Positions 1 through 42,960 of a stretch of 42,960 nt of DNA are shown here, piece by piece. The stretch is from an uncultured Ruminobacter sp. GTDB taxonomy: Bacteria > Pseudomonadota > Gammaproteobacteria > Enterobacterales > Succinivibrionaceae. The notes beneath the pieces were generated by a model. It was not told the origin of the DNA, searched no databases, and saw only the letters and a program-made list of their open reading frames with translations. Position 1 is the first letter of the stretch, and each line of letters starts with the position of its first letter. The translations under genes and the position numbers were made by a program. Where the stretch lies: contig CACWVT010000011.1 of assembly GCA_902764345.1 (NCBI GenBank), forward strand, positions 1 to 42,960, in the 5' to 3' direction.

Positions 1-266
1 CCCATGAAACGCACACCTGCAACGATAATGGTCTTTGCAGAATGATTGCGGCCCCACTTGGCCATTTCCAGTGAATCGCCGATAAAGCCGCCGGTTTTTT
101 CGGCAAGATGCTGAACCTCATCCGCAGTGTAATAGTGAGCTATCACCACAGCATCCCTTTCCCTGAGTTTTTCGGCTATTCTGTCGGTATACTCCGCAAT
201 GTCACTGCTGCTTAATGGAGCCGGAAGATCCGGCAGACTGAGGTTGCTTAAGTCTGGAATGTACAT
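1..266 (-). CDS. nadA: Quinolinate synthase NadA, N-terminal part (cut by window edge)
   Basis: NadA is the 4Fe-4S enzyme that condenses iminoaspartate with dihydroxyacetone phosphate to quinolinate, the second step of de novo NAD synthesis in the cytoplasm. The 88 visible codons read MYIPDLSNLS at the start and carry the family landmarks VIAHYYTADEVQ and, near the left edge, GDSLEMAKW followed by VAGVRFMG. The cluster-binding cysteines lie beyond the edge and cannot be checked. The ATG at 264-266 is preceded by a GGAG ribosome binding site eight bases upstream, which supports this start. The gene is read leftwards, away from a porin on the same strand, with about 160 bases between them. Identification is firm from sequence; completeness is unknown. 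Confidence 0.93.
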   Translation of the reverse strand, partial: MYIPDLSNLSLPDLPAPLSSSDIAEYTDRIAEKLRERDAVVIAHYYTADEVQHLAEKTGGFIGDSLEMAKWGRNHSAKTIIVAGVRFM

Positions 267-313
267 TTGCTCTATCTCCGCATTATGTCCGGTACATAAA
301 TTCCCCGAGGGAT

Positions 314-334
314 TTCAGGCGGAGTCCGCCTGAA
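314..334. repeat. Hairpin between porin A and nadA
   Basis: Nine-base perfect inverted repeat (TTCAGGCGG / CCGCCTGAA) around a three-base loop, about 50 bases upstream of the nadA start. No T-run follows on either strand, so a classical intrinsic terminator is not certain. It could end porin A transcription or sit in the nadA leader. Confidence 0.45.
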
Positions 335-403
335 GCATCAAGACCGGCATAATGCCCAATTGTTTTTATCAGATTAAATTTTTACGCAACGGAACCTGAA
401 GTT

Positions 404-417
404 ATCAGGATCCTGAT
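404..417. repeat. 14-bp perfect palindrome just after porin A
   Basis: ATCAGGATCCTGAT is a perfect palindrome beginning seven bases past the porin A stop codon. With the hairpin at 314-334 it may contribute to 3'-end formation of the porin mRNA. A chance palindrome is also possible. Confidence 0.3.
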
Positions 418-423
418 TCTTTG

Positions 424-1470
424 TTAGAAATTATACTGCACATTAATCATGTATGACGCATGCTGACTGGTCTCCTCAACCGGGAAATCAACCCTGCCGA
501 GACCGAATCTGCCTTCAAAATAGGTCATGAACGCCGGTGAGAAGTGGTAGGCAACCTGCGAGGTTATTTCGGAAACCTCCCTCTTCCTGTTTTCATAACC
601 GTAATAGCCGTATCCCAGGGTGGCGCCGAGACCGTTGTCCATGGTGTAGCCCAGTACACCTTCAAAACCGGACATATGGTGATCCTCGCGCTGATACTTA
701 TCCCTGCTGTAAACAAATGAGGTATAAATACCATCATTGAGGTGACCGTAGCTCAGACCGGCACTGAATCCGTGCCTGTCTCCCGCCGGACTCTTATGAA
801 AATCATACCAGTCATAAGACAGTGAGAAAGCCAGACTTTCAAGAAGACCATCCTGCCAGTTATAGGCCATTGCAGCCGCATATCCCGCATTCACGTCAAG
901 ATCCTGCACCATAAGAGTATCACGGTGGAGATGTGTTGCCATGTTGTCACGCGGAGTCTGATAGCTGAAACCAAAGGTGTAACCGCCCACGGCATTAACA
1001 TACATTATCTGCCCTTCCTGACGGCCGCCGAGCTCCCAGTAGCTGTTTGAATTATCACCGTAATGCTCAAAAACATCATTCATACCGACAGTAATGTATC
1101 TTGCGGTATCCCCCTGTCCGAACACGAGAGTACCATACTGACACAAATCAAAACCGGTATAGGCATAACGGGTATCAAAACGATCGTTGTCAGAGCTTTC
1201 TGATGAAACTTCCCACTCACCGAAAGCCACAGCCTTGATATTGGTTACAAGAGTGCTCGAAGCGGATACGCCGAGTCTGGCCTCCCCTTCCACGGAAGCC
1301 TTTGACTTCTGATTGTGATCTCTTGTCCTGTTCGCCTGCTTGTTGTAGAAACCTCCTTCAAGCCGTCCGAAAACATTCAGCTGCGTACCGTTGTCATCAT
1401 ATACGTTTACGGCATGTGCTGAACCTGACACCAGCACCGAAATCATTGCCGCAACCAGTGGTAATCTCAT
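424..1470 (-). CDS. General porin, outer-membrane beta-barrel (porin A)
   Basis: 348-residue gram-negative porin that should form a trimeric 16-strand type barrel for passive diffusion of small hydrophilic solutes. Residues 1-20 are a Sec signal peptide ending SGSAHA before the mature start VNVYDDNG. The chain carries the porin-typical FDTRYAYTGF, YGTLVFGQGDT and GGRQEGQIMY segments, and ends in aromatic phenylalanine (VQYNF), the sorting signal recognised by the BAM machinery. It is the most divergent of three tandem paralogues: GGRQEGQI and the C-terminus are shared, but the strand sequences differ. The ATG at 1470 follows CGGAGT, a good ribosome binding site. Substrate specificity cannot be read from sequence; maltodextrin passage is possible given malE in the window, but that is inference. 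Confidence 0.88.
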   Translation of the reverse strand: MRLPLVAAMISVLVSGSAHAVNVYDDNGTQLNVFGRLEGGFYNKQANRTRDHNQKSKASVEGEARLGVSASSTLVTNIKAVAFGEWEVSSESSDNDRFDTRYAYTGFDLCQYGTLVFGQGDTARYITVGMNDVFEHYGDNSNSYWELGGRQEGQIMYVNAVGGYTFGFSYQTPRDNMATHLHRDTLMVQDLDVNAGYAAAMAYNWQDGLLESLAFSLSYDWYDFHKSPAGDRHGFSAGLSYGHLNDGIYTSFVYSRDKYQREDHHMSGFEGVLGYTMDNGLGATLGYGYYGYENRKREVSEITSQVAYHFSPAFMTYFEGRFGLGRVDFPVEETSQHASYMINVQYNF

Positions 1471-1623
1471 AAAAAACTCCGTTTAAATATTGTGTGATGC
1501 AATATTATCACAATTAATGTCAAAATGCCGATTAAATTGAACCGCAGGTCTTTGAATGCGAGGACTTTCACTAAGACAGCACTCCACCACCATAAAACTC
1601 AGAAGAGGCATGTCTGACCGCAG

Positions 1624-1657
1624 AAAAAAACGGCATGCGGTTTTCCGCATGCCGTTT
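1624..1657 (-). terminator. Intrinsic terminator of porin B
   Basis: Perfect 13-bp stem (1628-1640 with 1645-1657) around a four-base loop, followed on the minus strand by seven T residues. It lies about 55 bases past the porin B stop, so porin B and porin A are probably separate transcripts. Confidence 0.85.
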
Positions 1658-1710
1658 ATGCTGTTCTTCATAAGACAGCCGCATCAGGCCTGACACGGCT
1701 TAATCCATAA

Positions 1711-2781
1711 TTAGAAGTTATACTGAACACCAACAGTCAGTAAATCGTGAGCCTTGTCCTTGAATCTTACGTAATCAGGAACGGTTCTGTTTTCTGTATG
1801 ATTTGTAGGAGCGAGTAATGCGTCAGCGTAAACGAGGAACTGATCATTGAAGTTGTACTTAATTTCGAGGTCAATGTCATTTACAACTGTTTCACCGCCG
1901 AACTGGGCATTTTCGTAACCGAGAAGGAACTGCCAGCCTTCAATGCCGTAGCCTGCAACAACTTCATAGCTGTTTACGTCATTCAGCTTGTAGCCGTTAC
2001 GCTTTGCATATTTTGAAAGCTGATAACCGGCAGCACCGTAGAAACCGTCACCGATTTCACCTACTGAGAGACCAAAGCCGAATGAATCTCTGCTTAAGCT
2101 TGAGGAAAGACCTACCAGGTCTTCGTTCTGTGCCTCAGTTTCTTCGGTATTATATGTATCGTAACCTGCACCTAAAAATATAGGAAGACTTTCCTGATTA
2201 AAGGTATAACCGAGAGAAAAAGCCGCACCTGACTTAACGCCTCTAAGACCGGCAGACTGGTATGTTGCACCGAAACTGAAGCCGTTCAGATCTTCAATGG
2301 AGTAGATAATCTGACCTTCCTGACGGCCGCCGTCAGCATAAGCACCAAGGGTATTAGCGGAGAAGAAAATATCTTCGTACACATCGGTAACGCCGAGTAC
2401 ATTGTAAAGTGCGGATTCAGTCTGACCGAACTTCAGTGAGCCGAAGTGATCGGTTTCAAAACCAACGGTTGCATAACGGGTATCGAACTTGCCGTTTTCA
2501 GAACTTTCTGAGGCAACCTGCCATTCAGCAAACGCCGCAGCGTTCACGCCGTCATAAATTCTTGTCTTGGCATCAACGTTAAGACGTGCTGAACCTTCAA
2601 CCTTAACCTTGTGCTGATCTGTTTCATCGAAATCATATGCAGCAAACACACTGTTGATGTTTGACTGAACACGGCCGCCTAAATTAAGGCTGGTATTGTC
2701 GTTATTATATACGGTTGCTGCCTGAGCGGCTGAAGCAGTCATCATGCTCACTGACAGAGCAAGTAAAGTCTTCTTAAACAT
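1711..2781 (-). CDS. General porin, outer-membrane beta-barrel (porin B)
   Basis: Second of three tandem porins. From the preferred start at 2781 it has 356 residues: signal peptide 1-21 (ending SAAQA), then the mature start ATVYNNDNTSLNLGGRV, the shared FDTRYATVGFE and GGRQEGQIIY segments, and the terminal barrel signal VQYNF. The open frame extends 25 codons further upstream, but the inner ATG has a proper AAGGA ribosome binding site and begins a normal signal peptide, so 2781 is chosen. A good sigma70 promoter and a palindrome lie 67-97 bases upstream, and an intrinsic terminator follows, so it looks like a monocistronic, individually regulated porin. Solute preference is not visible in the sequence. 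Confidence 0.9.
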   Translation of the reverse strand: MFKKTLLALSVSMMTASAAQAATVYNNDNTSLNLGGRVQSNINSVFAAYDFDETDQHKVKVEGSARLNVDAKTRIYDGVNAAAFAEWQVASESSENGKFDTRYATVGFETDHFGSLKFGQTESALYNVLGVTDVYEDIFFSANTLGAYADGGRQEGQIIYSIEDLNGFSFGATYQSAGLRGVKSGAAFSLGYTFNQESLPIFLGAGYDTYNTEETEAQNEDLVGLSSSLSRDSFGFGLSVGEIGDGFYGAAGYQLSKYAKRNGYKLNDVNSYEVVAGYGIEGWQFLLGYENAQFGGETVVNDIDLEIKYNFNDQFLVYADALLAPTNHTENRTVPDYVRFKDKAHDLLTVGVQYNF

Positions 2782-2847
2782 GTTAAATTCCTTCATGTAA
2801 TACAGCAAATAATGTATCGAAAAATTTATTATAGTTTTAGCGCCCCA

Positions 2848-2876
2848 ATTATACATTTTTTGTTAGACTTTGCTAA
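2848..2876 (-). promoter_or_regulatory. Probable sigma70 promoter of porin B
   Basis: On the minus strand, TTAGCA (2871-2876) and a perfect TATAAT (2848-2853) are separated by 17 bases, with the porin B start codon about 67 bases further on. An inverted repeat TGTTAG-N6-CTAACA (2861-2878) overlaps the -35 element, where a repressor would act. Confidence 0.65.
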
Positions 2877-2879
2877 CAC

Positions 2880-3196
2880 TTTTTTATGTTATACATCAGG
2901 GAGCCTTATCAGGACACCTGTTATAATCCTCAACTTAAAACAATGCATGATTCAGGCCAGATGTTATCATCAGTCAGCGCTTTCTGCTTAAAAAATCAGT
3001 GCAAAGGATACAATCACCCGCTCATTAATAAAGATTTTTTAGAAAAGATTATTAAAGAAAAATAATCAATCCTATAAAAAAATATCATAATAAAAAAGTA
3101 ATTTTGAAAGCCTTCAGAAATTAAGGATGTTTTTCACAGAATATTTCCGGAGTAAATGAAGTCATAAATGGTAAAAATTACCATTTTAATGCACGG
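2880..3196. other. AT-rich intergenic stretch without a gene
   Basis: Very AT-rich stretch between porin B's promoter and porin C's terminator. Stop codons are frequent and I see no tRNA or clear hairpin. It may hold further upstream regulatory sites for porin B, but nothing specific can be supported. Confidence 0.5.
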
Positions 3197-3236
3197 TAAA
3201 AAAACAAAGAGGCACCGGGCAGAGCCCGGTACCTCT
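3197..3236 (-). terminator. Intrinsic terminator of porin C
   Basis: A 13-position stem with one C-A mismatch (3208-3220 with 3224-3236) and a three-base loop, followed on the minus strand by TTTG and seven T residues. It lies about 37 bases after the porin C stop. Confidence 0.8.
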
Positions 3237-3272
3237 GAATGACACATTTTTAGTTAAGGTATGCTGCTTCCG

Positions 3273-4274
3273 TTAGAAATTGTACTGAGCGGCAATTGAT
3301 ACCTTATCGTCGCTTCTTTCGCCGGTAGATGAAATCTTATTACCGAGTACATCAACGCGGTCGATATCAGTTACACCGATTTCGGTTTCAAGCAGAACCT
3401 TGAAGTTTGAGTTGAAGTTATACTGAAGTTCGCCGATGAGATTACTCTTAAGAATGGCGTGTCCCTGTCTTAAGTTCTGGTAACCGGCATAAAGAACCCA
3501 GCCACTTTCCCAACCATAAGATGCAAGAGCTTCCCAGCCGTTCTTATTCTTGGAATCCTTATAATCAGTGAACTGATAAAGAAGACCTGAGTAGAAACCG
3601 TCACCTTCAGTACCTAATGAGAGACCTGCGGCAACAGACTGCTTGTCATCGGTTGAATCGGCAACGTCATAGAAATCATAGCCGAGGGCTGCAACGAGAG
3701 GCAGACCAACATCAAAGGTATAGCCTACAGATGTTGCCGCACCGTTGTTAACGGCATCAAGACCTGCAGACTGATAGGTTGCGTTGAATACCAGACCACC
3801 ATTGGTGTAGTTGTACTTAATCTGACCTTCCTGACGACCGCCGTAAGACCAGTAGGTATTACCGCGTGAACCATAATCGGTGAACACATCGGTTCTGTCA
3901 ATTACATAGTAGATACCGGTATGATCCTGACCGAATGTTAAAGTACCGTAATTATCAGTCTTAAAACCGGTATATGCAAAACGGGTATTCCACTTACCGT
4001 TCTGAGATGTTTCTGAGCCTACTTCCCATTCGGCAAAACCAATGGCCTTCACGCCGTCATAAATCTTTGTGGAACCGTCGACACGCAGACGAGCCTTAGT
4101 TTCAAGAGCCGCCTTATCATGGTCGGCCGTAGCTTCTACGCTGTTGAAGTTAGCCTGAACACGACCACCTAAAACGAGGGAGGTATCATCAGTATTGTAT
4201 ACGTTTGCCGCATGAGCATAGTCGAAAGCAATGAGAGCAACCGCACCGGCAAGTAATTTGGTCTTTATAGTCAT
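3273..4274 (-). CDS. General porin, outer-membrane beta-barrel (porin C)
   Basis: Third tandem porin, 333 residues from the ATG at 4274. The upstream extension of the frame is rejected because this ATG has a GAAGGA ribosome binding site and begins a 22-residue signal peptide ending DYAHA. The mature start ANVYNTDDTSLVLGGRVQ is close to porin B, and the motifs WNTRFAYTGF, YGTLTFGQD and GGRQEGQIKY match its neighbours. It ends AAQYNF, with the final aromatic residue of outer-membrane barrels. It has its own terminator and a candidate promoter. The three genes look like an expanded porin family with separate regulation, allowing the cell to change outer-membrane permeability; that role is inferred. 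Confidence 0.9.
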   Translation of the reverse strand: MTIKTKLLAGAVALIAFDYAHAANVYNTDDTSLVLGGRVQANFNSVEATADHDKAALETKARLRVDGSTKIYDGVKAIGFAEWEVGSETSQNGKWNTRFAYTGFKTDNYGTLTFGQDHTGIYYVIDRTDVFTDYGSRGNTYWSYGGRQEGQIKYNYTNGGLVFNATYQSAGLDAVNNGAATSVGYTFDVGLPLVAALGYDFYDVADSTDDKQSVAAGLSLGTEGDGFYSGLLYQFTDYKDSKNKNGWEALASYGWESGWVLYAGYQNLRQGHAILKSNLIGELQYNFNSNFKVLLETEIGVTDIDRVDVLGNKISSTGERSDDKVSIAAQYNF

Positions 4275-4345
4275 AGTATCTGTTCCTTCATAAGTTGTTT
4301 TTGAAAATTTATATTTTTTCTTTATCAAAACTGAAACGCCGAAAT

Positions 4346-4373
4346 GATATAGCAATTCACAAGTCGTTTTCAA
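4346..4373 (-). promoter_or_regulatory. Candidate promoter of porin C
   Basis: On the minus strand TTGAAA (4368-4373) and TATATC (4346-4351) lie 16 bases apart, about 72 bases before the porin C start. Matches are fair and the spacing slightly short. Confidence 0.4.
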
Positions 4374-4387
4374 TTCCGTTTTTATTT

Positions 4388-4404
4388 CATATCTATTCGA
4401 TATG
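4388..4404. repeat. Inverted repeat upstream of porin C promoter
   Basis: CATATC and GATATG form a perfect 6-bp inverted repeat separated by five bases, lying about 15 bases upstream of the candidate porin C -35 box. It could be a regulator site. It differs from the palindrome at porin B, so the two porins would answer to different regulators. Confidence 0.35.
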
Positions 4405-4546
4405 TTTTATATGGTTTACATGACATACTTTACACTTTTAATAATTACTTGTCTATAAAAATTCGTAAAAAAATTTTTTACTGATAGAATTTGAACAAAA
4501 AATATACGCCTTTGACAGGCTTTTTATCCTGCCCAACACCTTTCCG

Positions 4547-4576
4547 TTGTCCAAAAAAACAGGAACGGATTATAAT
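4547..4576 (+). promoter_or_regulatory. Probable promoter of the DUF2057-like gene
   Basis: TTGTCC (4547-4552) and a perfect TATAAT (4571-4576) are 18 bases apart. The expected start site near 4583 leaves an untranslated leader of about 145 bases. Confidence 0.55.
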
Positions 4577-4582
4577 GTATCG

Positions 4583-4727
4583 GCGTCACTCATAATAATT
4601 ACCGGTAGTTAACCGCTCGGGGCATGACGCACTTTAAGGGAAATTCCCCCGTTATCGGGCCGGTTCTCCCAAAACACGGCGGTTTGCTTAACCGAAACCT
4701 GCAGCTAACAAAACAAGGAATATTTTA
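4583..4727 (+). other. Long structured-looking 5' leader
   Basis: This stretch is much richer in G and C than the AT-rich intergenic DNA on its left. It contains paired elements: GCGTCA near 4583 with TGACGC near 4625, and CGGTT/AACCG flanking a five-base loop near the 3' end. GGGAAATTCCC also occurs. No known riboswitch class is recognised. It may be a regulatory RNA leader or contain a small RNA. Confidence 0.35.
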
Positions 4728-5498
4728 ATGAAGAAACAGATTCTCGTACCCGCTCTGCTTGCCGTTTCAGCCGTTGCAGCGGCAGTAAATGCCGAAGCGG
4801 CGTCTTTCAAAACACCAAAGAACTACAGCATCATAATCGCAGACGGAGCAAAAACGACCGGATATTTCAGTGAAACGAGAGAAATGGAGCTGTCCGAGGG
4901 AAAGCACCAGCTGGTTGTCATGTTTAAGGGAGCATTCAAAAAGGGACATGACAAGATTATTGCTTCAGCAGTAAACCCGATAGTTATTAACATACCTGAC
5001 GTAAAGAAGGATGACAGCTACTCATTTACCTTCCGCCGCATAACAGACTACGACGATGCCATGGACTATGCCGCCAAGCAGAGCATCACAATTACCAAAA
5101 ACGGTGCTCCGGCAGACCGCGATGAGGCATCATACATGATTCTGAAGTCAGACAGGGGCTTTCAGCTTGACCGTGATTACATATCTGAGCTGAAGAGTCT
5201 CGACCTTCTTTACGTTTCCGAAAGCAATAAGGAAATAAAGAAGAATACTGCCGAGAAGCTTTCGAACTGCAGAGATTCCTTTACCGACTGCCCTACTGAG
5301 GTTGTGGCCAGCTCAGAAAACATAACCGCCGTGGCTGAAAAATCAAAATCAGAGGAAAGGACATCCGGCGCCACAACGGAAAATAACATATCTGCTGATA
5401 AGGTAAACGTGCAGATGCTTGAAGGCCTTAAATCTATTTACGGCAGTGCCGATCCCGAAACCAGAAAAGCCTTTAAGGAATGGCTTAAGAACAACTGA
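4728..5498 (+). CDS. Secreted DUF2057 (YccT-like) family protein
   Basis: 256-residue exported protein. Residues 1-24 form a Sec signal peptide with cleavage likely after NAEA. The mature part begins SFKTPKNYSIIIADG and contains ELSEGKHQLVVMFKG, the hallmark arrangement of the DUF2057/YccT family (a backbone-binding DG, then a 'L-x-x-G-x-H-Q-I-V' strand), for which no firm biochemical role is established. The C-terminal third, after about residue 190, is Ser/Thr/Glu-rich and probably disordered, ending in a short charged helix (ETRKAFKEWLKNN). RBS AAGGAATATTTTAATG supports the start. It stands alone, convergent with cmoM. The family assignment is moderately sure and the function unknown. Confidence 0.65.
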   Translation: MKKQILVPALLAVSAVAAAVNAEAASFKTPKNYSIIIADGAKTTGYFSETREMELSEGKHQLVVMFKGAFKKGHDKIIASAVNPIVINIPDVKKDDSYSFTFRRITDYDDAMDYAAKQSITITKNGAPADRDEASYMILKSDRGFQLDRDYISELKSLDLLYVSESNKEIKKNTAEKLSNCRDSFTDCPTEVVASSENITAVAEKSKSEERTSGATTENNISADKVNVQMLEGLKSIYGSADPETRKAFKEWLKNN

Positions 5499-5570
5499 TA
5501 AGGAACGACACCGTTCATACTCTAAACTCTTTCAGGCCGGAGCGACATAAAATGCCCTCTTGATAAATAC

Positions 5571-6368
5571 TCACCTGAGCGGTTCAGTCCACAGGTGTAT
5601 ATACCTTCCAAGATGGGCAAAATCCTCGCTGCGGCTGTACTCCAGCTCAAATGAAAGCAGATCGTCAAACTTGCTCACCTGTTCACTCTTGTCACGCATA
5701 TAGTCATGAATGATTCGGACACCGCTCATTCCCGATACCGTAAGTCCGCTTTCGGCAAGCCAGCGCCTTACCTCACTGATATATAAAGGAGTTATAGGTG
5801 TCAGCTTCTGACGGCGCTTTTTGACAAGTCCCTGTCTGATGTAATCAAAATTTCCGACCACCAGACTCTGAAACAGCAGAGCCGTACGGTTATAGAACAT
5901 AAGTGACAGCACACCGTTAACATCCAGCATTGACTTAAGAATACCGATCACCGGCTTCGGATCCACCAGCCACTCAAGAACGGCGTGACATATCACCAGA
6001 TCGAATTTTTCACCGGGAAGAATCTCGTTAAGCTTCTGAACCTCGCCTTTCATGAAGGTAATCCTTCCGCTGACGGAGTGTTCCTCAAGCTCCCTTTTGC
6101 CTAGATCCAGCATATCCTGAGAAATGTCAACAAGGGTAACGTCATGCCCCAGGGCTGCAAGCTTCATTGCCATGAATCCGAATCCCCCGCCGGCATCAAG
6201 CACCTTGAGCGGACGGGACATTTCAGGCTTTGCCAGAATCTCCTCCAGATCTCTCCAGACAACGGCTCCACGTATTTTTCCCTTACTGGTGCCGTATATC
6301 TGCTTCTTGAAAAATTCCGCTCTGTTGTCAAAGCTCTGATCATGTGGCGGAGCTTTCTGTTTTAACAT
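5571..6368 (-). CDS. cmoM: tRNA 5-carboxymethoxyuridine methyltransferase CmoM
   Basis: Class I SAM-dependent methyltransferase that methylates cmo5U to mcmo5U at wobble position 34 of certain tRNAs. The SAM motif VLDAGGGFGF is at residues 56-65. Family-specific features follow the enterobacterial orthologue closely: FFKKQIYGTSKG near the start, HAVLEWLVDP, LSLMFYN, VGNFDYI, GVRIIHDYMRDK and LGRYIHLW at the end. Length is 265 residues, as usual for CmoM. The frame continues 20 codons upstream, but the ATG at 6368 has an AGGGGA site and matches the family start region, so it is preferred. It is convergent with the DUF2057 gene and stands alone. Another tRNA-modification gene, truA, lies upstream on the same strand but is separated by 500 bases and a hairpin. 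Confidence 0.92.
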   Translation of the reverse strand: MLKQKAPPHDQSFDNRAEFFKKQIYGTSKGKIRGAVVWRDLEEILAKPEMSRPLKVLDAGGGFGFMAMKLAALGHDVTLVDISQDMLDLGKRELEEHSVSGRITFMKGEVQKLNEILPGEKFDLVICHAVLEWLVDPKPVIGILKSMLDVNGVLSLMFYNRTALLFQSLVVGNFDYIRQGLVKKRRQKLTPITPLYISEVRRWLAESGLTVSGMSGVRIIHDYMRDKSEQVSKFDDLLSFELEYSRSEDFAHLGRYIHLWTEPLR

Positions 6369-6542
6369 CCGAATTCCCCTAATTATCTTTTTCCATTGCT
6401 GTTTTTTCTGCGGCTGCCGGAAACGCAATCCGTTTTACGGGTTTGCGGCTTGCTCCGAATATCGGAAATGCTGTTCACCGCTTATTGACAGACATTAAAT
6501 TTTATCAATTCATGTTTTTGTAACGGATACTTACCTTCCGCT

Positions 6543-6570
6543 AAAACATGCGTATTTATGCATGTTTTTT
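6543..6570. terminator. Bidirectional terminator-like hairpin in the cmoM-truA gap
   Basis: AAAACATGC (6543-6551) pairs with GCATGTTTT (6560-6568) around an eight-base loop, with A residues on one flank and T residues on the other, the form expected of a terminator usable from either side. The surrounding 500-base gap (6369-6876) shows no gene. It should also hold the cmoM promoter. Confidence 0.55.
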
Positions 6571-6876
6571 GAACTACGTCAAGGTTTTTTACTTATTCAC
6601 ACTTTTGGGGTATAAACTTGTGAATTAAAATAAATCAAGCGATTTTATTATTTTTCAGTCTAAAATAGCACCATACAGTCGGCTATTTTGACAGTTTTTT
6701 CATCACTTTTTAAAACCGCCTGTGTCTAACCTCAAAGCCTTTATGATGGGCATCTCCGTAATCATGCTTCATTCACCACGAAGTTTTACCAGTCATTCAT
6801 GAAACAGTCACTGCTGAAATCCGTCTGATTTTTCTAACGCCTCTTTCAGCTTAAATTGTGATTCTCAAGCCGTGAG

Positions 6877-7665
6877 CTAGAGCAGAAGAAATGGGCCCAG
6901 ATTGGTGTTTTTAGGAATGGCAAACTCATCAGGATAGGTAACGTCAACAAGATATAGTCCGTCAGGTTGGGCTGTAGGTCCGGCCTTAGTACGATCCTTT
7001 CCCTCAAACACCTCAGCCATCCAGCTTACCGGCTGATGACCATACCCCACCTCAAGAAGGGAACCGACGATGTTTCTCACCATGTGCAGCAGAAAAGCAT
7101 TGGCGGTAATATCCACTATAACGTAATCCCCAATACGGCTAACGGACACCCTGTGCACATTGCGCCACGGGGTTCTGCTCTCACATCCGGCTGCCCTGAA
7201 GCTGGTAAAGTCATGCTCGCCGACAAGACATTGAGCTGCTTCATTCATGTCGAACTCGTTCAGCGTGCCGTGATAATAATGTGAGACCTTTCCGGAAAGA
7301 ATTCCCGGACGGCTGCGGTTGTTGAGAATAACATAACGGTATCGTCTCGCCGTAGCAGAAAATCTGGCATGAAAATCATCCGACGTTTCCTTTACCCACT
7401 TCACACTGATATCTGAAGGCAGAAAGACATTTGTTCCCAGCATCCAAGCATGAGACGGTCTGACGACGTCAGTCGTAAAATTGACGACCTGTCCCGTTGC
7501 ATGCACGCCGGCATCAGTTCTGCCGGCACAGAATGTCTCAATATCAGTTCCGGCCACACGACTCAAAGCCTTTTCGATGCGTTCCTGGACACTGTCAAAT
7601 GATTTCTGACGCTGAAAGCCTTTATAGGCCTGTCCGTTATACTCTATTCCCAGAGCAATGTTCAT
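6877..7665 (-). CDS. truA: tRNA pseudouridine(38-40) synthase TruA
   Basis: TruA isomerises uridines 38-40 in the anticodon arm of many tRNAs. The 262-residue protein begins [20 protein letters not shown], with the substrate-positioning GFQRQ, and carries the catalytic aspartate D51 in [14 protein letters not shown]. Further family motifs are [34 protein letters not shown] and the conserved end of the fold. Length matches the family. The ATG at 7665 has an AAAGGA site. It lies downstream of the glycosyltransferase cassette on the same strand but behind a strong hairpin (7785-7824), so it is likely transcribed separately. Confident call. Confidence 0.96.
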
Positions 7666-7784
7666 TCGGTTTTCCTTTTATTTTCTGACAGCCCCGGTAA
7701 AAAACCGGCAAGCCTGATTTTACGGCTAAATATACCACAAATCCCAACGGCAAAAAACCAGCGGAAGGAAATACAATACGGAAG

Positions 7785-7824
7785 AAACACCGGGAACCGT
7801 CTCTTCCGGAGGTTCCCGGTGTTT
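7785..7824 (-). terminator. Hairpin at end of glycosyltransferase cassette
   Basis: Perfect 14-bp inverted repeat (7785-7798 with 7811-7824) with a 12-base loop, 12 bases past the last cassette gene. There is no strong T-run, so termination is likely but not assured. Confidence 0.65.
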
Positions 7825-7835
7825 AGGATTGAAAA

Positions 7836-9257
7836 TCAGATCACAAAGAATTTGGAATGCCCCCATGCCAGCGCAAAAAATACGCTGAACAGGGCAAATA
7901 CAACCGGCAGAAGGCTGCGCGCAGCCATGTTGTTCTTGACGATAAGAGTGAACGTCAGCAGACATGGCAGCATGCAGAAGAGATATCTTGGAAAAGCATT
8001 AACGCCGGTCATGACAGGAATAAGAATGCAGATTATGAAATACAGGGATTCTGCATAGTATTTCTGTCTGAAAAGATACCATACCAGAGGCAGACTCATG
8101 ATAATCATGATGCTGAAATATTCCTTATAACCGCCCGTCATCAGCCCCTGAATAACGTATTTTACCGGATTGCCCATTGAACGACCCCAGGCCCACTGTA
8201 TATGCATGAAGGCAAAGCTGTCGCCGGTCAGATTGAACAGATAGTTCTGATATATGAACATCGGCAGCGGCACCAGCATAATTCCCAGAATCAGTTTGAG
8301 ATTGTTTCTGTTGAAGGTAAAAAGGTTTCTGAAGCCGTACTCCATGATACCGGCAAGAAGAAGAGGAAACACGAACATAACGCCGACATTTCTGGTGGCA
8401 CTCATGCCCATGGCCACAAGTCCGGCCATCAGGAAATTCTTTTTGGCAATAAATGTAAAGGCCAGTATGGAGAATACCAGGAACAGACTTTCCGAATAAG
8501 GCGCCATAAAGTATATTGAGTAAGGCAGGAAGCAGAGAATGACCGTTGATGCCTCACGCACAGAGCGTGACAGATTATGCAGCTTAAGATAGTTGTTCCA
8601 CAGAAACAGTGCCAGCAGGAATGACAGATTGCTTACGGCCATAAGTCCCAGAAGATAATTGCCTCCCAAAACGAAGGATACTGCTCTGGCAAGCATCGGA
8701 TATCCCGGCAGGAATGCCCAGTTTGCAGCATGCCCTGTGGTCAGATTCTGAGGCACGGGGGCATATCCGTCTCGGGCCACCGTCTCAAACCAGGCACAGT
8801 CAAACTGACACATGATGTTCATGGTATCACCGACAACGTTGCTGAACAACGGCTCATGAATGTAATTTACTTCTGAAGGATAATGATAGTTACCGAGGTA
8901 GATGATTGAAAAAAGAACACACCTGGAAATCATGAATATAATAAAAATCCACGAAACTTCCGTAATCTTTTCACCCAGCGAACCGGATTTTAAGGACAGT
9001 TTTTCCAACAACCGGTGTCCGCGGCTCACCTCCTTAGGTGAGGAGGCAGACGGGGCTTCGGAATTTTCTCCACCGTCATTTCCGGAGGTAACTTCCTTTG
9101 AGTATGGATAATCCCAGGATCTGTTCCACCCGTGAACCGGTGAAGAAACAGCTCTTGAATCATTTCTGTAAGATGTATCGTTATTTAAATCATTATGCAT
9201 ATCAATGAGCCGGATTAAATCCTTATCCAAATATAAGTCAAAACTACGGTTCCGCAT
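7836..9257 (-). CDS. Polytopic GT-C glycosyltransferase, PIG-V/Gpi18-like
   Basis: 473-residue integral membrane protein with an unusual hydrophilic N-terminal extension of about 100 residues, then roughly ten hydrophobic segments from residue 102 on. The first extracytoplasmic loop (about 150-190) has an acidic residue in FDCAWFETVARDGY followed by AFLPGYPML, the arrangement of PIG-V-type mannosyltransferases that use polyprenyl-phosphate-linked sugars outside the membrane. It is the last gene of a cassette with gtrB- and gtrA-like genes, the position of the serotype-specific transferase in phage Gtr modules, so it probably moves the lipid-linked sugar onto a surface glycan. Sugar and acceptor are unknown. 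The ATG at 9257 follows GGAG; a second in-frame ATG 20 codons in is possible. Confidence 0.7.
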   Translation of the reverse strand: MRNRSFDLYLDKDLIRLIDMHNDLNNDTSYRNDSRAVSSPVHGWNRSWDYPYSKEVTSGNDGGENSEAPSASSPKEVSRGHRLLEKLSLKSGSLGEKITEVSWIFIIFMISRCVLFSIIYLGNYHYPSEVNYIHEPLFSNVVGDTMNIMCQFDCAWFETVARDGYAPVPQNLTTGHAANWAFLPGYPMLARAVSFVLGGNYLLGLMAVSNLSFLLALFLWNNYLKLHNLSRSVREASTVILCFLPYSIYFMAPYSESLFLVFSILAFTFIAKKNFLMAGLVAMGMSATRNVGVMFVFPLLLAGIMEYGFRNLFTFNRNNLKLILGIMLVPLPMFIYQNYLFNLTGDSFAFMHIQWAWGRSMGNPVKYVIQGLMTGGYKEYFSIMIIMSLPLVWYLFRQKYYAESLYFIICILIPVMTGVNAFPRYLFCMLPCLLTFTLIVKNNMAARSLLPVVFALFSVFFALAWGHSKFFVI

Positions 9258-9361
9258 CGACGGAACTCCGGTTTATCTGATCCATCACTTATGTATAATT
9301 TTTTCGTGAATTCCGATAAACACTGTCATGTCTGTTTATTGTTTTTATAATTCTCAGCCGT

Positions 9362-9898
9362 TTATTTTTTTACGGGAATATCCGCCGCCTTTCTGAAAAC
9401 CCAGTATTTTGAGCCCGCATAGCTCAGCACGGTAACAATAACCATTGCGCTAACCACCGGAACGTATCCGTAAAGCCCAAGACAGCTCTTCATCATGGCT
9501 ATAATCCCCGCCCTGAGGCACAGGGTGACAACTGAAAGGGTAATAAGCTTCATGAATACATCCATGCTTCCCTTCTTTCTGAAGGTTACCCTGCTGTGTC
9601 CGAAAAAAGATACGCTGAAAGCCACGCAGAAGCTTATCACGGACACGGTTTCCTCAAAATACCTGCCTACGGTATCGCTCACGGTCTCTGCTGAACAGTC
9701 AGCTCCAATAAGACCTGCAAGAGCCTGAACACAGGAACTTAAGCCTTCAGTTCCCACAACCTGAAACATAAAAACGGTAACAGCCAGATCCACGAGAGTC
9801 GCCAGCCCGCCCACAACAAGAAATCTGACAATTCTCAGGAATTCACCGTTTTTCAGCAGTCCGAAAATTCCGGAATCCCCGCACGTACCAACACTCAT
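9362..9898 (-). CDS. GtrA family membrane protein (putative lipid-linked sugar flippase)
   Basis: 178-residue membrane protein of the GtrA family, proposed to move polyprenyl-phosphate-linked sugar across the inner membrane. Four hydrophobic segments are visible, beginning with LRIVRFLVVGGLATLVDLA near residue 22, the characteristic GtrA opening, and ending with SYAGSKYWVFRK, the family's closing motif; SFFGHSRVTF in the middle fits too. The insert between segments one and two (about residues 50-75) is longer than in small GtrA proteins and has two cysteines. GGAG stands seven bases before the ATG at 9898, so this start is preferred over a GTG two codons upstream. It lies 24 bases after the gtrB-like gene and is probably co-transcribed. 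Confidence 0.82.
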   Translation of the reverse strand: MSVGTCGDSGIFGLLKNGEFLRIVRFLVVGGLATLVDLAVTVFMFQVVGTEGLSSCVQALAGLIGADCSAETVSDTVGRYFEETVSVISFCVAFSVSFFGHSRVTFRKKGSMDVFMKLITLSVVTLCLRAGIIAMMKSCLGLYGYVPVVSAMVIVTVLSYAGSKYWVFRKAADIPVKK

Positions 9899-9922
9899 CC
9901 GCACTCTCCGTATTCGGTTTAA

Positions 9923-10942
9923 CTACCTGTCGTTTACGTCATTTTCGGAAGTCAGTTCAACTTCCTGTTCAACATGTCCATGCTTCACGCCGGACTTCAC
10001 GTTACGGTAAATGTTCTCCAGAATATATACTGGTCTGTTCTTTACCTCGATGAAGATGCGTGATATGTACTCACCGAGAATACCAATGGAGATAAGCTGT
10101 ACGGAACCTAGGAACAGCACGGCACACATGATTGATGCATACCCGGGAACATCGGAACCGTTAATCAGGGTTTTGGTAAAAATGTAAATCATGTAGCAGG
10201 AGGCAATGATTCCGAGCATCCCGCCGATATAGCTCCACACACGCAGAGGCATGCTTGAGAAGCTTACTATTCCGTCAAGAGCGAAATTCCACAGCTTCCA
10301 GTAGTTGAACTTTGACGAACCTTCCTGTCTCTCCGGTCTTTCGTACGGAATACCGTAAGAGGAAAAACCGGCCCATGCAAATATGCCCTTCATGAATCTG
10401 TTTCTTTCAGGGAGCTGGTTTATCGCATCAATAACCCGACGATCAATAAGACGGAAATCACCGGCATTGACCGGAATGTGAACCTTGTTGGTCATCACGT
10501 TGAATACCCTGTAGAAGGCTCCCGCCGTAAGTCTCTTCATCGGAGTGTCCTTGGAACGGTCTACCCTGATACCGTAGACCATGTCATAATCCTTATCAAG
10601 CCAGGCTTTTACAAAATCAAGGATGAGGTGAGGAGGATCCTGTAAATCAACGTCAATCGGTACTACCGCATCACCTGAGGCATGTCTGAGACCTGCGGTC
10701 ATGGCCGCTTCCTTACCAAAATTACGGGAAAGGTTCACCAGAGCTATTCTCTTATCTTTTTCTATCAGCTTTTTAATGATTTCAACGGTATCATCCCTGC
10801 TGCCGTCATTCACGAACATGATTTCATAATGACCTTCAATTTCACTCAGTGCCTTGGTAACTTCAACATAGAAACTGTTTATGGCTTCGTGTTCGTTATA
10901 AACAGGAACCAGCAGTGTTATAAAATAGTTATTCTTGTCCAT
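9923..10942 (-). CDS. GtrB-type polyprenyl-phosphate glycosyltransferase (GT2)
   Basis: 339-residue family 2 glycosyltransferase of the GtrB/DPM1 type, which transfers a sugar from a nucleotide donor to undecaprenyl phosphate on the cytoplasmic face. The N-terminal GT-A domain has VPVYNEHEA (12-20), VNDGSRDDT (44-52) for nucleotide binding, SRNFGKEAAMTAG and DVDLQDPP (97-104) for metal and diphosphate. NAGDFRLIDRRV and RQEGSSKFNYWKLWNFALDG are family signatures. Two C-terminal membrane helices (about 235-257 and 268-292) are followed by EYISRIFIEVKNRP. It is the second gene of the cassette, feeding the GtrA-like protein and the GT-C transferase. The attached sugar cannot be deduced. Confidence 0.88.
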   Translation of the reverse strand: MDKNNYFITLLVPVYNEHEAINSFYVEVTKALSEIEGHYEIMFVNDGSRDDTVEIIKKLIEKDKRIALVNLSRNFGKEAAMTAGLRHASGDAVVPIDVDLQDPPHLILDFVKAWLDKDYDMVYGIRVDRSKDTPMKRLTAGAFYRVFNVMTNKVHIPVNAGDFRLIDRRVIDAINQLPERNRFMKGIFAWAGFSSYGIPYERPERQEGSSKFNYWKLWNFALDGIVSFSSMPLRVWSYIGGMLGIIASCYMIYIFTKTLINGSDVPGYASIMCAVLFLGSVQLISIGILGEYISRIFIEVKNRPVYILENIYRNVKSGVKHGHVEQEVELTSENDVNDR

Positions 10943-11054
10943 TGTTTTCTGCCGAAATAATAATAAATGCCGAAAAGTTGACGATGCCAGCTTTCAGCCG
11001 TGTCCGGGCTCCCGTCCGGATACTTGTCCAAAATTTTTCCGCGACTCAGTAAGT

Positions 11055-11669
11055 CTAGTAAACAGCCTCTTCCAGTTCATCTTCAGCCACGTAGTTGAGA
11101 CTGAAAACTTCGGAATCTCCCGGAACTGTTGTTCGGGAAGTGATTGCCAGTGCGTAAATGTTTACCGGCAGAGAGGTGCTTACCGGGACGTAGTTAACCT
11201 CACCGGGAATCTCGCTTATGAAATCCCGCTCGATCGGTATATAGATTTCGTAGCTCCCGGGTTCGTCAAGATAGGCGGTCGAATGATCACCAACGGTAAT
11301 CATGGTATGACCCAGCTCCGATTTAAGGCGCAGAAACGCATAAACCGTATCCGGATTCTTATATAACTTGAAAATAAATGCACTTCGGTCGGTAAAGGCC
11401 ATGCCGCGACCATTGCTGTCAGGTGCGGAAAACCCCGTTCTGTCCAGAAAAAAAGGTCTTTCCACGGTAGTGTCATAAACATGCCCGGGGATGATATACA
11501 TACTCTGGTATTTATTCCAGAACCTTACTTTTTTATCAAGATAGTAGTACTGATATGAGTCAGACACGTCTCTGTGTCTGTTAAGATCCAGTACATACAC
11601 GTAATACCCACCCATTGCCAGTATCAGGATGAGCATACATGACACAAAAAGTGCATTACTGTTCTTCAT
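11055..11669 (-). CDS. Membrane-anchored extracytoplasmic protein of unknown function, first gene of the Gtr-like cassette
   Basis: Not recognised. From the ATG at 11669 (MKNSNALF) it has 204 residues: a signal anchor at about 6-27, with no clear cleavage site, then a predominantly beta-looking extracytoplasmic domain containing aromatic-rich SYQYYYLDKK, NKYQSMYIIP and a proline/glycine-rich strand pattern, ending in acidic DELEEAVY. Its stop lies about 110 bases before the gtrB-like gene on the same strand, so it could be the first gene of the glycan-modification cassette, where it might scaffold or modify the GT-C enzyme; this is inference from position only. Start choice is uncertain: another ATG lies two codons upstream and a TTG three codons beyond that, and the ribosome binding site is weak in all cases. 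Confidence 0.6.
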   Translation of the reverse strand: MKNSNALFVSCMLILILAMGGYYVYVLDLNRHRDVSDSYQYYYLDKKVRFWNKYQSMYIIPGHVYDTTVERPFFLDRTGFSAPDSNGRGMAFTDRSAFIFKLYKNPDTVYAFLRLKSELGHTMITVGDHSTAYLDEPGSYEIYIPIERDFISEIPGEVNYVPVSTSLPVNIYALAITSRTTVPGDSEVFSLNYVAEDELEEAVY

Positions 11670-11822
11670 AAACATAATATCCAAATGTTGTTGACTTAAG
11701 TCCGCCAGTCACACCTGTTTTCCTGTATCAAGGCGTAATTCGGGACTGTTCATACTTACTTATTATTACTTATGATTATCAGATGTAATCTGCCTGTCAT
11801 CAGTCTGCATTTCGGTCATTGA

Positions 11823-11842
11823 CATGCACCTTACGGTGCATG
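11823..11842. repeat. Hairpin downstream of folE
   Basis: CATGCACC and GGTGCATG form a perfect 8-bp stem around TTAC, about 75 bases past the folE stop. No T-run follows. It may mark the folE 3' end or belong to the promoter region of the glycan cassette. Confidence 0.4.
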
Positions 11843-11917
11843 ACCTGTTATTATGATAATTGTTTTCTGTAGGCCTTATGAAATCAGCCCATCTCGCTCC
11901 GTTTACCTTCCTAATAA

Positions 11918-12565
11918 TCAGTCGGTGAGGAATTCGTGACGGGAGGCCTGGTTAAACTTGAAGTAACCTCCAAGAGCCGTAGTTGTGGTTTCACTTGTGG
12001 CATCCTGAACACCGCGGGACTTGACACAGTAGTGAGTAGCCGTAATGGTAACGGCAACATTCTGGGTCTCAAGCAATGTCTGCAGAGCCACCAGAATCTG
12101 CTGGGTGAGACGTTCCTGAACCTGTGGTCTGCGGGCAAAGAACTGCACTATGCGATTAATCTTGGACAGGCCGATAATCTTTCTTGAAGGAAGATATGCC
12201 ACCTTGGCCTTACCGTCAATTGTCACAAAATGATGTTCACAGGTACTGGTAAGGGTAATGTCACTTACCTTGACCATTTCATCAACCTTCATCTTGTTGT
12301 CAATCACGGTAATTGACGGGAAATTGGCATAATCGAGGCCGGAAAAGATTTCATTAACGTACATTTTGGCAATACGGTACGGAGTGCGGTTTAAGCTGTC
12401 ATCCGAACGATCCAGCCCCAAAATATCCATGATCGCACCCATGTGCTTTTCAATTTCGGCTCTCTGTTCGTCATGAGACATATCAACGGGAATTCGCGGT
12501 GTTTCCAGCCCCTGGGCCAGAAGTGCATCACGTACCATTGCAGCTTCTTTGCTTATTTCACTCAT
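11918..12565 (-). CDS. folE: GTP cyclohydrolase I FolE
   Basis: FolE converts GTP to 7,8-dihydroneopterin triphosphate, the first step of tetrahydrofolate synthesis. The 215-residue protein carries the zinc ligands C109 and H112 in TSTCEHHF and C180 in [13 protein letters not shown], plus [17 protein letters not shown] and [15 protein letters not shown], all diagnostic of type I enzymes. The frame extends 17 codons upstream, but the ATG at 12565 has a GGAG site ten bases before it and aligns with the usual N-terminus. It is monocistronic by spacing (about 240 bases to the ABC exporter gene). It complements the p-aminobenzoate genes at 19-21 kb, so the cell appears to make folate de novo. Confidence 0.96.
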
Positions 12566-12807
12566 CTCAGTCAGTCTCCGCAGTAATCGCTTTAAACTGA
12601 CGCTATTGTACTCCAAAACAATAACCTTTTCATAAATTTTTGAGATAAGAAACGAATATAGGAAGGATATCGGGAGTTAACCGAATACACCACTAAAATT
12701 TGTTGTTTTTCAGAAAAATTGAAGTTCAGGAATTGTCTTTTTGAAATCCCGTATATTTACAGTCAGACACACTGGTAACGGATTTAATTTCCGTCCGGTA
12801 ATGTTCT

Positions 12808-14652
12808 TTATTTAACTCCTATAAAGCCATCAGTCTGTTTCTGCCACAGTCTGGCGTATACCCCCTTCTTTGCCAAAAGCTCCTTGTGGGTTCCCTGCTC
12901 GATAATTCCGCCGTTCGATAGAACTATCAGGCGATCCATCGAAGCAATGGTGGACAGTCTGTGGGCAATGGCTATAACGGTTCGGTTCTCCATCAGTCCC
13001 TCAAGATTCTCCTGAATTGCAGCCTCCACCTCGGAATCAAGAGCAGAGGTAGCCTCATCAAGAATAAGGATAGGGGCATTCTTGAGAATAACTCTGGCAA
13101 TCGCAATTCGCTGTCTCTGCCCCCCGGAAAGTCTTACGCCGCGTTCCCCTACCTGCGTATCAAAGCCGCTGTTACCCTGAGAATCGCTAAGCAGCTCAAT
13201 AAAATCAGTGGCTCTTGCCTGATCCGCTGCTGCTCGTACCATAACGTCTAGTTCGGCACTCTCGGTTTCGGCAGATCTTCCGTAGGAAATGTTATCCCTT
13301 ACGGAACGGTGCAGCAGAGAAGTATCCTGAGTAACCATGGCAACAGCCTGATGCAGTTCATCCTGAGACATTTTTCTGATGTCCACTCCGTCTATGGTGA
13401 TCATTCCGGAATCAACCTCGTAAAGACGAAGCAGGAGACTGACAAGAGTGGATTTACCGCTGCCTGACGGTCCCACGATACCGATACGTTCCCCCTTGCG
13501 GATATGAAGATTAAGACCGTTAAAGACCTTCACCTTGGAATTATAGGCAAACACCACGTCCTTGAAACAGATGTCTCCGTTAAGGTTATTGGATCTCACC
13601 GGGGTTTCCGGATCACTGATGCTTATCGGACGGGAAAGTGCTTCTATGCCGTTGTTGACGTTGCCTACATTTTCGAAAAGCATTCCCACTTCCCACATTA
13701 CCCACTGGGAAAGGTTGGCCGTTCTTATGGCAAGTCCGAGAGAAACGGCCACGGCACCAACCTGCACCATACCATGATTCCAGAGCACCACGGACACCAG
13801 AACCAGGGACAGAATCAGCAGATAGTTTATGATCTGAACACTTACGTTGAATCTTGAAACCATGCGCATCATCAGGTATTCGGAATCAACACAGGCCTGC
13901 ATGTTTCCGCGGGCATAGGATTCCTCCCTTGCATACTGGGAAAAAAGCTTTACGGTCTGGATGTTGGCATAGCTGTCAACAATTCCGCCCACCATGAGAG
14001 ATCTCTTTTCCGCATTATCATTGCTGAGACGGCTGAGGCGGGGAATAAAGTAGTACATAAGTGACAGATATCCCGCAAGCCATACCAGCATAATAAGCAT
14101 AAGATACAGATCCGTACCGGCAAGCACGGCCATCATGGTTACGAAATACACCAGAATATGTACGATAACATTGGAGAATTTAAGGACCGTATCGCGAAGA
14201 CTCAAAGATGTCTGCATAAGCTTCTGAGAAACCCTTCCGGAAAACTCATCCGCAAAATATGAAAGACTCTGTCTCAGCAGATAGCGGTGCATGCGGTAAC
14301 GCATGCGCATCGGAAAATTAACCCTTATGGTCTGATTAAGAAGCAGTGCATGCAGGGTAATACAGGCAGGAAGGAGCACCAGCGTCATCAGCCCGAACAG
14401 GATGAACACGCCATGATAGTCGCAGAATACGGAATTCCCCGTGTATCCGTTAAGTATGTCGACAAAAAGACCGATAAAATAAAAAAGGAAAGCCTCTCCG
14501 GCCCCGATTATCGCGGCCAGCACGGATATCATCAGCAGATACCATTTGATGTCACGGGTAAAAAACCAGACGAATCTGAAAAAGCCCTTAGGAGGTTTCT
14601 CCACCGGATCATCCGAAAATGGAGACAGTAACTTCTCAAAAAAAACAAACAC
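12808..14652 (-). CDS. MsbA-like ABC exporter (fused permease and ATPase)
   Basis: 614-residue half-transporter that would work as a dimer in the inner membrane. The type-1 exporter transmembrane domain covers about residues 35-330 with six hydrophobic segments; YADEFSGRVSQKL-like coupling sequence is at 132-144. The nucleotide-binding domain has Walker A GPSGSGKST (394-402), Q442 in the Q-loop, the signature LSGGQRQ (508-514), Walker B ILILDEATSALD (528-539) and the switch histidine in IAHRLST. Substrate is not evident: lipid, peptide or drug export are all possible, and a single gene suggests a homodimer. The start is GTG at 14652 with only a weak GGCGG-type site; no ATG fits better. It is flanked by folE and yfcE with no functional link visible. 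Confidence 0.88.
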   Translation of the reverse strand: MFVFFEKLLSPFSDDPVEKPPKGFFRFVWFFTRDIKWYLLMISVLAAIIGAGEAFLFYFIGLFVDILNGYTGNSVFCDYHGVFILFGLMTLVLLPACITLHALLLNQTIRVNFPMRMRYRMHRYLLRQSLSYFADEFSGRVSQKLMQTSLSLRDTVLKFSNVIVHILVYFVTMMAVLAGTDLYLMLIMLVWLAGYLSLMYYFIPRLSRLSNDNAEKRSLMVGGIVDSYANIQTVKLFSQYAREESYARGNMQACVDSEYLMMRMVSRFNVSVQIINYLLILSLVLVSVVLWNHGMVQVGAVAVSLGLAIRTANLSQWVMWEVGMLFENVGNVNNGIEALSRPISISDPETPVRSNNLNGDICFKDVVFAYNSKVKVFNGLNLHIRKGERIGIVGPSGSGKSTLVSLLLRLYEVDSGMITIDGVDIRKMSQDELHQAVAMVTQDTSLLHRSVRDNISYGRSAETESAELDVMVRAAADQARATDFIELLSDSQGNSGFDTQVGERGVRLSGGQRQRIAIARVILKNAPILILDEATSALDSEVEAAIQENLEGLMENRTVIAIAHRLSTIASMDRLIVLSNGGIIEQGTHKELLAKKGVYARLWQKQTDGFIGVK

Positions 14653-14754
14653 CTTTGCCGCCAGTCTCTTTTATTCCATCTTTTTCAATGCTTTCCGAAC
14701 GGACACGCATTTAATTTCTGTTTAAAATCACGGATTAAACATCAGGTATCCGCC

Positions 14755-14795
14755 ACATGCGGAAACGCATGTCCTGCCGTATTCGTCCGATACGG
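14755..14795. repeat. Two adjacent hairpins downstream of yfcE
   Basis: ACATGCG-GAAA-CGCATGT (14755-14772) is a 7-bp stem with a four-base loop that reads GAAA on the plus strand. CCGTAT/ATACGG (14777-14782 with 14790-14795) forms a second stem. They follow yfcE on the minus strand and may mark its 3' end, though neither has a T-run. Confidence 0.4.
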
Positions 14796-14811
14796 AATTA
14801 TCCGCATCAGT

Positions 14812-15366
14812 TTAAAATCTTATTTCCTGAACAATTCCGTTATCAAGATTTCTCAGTGATATACCGTTTTCGTCAATAACGGCCATGCTTTTGTCACTGC
14901 CGCCCCTTGGGAAGGTTATTGAGCCCGGATTCAGTATGTAAATGCCGCTGCGGTTCTTCTTAAGCACGGGACAGTGCGTATGCCCGCTCATGAAGATATC
15001 GCCTTCGGAAAGTCCAATGAATTCCGCATCCGATTCGTCATAACGGTGACCGTGGGTCATAAATGCCTTTCTCCCATTAATCACGAGAGTATTGTACGTG
15101 GCATCTATCGGAAATTCCAAAACGGCTGAATCAACCTCACTGTCACAGTTTCCGCGAACGGCGATTATCTTTTCCTTTACGGAATTAAGAAGCTTCACGA
15201 TATACATAGGATCATATACTGACGGCAGACCGTTACGCGGCCCGTGATTCAAAAAATCCCCCAGAAAAATCAAAAAGTCGGCATTATTGGCATCAGCCAC
15301 ATTCAGTGCTTTTTCCAGATTTTCGGCATTGCCGTGCACGTCTGATATTACCGCATAAGTAGTCAT
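14812..15366 (-). CDS. yfcE: Metallophosphodiesterase YfcE
   Basis: Calcineurin-like phosphodiesterase with the dinuclear metal-binding pattern: D9 and H11 in ISDVHGN, GDFLNHGPRN (36-45), RGNCDSEVD (71-79), MTHGHRYD and SGHTHCPV. The E. coli orthologue has the same length (184 residues) and hydrolyses phosphodiester model substrates, with manganese; the natural substrate is unknown. The open frame runs 53 codons further upstream, but the ATG at 15366 follows AGGGGGAAT and starts exactly where the family does, so the long form is rejected. It is divergent from the membrane protein gene at 15747, with 380 bases between them. Confidence 0.92.
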   Translation of the reverse strand: MTTYAVISDVHGNAENLEKALNVADANNADFLIFLGDFLNHGPRNGLPSVYDPMYIVKLLNSVKEKIIAVRGNCDSEVDSAVLEFPIDATYNTLVINGRKAFMTHGHRYDESDAEFIGLSEGDIFMSGHTHCPVLKKNRSGIYILNPGSITFPRGGSDKSMAVIDENGISLRNLDNGIVQEIRF

Positions 15367-15645
15367 CTCTGAATTCCCCCTGTTTCTGTGGCTATTATAT
15401 CTCATTTGATTTATTTTGACTGAGCCATGTGACTTTTGGGCGGCAAAAAAACAAATTGGGATAGTACGAAAAAACCGCTCAAGAATCCATAACATGAGAA
15501 ATCCCCGCACCGGCCAGACTGTCATCCGTTTCTGTCAGCTCTGACGAATTCCTTAACCACAGTCAGGATGTTTCTCACGTGACGTAAAACATACCTTTCA
15601 TTCCAAGGAAAAGCTGATACCTAATGGTGAGAAAATCATTAAATA

Positions 15646-15674
15646 TTTACATTTATCTAACAAATATTTATACT
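15646..15674 (+). promoter_or_regulatory. Probable sigma70 promoter of the polytopic membrane protein gene
   Basis: TTTACA (15646-15651) and TATACT (15669-15674) are separated by exactly 17 bases, each one mismatch from consensus. Transcription would start near 15681, at the edge of an inverted repeat. Confidence 0.65.
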
Positions 15675-15680
15675 TAAAAT

Positions 15681-15703
15681 GTTGTGTATCACAAATACAC
15701 AAC
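15681..15703. repeat. Perfect inverted repeat at the predicted start site
   Basis: GTTGTGTAT and ATACACAAC form a 9-bp perfect inverted repeat around five bases, coinciding with the predicted transcription start and ending 43 bases before the start codon. It could be an operator or a 5'-terminal mRNA hairpin. Confidence 0.5.
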
Positions 15704-15746
15704 CTAAATAATAACAACATACATTTTTGTCTTTTGGAGACCTTAC

Positions 15747-16631
15747 ATGAAATCAATCACCGTTGAACAGTGCTTCAGCAACTTCACCAATGCTTTTAAA
15801 ATTTCATTACCGTCAACTCCTGCACTGGTACTGGCCTCTATCGTATTATTCCTGCTACTCCTTGTTTTCTTTATGGGACTGGCATTTCTTCTTACTGCAG
15901 TATTAGGACCTTTCCCTTGCGTCGCAGCCTTTCTTGTAAGACTCATCGCAAACCTTCTTCAGGTGGTAATTGCCATCGGATTAATGAATGTTGCCTGCAA
16001 ACATATTTTTTACCGTGAAAAAGTACGCTGGAACAGTGTCGTATCCATACTTGGCGATTGGGATTTCTTTTTAAAGGCTCTCGGTTTGGCAATTCTGTGG
16101 ATTCTTGCGTATGCAGCACTTTTCTTTGTCATAGGACTGCTGGCCTCTCTTCTTATTGGTTTGGGGGCTGCACTCAATTCATTTACAGTTTCAATTCTGA
16201 TCGGAATCATACTCGGCATTCCTGTCCTTGGATTGTGTTTAATACTCGGAAACGGAACGATGTTAAGCTACTATCTGCTCGTACCTTACGGAGAAAACGA
16301 ATCTGTTTTTTCAGCTTTCAGTAAAGGAATAATGGCATCATTTAAGAATCTGTCCGTAACGGTTTCGGTTTTCATCGTTACTTTATGCATTTCCCTGCTG
16401 TCCATTATCATCGTACTGCCGATGTTTTATCTGATATCACACCACGCATCACCGGTTTCCATTATCCTGTACACGATTCCGGTAGCTGTTTTAATTATAA
16501 CCAGCGGTTACGCCTATATATGCTTCTACAGTCAGACCGGTCACTACATTTTTTCAAATGAGAACGCTGACAATGAGAATACAGGCTATAACGGGTATTC
16601 TGGCTATAACAACTACGAAAGACTCAACTAA
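15747..16631 (+). CDS. Polytopic inner-membrane protein of unknown function with Gly/Tyr/Asn-rich tail
   Basis: 294 residues, not assigned to a named family. A short amphipathic N-terminus (MKSITVEQCFSNFTNAFK) is followed by about six long hydrophobic segments (roughly 25-55, 68-90, 105-140, 148-175, 205-235, 240-262). This recalls small-repeat integral membrane proteins with a glycerophosphoryl-diester or 'DUF975'-like arrangement, but the match is too weak to claim. The last 25 residues are hydrophilic and repetitive (NENTGYNGYSGYNNYERLN), likely a cytoplasmic disordered tail. RBS TTGGAGACC supports the ATG. The gene has a strong promoter with a palindrome at the start site and a good terminator, so it is a single regulated unit. 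Confidence 0.72.
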   Translation: MKSITVEQCFSNFTNAFKISLPSTPALVLASIVLFLLLLVFFMGLAFLLTAVLGPFPCVAAFLVRLIANLLQVVIAIGLMNVACKHIFYREKVRWNSVVSILGDWDFFLKALGLAILWILAYAALFFVIGLLASLLIGLGAALNSFTVSILIGIILGIPVLGLCLILGNGTMLSYYLLVPYGENESVFSAFSKGIMASFKNLSVTVSVFIVTLCISLLSIIIVLPMFYLISHHASPVSIILYTIPVAVLIITSGYAYICFYSQTGHYIFSNENADNENTGYNGYSGYNNYERLN

Positions 16632-16706
16632 ACGGCAGGCGGAACATCCGCTGAACGATAATCATGATGAATCGGCTTCCTAAAACAGTGAAGCTTGTAA
16701 TATTGG

Positions 16707-16742
16707 AGGAGGTGCACTATATAGTGACACCTCCTTCTTCTG
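16707..16742 (+). terminator. Intrinsic terminator of the polytopic membrane protein gene
   Basis: AGGAGGTG (16707-16714) pairs with CACCTCCT (16728-16735). The interior CACTAT/ATAGTG continues the stem past a single bulged A, and a T/C-rich tract follows. Confidence 0.75.
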
Positions 16743-17134
16743 TCTCAGGATCAGAACATTTTCGGTTTTATCCAAGATTGCTGTTTTCTGAATTACTTAA
16801 GCATCGTTGTATCGTTATCTGAAGAATTTCTGCTGCAGTCGTATTATTCATTATAGTATCTCTCCGTCTCATCCTAATTTCCGCTAGCAATTATCCGATT
16901 GGCATCATACCCTGCCTGTCTCTTTTATTTGAGACATCTATCAGCCCGTACACCCAAATGTCTCGCATGACCGCAAACAAATTTCTGCCAACCTCACCGT
17001 AAATCCTTAAAAACCATTCTGAACATGATAAAACTGTTTAAATAAACAGCATTTCGCCGTATAAAATGATTTTTTCGGCCAAAGCTGTTGCAATTACGAA
17101 TTTTTGTGTTAACATTATGCACAATTCAATTTGA
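16743..17134. other. Gene-free stretch before the initiator tRNA genes
   Basis: No open frame is convincing. TGTCTC (16917-16922) pairs with GAGACA (16931-16936) over an eight-base loop, and a further ATGTCTC lies about 25 bases on, allowing two alternative hairpins. TTGCAA at 17088-17093 may be the -35 element of the first tRNA-fMet gene, with a poorly spaced CATTAT after it. Confidence 0.35.
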
Positions 17135-17211
<77 letters not shown>

Positions 17212-17419
17212 TCTGCCGACAGGCATTCAAAAATCCGTAAAATCTTTTTTATCCGCACTAAGTTTAATCTGCTTTATTTTCCTTAACCGTTTTTATTCCG
17301 TTTATCATTTTCTGCAGCCTAATGCATTCCTTCCCGGATAAATTTTCCGACACATAAACATCCAAAAAGAACAAAAATACGACAAATAAACCTAAAATAA
17401 TTTTTTTTCGCACAAAAAC

Positions 17420-17447
17420 TTGCAAATACAGGAAAAAGTGTTATTAT
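17420..17447 (+). promoter_or_regulatory. Probable promoter of tRNA-fMet copy 2
   Basis: TTGCAA (17420-17425) and TATTAT (17442-17447) with a 16-base spacer, placing the start about 10 bases before the mature 5' end. TTGCAA is also present before copy 1. Confidence 0.5.
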
Positions 17448-17465
17448 AAGCACACTTCCGTTTGG

Positions 17466-17542
<77 letters not shown>

Positions 17543-17892
17543 TCTTCAAACATTTTTCTGATAAATCATTATTCAATAAAATCTCTGAACGTTTTGTTAT
17601 TGTTTTAGTCATTATTTACCGTTCATTGTTACATATTCACTCTTTTCCTGACTCTTTCATAAACAACCTATTCTCTCCTGCTTACTGATATCGGTCTGCA
17701 TGCGTTTTTCACATCACTCACGTTTTGAACCATCAGGAGATACAGAAAACGACGTTCATCAGGAAAATACTACGCTCAAAATTGAATCCCGCCGTCCTCT
17801 GTATGGTTATCAGTTTAAGGTATTAAACCAGAGAGTTTTTTCAAAAAACGTATAATCGCAAAACACCGGATTTTATCCTGAGCTTCATAGAC
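17543..17892. other. Gene-free stretch after tRNA-fMet copy 2
   Basis: No credible coding frame, tRNA or strong hairpin. GTTTTTTC-AAAAAAC near 17835-17850 is a weak candidate for the 3' end of the acetyltransferase transcript coming from the right. Confidence 0.4.
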
Positions 17893-18405
17893 TTAACCGA
17901 TACTCAGGCGATACTCCATAATATAGTCATCCATGACATACCCGCATCCGATATCCGTTACTACGGCGTCAGCCTGAATGAAACCCAATTTTTTATAGGC
18001 TTTTATGGCATTAATGTTTCCCTTGTTTACGGTAAGCACAATACGCTTTCTGTCATGGGCTTTTGCGAATTCCACAATCTTATAAAACGCTTCCGTAGCA
18101 ATTCCCCGGTGTCTGAAATCCTTAAGAATATAAAGCTTTGACAGAAAAAGATAATCATCCCTTACCGACAGTCCCGTGTAACCTGCTTTTACGCCATCGG
18201 CCACAATGTAGAAATAGCTGTAATTTTCACTTTCAAGCTGCCTTGTCATAGCCTCGGCAGACTGGAACCTGTTAATCATGTATTCAGTCTGACCTTCAGG
18301 AAGTCTTTCGGTCCAGTACTCACGCCAGATGGAAGACGCAAAATCAGCCATCAACCTTATTTCATCAGGAACCGGACTTATCTGTTTCAGTATAATTTCG
18401 TTCAT
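17893..18405 (-). CDS. GNAT family N-acetyltransferase
   Basis: 170-residue Gcn5-related acetyltransferase using acetyl-CoA; acceptor unknown. The core motif is YILKDFRHRGIATEAFYK, with the pyrophosphate-binding R-x-x-G-x-A pattern, followed by the beta5/alpha4 region IVLTVNKGNINAIKAYKKLGF, typical of the fold. The longer open frame overlaps the upstream flavodoxin-like gene; the ATG at 18405 with AAGGA seven bases before it is preferred. It begins ten bases after the stop of the flavodoxin-like gene, so the two should be one operon. A detoxifying or small-molecule-acetylating role is possible but not demonstrable. Confidence 0.82.
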   Translation of the reverse strand: MNEIILKQISPVPDEIRLMADFASSIWREYWTERLPEGQTEYMINRFQSAEAMTRQLESENYSYFYIVADGVKAGYTGLSVRDDYLFLSKLYILKDFRHRGIATEAFYKIVEFAKAHDRKRIVLTVNKGNINAIKAYKKLGFIQADAVVTDIGCGYVMDDYIMEYRLSIG

Positions 18406-18415
18406 GAAGCATTCC

Positions 18416-18934
18416 TTAAACTTTAAATGATGCAATCCAATTTCTGATTGAATCAAGCGACTCACCGACATGACTGCCAGTAATGGCCAATCCTGGTTCT
18501 ATTTCGGCCCCCGGACAGTACTTTTTCAGGTCTTCCTCACTGTGCCCCAGACCGGATCCTTCATGAGTCATTAGCGGATGTATTCTTTTTCCCTTAAGGT
18601 CAAGCCTCTCCAGCTGGGCATACACGGCCATCGGGAAAGTAGACCACCAGCACGGACCGCACACAAAGATGTCATCGTAACCGCTGACATCAGACAGATA
18701 TCTGACAAGTTCAGGCTTTATCCCAAGCTTCTTCTCTGCCTTGGCTTCATTTGTACACTCGTAATAGTCTTCGCTGTACTTTGTTACGGTTTCAATACGG
18801 AATACGTCGGCATCTATCTCATTAAGAAGATACTCAACAGCCGTTTCAGTATTGCCCTTATCAAGGAATCTGATATCACCGCCGACGAAATTCAGCCCAG
18901 GACGTGAAAAATAAATCACCAGATTTTTAGTCAT
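18416..18934 (-). CDS. Flavodoxin-like protein
   Basis: 172-residue flavodoxin-fold protein, likely binding FMN. It begins MTKNLVIYFSRPGLNFVGG, the usual first strand and phosphate loop of the flavodoxin_4 type in which the loop is longer and less Thr/Ser-rich than in classical flavodoxins. YDDIFVCGPCWWSTFPMAVYAQLERL matches the second FMN contact region, and LMTHEGSGLGHSEEDLKKYCPGAEI the third. These proteins act as NAD(P)H-dependent quinone or disulfide-type oxidoreductases in anaerobes, but the specific role is unknown. GAGG six bases before the ATG at 18934 fixes the start, four codons inside the longest frame. Operon with the acetyltransferase. Confidence 0.8.
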   Translation of the reverse strand: MTKNLVIYFSRPGLNFVGGDIRFLDKGNTETAVEYLLNEIDADVFRIETVTKYSEDYYECTNEAKAEKKLGIKPELVRYLSDVSGYDDIFVCGPCWWSTFPMAVYAQLERLDLKGKRIHPLMTHEGSGLGHSEEDLKKYCPGAEIEPGLAITGSHVGESLDSIRNWIASFKV

Positions 18935-19244
18935 ATAAAGCCTCACACAGACATGTTTTTCTGCAGGTAAACATTATTAAAACAAAACAGAAAAACATAT
19001 TAATTCAGTCAGAAGTCTTTCTCAAAGAAAATGCACTGACGACCTTGGCAAAAAATGATCCGCACCTGAAAATGCATTTATCATCCATCAGTACGAAGTG
19101 ACGCACCTACCTGACGGTTCGAAAAAATAAATACACCTTTTTCACTGATTTTTTCGTCTCTGCCGACGTGGTGATGTAAAATAAGCCGCAGTTAATAAAG
19201 CCAATTTTAAAAAGGAACCGATTCACTGAATCAGAATAACCGAT
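18935..19244. other. Divergent intergenic region, flavodoxin-like gene / pabBC
   Basis: 310 bases that must hold promoters for both directions. I find no well-matched -35/-10 pair or palindrome. TAAAAT near 19180 is a weak -10 candidate for pabBC. Confidence 0.35.
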
Positions 19245-20885
19245 ATGCAAATTTACGCTGACAGATATTTTAGCAGTCCGGCTGAAATCATTGAAGTATT
19301 CAGCCCGGAGGATGTGAAAGCAGGAATTGACAGGATCGAAAAACTCAGAAATGACGGTTTTCACCTTCTCGGCTACATGCGATACAATCTCGAAAAGCCG
19401 AACGGCAAAGGAATGCCTCTTGTATATTTTGAAGCATATGAAAACTCCTTGGCACAACCACCGGAAAAACAGGAGGAAGCCGGAAATACCGGTACCGAAA
19501 GTCCGCGTGGCAACGGAGAACCGGTCGGAACATGTCTGTGCCCGCTGATTACCAAAAATGAATACGTAAACATGATTGCATTCATTAAGGAACAGATTCT
19601 TAACGGCATAACATACGAGGTTAACTACACCTACCCGTCCGTTCTGAAAACCAACCTGTCTGATACCGAACTGTACGGATACCTGCTGCCACGGCAGACA
19701 ACTCCCTACAATGCATTCATCAGAAACAGATACGAAACCCTGATGTCATTTTCTCCTGAACTGTTTTTCAAAATAAAGGGAAGACACATTCTTACCAAAC
19801 CGATGAAGGGTACAATCCGTCGCGGCTCAACCGCTGAAGAAGATGCCGCAAACAGAAATTTTCTGGCCACGGATGAAAAAAACAGGGCTGAAAATCTAAT
19901 GATTGTGGATCTGCTCCGCAATGATCTCGGAATTGTTGCCAAGGACGGCAGCGTCAGGGCGGACAGACTTTTTGAAATAGAGGAACACCCTACCGTATTT
20001 CAGATGACATCAGAAATCTCTGCCGAATTAAGGGATGACGTAACGCTTTACGATGTTATCAGAGCAGTCTATCCGTGCGGTTCAATAACCGGAGCACCAA
20101 AGAAATCAACCATGAAGGTTATTGAACAGACCGAACCATTCGACAGGGATATATACTGCGGAGCCGTTGCATACCTGCACGGGGACGAAACGGTATTTTC
20201 GGTACCGATAAGAATCCTGCAGAAACGCCGTAACGAACAGGATTTCAGATATTATGCCGGAGGAGCTGTAACATTTGATTCAACAGCTGATGACGAATGG
20301 AACGAAACCCTGACCAAGGCAAGATTTCTTGAAAGCGGACTGTCACTCATCGAAACCGGAACGGGAGACAGCGAGCTTCACATTAACAGGCTCAGAAAAT
20401 CAGCCGGTGAACTGGGCTTCAGATGGAATGATGAACTTGATTCATTCATTTTTCCCGAAAATATTGTTTCCCGCATAGAACTTTACAGGGACGGACACTA
20501 TGCCGTAACAACAAGGCAGATACCGGCACCTGCGGACAGGCCTAACGTAAGAATACACGGAAAGGTCAATTCGGCAAACCCTTTCCTTTACCATAAGACA
20601 ACCGTCAGAAGCGGCTATCCGCATGAATTCTTTGAGGAAATAAGAACCAATGAGAAGAATGAAATCACTGAAGGCACCTTCACCAATGTTGCCGTAAGGT
20701 ACGGAAATGAAATGTTTACCCCGCCGCTCTGCTGCGGTCTGCTTAACGGTGTCATGAGACAGAAGCTTATCGCCAACGGTACTCTGCAGGAAAAAATCCT
20801 GCATCCGGAGGATCTGATTAATGCCGATGCCGTATACTGTCTTAATTCAGTAAGAGGCCTGTTTGAGGTGAAATTATGCTTGTAA
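19245..20885 (+). CDS. Fused aminodeoxychorismate synthase component I and aminodeoxychorismate lyase (PabB-PabC)
   Basis: A bifunctional 546-residue protein for two steps from chorismate to p-aminobenzoate. Residues 100-365 are the chorismate-binding PabB domain: YEVNYTYPS, SFSPELFF, KPMKGTIRRG, LLRNDLG, GSITGAPKKSTMKVIE and YAGGAVTFDS. Lysine 188 in PMKGT is the residue that marks aminodeoxychorismate rather than anthranilate synthases. Residues 366-546 are a class IV PLP-dependent lyase with the Schiff-base lysine K451 (YHKTTV), EITEGTFTNV and GLLNGVMRQ. The N-terminal part of PabB is short, so this is the compact fused form. The start ATG has no near ribosome binding site, but an in-frame stop lies close upstream and no alternative exists. 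Its last ten bases overlap pabA, implying translational coupling. Confidence 0.9.
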   Translation: MQIYADRYFSSPAEIIEVFSPEDVKAGIDRIEKLRNDGFHLLGYMRYNLEKPNGKGMPLVYFEAYENSLAQPPEKQEEAGNTGTESPRGNGEPVGTCLCPLITKNEYVNMIAFIKEQILNGITYEVNYTYPSVLKTNLSDTELYGYLLPRQTTPYNAFIRNRYETLMSFSPELFFKIKGRHILTKPMKGTIRRGSTAEEDAANRNFLATDEKNRAENLMIVDLLRNDLGIVAKDGSVRADRLFEIEEHPTVFQMTSEISAELRDDVTLYDVIRAVYPCGSITGAPKKSTMKVIEQTEPFDRDIYCGAVAYLHGDETVFSVPIRILQKRRNEQDFRYYAGGAVTFDSTADDEWNETLTKARFLESGLSLIETGTGDSELHINRLRKSAGELGFRWNDELDSFIFPENIVSRIELYRDGHYAVTTRQIPAPADRPNVRIHGKVNSANPFLYHKTTVRSGYPHEFFEEIRTNEKNEITEGTFTNVAVRYGNEMFTPPLCCGLLNGVMRQKLIANGTLQEKILHPEDLINADAVYCLNSVRGLFEVKLCL

Positions 20886-21436
20886 TAGATAATTATGACT
20901 CTTTTACCTATAACATTGTTCAGTATCTAAAAATACTCGGCATAAACCCCATTGTCATAAAAAATGACGAGCTAACTCTCAGTCAGATAAAGAAACTGGA
21001 TTTTAACCGAATCATCGTCTCCCCCGGATGGGGTTCTCCGGAGAATTCAGGGGTAAGCATGGAGGTTATTGACCATTACCGTGACAGTATGCCAATACTT
21101 GGCATCTGCCTCGGCATGCAGTGCATTGCCAGATACTTCGGCGCCGACATTGTCAGAGCCCCACGTCCATGTCACGGCAAGAATTCCGAAATATATTTCA
21201 GACCGGACTTCAAACTGTTTCAGGGCTTTAATCAGGGCTTCAGTGCCACAAGATATCATTCACTCATGATATCAAATCCGTCTGATGATATTGACATCAC
21301 CGCAGAAACGGCAGACCATATTCCCATGGCACTGAAAATCAGGGGAAGAAATATCTACGGGGTTCAGTTCCACCCTGAAGCGATACTCACGGAACACGGC
21401 CTCGACATATTCAGAAATTTTATTGAAATCTGTTAG
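20876..21436 (+). CDS. pabA: Aminodeoxychorismate synthase glutamine amidotransferase PabA
   Basis: 186-residue class I glutamine amidotransferase giving ammonia to PabB. The catalytic triad is visible as C78 (LGICLGMQ), H166 and E168 (GVQFHPEA). The start MLVIDNYDSFTYNIVQYL is typical of the PabA/TrpG family; sequence alone does not always separate these, but the overlap with the pabB-pabC fusion argues for PabA. A trpG with dual use cannot be excluded. The ATG lies inside the end of the preceding gene with GAGGTG upstream. SPGWGSPENSGVSMEV replaces the more usual SPGPG motif with a tryptophan, a small deviation in the oxyanion-loop region. Confidence 0.88.
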   Translation: MLVIDNYDSFTYNIVQYLKILGINPIVIKNDELTLSQIKKLDFNRIIVSPGWGSPENSGVSMEVIDHYRDSMPILGICLGMQCIARYFGADIVRAPRPCHGKNSEIYFRPDFKLFQGFNQGFSATRYHSLMISNPSDDIDITAETADHIPMALKIRGRNIYGVQFHPEAILTEHGLDIFRNFIEIC

Positions 21437-21537
21437 GAAAAAATCCGGCAGGACACCTGACAGAAGATATTTCCGACAGAAAGCGACTAAAGATAAAATC
21501 CGACTCGGTAATTCCGAGCCTGAAAAGAGGAAGAGAA

Positions 21538-22374
21538 ATGCTGCAGGATATAGGCGAACACGTATTCAAAAATGAATTCTCGCTCAGAAGACCGCCAAAA
21601 GCAGGAGATTCGGTTCTGGCCTTTCATGAAAGAACCGTATACGTTGCCGGAAACGGCAGTTCCGCCCCCGTTACACTGCCTACGGCAGACTGCTTCAATG
21701 AAGCGGATCTCGTCTATCTTTTTTCCATTGATGACAGAGCTTATTTCCTGTTTAAGGGAAATCACGCCCTGCTAAATCTTCCCGGATTTTCATGGCAGAA
21801 CAATACAGTTCTGCGTTCGGACAATCCGCGCATGACCTGCTTTGCTGGATTTACGGCATACCACCTGTACAACTGGTATTTTAACAACAGATATTGCGGC
21901 AGATGCGGAACAGAAACAGTTCATTCCGCAAAGGAAAGAGCTCTGATATGCCCTCACTGCAATAACATAATCTATCCGAAAATAGCCCCAGCAGTTATCG
22001 TGGGAATAACGGACGGAGACAGAATAGTGGTAACGAGATACAGGGATCGCCCGTACCGAGGTCTTGCCCTTATCGCAGGATTCTGTGAAATAGGTGAAAC
22101 ACCGGAAATGACTGCCTGCAGGGAAGCCATGGAGGAAGTCGGACTTAAAATCAAAAATCTGAGATACTGCGGATCTCAGCCCTGGGGGCTGGACAGCAAT
22201 ATTCTGTTCGGCTTCATGGCTGAAGTTGACGGCAGTACCGACATAATCCGTGACGAGAACGAACTTGCGGAAGCATTCTGGATATCCAGAGAAGAACTTA
22301 CGGAACCGGACTCCACCATCTCACTCACAAAAACCATGATCGGAAATTTCAAAAAGAACGGATTCAAATTCTGA
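21538..22374 (+). CDS. nudC: NAD(H) pyrophosphatase / RNA de-NADding enzyme NudC
   Basis: NudC hydrolyses NAD(H) to nicotinamide mononucleotide and AMP and removes NAD caps from RNA 5' ends. In this 278-residue protein a four-cysteine zinc ribbon (C120, C123, C138, C141) precedes the Nudix domain. The Nudix box G181-L203 keeps every consensus position (G-x5-E-x7-R-E-x2-E-E-x-G), and the NADH-pyrophosphatase tag SQPW follows at 213-216, here continued by G instead of the usual P. RBS GAGGAAGAGAA supports the start. It lies 101 bases after pabA on the same strand and may share that transcript. Confident. Confidence 0.93.
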   Translation: MLQDIGEHVFKNEFSLRRPPKAGDSVLAFHERTVYVAGNGSSAPVTLPTADCFNEADLVYLFSIDDRAYFLFKGNHALLNLPGFSWQNNTVLRSDNPRMTCFAGFTAYHLYNWYFNNRYCGRCGTETVHSAKERALICPHCNNIIYPKIAPAVIVGITDGDRIVVTRYRDRPYRGLALIAGFCEIGETPEMTACREAMEEVGLKIKNLRYCGSQPWGLDSNILFGFMAEVDGSTDIIRDENELAEAFWISREELTEPDSTISLTKTMIGNFKKNGFKF

Positions 22375-22575
22375 AACAGCCACAGATAACTCACACGGAA
22401 CTTGCCAACGCCCCGTGAATATCCTTCAGACGGTATTTTCCCTCCTCCATAAGCAACATAGTCCTGTACGAAACCGCAGTTAGACTATAGAATGAAGAAA
22501 AAACAGAACAGATGACAGACGTAACCTGCGGTTCTGAGTAACAGACAACAAAACAAAAAGAAGAAACACACAACC

Positions 22576-23511
22576 ATGAATAACATATCACGCCGTGCCG
22601 ACACCATTTCGGGACATCTGGCCGCTCTGACCACTGTTTCGATATGGAGCGTTACCTACATATCCACCAAGGTTCTCTTAACTGATTTCACTCCGATTGA
22701 AATTCTGTTCATACGCTTTGTCATTGCCGTGCTGGCCCTCAAGCTCATTGTCTTTAAAAGCGTGGGATTCCGAAAGAGTGAACAGATTTATTTTGCCCTA
22801 TCGGGACTTACGGGGCCGTTTCTCTACTTTCTTATCGAGAATTCGGCACTTATATACACTACTGCGGTCAACGTCAGCATAATTCTGACCATTACCCCGA
22901 TGTTTACGGCCATCGTTACCAGATTCTTCTACAAGGATGAAAGAAAACTGGATTTCTGGTTCTATCTGGGATTTGTTGCCGCTCTTTCCGGTATTGTACT
23001 TCTCAGCGTCAAAGGTGCGGCTGACCTGTCATTCAATCCGGTAGGAGATTTAATGTCGGTTTCCGCAGGAATTGTCTGGGCATTCTATTCCGTACTTACA
23101 AGAAAGATTAATTCCTTCGGATACAACACCGTATCGGTCACCAGACGTTCCTTTGAATACGGAATAATATACATGATCCCGCTGCTCTTCATCTTTGATT
23201 TTCATGTTGAGACTGCGGAACTGCTGAAGCCCGTAAACCTGTCAAACATTATATTTTTAGGACTTTTTGCCTCAGCGGTAAGTTTTACGTTATGGAACCT
23301 GTCAGTAAAAAAAATCGGAGCAGTCACGGCCATAATATACCTGTACATTACTCCGGTAATATCCGCACTTGCGGCTGATTTCTTTCTTGGTGAAAAACTG
23401 ACCCTCACGGGATGGCTTGCATGTTTTATCATAACACTTGGGCTTATCATCTCTCAGGGTGGTCCTAAGCTTCTGCTTAAAAAACTCGGAAGATCGGCCG
23501 ACAATTCATGA
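22576..23511 (+). CDS. EamA/DMT superfamily transporter
   Basis: 311-residue inner-membrane protein with ten predicted helices in two EamA repeats (about 10-140 and 150-290). Typical features include WSVTYISTKVLLTDFTPIEILFIRF in helices 1-2, the end of the first repeat (GIVLLSVKG) and, in the second, FLGLFASAVSFTLWNLSVKKIGA and the closing ITPVISALAADFFLGEKLT. Members export amino acids, nucleosides or other metabolites; the substrate here is unknown. There is no close partner gene: 200 bases upstream separate it from nudC, and it is convergent with the lipoprotein gene downstream. Confidence 0.85.
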   Translation: MNNISRRADTISGHLAALTTVSIWSVTYISTKVLLTDFTPIEILFIRFVIAVLALKLIVFKSVGFRKSEQIYFALSGLTGPFLYFLIENSALIYTTAVNVSIILTITPMFTAIVTRFFYKDERKLDFWFYLGFVAALSGIVLLSVKGAADLSFNPVGDLMSVSAGIVWAFYSVLTRKINSFGYNTVSVTRRSFEYGIIYMIPLLFIFDFHVETAELLKPVNLSNIIFLGLFASAVSFTLWNLSVKKIGAVTAIIYLYITPVISALAADFFLGEKLTLTGWLACFIITLGLIISQGGPKLLLKKLGRSADNS

Positions 23512-23555
23512 TACGTCGGACAAGACAAAACGGAAATTTTCGTTTAGGGATAACT

Positions 23556-23591
23556 CATGTTGCGGTAATTACGGATGATTACCGCAACATG
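23556..23591. terminator. 14-bp perfect hairpin between convergent genes
   Basis: CATGTTGCGGTAAT (23556-23569) and ATTACCGCAACATG (23578-23591) pair perfectly around eight bases. It sits between the ends of the EamA gene and the oppositely read lipoprotein gene, as a shared two-way terminator would, though neither side has a long T-run. Confidence 0.65.
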
Positions 23592-23613
23592 CGGAAATTC
23601 AGACAACTCTCGA

Positions 23614-24675
23614 CTAGTTATAATTACCTTTATTAGTCTTACTAAGTCTGCCTTTGTCTGCTTTCACCTGTCTGCGCCAAAGAAGAACACCAAGCATGAA
23701 TATGAAGAATGTAAGGGTGCAGGCAACGGTGTATTCATATCTTGTAACAGCACGTTCCCTTGAATCGGAAAGATTCTTGGCAACAAACATCTGAATGTCA
23801 GTTATTTCATGCTTGATTTTATGAAGTTTTTCTCTTGCAGAGGTCGTAACCTGAATAAGTTCGTTTGTATTACTTACCAGATACTCATGCCTGCCGACCA
23901 CACCGCTGTCATCAACACATGAATATTTGAAAAGAGTCATTACGGTACCAATTTCATTTTTGGCCTCTGGCATTTCCGAGTAAAGATTGTCAGTCCAGTT
24001 TTCGTATTCTTCAATAAAAACAGCTATCGTCGCCCTGGCTTTTTCAATTTCATCCGTATTGTTGGAACCCAAGGCCTCGAGAACCTTTCTTTCCACCAGT
24101 GACTGATATGTCAGAAGATTCAGCATCAGATTATCAACATAGTCATCGGACACCTTCAGCTTCATTTCCTGAAGCATCTGCCTGAATACCGGCTGCCAGA
24201 CAATAAAATCGGCCTTACTTCTGCCGGCTTCCTTAGCAAGCCGAAAATTGTAGCGTCTTTTTTCAGTCATCTGGTCCATGATGTTCAGGAAGTCTCGAGC
24301 CAGCATGGCAACTTCATTAATTTTGCTGTTGAGATAATCATCTGATGACTTACAGGAAAAACCGGAGAATCTGGCAAGACTGTATTCAAACTGCCGTCTC
24401 GAAGCATTCATCTCGACAAGACGTTTTTCGAACTCCTCTTCGGAGTTTGAAATGATTACGTCATGGTGATGTGCCGACAGTGCGAGCAGGCTGTTTTCAA
24501 CATCCTTTAACAGCAAAAGGAAACTGATTTCGGCAGTATTCGCATCTTTCTGAGATGATGATTCACTGCCGACTTCAGCAATACCGCATTGCGAGAACAG
24601 ATCGTCGGAATCTTTACTGCAACCGAATAAACCGAAACATATAACAAATCCAATAGTCAGACAAAATTTATTCAC
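23614..24675 (-). CDS. Helical sensor-like lipoprotein/membrane protein without signalling domain
   Basis: 353 residues from a GTG start at 24675 that has a near-ideal GAGGAGG site; the longer ATG start is rejected. An N-terminal hydrophobic segment ends in a lipobox-like LFGC (C19). About 290 extracytoplasmic residues follow, almost wholly charged amphipathic helix, then a C-terminal membrane helix (about 317-334) and a basic tail. Two membrane anchors around a long helical bundle is the plan of chemoreceptor four-helix or helical-bimodular sensor domains, but the HAMP and cytoplasmic signalling parts are absent. Cysteines recur in the loops (SQCGIAE, GFSCKSS, YSCVDD). It starts 50 bases after leuA-araC on the same strand, so co-transcription is likely. 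Function unknown; a ligand-sensing partner of the fusion is speculative. Confidence 0.68.
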   Translation of the reverse strand: MNKFCLTIGFVICFGLFGCSKDSDDLFSQCGIAEVGSESSSQKDANTAEISFLLLLKDVENSLLALSAHHHDVIISNSEEEFEKRLVEMNASRRQFEYSLARFSGFSCKSSDDYLNSKINEVAMLARDFLNIMDQMTEKRRYNFRLAKEAGRSKADFIVWQPVFRQMLQEMKLKVSDDYVDNLMLNLLTYQSLVERKVLEALGSNNTDEIEKARATIAVFIEEYENWTDNLYSEMPEAKNEIGTVMTLFKYSCVDDSGVVGRHEYLVSNTNELIQVTTSAREKLHKIKHEITDIQMFVAKNLSDSRERAVTRYEYTVACTLTFFIFMLGVLLWRRQVKADKGRLSKTNKGNYN

Positions 24676-24725
24676 GTTGATCCTCCTCAACAGATAATTA
24701 CCTCGGGACCACATTTATCAAGCTG

Positions 24726-26726
24726 CTACTTGATGGTCTGATTAAGATTTCTGTACTGCATCGGTGTCATTTCAAAGTATTTCTTAAATACTCTGATGAA
24801 ATGTTCCACGTTAGGGTATCCGATGGCATACGAGATATTTTCAACAGTCATGTTGCCGTTCTTTAAGAGAGTCTTGGCCTTCTTCAGACGGATGGAGGTC
24901 AAATGTTCTCCAAAGGTCTTTCCGGACTTATCCTTAATGTACTTGGAAATATAAGGAGCAGACAGCTGGAAATACTCAGCCATGTCTTCAAGGGTTATTT
25001 CCTGATACTTTGCCTGAATGTAATTAATCATGGCAATCAGTCTGTCATCCTTGGAAAGACTGTTGTTCTGAAGCTGTGGGAGCTTGTTTACGGCAACAAC
25101 CAGAGCATTGATTGACGCCTTGATGATATCTTCATCAAGACCTGCACCCCAGTAACTTACGCCGTTGCAGAGAATACCCACATATGCCATGGCTTTTGAA
25201 GAGGTGCCCTTGGAAATGGCATGCTCCTCGTAAACGGACAGCTCATAGCTGATGCCGAAATACTGTTTAATGGTATTGCTTACCGCATCAAGTCTGCCGT
25301 TACCGTTGGCATCAACCACTGTCTTCTTGTCTCCGCAACAGATAACGGTCTCAGCCATAATACCGTCATTCTGCTTGAAATGACTTTCGGAAATATGGAA
25401 GTTAGGGACATAGTTGATATAGTTTTCGGCAAAAATATCATACACAACCTGAGGAGAAAGCTCCTTGTGCTGTTCGTCAGACACCTGCTTAACGGCATAA
25501 CCGACCTCTTCCCTCATCTTTATCGGAATGTTCAGAGAGAAATTATGGGAAAGAATATATGCCACACCACCCTTTCCTGACTGACTGTTGATTCTGATTA
25601 CGTCAGAATCGTATGTTCTGCCGACATCAACAGGATCAATAGGAAGATAAGGTACGTCCCATATCTTCTTTTTCTGCGCTTCACGGCAGGCCATACCCTT
25701 GGCTATTGCATCCTGATGCGAACCGCTGAATGCGGTAAATACAAGATCACCGCCGTATGGCTGTCTTGGAGACACGTGCATGCCTGTCAGTTTTTCGTAA
25801 ACCTCTCTGATGTGAGGCATGTTTGAAAAATCGAGGCCGGGATCAATACCGTATGAGAACATGTTCATGGCAACTGTGATTATATCCACGTTACCTGTTC
25901 TTTCACCGTTACCGAAGAGAGTACCTTCAATTCTGTCGGCACCTGCAAGCAGACCGAGCTCGGCATCCGCCACACCGCATCCGCGGTCGTTGTGAGGGTG
26001 CAGGCTCAATACCACGTTTTCACGGTATTTCAGATTCTTTGACAGATATTCAATCTGGGTGGCAAACACGTGAGGCATTGCCGTTTCCACGGTAGCGGGA
26101 ACATTTATAATGGCTCTGCGATCCTCACTAGGCTGCCATACGTCAAGAACGGCATTGCAGACCTCCAGTGCGTAATCAACTTCAGTTCCGTGGAAACTTT
26201 CCGGGCTGTATTCAAAAGCGAAATCCCCTTCTGTTTCATCGGCAAGCTTCTTCAGCAGTTTGGCTCCGTCAATGGCCATCTGCTTAATCTGCTCCCTGTC
26301 CTTTTTGAACACCTGTTCACGCTGGGCGACAGAAGTTGAGTTATAGAGATGAACAACGGCATGCGGAGCCCCTCTCAAAGCCTCAAACGTCTTTCTGATA
26401 ATGTGTTCTCTTGCCTGAGTCAGAACCTGGATGGTCACGTCTTCAGGAATCATGTCTCTTTCTATCAGGGCTCTCAGGAAAAGAAACTCAGTTTCCGAAG
26501 CGGCAGGAAAGCCGACCTCAATTTCCTTAAAACCGATATCCACGAGCATCTTGAAGAATTCGAGCTTTTCATCGAGCCCCATCGGTTCGATCAGAGCCTG
26601 GTTACCGTCACGGAGATCAACAGAACACCAGACCGGAACCCTGTCAACATGATCCTTTTTTACCCAGTCGTAAGTTGCAACCGGAGGCATGAAATACTGA
26701 CGTGTGTACTTATCAAAATTCTTCAT
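24726..26726 (-). CDS. leuA: 2-isopropylmalate synthase (type 2) fused to an AraC-family DNA-binding domain
   Basis: 666 residues in one uninterrupted frame. Residues 1-555 are a full type-2 LeuA, which condenses 2-ketoisovalerate and acetyl-CoA at the start of leucine synthesis: SVDLRDGNQAL (35-45) with the catalytic Arg/Asp, metal-binding HPHND (243-247), GNGERTGN (272-279), and the C-terminal regulatory domain (about 430-550) that in this family binds leucine. A further 108 residues form an AraC/XylS domain: first helix-turn-helix LEDMAEYFQLSAPYISKYI (579-597), second TVENISYAIGYPNVEHFIR (627-645), then the family signature FKKYFEMTPMQYR. Both parts look intact. AraC domains are not part of LeuA architecture as I know it, so a leucine-responsive enzyme-regulator is inferred. 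AGGGAGAACATA precedes the ATG. Confidence 0.93.
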   Translation of the reverse strand: MKNFDKYTRQYFMPPVATYDWVKKDHVDRVPVWCSVDLRDGNQALIEPMGLDEKLEFFKMLVDIGFKEIEVGFPAASETEFLFLRALIERDMIPEDVTIQVLTQAREHIIRKTFEALRGAPHAVVHLYNSTSVAQREQVFKKDREQIKQMAIDGAKLLKKLADETEGDFAFEYSPESFHGTEVDYALEVCNAVLDVWQPSEDRRAIINVPATVETAMPHVFATQIEYLSKNLKYRENVVLSLHPHNDRGCGVADAELGLLAGADRIEGTLFGNGERTGNVDIITVAMNMFSYGIDPGLDFSNMPHIREVYEKLTGMHVSPRQPYGGDLVFTAFSGSHQDAIAKGMACREAQKKKIWDVPYLPIDPVDVGRTYDSDVIRINSQSGKGGVAYILSHNFSLNIPIKMREEVGYAVKQVSDEQHKELSPQVVYDIFAENYINYVPNFHISESHFKQNDGIMAETVICCGDKKTVVDANGNGRLDAVSNTIKQYFGISYELSVYEEHAISKGTSSKAMAYVGILCNGVSYWGAGLDEDIIKASINALVVAVNKLPQLQNNSLSKDDRLIAMINYIQAKYQEITLEDMAEYFQLSAPYISKYIKDKSGKTFGEHLTSIRLKKAKTLLKNGNMTVENISYAIGYPNVEHFIRVFKKYFEMTPMQYRNLNQTIK

Positions 26727-26870
26727 TATGTTCTCCCTGTCATGACTGACGGAAATCCGTTTTACTTCCGCTTCAATGACCTGTTTAAATAATTGGTATG
26801 GATAACAGCATGATTCTCGATGATAAACTGCAGAGATAAATCCGAACTCAATTCATCATTAAAATAAATC

Positions 26871-26885
26871 AATATATTTGACTTA
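26871..26885 (+). repeat. Direct repeat 1 in the leuA-malE intergenic region
   Basis: AATATATTTGACTTA; 13 of 15 bases match repeat 2, which begins 54 bases further on in the same orientation. Candidate binding site for an AraC-type regulator, possibly the LeuA fusion itself. Confidence 0.45.
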
Positions 26886-26915
26886 ATTTTATCACTAAAA
26901 AAACAGTTTACAATG

Positions 26916-26921
26916 ATTATA
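26916..26921 (-). promoter_or_regulatory. Candidate -10 box of leuA-araC
   Basis: Perfect TATAAT on the minus strand with no recognisable -35; direct repeat 2 occupies the -35 region instead, the layout of an activator-dependent promoter. The resulting leader would be about 185 bases. No leucine-rich leader peptide is seen. Confidence 0.4.
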
Positions 26922-26924
26922 TTT

Positions 26925-26939
26925 AATCTATTTGACTGA
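26925..26939 (+). repeat. Direct repeat 2 in the leuA-malE intergenic region
   Basis: AATCTATTTGACTGA, matching repeat 1 at 13 of 15 positions. It lies immediately upstream of the minus-strand TATAAT. The remainder of the 625-base region (26727-27351) is AT-rich, and I see no gene in it. Confidence 0.45.
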
Positions 26940-27351
26940 TATTTATTAATTTTTTTATTTATTAACCGGATTTTTACCATATTTCATGTCATGTAACACT
27001 TACCGGAAAGCACCATTTCAGTGTTTTAGGTGTATTCCACCGGATAATTTACCCTGTTTTACAGGTTATCTATCTTTCATCCATCCCAGAAAAGAAAATA
27101 AGAAGTATCGGAAAAATCATACGGATTTTCCGGAAAAAATTTCGGATAAAAACTGCCGCACTTTCATTAAAAGCAGCAGCAAAACAACTTCCTGAAGCAT
27201 GGCATATCATTATCTAATACTTAAATCACGGATCTTTTTCGTATAAAAAGCTAATATATGATTAAAAGTGTGCTATATTTTCACAAAAATAATAAAAACG
27301 GAAATCAATAAGGCACAAAAGCAGAATAATCTATGACATTGGGGACACCGC

Positions 27352-28551
27352 ATGAATAAGCTCATCTTTAATGTTGCAGCCGGAATTGCCGCTTTAGGGT
27401 TAATCCAGCCAGCAACTGCAGCCGATGAACCGGCAAATACTTCAGATGAAAACCGTCTGGTAATATGGATAAACGGAGACAAGCCATATAACGGAATCAG
27501 CAAGGTAGGCGAAGCCTTTGAAAAGGACACAGGCATAAAGGTTGTTGTTGCCCATCCTGACGATGTCGGCGTCCGTTTCCAGCAGTATGCATCAATGGGC
27601 AGCGGCCCCGACATCTACGCATGGGCTCATGACCAGTACGGAGAACTGGTCAGTAAAGGGCTTATTGAAGAAATAACCCCATCCAAGGAGCTTATGGCCA
27701 AATTCTATCCTAAGGCATGGGAAGCCATGCAGGTAAACGGCAAATATTACGGTTACCCTATTTCAATGGAATCCACCTCACTTCTCTGCAATAAGAAGCT
27801 GGCTCCTAAAGCCCCTAAGACCTTTGAGGAACTGGTAGCCCTTGACGACAGTCTGAGACAGCAGGACAAAAGAGCAATTCTCTGGGATTACAGAACTCCG
27901 TACTTCTCATATCCTCTGTTCTCTGCTAACGGCGGCTACGCATTCAAAAAAGGTCCTGACGGTGTATACAACACCAAAGACACCGGTGTAAACAATGAAG
28001 GTTCTCAGCTGGGTCTCAGATATCTTGTGGAACTCATTATCTATGATCACATGCAGAAAGGCGTGTCATATGACATAATGAAGGACAAATTTGCGGCAGG
28101 TGACGTTGCCTGCATAATTGACGGCCCATGGGGCTGGGGCAACTACTCTGCAATAGATTTCAGCGTAAATCCGCTTCCTGCACTCCGTGGCAAGAAGGGT
28201 AAACCTCTTGTTGGCGTGCTCGGCATGACCATAAACGTGAATTCACACAAAAAGGCTGAAGCCCAGAAATTCATAACCGACTATCTGCTCACCGACAAGG
28301 GATACCAGGCTATGGTAAATGATCGTGTTCTCGGAGCCGTAGCGCTTAAATCTTTTGAAAAGAAACTTGAAGCCTCAGATCCTAGAATCGCGGTAACAAT
28401 GCAGAACGCTGCCATAGGCGACTTAATGCCTAATGTTTTTGAAATGTCCAGATACTGGGGTGCGCTCCATTTTGCAATCATAAACGCCACTACAGGCAGA
28501 AAGACTGTTCAGGACGCACTTAAGGAAGCAGAGGAACAGATTCTCCGCTAA
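27352..28551 (+). CDS. malE: Periplasmic maltose/maltodextrin-binding protein MalE
   Basis: Solute-binding protein of the maltose ABC importer. The 399-residue chain has a 23-residue signal peptide (ending PATA). The mature part follows E. coli MalE closely: [108 protein letters not shown] and [12 protein letters not shown]. Several sugar-contacting aromatic positions are kept, though the region just after the signal peptide is longer and more acidic. No malF/malG/malK follow: a strong terminator ends the transcript, so the membrane partners must be elsewhere. A TTGGGG stretch precedes the ATG as ribosome binding site. Confidence 0.94.
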
Positions 28552-28588
28552 AAACGATTAAGCTCCGGCAACAGGAGCCGTGATCAGA

Positions 28589-28626
28589 AAACCTCTTTAC
28601 CATAACGGTAAAGAGGTTTCTTCTTT
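28589..28626 (+). terminator. Intrinsic terminator of malE
   Basis: Perfect 13-bp stem (28589-28601 with 28607-28619), five-base loop, then CTTCTTTTT, about 40 bases past the malE stop. Confidence 0.88.
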
Positions 28627-28704
28627 TTACGCATCATGACCTTCCGCGTCAAAACAGATAAGGCCACGCATCCGGTTACATGAAATTAAACAAAGGAGCC
28701 TTTT

Positions 28705-29211
28705 CTATTCCGGTTTCTTCCCGGTCTTCCAATAGGCATTTGCCCTGTTAAACTTATGAATAATCTGATTGCTGCTGCCTCTGAAATCAAGAGAAGGATC
28801 CTTTAGCTCCAGAACGAATTTACCGTCAACAAGCACGTCCACCAGTTCGACAACCTCCCTCTGTTCAGGAGTAAGTTCATCATACACATAGCCAGTCCAC
28901 ATCCAGATATCCTTTTCCGGAGCGCATTCCGCTCTCACTCTCTCACAGAGAGCCTTCACCGCAGACAGATTGGCCGGAAGCAGAGGATCCCCGCCGGAAA
29001 GACTTAAGCCTCTTCTTCTGACCCTGGTATCATTAAGATCCGCAATAATGGTATCACTCATTTCCTGGGTAAACGGAAAACCTGCATTTACATTCCAGGT
29101 AGACTGGTTATAGCACCCCTTGCAGTGATGCTCACACCCTGAAACAAACAAAGTACATCTGGTTCCCCTGCCGTTTAAAACGTCTATCGGTATATATTTA
29201 CAGTAGTTCAT
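28705..29211 (-). CDS. nrdG: Anaerobic ribonucleotide reductase activating protein NrdG
   Basis: Radical-SAM enzyme that installs the glycyl radical on the anaerobic ribonucleoside-triphosphate reductase NrdD. The 168 residues follow the enterobacterial orthologue: VLNGRGTRCTLFVSGC, the cluster motif C26-x3-C30-x2-C33 (GCEHHCKGCYN), RRRGLSLSGGDPLLP, KDIWMWTGYVYDEL, VDVLVDGKFV and DFRGSSNQIIHKF. The ATG at 29211 is used rather than the start five codons upstream because it matches the family N-terminus. nrdD, usually next to nrdG, is not adjacent here: the upstream gene is uvrB, 337 bases away. It supports an anaerobic lifestyle. Confidence 0.94.
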   Translation of the reverse strand: MNYCKYIPIDVLNGRGTRCTLFVSGCEHHCKGCYNQSTWNVNAGFPFTQEMSDTIIADLNDTRVRRRGLSLSGGDPLLPANLSAVKALCERVRAECAPEKDIWMWTGYVYDELTPEQREVVELVDVLVDGKFVLELKDPSLDFRGSSNQIIHKFNRANAYWKTGKKPE

Positions 29212-29548
29212 TTTTAATCGTTCCACACCATACAGATGAAATTAATTATATTTTGCTTTTAGCTGTTTGCTTTTATCCGGGAGTCCTTTTTTCTTTTCGT
29301 TTTTGAGCTCCGGGCATTTGGCCGGTTTATCCCGTAACGGAAAACCCCCATTAGTTTACTATTGCCGTTTTTTATCTTCAAGGCGGCTGAATTTTTTCAG
29401 ACAAATATTGAACCGGTTTTACAAAACCCAAAAAAAACGGTTGAAAAATCCTAATCACAGAACTTTTATGGGTTTTACGCAAATCGTTAATTCACTTTCA
29501 TCTGTTCCGGCACGGGGCATACGTCTTTCCAAAACGGCAGTCTCCGAT
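29212..29548. other. Gene-free stretch between uvrB and nrdG
   Basis: Rich in A and T runs, with no credible frame. GGTTTT-AC-AAAACC at 29415-29428 is the only compact inverted repeat and too tight to be convincing. It should contain the uvrB 3' end and nrdG promoter, which I cannot place. Confidence 0.4.
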
Positions 29549-31588
29549 CTATTCCATTTCTCTGAGCCGCTTGTCACACTCCCTGATTCTGTCTCTCAGA
29601 ACCATAGCCTCCTCGAACTTAAGATTCTTCGCCGCCTCTCTCATGTTTTTCTGCATTTCGTCCATAAGCTTTACCAGGGTTGCGGCATCGTTTATCGTCG
29701 AAACGTCAAACTGTTCGGCAGCTCCGTTCAGAAGCTGGGCTCCGGCGGTATTGTCCGCAGCCTCGTCACCGAGCATCATGATATCGACAATCTTCTTGTT
29801 CAGGGCCTGCGGTTCAATACCGTGTTCCTTATTGTACTCTTCCTGCTTCTGACGACGGCGCACGGTCTCATTAATGGCCTCCCGCATGGAATCACTTACA
29901 TGATCCGCGTAGAGAATGGCCTTACCATGAAGATTTCTTGCCGCACGCCCTATTGTCTGAATGAGTGAACGCGTTGAACGCAGGAAACCTTCCTTATCGG
30001 CATCAAGAATTGCCACAAGGGAAACTTCAGGCATGTCCAGCCCCTCCCTGAGAAGGTTGATGCCTACCAGTGCATCGAACTTACCGAGACGCAGATCCCT
30101 GATTATCTCAACACGTTCCACGGTATCAATGTCCGAGTGCAGATATCTGACTCTGATACCGTGCTCGTCAAGATAATCGGTAAGATCCTCCGCCATCTTC
30201 TTGGTAAGGGTTGTAACCAGCACTCTTTCATTCTTAGCGGCACGTTGTCTGATCTCACTCATCACATCCTCAACCTGGAAGGCCACCGGTCTGACCTCAA
30301 GAGTCGGATCGAGCAGTCCCGTCGGACGAACAATCTGTTCCACGACTTCGCCACCGCTTTCCTCTATTTCATAACTGTTAGGGGTCGCAGATACGTATAT
30401 TGTCTGCGGCTGCAGCTGATGAAACTCCCTGAACTTCAGCGGTCTGTTATCCAGGGCGGACGGCAGCCGGAAACCAAATTCAACCAGTGTTTCCTTACGT
30501 GAACGATCCCCCTTATACATGGCCCCTATCTGAGGAACCGTAACATGGGATTCATCGATAATAAGCAGTCCGTCTTTCGGAAGGTAATCGAAAAGGCATG
30601 GCGGAGCTTCGCCAGGAGCACGGCCTGAAAGATATCTTGAATAGTTTTCTATACCGGAACAGTACCCCAGTTCATTCATCATTTCTATATCGCAGGTGGT
30701 TCTGTCAGTAAGACGCTGATCCTCAACGAGCTTACGGGCCTCAAGAAGCTCAGCCTTACGAATCCTCAGATCATCCTTAATCTGACTGACTGCATTCTGA
30801 ATAACCGATTTTGGAGTTACGTAATGGGTTTTAGGGTAAATTGTTATACGCTGTACCTTTCGCATGAGTTTTCCGGTAAGCGGCTCAAAAATGCTGAGAG
30901 ACTCTATTTCATCATCAAAGAGCTCTATACGCACCGCAAAGTCATCAGCTTCCGCAGGAAACACATCAATAACATCACCGCGAACCCTGAAGGTGGCACG
31001 AGAAAAATCTATTTCGTTGCGTGTGTACTGGAGCTCGGCAAGTCGTCTGATGATTTTACTCTGAGAAATTTCCTCCCCGACGGAAAGATGCAGCATCATT
31101 TTCAGATAACTGTCAGGGGAACCGAGTCCGTATATGGCACTCACGGAAGCAACGATAATCACATCCCTTCTTTCGAGAAGAGCCTTTGTGGCACTAAGAC
31201 GCATCTGCTCTATATGGTCATTGACCTTGGCATCTTTTTCTATATAGGTATCAGAGCTCGGTATGTAGGCTTCAGGCTGATAATAGTCATAGTACGAAAC
31301 AAAATATTCCACGGCATTGTTCGGGAAGAACTCTCTCATCTCACCATAAAGCTGGGCAGCCAGGGTTTTGTTATGGGCCATAATCATGGTAGGACGATTG
31401 AGTCTCGCTATGACATTGGCCATCGTAAAGGTTTTACCTGAACCGGTAACACCGAGAAGCGTCTGAGCCTTTTTTCCGGATTCTATGCCGGCAACAAGTT
31501 TTTCTATTGCCTGCGGCTGATCTCCGGACGGCTTATAGGCAGACTTAAGTTCAAAAACCTTTCCGCTTTCATTATCATGTAAAGACAT
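29549..31588 (-). CDS. uvrB: Excinuclease ABC subunit UvrB
   Basis: DNA-damage verification helicase-like subunit of nucleotide excision repair; it is loaded by UvrA and recruits UvrC. The 679 residues have Walker A GVTGSGKT (46-53), the beta-hairpin that inserts between strands ([13 protein letters not shown], near 99-111), the DEAD-like [15 protein letters not shown], helicase motifs V-VI ([30 protein letters not shown]) and the C-terminal UVR domain that contacts UvrC ([16 protein letters not shown]). Length and order are as usual. The ATG at 31588 has a weak GGGA site. I find no clear SOS (LexA) box in the upstream 130 bases. Confidence 0.97.
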
Positions 31589-31710
31589 ATGTAAAATCCC
31601 GATACGGTTGAGGAGGCGTTCAAAAAAATTGGTCAGTCACGGATCATTCTATCACTGCGACATGTTTTAAACATACAAAACAGAATTATTACCTCTCCTT
31701 ATCCTGATGT

Positions 31711-31735
31711 ATTGCATGTTATTGCATGTTATTGC
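31711..31735 (+). repeat. Short tandem repeat
   Basis: ATTGCATGTT occurs twice in direct tandem, followed by a partial third unit (ATTGC). It lies in the otherwise gene-free 31589-32115 stretch. Confidence 0.7.
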
Positions 31736-32030
31736 CTAATAAGCAGATACCATTGAATAAGTATTAAACAATCAGCGGAAATTCATGCGCAATTAACAGG
31801 GCGAGAACGGCCGAATCTCAAATAAAACTGAACCTTTTCTACGTTTTCTCAAAAACTATCGGATGTTTTTCCACTGTCAATGCTTACATTTCAAACATAT
31901 ATGCTGATTTCACCAAAAAAGCACAAAATCAGCATCTGACTGTTTTCTGTTCGTTTTTAATAAAAAAAAGCCTTTTTTGCTTAAAATACACGCAAACACA
32001 CGTGTTTTTAAACTTTTTTAAAAAATATTG

Positions 32031-32059
32031 TTGACAGGAATTAGCAAAACCAATATCAT
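32031..32059 (+). promoter_or_regulatory. Strong sigma70 promoter of the tRNA-Asn genes
   Basis: Perfect TTGACA (32031-32036), a 17-base spacer and TATCAT (32054-32059), with a GC-containing discriminator (GCACAGCG) of the type seen in stringently controlled stable-RNA genes. Predicted start near 32066, 50 bases before the first tRNA. Confidence 0.85.
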
Positions 32060-32115
32060 GCACAGCGTTGGCAGTGCTTAACGAACTAACGAAAAGCAAA
32101 GCTGACAATTTAAGT

Positions 32116-32191
32116 TCCTCCTTAGTTCAGTCGGTAGAACGGCGGACTGTTAATCCGTATGTCGCTGGTTCAAGTCCAGCAGGAGGAGCCA
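32116..32191 (+). tRNA. tRNA-Asn (anticodon GTT), copy 1
   Basis: 76 bases, acceptor stem TCCTCCT/AGGAGGA, anticodon loop CTGTTAA, T-arm CTGGTTCAAGTCCAG, encoded CCA. Identical to copy 2. Confidence 0.97.
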
Positions 32192-32221
32192 TTAAATTTA
32201 CTTACATCTTACTAATGAAGT

Positions 32222-32297
32222 TCCTCCTTAGTTCAGTCGGTAGAACGGCGGACTGTTAATCCGTATGTCGCTGGTTCAAGTCCAGCAGGAGGAGCCA
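32222..32297 (+). tRNA. tRNA-Asn (anticodon GTT), copy 2
   Basis: Identical to copy 1 and 30 bases after it; the flanks (AAGT before, TTAAAT after) also match, so the duplicated unit is slightly larger than the gene. Both are presumably made from one precursor. Confidence 0.97.
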
Positions 32298-32638
32298 TTA
32301 AATCCTTTCTTACCCCACCTCTCCTAATCACAATAATCTTTTATACAGTTCCTTATATCCTTACAGTTTTTGTTATTACTGTCTTCGCATACCTTTTTCT
32401 TCATTTTATCTTTTACGTTTAATCACCTGTCGCTCGCTTCCCTCTGATAATCGTCAGTCACCGTCTTATTATGAAATGCCGTGCGTTTGTAAATATTTTT
32501 TTTATCAAACGGCACAAACTAAATACCCGTAATAAAAAAATGTGGTATTAATAGCTGGTAATAGTTATTTTTGTTTTTTTATTATCGATAAACCTAACGA
32601 CCGCGATAATAATCCTCATTTTTAAAGGAGAAATTTCT
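32298..32638. other. Gene-free stretch upstream of the RND operon
   Basis: Holds one imperfect hairpin (32481-32489 with 32506-32515, one bulged base, T-rich loop) and should contain the RND operon promoter, but no good -35/-10 pair stands out. Confidence 0.4.
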
Positions 32639-33748
32639 ATGCCTTCATGGAAAATCGTTGTTCCTGCGGCAACAGCAGTCATATTCGGAGCCGTGATAGG
32701 TTTCAACATGTATAAGGCAAAGATGATTCAGGATTACCTTGCCAACATGAAACCTCCAGTAAATCCCGTGGCAACAATGAAAGTAAAAAAGGAACCATGG
32801 CATGACGTTATCAGTGCCATCGGCTTCATTGAACCAAATCAGGGTATTGAAGTATCATCAGAATCATCCGGAAGCATTACAGGTCTGTACTTTGAGTCAG
32901 GCGACGTCGTCAAGAAGGAGCAGGTTCTGATTCAGGTTAACGACCATGTTGAGCAGGCAAACTACGAAGCCGCCAAAGCACAGGCTGAAGCTGCCAAAAA
33001 GAAATTCATAAGATATTCAGCCCTCTTTACAAAGGGTAACGTTTCACAGCAGGATCTGGATAATGCCAGAGCTGATTATGAAGCATCATCAGCCAACGTT
33101 GATGCCATCAAAGCTCAGATAGACAAGCTGAAGATCAGAGCTCCGTTTGACGGTAAACTCGGTATCAGAAACGTGTACATGGGGCAGTATCTCCAGCCGG
33201 GAACAAAGATTGTTCATCTTGAAGACAATTCTCTCGTTAAGGTACGTTTTACGATATCACAGAACGATGTTCAGAAAATCGCCCTTCATGAAAAAGTTGA
33301 ACTTACCGTGGACTCATATCCGGGAGAAACCTTCGAAGGAGAAATCACTGCAATTGAAGTCGTAATGAATCACGATGCCGGCATTCTCCAGATTCAGGGA
33401 ACCATACCAAACCCTCACAGCAAACTCATTACCGGCATGTACGCCAAGGTAAACGTACAGATTCCGAACGAGACTGAACAGATCGCCATTCCAAAGACTG
33501 CCGTAGCATATAACCTTTACGGTACATCAGTATATCGCGTAAAGACAAATGAGGACGGTCAGAAGATTTCCGAACTTGTTAACGTGAAGACAGGCGAGGA
33601 AAACAAGGATCGCGTCGTAATCACCTCTGGCATCAATCCTGGTGATGAAATCATCACCGAAGGTCTGGTAAGACTTTCAAACGGCAGTCTGATTGAAATT
33701 ACCGACAAAGACCTTCTTGATAAGACAGATACCGTACCGGAGCTCTAA
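32639..33748 (+). CDS. RND efflux periplasmic adaptor (membrane fusion protein)
   Basis: 369-residue adaptor bridging an inner-membrane RND pump and an outer-membrane channel. An uncleaved N-terminal anchor (about 7-25, no lipobox cysteine) is followed by a lipoyl half-motif (SGSITGLYFESGDVVKKEQVL, about 80-100), a coiled-coil hairpin (about 105-165), the second lipoyl half (LKIRAPFDGKLGIRNVYMGQYL), a beta-barrel and a membrane-proximal domain ending GDEIITEGLVRL. Anchoring by a helix rather than a lipid resembles VexA/MdtA-type adaptors more than AcrA. AAGGAG precedes the start. The pump gene begins five bases after its stop, so one operon; no outer-membrane factor gene is in the window. Confidence 0.92.
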   Translation: MPSWKIVVPAATAVIFGAVIGFNMYKAKMIQDYLANMKPPVNPVATMKVKKEPWHDVISAIGFIEPNQGIEVSSESSGSITGLYFESGDVVKKEQVLIQVNDHVEQANYEAAKAQAEAAKKKFIRYSALFTKGNVSQQDLDNARADYEASSANVDAIKAQIDKLKIRAPFDGKLGIRNVYMGQYLQPGTKIVHLEDNSLVKVRFTISQNDVQKIALHEKVELTVDSYPGETFEGEITAIEVVMNHDAGILQIQGTIPNPHSKLITGMYAKVNVQIPNETEQIAIPKTAVAYNLYGTSVYRVKTNEDGQKISELVNVKTGEENKDRVVITSGINPGDEIITEGLVRLSNGSLIEITDKDLLDKTDTVPEL

Positions 33749-33753
33749 TAAAT

Positions 33754-36700
33754 ATGTTTACTGATATTTTTATAAAAAGACCGGTCATGGCGGTATGTAT
33801 CAGTCTCCTGATAGCGCTGCTCGGACTTCAGGCCCTGAAAAACATGGCCGTGCGCCAGTATCCTGAAATGACCAACACAGTGGTTACCGTGACAACCAGC
33901 TATTACGGTGCAGGATCCGATCTGATTCAGGGTTTTATAACCGAACCTATTGAACAGGCTGTTGCCCAGGCGGACAACATTGACTACATGACCTCCAACT
34001 CCAAGATGGGTACATCAACCATTACCGTGTACATGAAACTCAACACGGATCCGAACGGAGCTCTTGCAGACATTCTTTCCCGCGTGAATTCGGTTAAATC
34101 CCAGCTTCCAAGTGAAGCCCAGGACCCTACCATTTCCCTTTCAACCGGTTCAACAACTTCCGTAATATACATTTCATTCTCCAGCAGTGAAATGGAAGGT
34201 CCGCAGATTACCGACTACCTTAACCGCGTTATCATTCCGCAGCTCTTCACCGTGAACGGTGTTGCCAAGGTAACCCTTTACGGCGGTAATGACTATGCTC
34301 TGAGAATCTGGATAGATCCTCTTAAGCTTGCTGCTCATTCAATGACTGCCAAGGACGTTCTGAACGTTCTCCAGGCAAACAACTTCCAGACTTCATCAGG
34401 TCAGATCAACAACATGTACACCCTGATGAACACCAATACCGATACACAGGTGTCTGATACCGAAGAGCTTGCCGAACTCATCGTGGCATCAAAGGAAGGT
34501 GCCGTAATAAGACTGCGCGACGTGGCCAAGGTTTCACTTGCAGCGAACCATGATACCTTCCGCTCCATTGCCAACGGAGAGAAGGCTGTGGTAGCCGCAA
34601 TCGACGCGACCCCTACTGCCAATCCTCTGGACATTGCGGACGGCATTAAGAAGATGTTGCCTTCAATGAACAAGAATCTTCCTCCATCAATGAAAATGGA
34701 TATTATCTACGACAGTACCATTTCCATCGATGAATCAATTTCCGAAGTTATAGAAACCATTGTTGAAGCTGCCATCATCGTTCTTGTGGTTATAACCCTG
34801 TTCATGGGCTCATTCAGATCGGTAGTCATTCCGATTGTTACGATTCCGCTGTCAATGATTGGCGTAATCATGCTGATGAGCGTATGCGGATTCTCCATAA
34901 ACCTCATGACACTCCTTGCAATGGTACTTGCCATCGGTCTGGTGGTGGACGACGCCATAGTCGTGGTTGAAAACGTCGACCGTCACATCAAGGAAGGCGA
35001 AACCCCGTTCAGGGCAGCCATCATTGGTACCAGAGAAATAGCAATTCCGGTTATTTCCATGACCATCACGCTCGGTGCGGTTTACTCTCCGATTGCACTG
35101 ATGGGCGGCATCACCGGTTCCCTGTTTACCGAATTCGCACTTACTCTTGCCGGTTCCGTGCTTATTTCAGGCATCATCGCACTCACCCTTTCACCGATGA
35201 TGTGCTCAAAAATGCTTAAAGCCGAAGAAAAGCCGGGTAAGTTTGAAGAAACCGTAAACACTATCCTGAACAGATTAACAACCGCCTATACCAATACCCT
35301 TGATGCGGTGCTCCGTACCAGAACACCTATCATAATCACGGCGGCAATCATCATGATTACCCTTCCGATTCTGTTCAAATACACCTCCAGCGAACTTGCT
35401 CCGTACGAAGATACCGGTGCATTCATGATGATGGGTAAAGGACCGACCAACGCCAACCTTGATTATCTTGAAAACGGCATCAAAAAGCTTACTGAGGAAG
35501 CCGGCAAGGATTCATCCGTTGCCAACACTCTGGGCATGATCGGTGTTCCCGCATCAAACCAGGGCATGGCCATCATGGTTCTGAAGGAATTTGCCGAGAG
35601 AGACAAGCAGGAAGACGTTATTAAAAGAGTTACCCCTCTTCTGAGCAAAAGCCCGGACATTAACGCCACCGTATTCCAGATGCCTCCGCTTCCGGGAAGT
35701 TCAAGCGGTCTGCCTATGCAGTTCGTAATCATGACTCCGAATAATTTCGAAGAACTCAATTCCGTTGCCGAAACAGTCATGGACAAGGCAAGAAAGAGCG
35801 GTCTCTTTGTTTATTTCGACAGTGACCTGACATACGACTCACCTACCCTTCACATCGAAATAGATCGCAAGAAGGCAGGTGCCTACGGTGTTACCATGAG
35901 TGACATCGGCCAGACACTGTCAACCATGATAGCAGACGGTTACGTAAACCGCGTGGCAATTGACGGCCGTGCGTATGAAGTCATTCCTCAGACCGAACGT
36001 ATCAACCGTCTGAATCCGGAATCCCTTGACCGCTACTTTATCAGAACCCAGAGCGGAAAGATGATTTCCGTTGGTTCTGTACTTAACCTCCAGGTCAAGA
36101 CCGAACCTGCATCATTATCAAAGATGTCACAGCAGAACGCAGCCACCCTGAGCTTTGCGCTTAGTCCGGGAGTAAGCATGGGTGAAGCGGTAAGCTTCTT
36201 TGAAAATGAAGTGGTTCCAACCCTTCCGGCAGGATACACCCATGATTACAAGGGTGAATCAAGACAGTACACCACCGAAGGTAGCTCTCTGGCTTCCACC
36301 TTCGCCCTTGCCGTGTTCATCATATTCCTGGTTCTTGCCTGCCAGTTCGAAAGCTGGAGAGACCCATGCGTAATCCTTATTGCGGTACCGCTGGCAATCT
36401 CCGGAGCAATGCTGCTGCTTTCACTTGGTCTTGCAACTCTTAACATCTATACAGAAGTAGGTCTTATCACTCTTGTCGGACTGATTTCTAAGCATGGCAT
36501 CCTTATCTGCGAAGTAAGCAGAGAGGAACAGCTCAAAAACGGACTTTCCAAGATTGAAGCCGTTAAGAAAGCCGCTTCCATCCGTCTCCGTCCGATACTG
36601 ATGACCACGGCCGCAATGGTTGCCGGTCTGCTTCCGCTTCTCACTGCGGAAGGTTCCGGTGCTGCCAGCCGCTTCTCAATAGGTCTGGTAATCGTTGCCG

Positions 36701-36828
36701 GTCTTTCAATCGGTACAATGTTTACCCTTTTTGTGCTTCCGGTGATTTACACCTTCGTGGGACAGGTTCACAAGCCTCTCCCTGTTTTTGAGGAAAATCC
36801 GGAATCCAAGGATGAAACGGACAGATAA
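33754..36828 (+). CDS. RND superfamily (HAE1) multidrug efflux pump
   Basis: 1024-residue proton-driven pump of the AcrB/MexB family in the inner membrane, expelling amphiphilic drugs or bile-salt-like compounds via the tripartite complex. It begins MFTDIFIKRPVMA and the standard HAE1 plan of twelve helices with two large periplasmic loops is visible. Proton-relay residues are D399 and D400 in GLVVDDAIVVVENV and K913 in LISKHGIL. GSFRSVVIPIVTIPLSMIG and the C-terminal GGxR-like LRPILMTTAAMVAGLLPLL are family signatures. Compared with AcrB it lacks the first phenylalanine-rich drug-binding clusters as far as I can see, so substrates may be narrower. It ends in an intrinsic terminator at 36889. 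Confidence 0.94.
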   Translation: MFTDIFIKRPVMAVCISLLIALLGLQALKNMAVRQYPEMTNTVVTVTTSYYGAGSDLIQGFITEPIEQAVAQADNIDYMTSNSKMGTSTITVYMKLNTDPNGALADILSRVNSVKSQLPSEAQDPTISLSTGSTTSVIYISFSSSEMEGPQITDYLNRVIIPQLFTVNGVAKVTLYGGNDYALRIWIDPLKLAAHSMTAKDVLNVLQANNFQTSSGQINNMYTLMNTNTDTQVSDTEELAELIVASKEGAVIRLRDVAKVSLAANHDTFRSIANGEKAVVAAIDATPTANPLDIADGIKKMLPSMNKNLPPSMKMDIIYDSTISIDESISEVIETIVEAAIIVLVVITLFMGSFRSVVIPIVTIPLSMIGVIMLMSVCGFSINLMTLLAMVLAIGLVVDDAIVVVENVDRHIKEGETPFRAAIIGTREIAIPVISMTITLGAVYSPIALMGGITGSLFTEFALTLAGSVLISGIIALTLSPMMCSKMLKAEEKPGKFEETVNTILNRLTTAYTNTLDAVLRTRTPIIITAAIIMITLPILFKYTSSELAPYEDTGAFMMMGKGPTNANLDYLENGIKKLTEEAGKDSSVANTLGMIGVPASNQGMAIMVLKEFAERDKQEDVIKRVTPLLSKSPDINATVFQMPPLPGSSSGLPMQFVIMTPNNFEELNSVAETVMDKARKSGLFVYFDSDLTYDSPTLHIEIDRKKAGAYGVTMSDIGQTLSTMIADGYVNRVAIDGRAYEVIPQTERINRLNPESLDRYFIRTQSGKMISVGSVLNLQVKTEPASLSKMSQQNAATLSFALSPGVSMGEAVSFFENEVVPTLPAGYTHDYKGESRQYTTEGSSLASTFALAVFIIFLVLACQFESWRDPCVILIAVPLAISGAMLLLSLGLATLNIYTEVGLITLVGLISKHGILICEVSREEQLKNGLSKIEAVKKAASIRLRPILMTTAAMVAGLLPLLTAEGSGAASRFSIGLVIVAGLSIGTMFTLFVLPVIYTFVGQVHKPLPVFEENPESKDETDR

Positions 36829-36888
36829 AAAACCTGGGGAATCCCAAACGGATTTCATTCAGATCTGAGTGATAATCTGAAAATAATC

Positions 36889-36920
36889 CGGGGCATGCGA
36901 GATACGCATGCCCCGTTTTT
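36889..36920 (+). terminator. Intrinsic terminator of the RND operon
   Basis: Perfect 11-bp stem (36889-36899 with 36905-36915), five-base loop, then five T residues, 60 bases past the pump stop. Confidence 0.9.
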
Positions 36921-37219
36921 GTCGAAAAGTCCCATGTTACATAAAAATAATTATTCCCCGAATTCTCTTTTTTCGGCATTGTAAAAAAGGCTTCAAACCT
37001 TATAAATAACGTTTTTCGTCATAAAAAACTTCTGAAAAACCCTATATTTTGTTAACAATTTTTAAACATTTAACAAAATTACAGATAATAAACACAAATA
37101 TATGATATGTATTATTTATTCATGCTTATATTAGTTTTTGTTATGTTTTTACTATTATTTTTATATTATCAGCAAAAAACAATTTTAAAAAAAATTGTTA
37201 ATTTTTAATCAATTTTGTA
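36921..37219. other. Extremely AT-rich gene-free tract
   Basis: Long runs of A and T with almost no G or C between about 37020 and 37219. No open frame or RNA gene is supported. Such DNA is typically bent and a target of xenogeneic silencers, and it lies just upstream of the promoter of the first GGDEF-EAL gene. Confidence 0.5.
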
Positions 37220-37247
37220 TTGTAAGTCACTATTAATATGTTATAAT
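37220..37247 (+). promoter_or_regulatory. Probable promoter of the first GGDEF-EAL gene
   Basis: TTGTAA (37220-37225), 16-base spacer, perfect TATAAT (37242-37247) with an extended -10 TG. It implies an untranslated leader of about 190 bases, in which TTTGTACT occurs twice. No cyclic-di-GMP riboswitch pattern was recognised in that leader. Confidence 0.6.
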
Positions 37248-37445
37248 TTTGTTAACTAATCAAAGTAACCTCGGTTTGGTATTTTGTACTCCGTTAATTT
37301 GTACTTTCCGGCAGACGGGAATGTTAAGGCATGTGTGAAACTGATAAACAGACTATAAAAATAATTTCTAACGGAATTAAGTCAAACAGCGGTATGTTTG
37401 TGCAATCTTATAAATCAACACAGTGGAAATCAAGGAGCGGACTTC

Positions 37446-39332
37446 ATGTCTAAATCAATTAGTACCATGACAAAAAGCGTACTAGTGGCAGTTTTATTAT
37501 GCTTTATAGGTATCTGTATTGCTTTTTACACAACCAGCAGGGAATGTTCAGTACAGCTTGCAAAAACCAAGAATGTTCTGATGGGAGCCTACGACTGGGC
37601 AAACTTTACATCTGACATTGGAAACAATGCCATTCCTACCCTGGAACTGGCATCTCTCAGCGTGTACGTAAGCAATAATCAGGTCTATAACTCAAATACC
37701 AATACCGCAAGCATTTTTGACAAGATCTTCACTACCACGGATGAATTCAAAATCGCCAACACTGACGTTAAATTCTCAATTGACTCAAGTGAAATATACA
37801 ATTCATTCCTGATTAAGATTGTTACCCTGATCGTACTTATTGTTATTGCGGCTCTTGTTACCGCTCAGCTGTTCCTCATCGCAAACTATAAGTATGCCCT
37901 GTTCATCAAGAACTCAATTCTCAGCAAGAGATATGAGGATCTTCCGTTTGAGGATCTTTCTCGCGAGCTTTTAAGAAACGACACTCAGAATGAAAAGGAA
38001 ATCGCTGATGCCAAAAAGAAGATTGAGCATCTCGCCAATGCTGCCGCAATGGATCCAATGACAAACCTTTATAACCGCACTACGTTTAACAACGCTTTTG
38101 AAGGTCTTCTTAACAAGGTTGCTTCAAGAGAAAAATCGATTCTGGGTATTTTCAGAGCATCAGAAATCAACTACATCAACTCTGAACGCGGTTACCAGAT
38201 GGGTGACAAGTACATTCACGACCTTGCAGACATCATCAAGGACTCAATCAAGCGTTTCCCAGGCACCAACGCCTACAGAATCTCAGGTACCGATATCGCC
38301 ATCCTTGTACCTAAGGGAGACGAAAAGGTGGTTAATGCGATTAACGACACCCTGAAGCTGCAGATTTCCGAGTTCCAGAAGACCTATGATCTGACCAATG
38401 TATGTTACAGCGGCTACACATTCTTCGGACCTAAGGAACAGAAGGCTGACATCATGTCAAGAGCGGATCTTGCACTTGCCAAGGCTCAGACCTCAACCGG
38501 TAACGGCTTCGCAATTCAGACCGAAAACACTGATAACTACTTCCAGGGTGAAATGCACTGGTTAAAAACCATTAAGGACATTATTGAACACCGCAACATC
38601 ACTCTCTACTACCAGCCGATTAAGAGCATGAACATTTCCATCAAGCCATACGTGGAAATCTATGCCCACTTCTCAACCGAGGAAGGTGAGCATCTGTCAA
38701 CCGAAACCGTTCTTGCCGCAGCACAGCGTCATGAACTTCTGGTAAAGCTTGAAGAAATGATTATAGATTCCATCATTTCCAAGTACCGTCTGATCAACCA
38801 GACCGACATGAGATTCGGCATCAACCTTTCTTCAAATGCCCTGCTCAGCACCTCCTTCCTGCTCTGGCTGGAAAGAACCCTTATCCGCAACTCAGACATT
38901 GCGGAAGGCCTTGTATTTGAAATTGATGAAGCTCTTCTTGAAAGCAGCAACATGGCTGCCGAAAGACTGTTCGGCATCATCCACAGAAGCGGAGCCTCAA
39001 CAAGTATCAGCCACTTCGGTAAGGGACTCGAATCATTCAGACTGTTCAGGGAACTCAAGCCTAACTACATTAAGATTGATCCGAACATCTGCCAGTCATT
39101 TGACAGAGACAATACCGCTCAGCAGTTTGTCCGCATGCTCATTGAAGTTTCACACCGCCAGGGCTGCGTGATCGTAGCGGAAGGTATTGAAACAATTGCA
39201 CAGCGTCAGAAGGTGGAAGCTCTCTACGTTGATGCAATTCAGGGATACATGATTGCAAAGCCTCAGGAACTTGAAGATAAGATTGAATTAAACTGGGTTA
39301 CCATAAAGAATAGTGCAGAGTACTCAGCATAA
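37446..39332 (+). CDS. Membrane-bound degenerate GGDEF-EAL protein 1 (CsrD/LapD-like)
   Basis: 628 residues from the ATG at 37446 (AAGGAG eight bases before; the longer frame is rejected). Two membrane helices (about 11-30 and 121-147) bracket a small extracytoplasmic domain of about 90 residues. The GGDEF domain (200-360) keeps DPMTNLYNR but has SGTDI (280-284) where the active GGDEF should be. The EAL domain (375-615) has EIY (404-406) for EAL; N460, E492, K543 and EGIET (579-583) survive, but the metal-binding DD pair is replaced by S522-H523 (ISHFG). Both activities are probably lost, suggesting a cyclic-di-GMP receptor or an adaptor like CsrD. The long AT-rich promoter region and its own terminator make it a single transcription unit. 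Confidence 0.85.
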   Translation: MSKSISTMTKSVLVAVLLCFIGICIAFYTTSRECSVQLAKTKNVLMGAYDWANFTSDIGNNAIPTLELASLSVYVSNNQVYNSNTNTASIFDKIFTTTDEFKIANTDVKFSIDSSEIYNSFLIKIVTLIVLIVIAALVTAQLFLIANYKYALFIKNSILSKRYEDLPFEDLSRELLRNDTQNEKEIADAKKKIEHLANAAAMDPMTNLYNRTTFNNAFEGLLNKVASREKSILGIFRASEINYINSERGYQMGDKYIHDLADIIKDSIKRFPGTNAYRISGTDIAILVPKGDEKVVNAINDTLKLQISEFQKTYDLTNVCYSGYTFFGPKEQKADIMSRADLALAKAQTSTGNGFAIQTENTDNYFQGEMHWLKTIKDIIEHRNITLYYQPIKSMNISIKPYVEIYAHFSTEEGEHLSTETVLAAAQRHELLVKLEEMIIDSIISKYRLINQTDMRFGINLSSNALLSTSFLLWLERTLIRNSDIAEGLVFEIDEALLESSNMAAERLFGIIHRSGASTSISHFGKGLESFRLFRELKPNYIKIDPNICQSFDRDNTAQQFVRMLIEVSHRQGCVIVAEGIETIAQRQKVEALYVDAIQGYMIAKPQELEDKIELNWVTIKNSAEYSA

Positions 39333-39401
39333 TTTCAATCTTACTGAGACAACGTTAAAAATATTGTGATATTTTATTAATGTTGCCGAGGATTTAACCG
39401 A

Positions 39402-39435
39402 AAAGAAAGACCCGGTACCCACCGGGTCTTTCTTT
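39402..39435 (+). terminator. Strong intrinsic terminator between the two GGDEF-EAL genes
   Basis: Fifteen perfect base pairs (39402-39416 with 39421-39435) closing a four-base loop ACCC. The arms end in A- and T-rich tracts. Confidence 0.88.
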
Positions 39436-39477
39436 ACCGCCTCCATTCTGTAACTGTAAATTGTTCAGAGATATTTT

Positions 39478-41850
39478 ATGCGCTATATAAATCTTCCGTT
39501 TTCACGCCAGTTTCTGGTGGGTGTGGTTCTTTATTCAGTATGTATTATCCTTGCCGTATACGTTGCGTATTTCGGAACCAACAGGGTTAACACCATCAAT
39601 ACCGAAAGCATGATCACCTCTCAGAGCGCCACCATATATGACTTCATGGAAAGCAAATCCCATGAAGACATCACTTCCCTTATTCAGGTACTTGAAAACA
39701 ATCCTCTGTCATCAAGCATTCCTTCAAATATCTCCTACATAGAATGGATCTCGGATGATCCCAACAAAGGACCGGTAACCAGAACACCAAACAACTCAAC
39801 CATCAAGCATAATATACTGGAAAAATTCAAGCAGAGCATTCAGGAACGGGAACAACAGGGAAACATCTCTGCTGAATACACCAAATACATCTGCGATCAT
39901 GAATGCTTCATTCTGCTGTACAACTCATATCAGATAAACCAGATCTCCGGAAGAGCCATTGTGGCCTTAAAGCTCCGTTCAATATCTGAACTTCTGGAAA
40001 ACCTTAACAACCGCCCTACCATCATGCTGTTCGGCATTACCGATCAGGACAACCTGCAGTGGCTGGATCAGAACGTAACAAAGCTTTCCTGGGGAAACTT
40101 CATAGAACCGAACAAGAAAAACAGAATCCTTAACAGCATTGCCAAGTACAGATATTCACTTAACGGCAAAACTACCTACAAAAATCTTCTGGATGCAATC
40201 TGTGAGGATCAGAGATTCGGAAACTATGTAATCACTCCTATTACATTCAATCATCAGCTTATAGGCTATACCGTAACATTCCTTCCTAAGGTAACGCTTA
40301 CAGCCGCCATCAAGCACGGTATAGTCAACAACATCACCATAACCTGCATACTCACTATTCTCGCTGTGCTTATTCTGTGTCATTATGTCTTCAATCTTGT
40401 AAGACTCGAAAGCTTCTTCCTGAGAAACCGATCCCGCATCAGCAAATACGCAAAATCAAATAAGTCACGCAGCTCTGACGAGGTCTATGCACTGCTCGGT
40501 CACCTGCAGGCCTCACTAAATTCCAACGAAGATCTTACAACACAGATTGAGTCACTGCACAACAAGCTGGAATTCTATTCCAACTACGATCCTCATACCA
40601 GCCTGCCAAACCGTAAGTGGATACTGGAACAGATTACTCATCTGCAGACGGAACGCAAGGTCAACAGTGCCATCGAGCTGTTTGCCGTGGAGTTCTGTCC
40701 CGTACTTCCTAAGGAAATCTATGACGATGAGAAGATGTGTCACCGCATTTCCTCCGTAATGCTGAACCTCATCAATGAAAAGGACTATCTGGCCTTCTAT
40801 GAACCTACCGTGTATTACCTGCTGACGACCAGCATCAAAAACAAAACGGAAATGGATGAGCTTCTTGACCTTTTCCGCAGGGAGCTGTCTGAACAGATCA
40901 ATAACGGCAAGGAGATTCGCATCAGTGCCGGTATCGTTCAGGTACTCAGCAACTCCATAAGCCCTGCCCTTATCATGAAGCAGACTCACCTTGCATATCA
41001 GCACAGCTGCGAGCTGGACGTAAACGACAGCTATGCTGTATATACCGATTCCATGAATACCCAGACATCAGGCATAGACACGGCGTTTGCAAACAGACTG
41101 AAACATGCCAGAATGAAGGGAGATCTGACCATGCGTTACGATCAGGTAATGAATGTTTCCGGCAAAACCATTGTCAGCCTGATTGCCAAGAGCTTCTGGT
41201 TCCAGGAAGGTGTTACCTACAATCTTGACGATTTTACGGACCAGATTATCAGTTCCGGTCTCAATACCGAAAACTGCTACTGGAAGGTTGAAAACGCCCT
41301 GCATGATCTAGCCGAACTTGATCAGGACACCAACCATAACATAAACATGATTATTCCACTGAACTACGGTCAGCTGCTTGACAGTGATCTGCCTAGTTTT
41401 CTGGACATGGTAACGGTAAAATACCACATTCTTCCAAACAGAATCACCTTTGCCCTTACGGAAAACGCAATCAGTAACGACATTACAAACTGTCTCGACG
41501 CCATAGAAAAGCTGTCTGCAAACGGATACCACTTCACGCTGCAGAATTACAATATGGGACTCATCGACATGGATTTCATAAAGGAGAACAAATTCTCCTC
41601 CGTAATGCTCAGCGGCTCCCTTACCAAGAGGGTTCTGACCAGTGAATATGACCGTTTCATGCTGAGCCGTATGGTAAAGAGATGGATTCAGGATACCGAA
41701 CCGCAGATTATTCTGCAGGATGTTGACAGCATGATTACCCTGGAAACCTTCAAGGAACTTGGCGTAAACGTCATGTCAGGCATTCTGTTCCCGTGCTCAC
41801 AGGACTTAAGTGCAGTTAAAGCCTTCGTAAACAGAGAGGATTCGGTTTAA
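39478..41850 (+). CDS. Membrane-bound, strongly degenerate GGDEF-EAL protein 2
   Basis: 790 residues. Membrane helices at about 11-33 and 283-306 enclose a 250-residue extracytoplasmic sensor domain containing two cysteines (ICDHECF, 139-143), which might form a disulfide. A charged linker/coiled coil (310-365) follows. The GGDEF-like domain (365-525) keeps DPHTSLPNR but the active motif is gone (FYEPTVYYLL, 440-449). The EAL-like domain (535-785) has SLI for EAL (567-569), QNYN for the DD pair, and VMLSG where the catalytic lysine strand belongs; only fold-type residues remain. Almost certainly no enzyme activity. AGAGATATTTT precedes the ATG. A terminator upstream and the start only 43 bases after it leave little room for a promoter, so read-through is possible. 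Confidence 0.82.
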   Translation: MRYINLPFSRQFLVGVVLYSVCIILAVYVAYFGTNRVNTINTESMITSQSATIYDFMESKSHEDITSLIQVLENNPLSSSIPSNISYIEWISDDPNKGPVTRTPNNSTIKHNILEKFKQSIQEREQQGNISAEYTKYICDHECFILLYNSYQINQISGRAIVALKLRSISELLENLNNRPTIMLFGITDQDNLQWLDQNVTKLSWGNFIEPNKKNRILNSIAKYRYSLNGKTTYKNLLDAICEDQRFGNYVITPITFNHQLIGYTVTFLPKVTLTAAIKHGIVNNITITCILTILAVLILCHYVFNLVRLESFFLRNRSRISKYAKSNKSRSSDEVYALLGHLQASLNSNEDLTTQIESLHNKLEFYSNYDPHTSLPNRKWILEQITHLQTERKVNSAIELFAVEFCPVLPKEIYDDEKMCHRISSVMLNLINEKDYLAFYEPTVYYLLTTSIKNKTEMDELLDLFRRELSEQINNGKEIRISAGIVQVLSNSISPALIMKQTHLAYQHSCELDVNDSYAVYTDSMNTQTSGIDTAFANRLKHARMKGDLTMRYDQVMNVSGKTIVSLIAKSFWFQEGVTYNLDDFTDQIISSGLNTENCYWKVENALHDLAELDQDTNHNINMIIPLNYGQLLDSDLPSFLDMVTVKYHILPNRITFALTENAISNDITNCLDAIEKLSANGYHFTLQNYNMGLIDMDFIKENKFSSVMLSGSLTKRVLTSEYDRFMLSRMVKRWIQDTEPQIILQDVDSMITLETFKELGVNVMSGILFPCSQDLSAVKAFVNREDSV

Positions 41851-41905
41851 CGGGAGTAAAACCTGCGAACGGAAAATTATCCTGCACCTCCGGTTTTCCA
41901 ATACA

Positions 41906-41940
41906 GAAAGGATGGACTCACCATCCTTTCAGTTGTTTTA
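41906..41940 (+). terminator. Terminator after GGDEF-EAL gene 2
   Basis: Ten-bp perfect stem (41906-41915 with 41921-41930), five-base loop, followed by a modest T tract (AGTTGTTTTA). Confidence 0.7.
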
Positions 41941-42005
41941 TATTAAGCTTCTAATTTTCCGGAGTACGTGATTCCTCTTTTCCATGTTCCATGCGACGAA
42001 AGCAC

Positions 42006-42212
42006 TTAATCAGCAGTAGCACGGTAATCCTCTTTCTCATCAAGTGATTCAAACAGACAGAGTCTCTCTTCCTTCACGGCATAACAGGCAACCAGTTCAT
42101 TATGAGTGCAACGTATTTCTCTTACCGAACTTCCTTCGAACTCTCTCAGATTCAGACTGTCGGTTAACACATCACGGCATGTCTTTTTGGTCCTGTCAGC
42201 TTTTACTTTCAT
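42006..42212 (-). CDS. Small hypothetical protein (68 residues)
   Basis: Not recognised. A compact hydrophilic protein with no signal peptide or membrane segment, rich in Glu, Lys and Arg, with three cysteines (C12, C35, C43) and ending EDYRATAD. A plausible AAGAGA site stands about ten bases before the ATG, and the flanking DNA is otherwise non-coding. It is convergent with the GGDEF-EAL gene 2 terminator. It may be genuine, but a chance frame of this length is not excluded. Confidence 0.4.
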   Translation of the reverse strand: MKVKADRTKKTCRDVLTDSLNLREFEGSSVREIRCTHNELVACYAVKEERLCLFESLDEKEDYRATAD

Positions 42213-42460
42213 TCAGAATTTTCTCTTTAAAATCCTTCGCATTCCTTTATCTGCAACAATTCCGTGAAGTTCCCTTTATTTTTTGCTACTGATTCCACAA
42301 AAAAGCTTACATTAGCATACTAAATATACTTGATAACATAAAAACATGGTAATTTTTACACAAAAAACCATTATGTGTTGTTTAATAAAATAGATGCTGT
42401 TCACAGATTTTAAGAAAATGTACTCTTTTTACCAAAAATAAAGACGCTTGTCACAATTTT

Positions 42461-42474
42461 TGGTAACGCTTTCA
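42461..42474 (+). promoter_or_regulatory. LacI/GalR-family-type operator upstream of the starch-binding lipoprotein gene
   Basis: TGGTAACGCTTTCA, on the other strand TGAAAGCGTTACCA, matches the pseudo-palindromic LacI-family consensus TGAAANCGNTTNCA at all but one fixed position, with the central CG intact. It lies about 90 bases before the start codon in an AT-rich 350-base region, where a MalR- or catabolite-type repressor would be expected. No copy was seen near malE. Confidence 0.55.
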
Positions 42475-42563
42475 TTTATAGTTCGAACACTGTTTTTTGG
42501 CATTTTGCCATTTTTTTGGCTTTTTGCCTTTGTGTTGTGTACTTAACAATGTGAGAGTGTTTT

Positions 42564-42960
42564 ATGAAGTTTAATAAAAATAAGCTTTGTTTTGCAGTTT
42601 CTGCTGCAATTCTATCCATGTCACTTACGGCATGTGGCAGTGGCGGCAGCAGTGGCGGCGATAACAGCAAGGTGACCGATACTTGGGTTGACAGTAATAA
42701 TCCTACAATCGGCAACGATCAGTCTTTGATTTTTGAACCTGCTGAAATCAAAGATTCCTGTGTTGTTCCTCAGAATACCATTATCGTTAAGGGCGATTAT
42801 TACAACCAGTATGCCGCATGGCTTTGGAATGATGAAGGTAATATGTTTGACAGCTGGCCCGGCGAAGAATTTACCGACAACGACATGGGGTCAGCATGTT
42901 CGGAACCTATTCATTTATTTAATCATGATGACGGTGAAGGCCCCGTTTCCCTCGAGGGCT
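42564..42960 (+). CDS. Starch-binding lipoprotein, N-terminal part (probably amylase; cut by window edge)
   Basis: 132 codons are visible. A signal peptide ends in the lipobox LTAC (C24), followed by a Gly/Ser-rich linker (GSGGSSGG) and a +2 glycine, which favours export to the outer membrane, and then a segment with YAAWLWNDEGNMF and SWPGEEF. The aromatic-plus-WPG pattern is that of small starch-binding modules (CBM26 type) found on bacterial alpha-amylases, so the missing part is likely a glycoside hydrolase, but this is inference. The ATG follows a purine-rich GTGAGAGTG. A LacI-type operator lies 90 bases upstream. Together with malE and the porins this fits starch capture at the cell surface. 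Confidence 0.75.
   Translation, partial: MKFNKNKLCFAVSAAILSMSLTACGSGGSSGGDNSKVTDTWVDSNNPTIGNDQSLIFEPAEIKDSCVVPQNTIIVKGDYYNQYAAWLWNDEGNMFDSWPGEEFTDNDMGSACSEPIHLFNHDDGEGPVSLEG

Follow-up and report, generated by a model that had tools for sequence, protein, structure and literature searches.

An isopropylmalate synthase with an AraC-type DNA-binding tail, widespread in Lachnospiraceae and present in Ruminobacter, is predicted to regulate its own gene

Trigger enzymes are enzymes that bear a DNA-binding domain, and BirA, NadR, PepA, PutA and PyrH are counted among those of E. coli (PMC8249747). There PutA, the proline dehydrogenase, is described as a catabolic protein that represses in the absence of its substrate and whose only reported target is the spacer between putA and putP; BirA and NadR, likewise single chains with an enzymatic and a DNA-binding part, are called multi-target on the basis of unpublished data (PMC8249747). 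The protein described here resembles PutA in that an enzyme and a DNA-binding domain are joined in one chain and in that its putative target lies at its own promoter region, and differs in that PutA also controls putP. It further stands apart from PutA as a committed, feedback-inhibited biosynthetic step associated with an AraC-type DNA-binding part. The DNA-binding domain of PutA is a ribbon-helix-helix. BirA and NadR control biosynthesis genes and are other enzymes, with other DNA-binding domains, than the fusion.

In the 2-isopropylmalate synthase (IPMS, LeuA) of M. tuberculosis, leucine binds in pockets formed where the regulatory domains of the dimer meet, and closes a loop (PMC11057210). 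The M. tuberculosis LeuA and other long-form IPMS share the domain order of residues 1-550 of the fusion protein; they have no DNA-binding tail, and their known control is inhibition by leucine (PMC11057210). In the same way as the fusion, AraC/XylS regulators carry a C-terminal double helix-turn-helix (HTH), and the ATCA-N7-TGAT repeats lie 11 bp apart, about one helical turn; on the contrary, AraC/XylS regulators have a dedicated ligand-binding sensor domain, whereas in the fusion the sensor would be the biosynthetic enzyme itself. AraC-type activators have their site at -35, as would be the case for site 1 of the fusion. A literature search with most subscription journals outside its scope found no description of a LeuA with an AraC tail, in agreement with the first-pass annotation, which knew of no LeuA with this architecture.

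The window analysed is a whole stretch of 42,960 nucleotides from an uncultured Ruminobacter sp. The fused gene and its parts are the following.

24726..26726, minus strand: leuA-araC fusion gene, 666 aa (open reading frame; Pfam and NCBIfam; same order and similar length in relatives)
25803..26633, minus strand: catalytic TIM-barrel domain (HMGL-like), residues 32-308 (PF00682, 1.2e-69; LRDG, HPHND, GNGERTGN)
25551..25748, minus strand: post-catalytic domain IPMS_D2, residues 327-392 (PF22615, 5.6e-34)
25080..25457, minus strand: LeuA_dimer allosteric domain, residues 424-549 (PF08502, 1.4e-21; leucine binding in known IPMS)
25014..25079, minus strand: variable linker, residues 550-571 (mean conservation 0.52 in fused proteins)
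24747..25013, minus strand: AraC-type double HTH domain, residues 572-660 (PF12833, 7.5e-20; PF00165, 1.8e-11)

In one frame, the first-pass annotation had seen complete LeuA motifs, the C-terminal regulatory region and both HTH units of an AraC regulator. The open reading frame, Pfam and NCBIfam bear this out: the single 666-residue frame encodes a complete LeuA followed by a complete AraC domain with two HTH units. It had also proposed a domain search, and Pfam indeed gives LeuA domains up to residue 549 and HTH domains at 582-660 (HTH_18 at 582-660, HTH_AraC at 622-660), all five Pfam domains of the fusion scoring above the curated cut-offs. The NCBIfam model of 2-isopropylmalate synthase, NF002991, matches residues 5-548 with 796 bits, and residues 1-550 correspond to a long-form 2-isopropylmalate synthase, with an HMGL-like domain whose motifs are intact and a C-terminal LeuA_dimer domain. 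The LRDG, HPHND and GNGERTGN motifs attributed to the enzyme part were all found. The signature attributed to the AraC tail is present as well, but it reads FKKYF-EM-TP-MQ-YR, with two residues before TP and not one. The AraC part starts approximately 20-30 residues past the LeuA_dimer domain and forms a domain of about 100 residues with two HTH motifs, as in AraC/XylS proteins; the chain as a whole combines an enzyme and a DNA-binding domain, as in PutA-like trigger enzymes.

Structural comparison agrees with this assignment of domains. The LeuA of M. tuberculosis (1SR9, 3FIG) is the best match by both sequence and structure and the nearest solved relative of the enzyme part; a structure search with the fusion protein found LeuA and related enzymes among the 50 matches listed, and for the AraC tail there are solved AraC-domain relatives such as MarA. 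An AlphaFold2 model built from 70 fused sequences has a mean pLDDT of 84.3. The tail is helical in this model, with pLDDT block means of 80-90 over residues 561-660 and seven helices at 561-665, as in MarA; at a pTM of 0.66, the relative placing of the domains is left unfixed.

The catalytic motif positions are 100% conserved in 95 fused rows of the alignment, with the exception of P244 (98%). In the LeuA_dimer domain, G475, N476, G477, R478, Y499, E501 and A512 are invariant in 70 fused rows. Averaged over the fused rows, the HTH part is as conserved as the allosteric domain (0.74), and the linker 550-571 is the least conserved of the six stretches measured. Within Ruminobacter, dN/dS of residues 572-660 is 0.014 against locus L034 and 0.006 against L035, with dS saturated against the latter; the tail estimate relies on these two loci, dS being not computable against L036. 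Both values lie inside or below the ranges of the enzyme domains (0-0.031 and 0.017-0.033). Judged by its codons, the AraC tail is under purifying selection.

Its nearest named relatives, Ruminobacter sp. RGIG8895 (98%) and Ruminobacter amylophilus DSM 1361 (95%), encode the same 666-residue protein, and many Lachnospiraceae, isolates among them, also have the fused protein. The first-pass annotation had suggested a survey of LeuA homologues for the same tail. Such a survey found the full fusion in 9 of 59 genomes, the own genome included, all of them within the own family (9/35); the order contributed 24 further genomes, and among the matches listed for these, each stops short of the tail or is a class I LeuA or a separate AraC protein. 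In the family of Roseburia faecis, a long IPMS match was obtained in 270 of 299 genomes and the tail was reached in at least 68 of these, and a class-wide search with a stricter cut-off gave a match in 134 of 391 genomes, with the tail reached in at least 13. Tail-less Lachnospiraceae leuA genes (39 fetched) are the nearest relatives of the enzyme part, to which they are 64-71% identical.

In a tree of the enzyme part comprising 146 rows, the nine Succinivibrionaceae rows form one group (support 84, not starred) nested in the Lachnospiraceae fusions, and the branches that hold this group inside them are starred, with support 99 and 96. Since the Ruminobacter gene is nested among Lachnospiraceae fusions, it was therefore transferred, from Firmicutes to Gammaproteobacteria. 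On this phylogenetic evidence, the fusion is a widespread architecture of Lachnospiraceae that was transferred into Succinivibrionaceae. Tail presence requires at least 8 changes on the tree, a count that cannot tell gain from loss, and a single gain followed by several losses is the simplest reading.

Ruminobacter keeps a second LeuA, of class I, in a leuA-leuB-leuC-leuD operon (genes of the own genome named by eye from translations, leuA and leuC also by search). No class I LeuA was found in 5 of the 9 fused Succinivibrionaceae (G007, G011, G021, G027 and G030), 4 of which have kept a leuC-type gene, an indirect sign that the fused enzyme may be active. By eye, G019, a congener of G007, G027 and G030 that has no fusion, carries a class I leuA before leuB, and G027 has leuB, leuC and leuD without leuA within the 380 bases upstream examined; in these genomes the resident enzyme thus seems to have given way to the fused one. 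Among the 18 fused Lachnospiraceae genomes tested, none had a class I LeuA above the cut-off.

Upstream of the fused genes lies an operator-like block that reads ATCA-N7-TGATTAA-N-TTTAATCATT. In the window, the following features were found.

26912..26940, minus strand: operator-like site 1, ATCAGTCAAATAGATTAAATATAATCATT (weight-matrix score 40.7, with shuffles reaching 14.4 at most; L034, whose site is identical, belonged to the training set)
26886..26913, minus strand: predicted promoter, with a weak TTGTAA at 26913-26908, a 16-nt spacer and an extended -10 TGA-TAAAAT (consensus scan)
26859..26882, minus strand: operator-like site 2, GTCAAATATATTGATTTATTTTAA (1 mismatch to the 24-mer core)

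The predicted -10 hexamer lies at 26891-26886 and the weak -35, TTGTAA, overlaps site 1 by two bases, in a consensus scan for which promoter-like sites were no commoner than in shuffles; site 2 overlaps the predicted transcription start. The spacing of 58 bp from site 1 to site 2 is the commonest among relatives. Between the window and three other Ruminobacter-group genomes, the site 1 block is at least 95% identical and site 2 is 96-100% identical. In the comparison with L036, the site blocks are 95% and 96% identical while identity falls to 66% in the intervening promoter, 54% in the part upstream and 20% in the leader; read from this alignment, the preservation of the site blocks beside a diverged leader indicates that selection has acted on them in the new host.

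The geometry of the promoter recurs across relatives. An extended -10, TGNTANNNT, was observed downstream of site 1 in 69 of the 79 fused or split rows above threshold (shuffle control: mean 1.7, maximum 7), and its hexamer lies exactly 21 nt after site 1 in 58 rows and 20 nt after it in 8. When the hexamer is set at -12, site 1 is found at about -62 to -34. A second operator copy with at most 3 mismatches was seen in 34 of the 73 rows whose sequence is long enough to show one (shuffles: 2.0 on average, at most 7), 58-59 bp past the start of the first copy in 21 rows and 72-74 bp in 8; at the spacing of 58-59 bp it covers the expected transcription start. Since site 2 is present in fewer than half of the rows, a switch with two sites is not general.

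To score the block, a 37-bp weight matrix was trained on 23 loci of the first survey and then applied to the other loci, with 3040 first-order Markov shuffles of upstream regions as the null (99th percentile 4.1, maximum 14.4). Among the fused genes of the Roseburia-family search, 53 of 68 scored above 4.1 and 37 of 68 above 14.4, and after removal of four repeats of training genomes these numbers became 49/64 and 33/64. Of the 40 tail-less genes fetched from the same family, namely the 40 best-scoring rows ending before the tail, two exceeded 4.1 (L181, L212), and none of 10 other tail-less genes did so. L181 has an intact tail frame directly behind a linker stop, and L179 is a second split gene with an intact tail frame behind a linker stop, in which the operator is retained. 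In Succinivibrionaceae, 8 of 9 fused genes were above 4.1, the Ruminobacter loci having been trained on or being nearly identical to training loci; L011 and L012, from the window's own family, keep site 2 only, through which L011 barely passes (4.1). Further fused loci from the class-wide search scored above 4.1 in 6 of 7 cases.

The same counts were made on the tree set, in which L179 and L181 are treated as split, whereas in the weight-matrix count L181 is tail-less and L179 is set apart. L062, L112, L114, L116, L117, L005, L006, L007 and L180 had been left out before alignment and tree as partial or duplicate, L151 was dropped for too short an upstream region and L284 as a duplicate of L167. 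Of 94 fused rows, 77 had the operator when the lower threshold was applied and 61 when the higher one was, 17 of the 94 being without site 1 above threshold; with the 23 training loci removed, the fused rows gave 54/71 and 38/71. Tail-less rows gave 1/49, a marginal case, and 0/49. In five genomes that hold both a fused and an unfused copy, none of the five unfused paralogues had the operator, and the fused copies scored 41.0, 44.7, 2.5, 23.5 and 41.6, G092 being the one genome whose fused copy falls below threshold. Independent contrasts on the tree amounted to 4 pairs on starred branches, of which 3.2 on average went in the expected direction and none against it; a sign test was not significant, the contrasts being too few. 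By these counts, the operator-like block follows the tail. Separately, HTH residues were compared with two operator variants; residues differ between the two groups, but no clear difference falls in the recognition helices, and since each group is also a clade, the comparison supports no conclusion.

The tail-less genes are associated with another type of control. The T-box core motif was found upstream in 39 of 49 tail-less rows as against 11 of 96 fused or split rows. When 20 fused loci were submitted to Rfam, the cut-off was reached by 8 of 9 with the motif and by 0 of 11 without it, and among 20 tail-less or split loci it was reached by 13 (11/13 with the motif, 2/7 without). Four T-box alignments were displayed, two fused and two tail-less, and all read GAA-CUC-GCC, in which CUC is a leucine codon at the position that we take to be the specifier. 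The tail-less Lachnospiraceae leuA thus differ from the fusion in having a T-box leader in most cases, with CUC in the two tail-less leaders displayed, and the operator in one marginal case. Eight tail-less genes fall within the fused clade or at its border; the operator was found in none of them and the T-box motif in 7. Of L182, L184, L186 and L191, which were given to Rfam, only L186 reaches the cut-off, so that the T-boxes of L182 and L184 are called from the motif. In seven fused genes (L038, L121, L122, L144, L146, L155 and L166), the operator lies approximately 390-490 bp upstream and a T-box, called by motif only in L038, is placed between operator and gene. As for the window, Rfam found four tRNAs and no T-box over its whole length, and no T-box motif was present upstream of the fused gene. 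This distribution suggests that in Lachnospiraceae the tail and operator largely stand in for the T-box leader of tail-less leuA.

Genome scans bear on the range of targets. With at most 2 mismatches allowed, the full site 1 pattern occurs in 12 of the 13 fused genomes scanned, and 9 of these have a single match. In a scan of 40 fused genomes with at most 1 mismatch, the core pattern matched 46 times, in 34 of them, and not at all in the other 6. The fused gene's own promoter holds 32 of these matches (31 genomes; places compared by hand), among them all 22 perfect ones, which are there partly by construction since the core pattern was drawn from such promoters; for this reason the informative part is that there are no strong sites elsewhere. 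Fourteen core matches lie away from the own promoter in the 40 fused genomes, compared with 7 for a reversed control; 10 of them are inside open reading frames of at least 90 aa and 4 outside. In 40 genomes with a tail-less leuA there were 5 core matches in 4 genomes, none perfect, for 5 in the control. A shorter 24-mer with two mismatches gave 47 matches in the own genome versus 21 for its reverse, an unexplained excess. Two such 24-mer matches, with two mismatches, are located inside the window at 6495-6648.

A leucine regulon was considered, and no leucine gene was recognised by eye beside the 14 matches elsewhere. The operator was absent at the leuA-leuB-leuC-leuD operon of the own genome and at ten leuC loci of the own family, marginal scores being 4.7 in L274 and 2.9 in L271. 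Gene neighbourhood was also considered as a clue to targets; the neighbours vary by group, with no conserved cluster that is leucine-like by eye. These scans suggest that the apparent target is the fusion's own gene and not a leucine regulon, and the operator looks dedicated to that gene, with weak further targets possible.

That the enzyme would also be a transcription regulator, as the first-pass annotation had proposed, is well supported by sequence, since the tail is conserved and the operator-like block in the gene's own promoter goes with it; the strongest evidence for this role lies in the promoter, on which that annotation made no comment. The isopropylmalate synthase is thus quite probably a dedicated transcription regulator of its own gene, an autoregulating enzyme. 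Binding is predicted at the conserved operator-like sites of this promoter, and we infer that the tail binds the operator and that leucine is the signal, acting through the LeuA_dimer domain. Leucine sensing by the fusion protein is plausible, given the intact LeuA_dimer domain and the known allostery of IPMS.

A working scheme can be proposed. With the enzyme as a dimer, a pair of AraC domains would be placed at the operator. Site 1 would end near -34 at the weak -35, where AraC-type activators touch RNA polymerase, and site 2 would span the transcription start, where bound protein would block transcription. When little leucine is available, the unliganded enzyme would occupy site 1 and switch on the gene that encodes it; leucine in the dimer domain would induce the enzyme-inhibiting change, by which the AraC domains would leave site 1 or be brought to site 2, and the gene would be shut off, so that one sensor would be common to enzyme inhibition and gene repression. 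Gene and operator would have moved together from Lachnospiraceae to Succinivibrionaceae, where in some genomes no leuA other than the fusion was found. Between activation from site 1 and plain repression, the former is somewhat favoured, because the spacing to the -10 is fixed and the -35 is weak. We are slightly inclined to accept the reading as a whole, in which a committed, feedback-inhibited enzyme became a leucine-responsive factor with essentially one target, replaced the T-box in many Lachnospiraceae, was transferred with its operator as a self-contained unit to a distant phylum, displacing the resident leuA in several genomes, and acts through a site 1/site 2 switch driven by the enzyme's inhibitory allosteric change.

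A simpler protein would be an autorepressor with leucine as co-repressor, in which site 1 blocks the -35 region, site 2 blocks the start and no activation step exists. End-product repression is the usual logic for a biosynthetic gene, and site 1 does touch the -35 region and site 2 the transcription start; however, the near-fixed 20-21 nt to an extended -10, with a weak -35 in the window, is the geometry to be expected of an activator that contacts polymerase, blocking would need no such exact spacing, and most members of the AraC family activate. We therefore hold this alternative for a sizeable but lesser possibility. It is rather unlikely that the signal is substrate or flux instead of leucine, with DNA binding that competes with catalysis or follows 2-ketoisovalerate or acetyl-CoA in a PutA-like manner. 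The catalytic residues are intact and PutA responds to its substrate (PMC8249747), yet the AraC part directly follows LeuA_dimer, the domain that in M. tuberculosis IPMS binds leucine (PMC11057210).

A different AraC-family protein might also be what recognises the operator, the LeuA tail serving something else or nothing. These genomes do hold other AraC proteins, and co-occurrence is not binding; nevertheless, the operator is missing from tail-less genes and from unfused paralogues of the same genomes, it is found mainly at the fused gene, it was retained in another phylum after transfer, and the tail is under strong purifying selection, all of which make such a reader very improbable. Finally, hardly any credence can be given to an assembly artefact or a dead fusion. 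A frameshift in the linker of two relatives indicates that breaks can occur there, but the relatives refute this explanation: an unbroken fusion recurs in many assemblies made independently, some of them from isolates, which also rules out the assembly join that the first-pass annotation had named as a possible refutation, and dN/dS of the tail is far below 1.

Taken together, leuA-araC is a real and widespread enzyme, undescribed as far as searched, and predicted from its sequence and promoter to be autoregulatory. Its family provides natural experiments: some genes have seemingly lost the tail and are operator-less, some genomes contain a fused copy beside an unfused one, some genes combine operator and T-box, and one transfer crossed between phyla, in which the control unit would have travelled with its gene. 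Normally, an enzyme is feedback-inhibited by one system and its gene repressed by another, each with a sensor of its own. If the proposed reading is true, one protein with one leucine site would serve both enzyme inhibition and gene repression.

In Ruminobacter, the leuA-araC fusion gene has a leader of about 150 nt (window 26727-26860, minus strand). Between GCGGAAGT and ACGGATTTCCG, 5' of the start codon, this leader may form a hairpin; a similar one is found in the Ruminobacter-group relatives L034 and L035 and is absent from L036.

Other features of the window

5571-6428: methyltransferase-like gene
6495-6518, minus strand: partial operator match, two mismatches
6625-6648, minus strand: partial operator match, one mismatch
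17135-17208 and 17466-17539, plus strand: tRNA gene pair
23614-24714, minus strand: lipoprotein-like ORF of 366 aa
32116-32188 and 32222-32294, plus strand: tRNA gene pair

The lipoprotein-like ORF has no match in Pfam. Only 11 bases separate its start from the end of the fusion gene, with which it possibly shares a transcript. Neighbour clustering revealed a similar ORF adjoining the fusion gene in L034 and none in L035 or L036. Elsewhere, scores are equal within each tRNA pair, and each may represent a duplicate.

The pattern of the operator, the site block predicted in the promoter of the fusion gene, was matched five times in the window vs 0.7 expected, and three of these matches belong to the fusion promoter. 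Both partial matches lie upstream of the methyltransferase-like gene.

In two relatives, L288 (genome G131) and L289 (G148), a stop codon is located behind the enzyme part and the AraC part is open just downstream in a different frame, with a run of eight A at the junction in L289. This break could be a true gene split, slippage yielding both forms or an assembly error.

Genomes G442, G178, G092, G578 and G287 each carry two long isopropylmalate synthase genes, one fused and one unfused. The unfused copies share about 49-52% identity with the window's fusion protein, and no motif of the T-box, the RNA leader typical of tail-less leuA in Lachnospiraceae, was found upstream of them. Finally, the fused genes L038, L121, L122, L144, L146, L155 and L166 seem to be under double control, by an operator at a distant promoter and a T-box in the leader.
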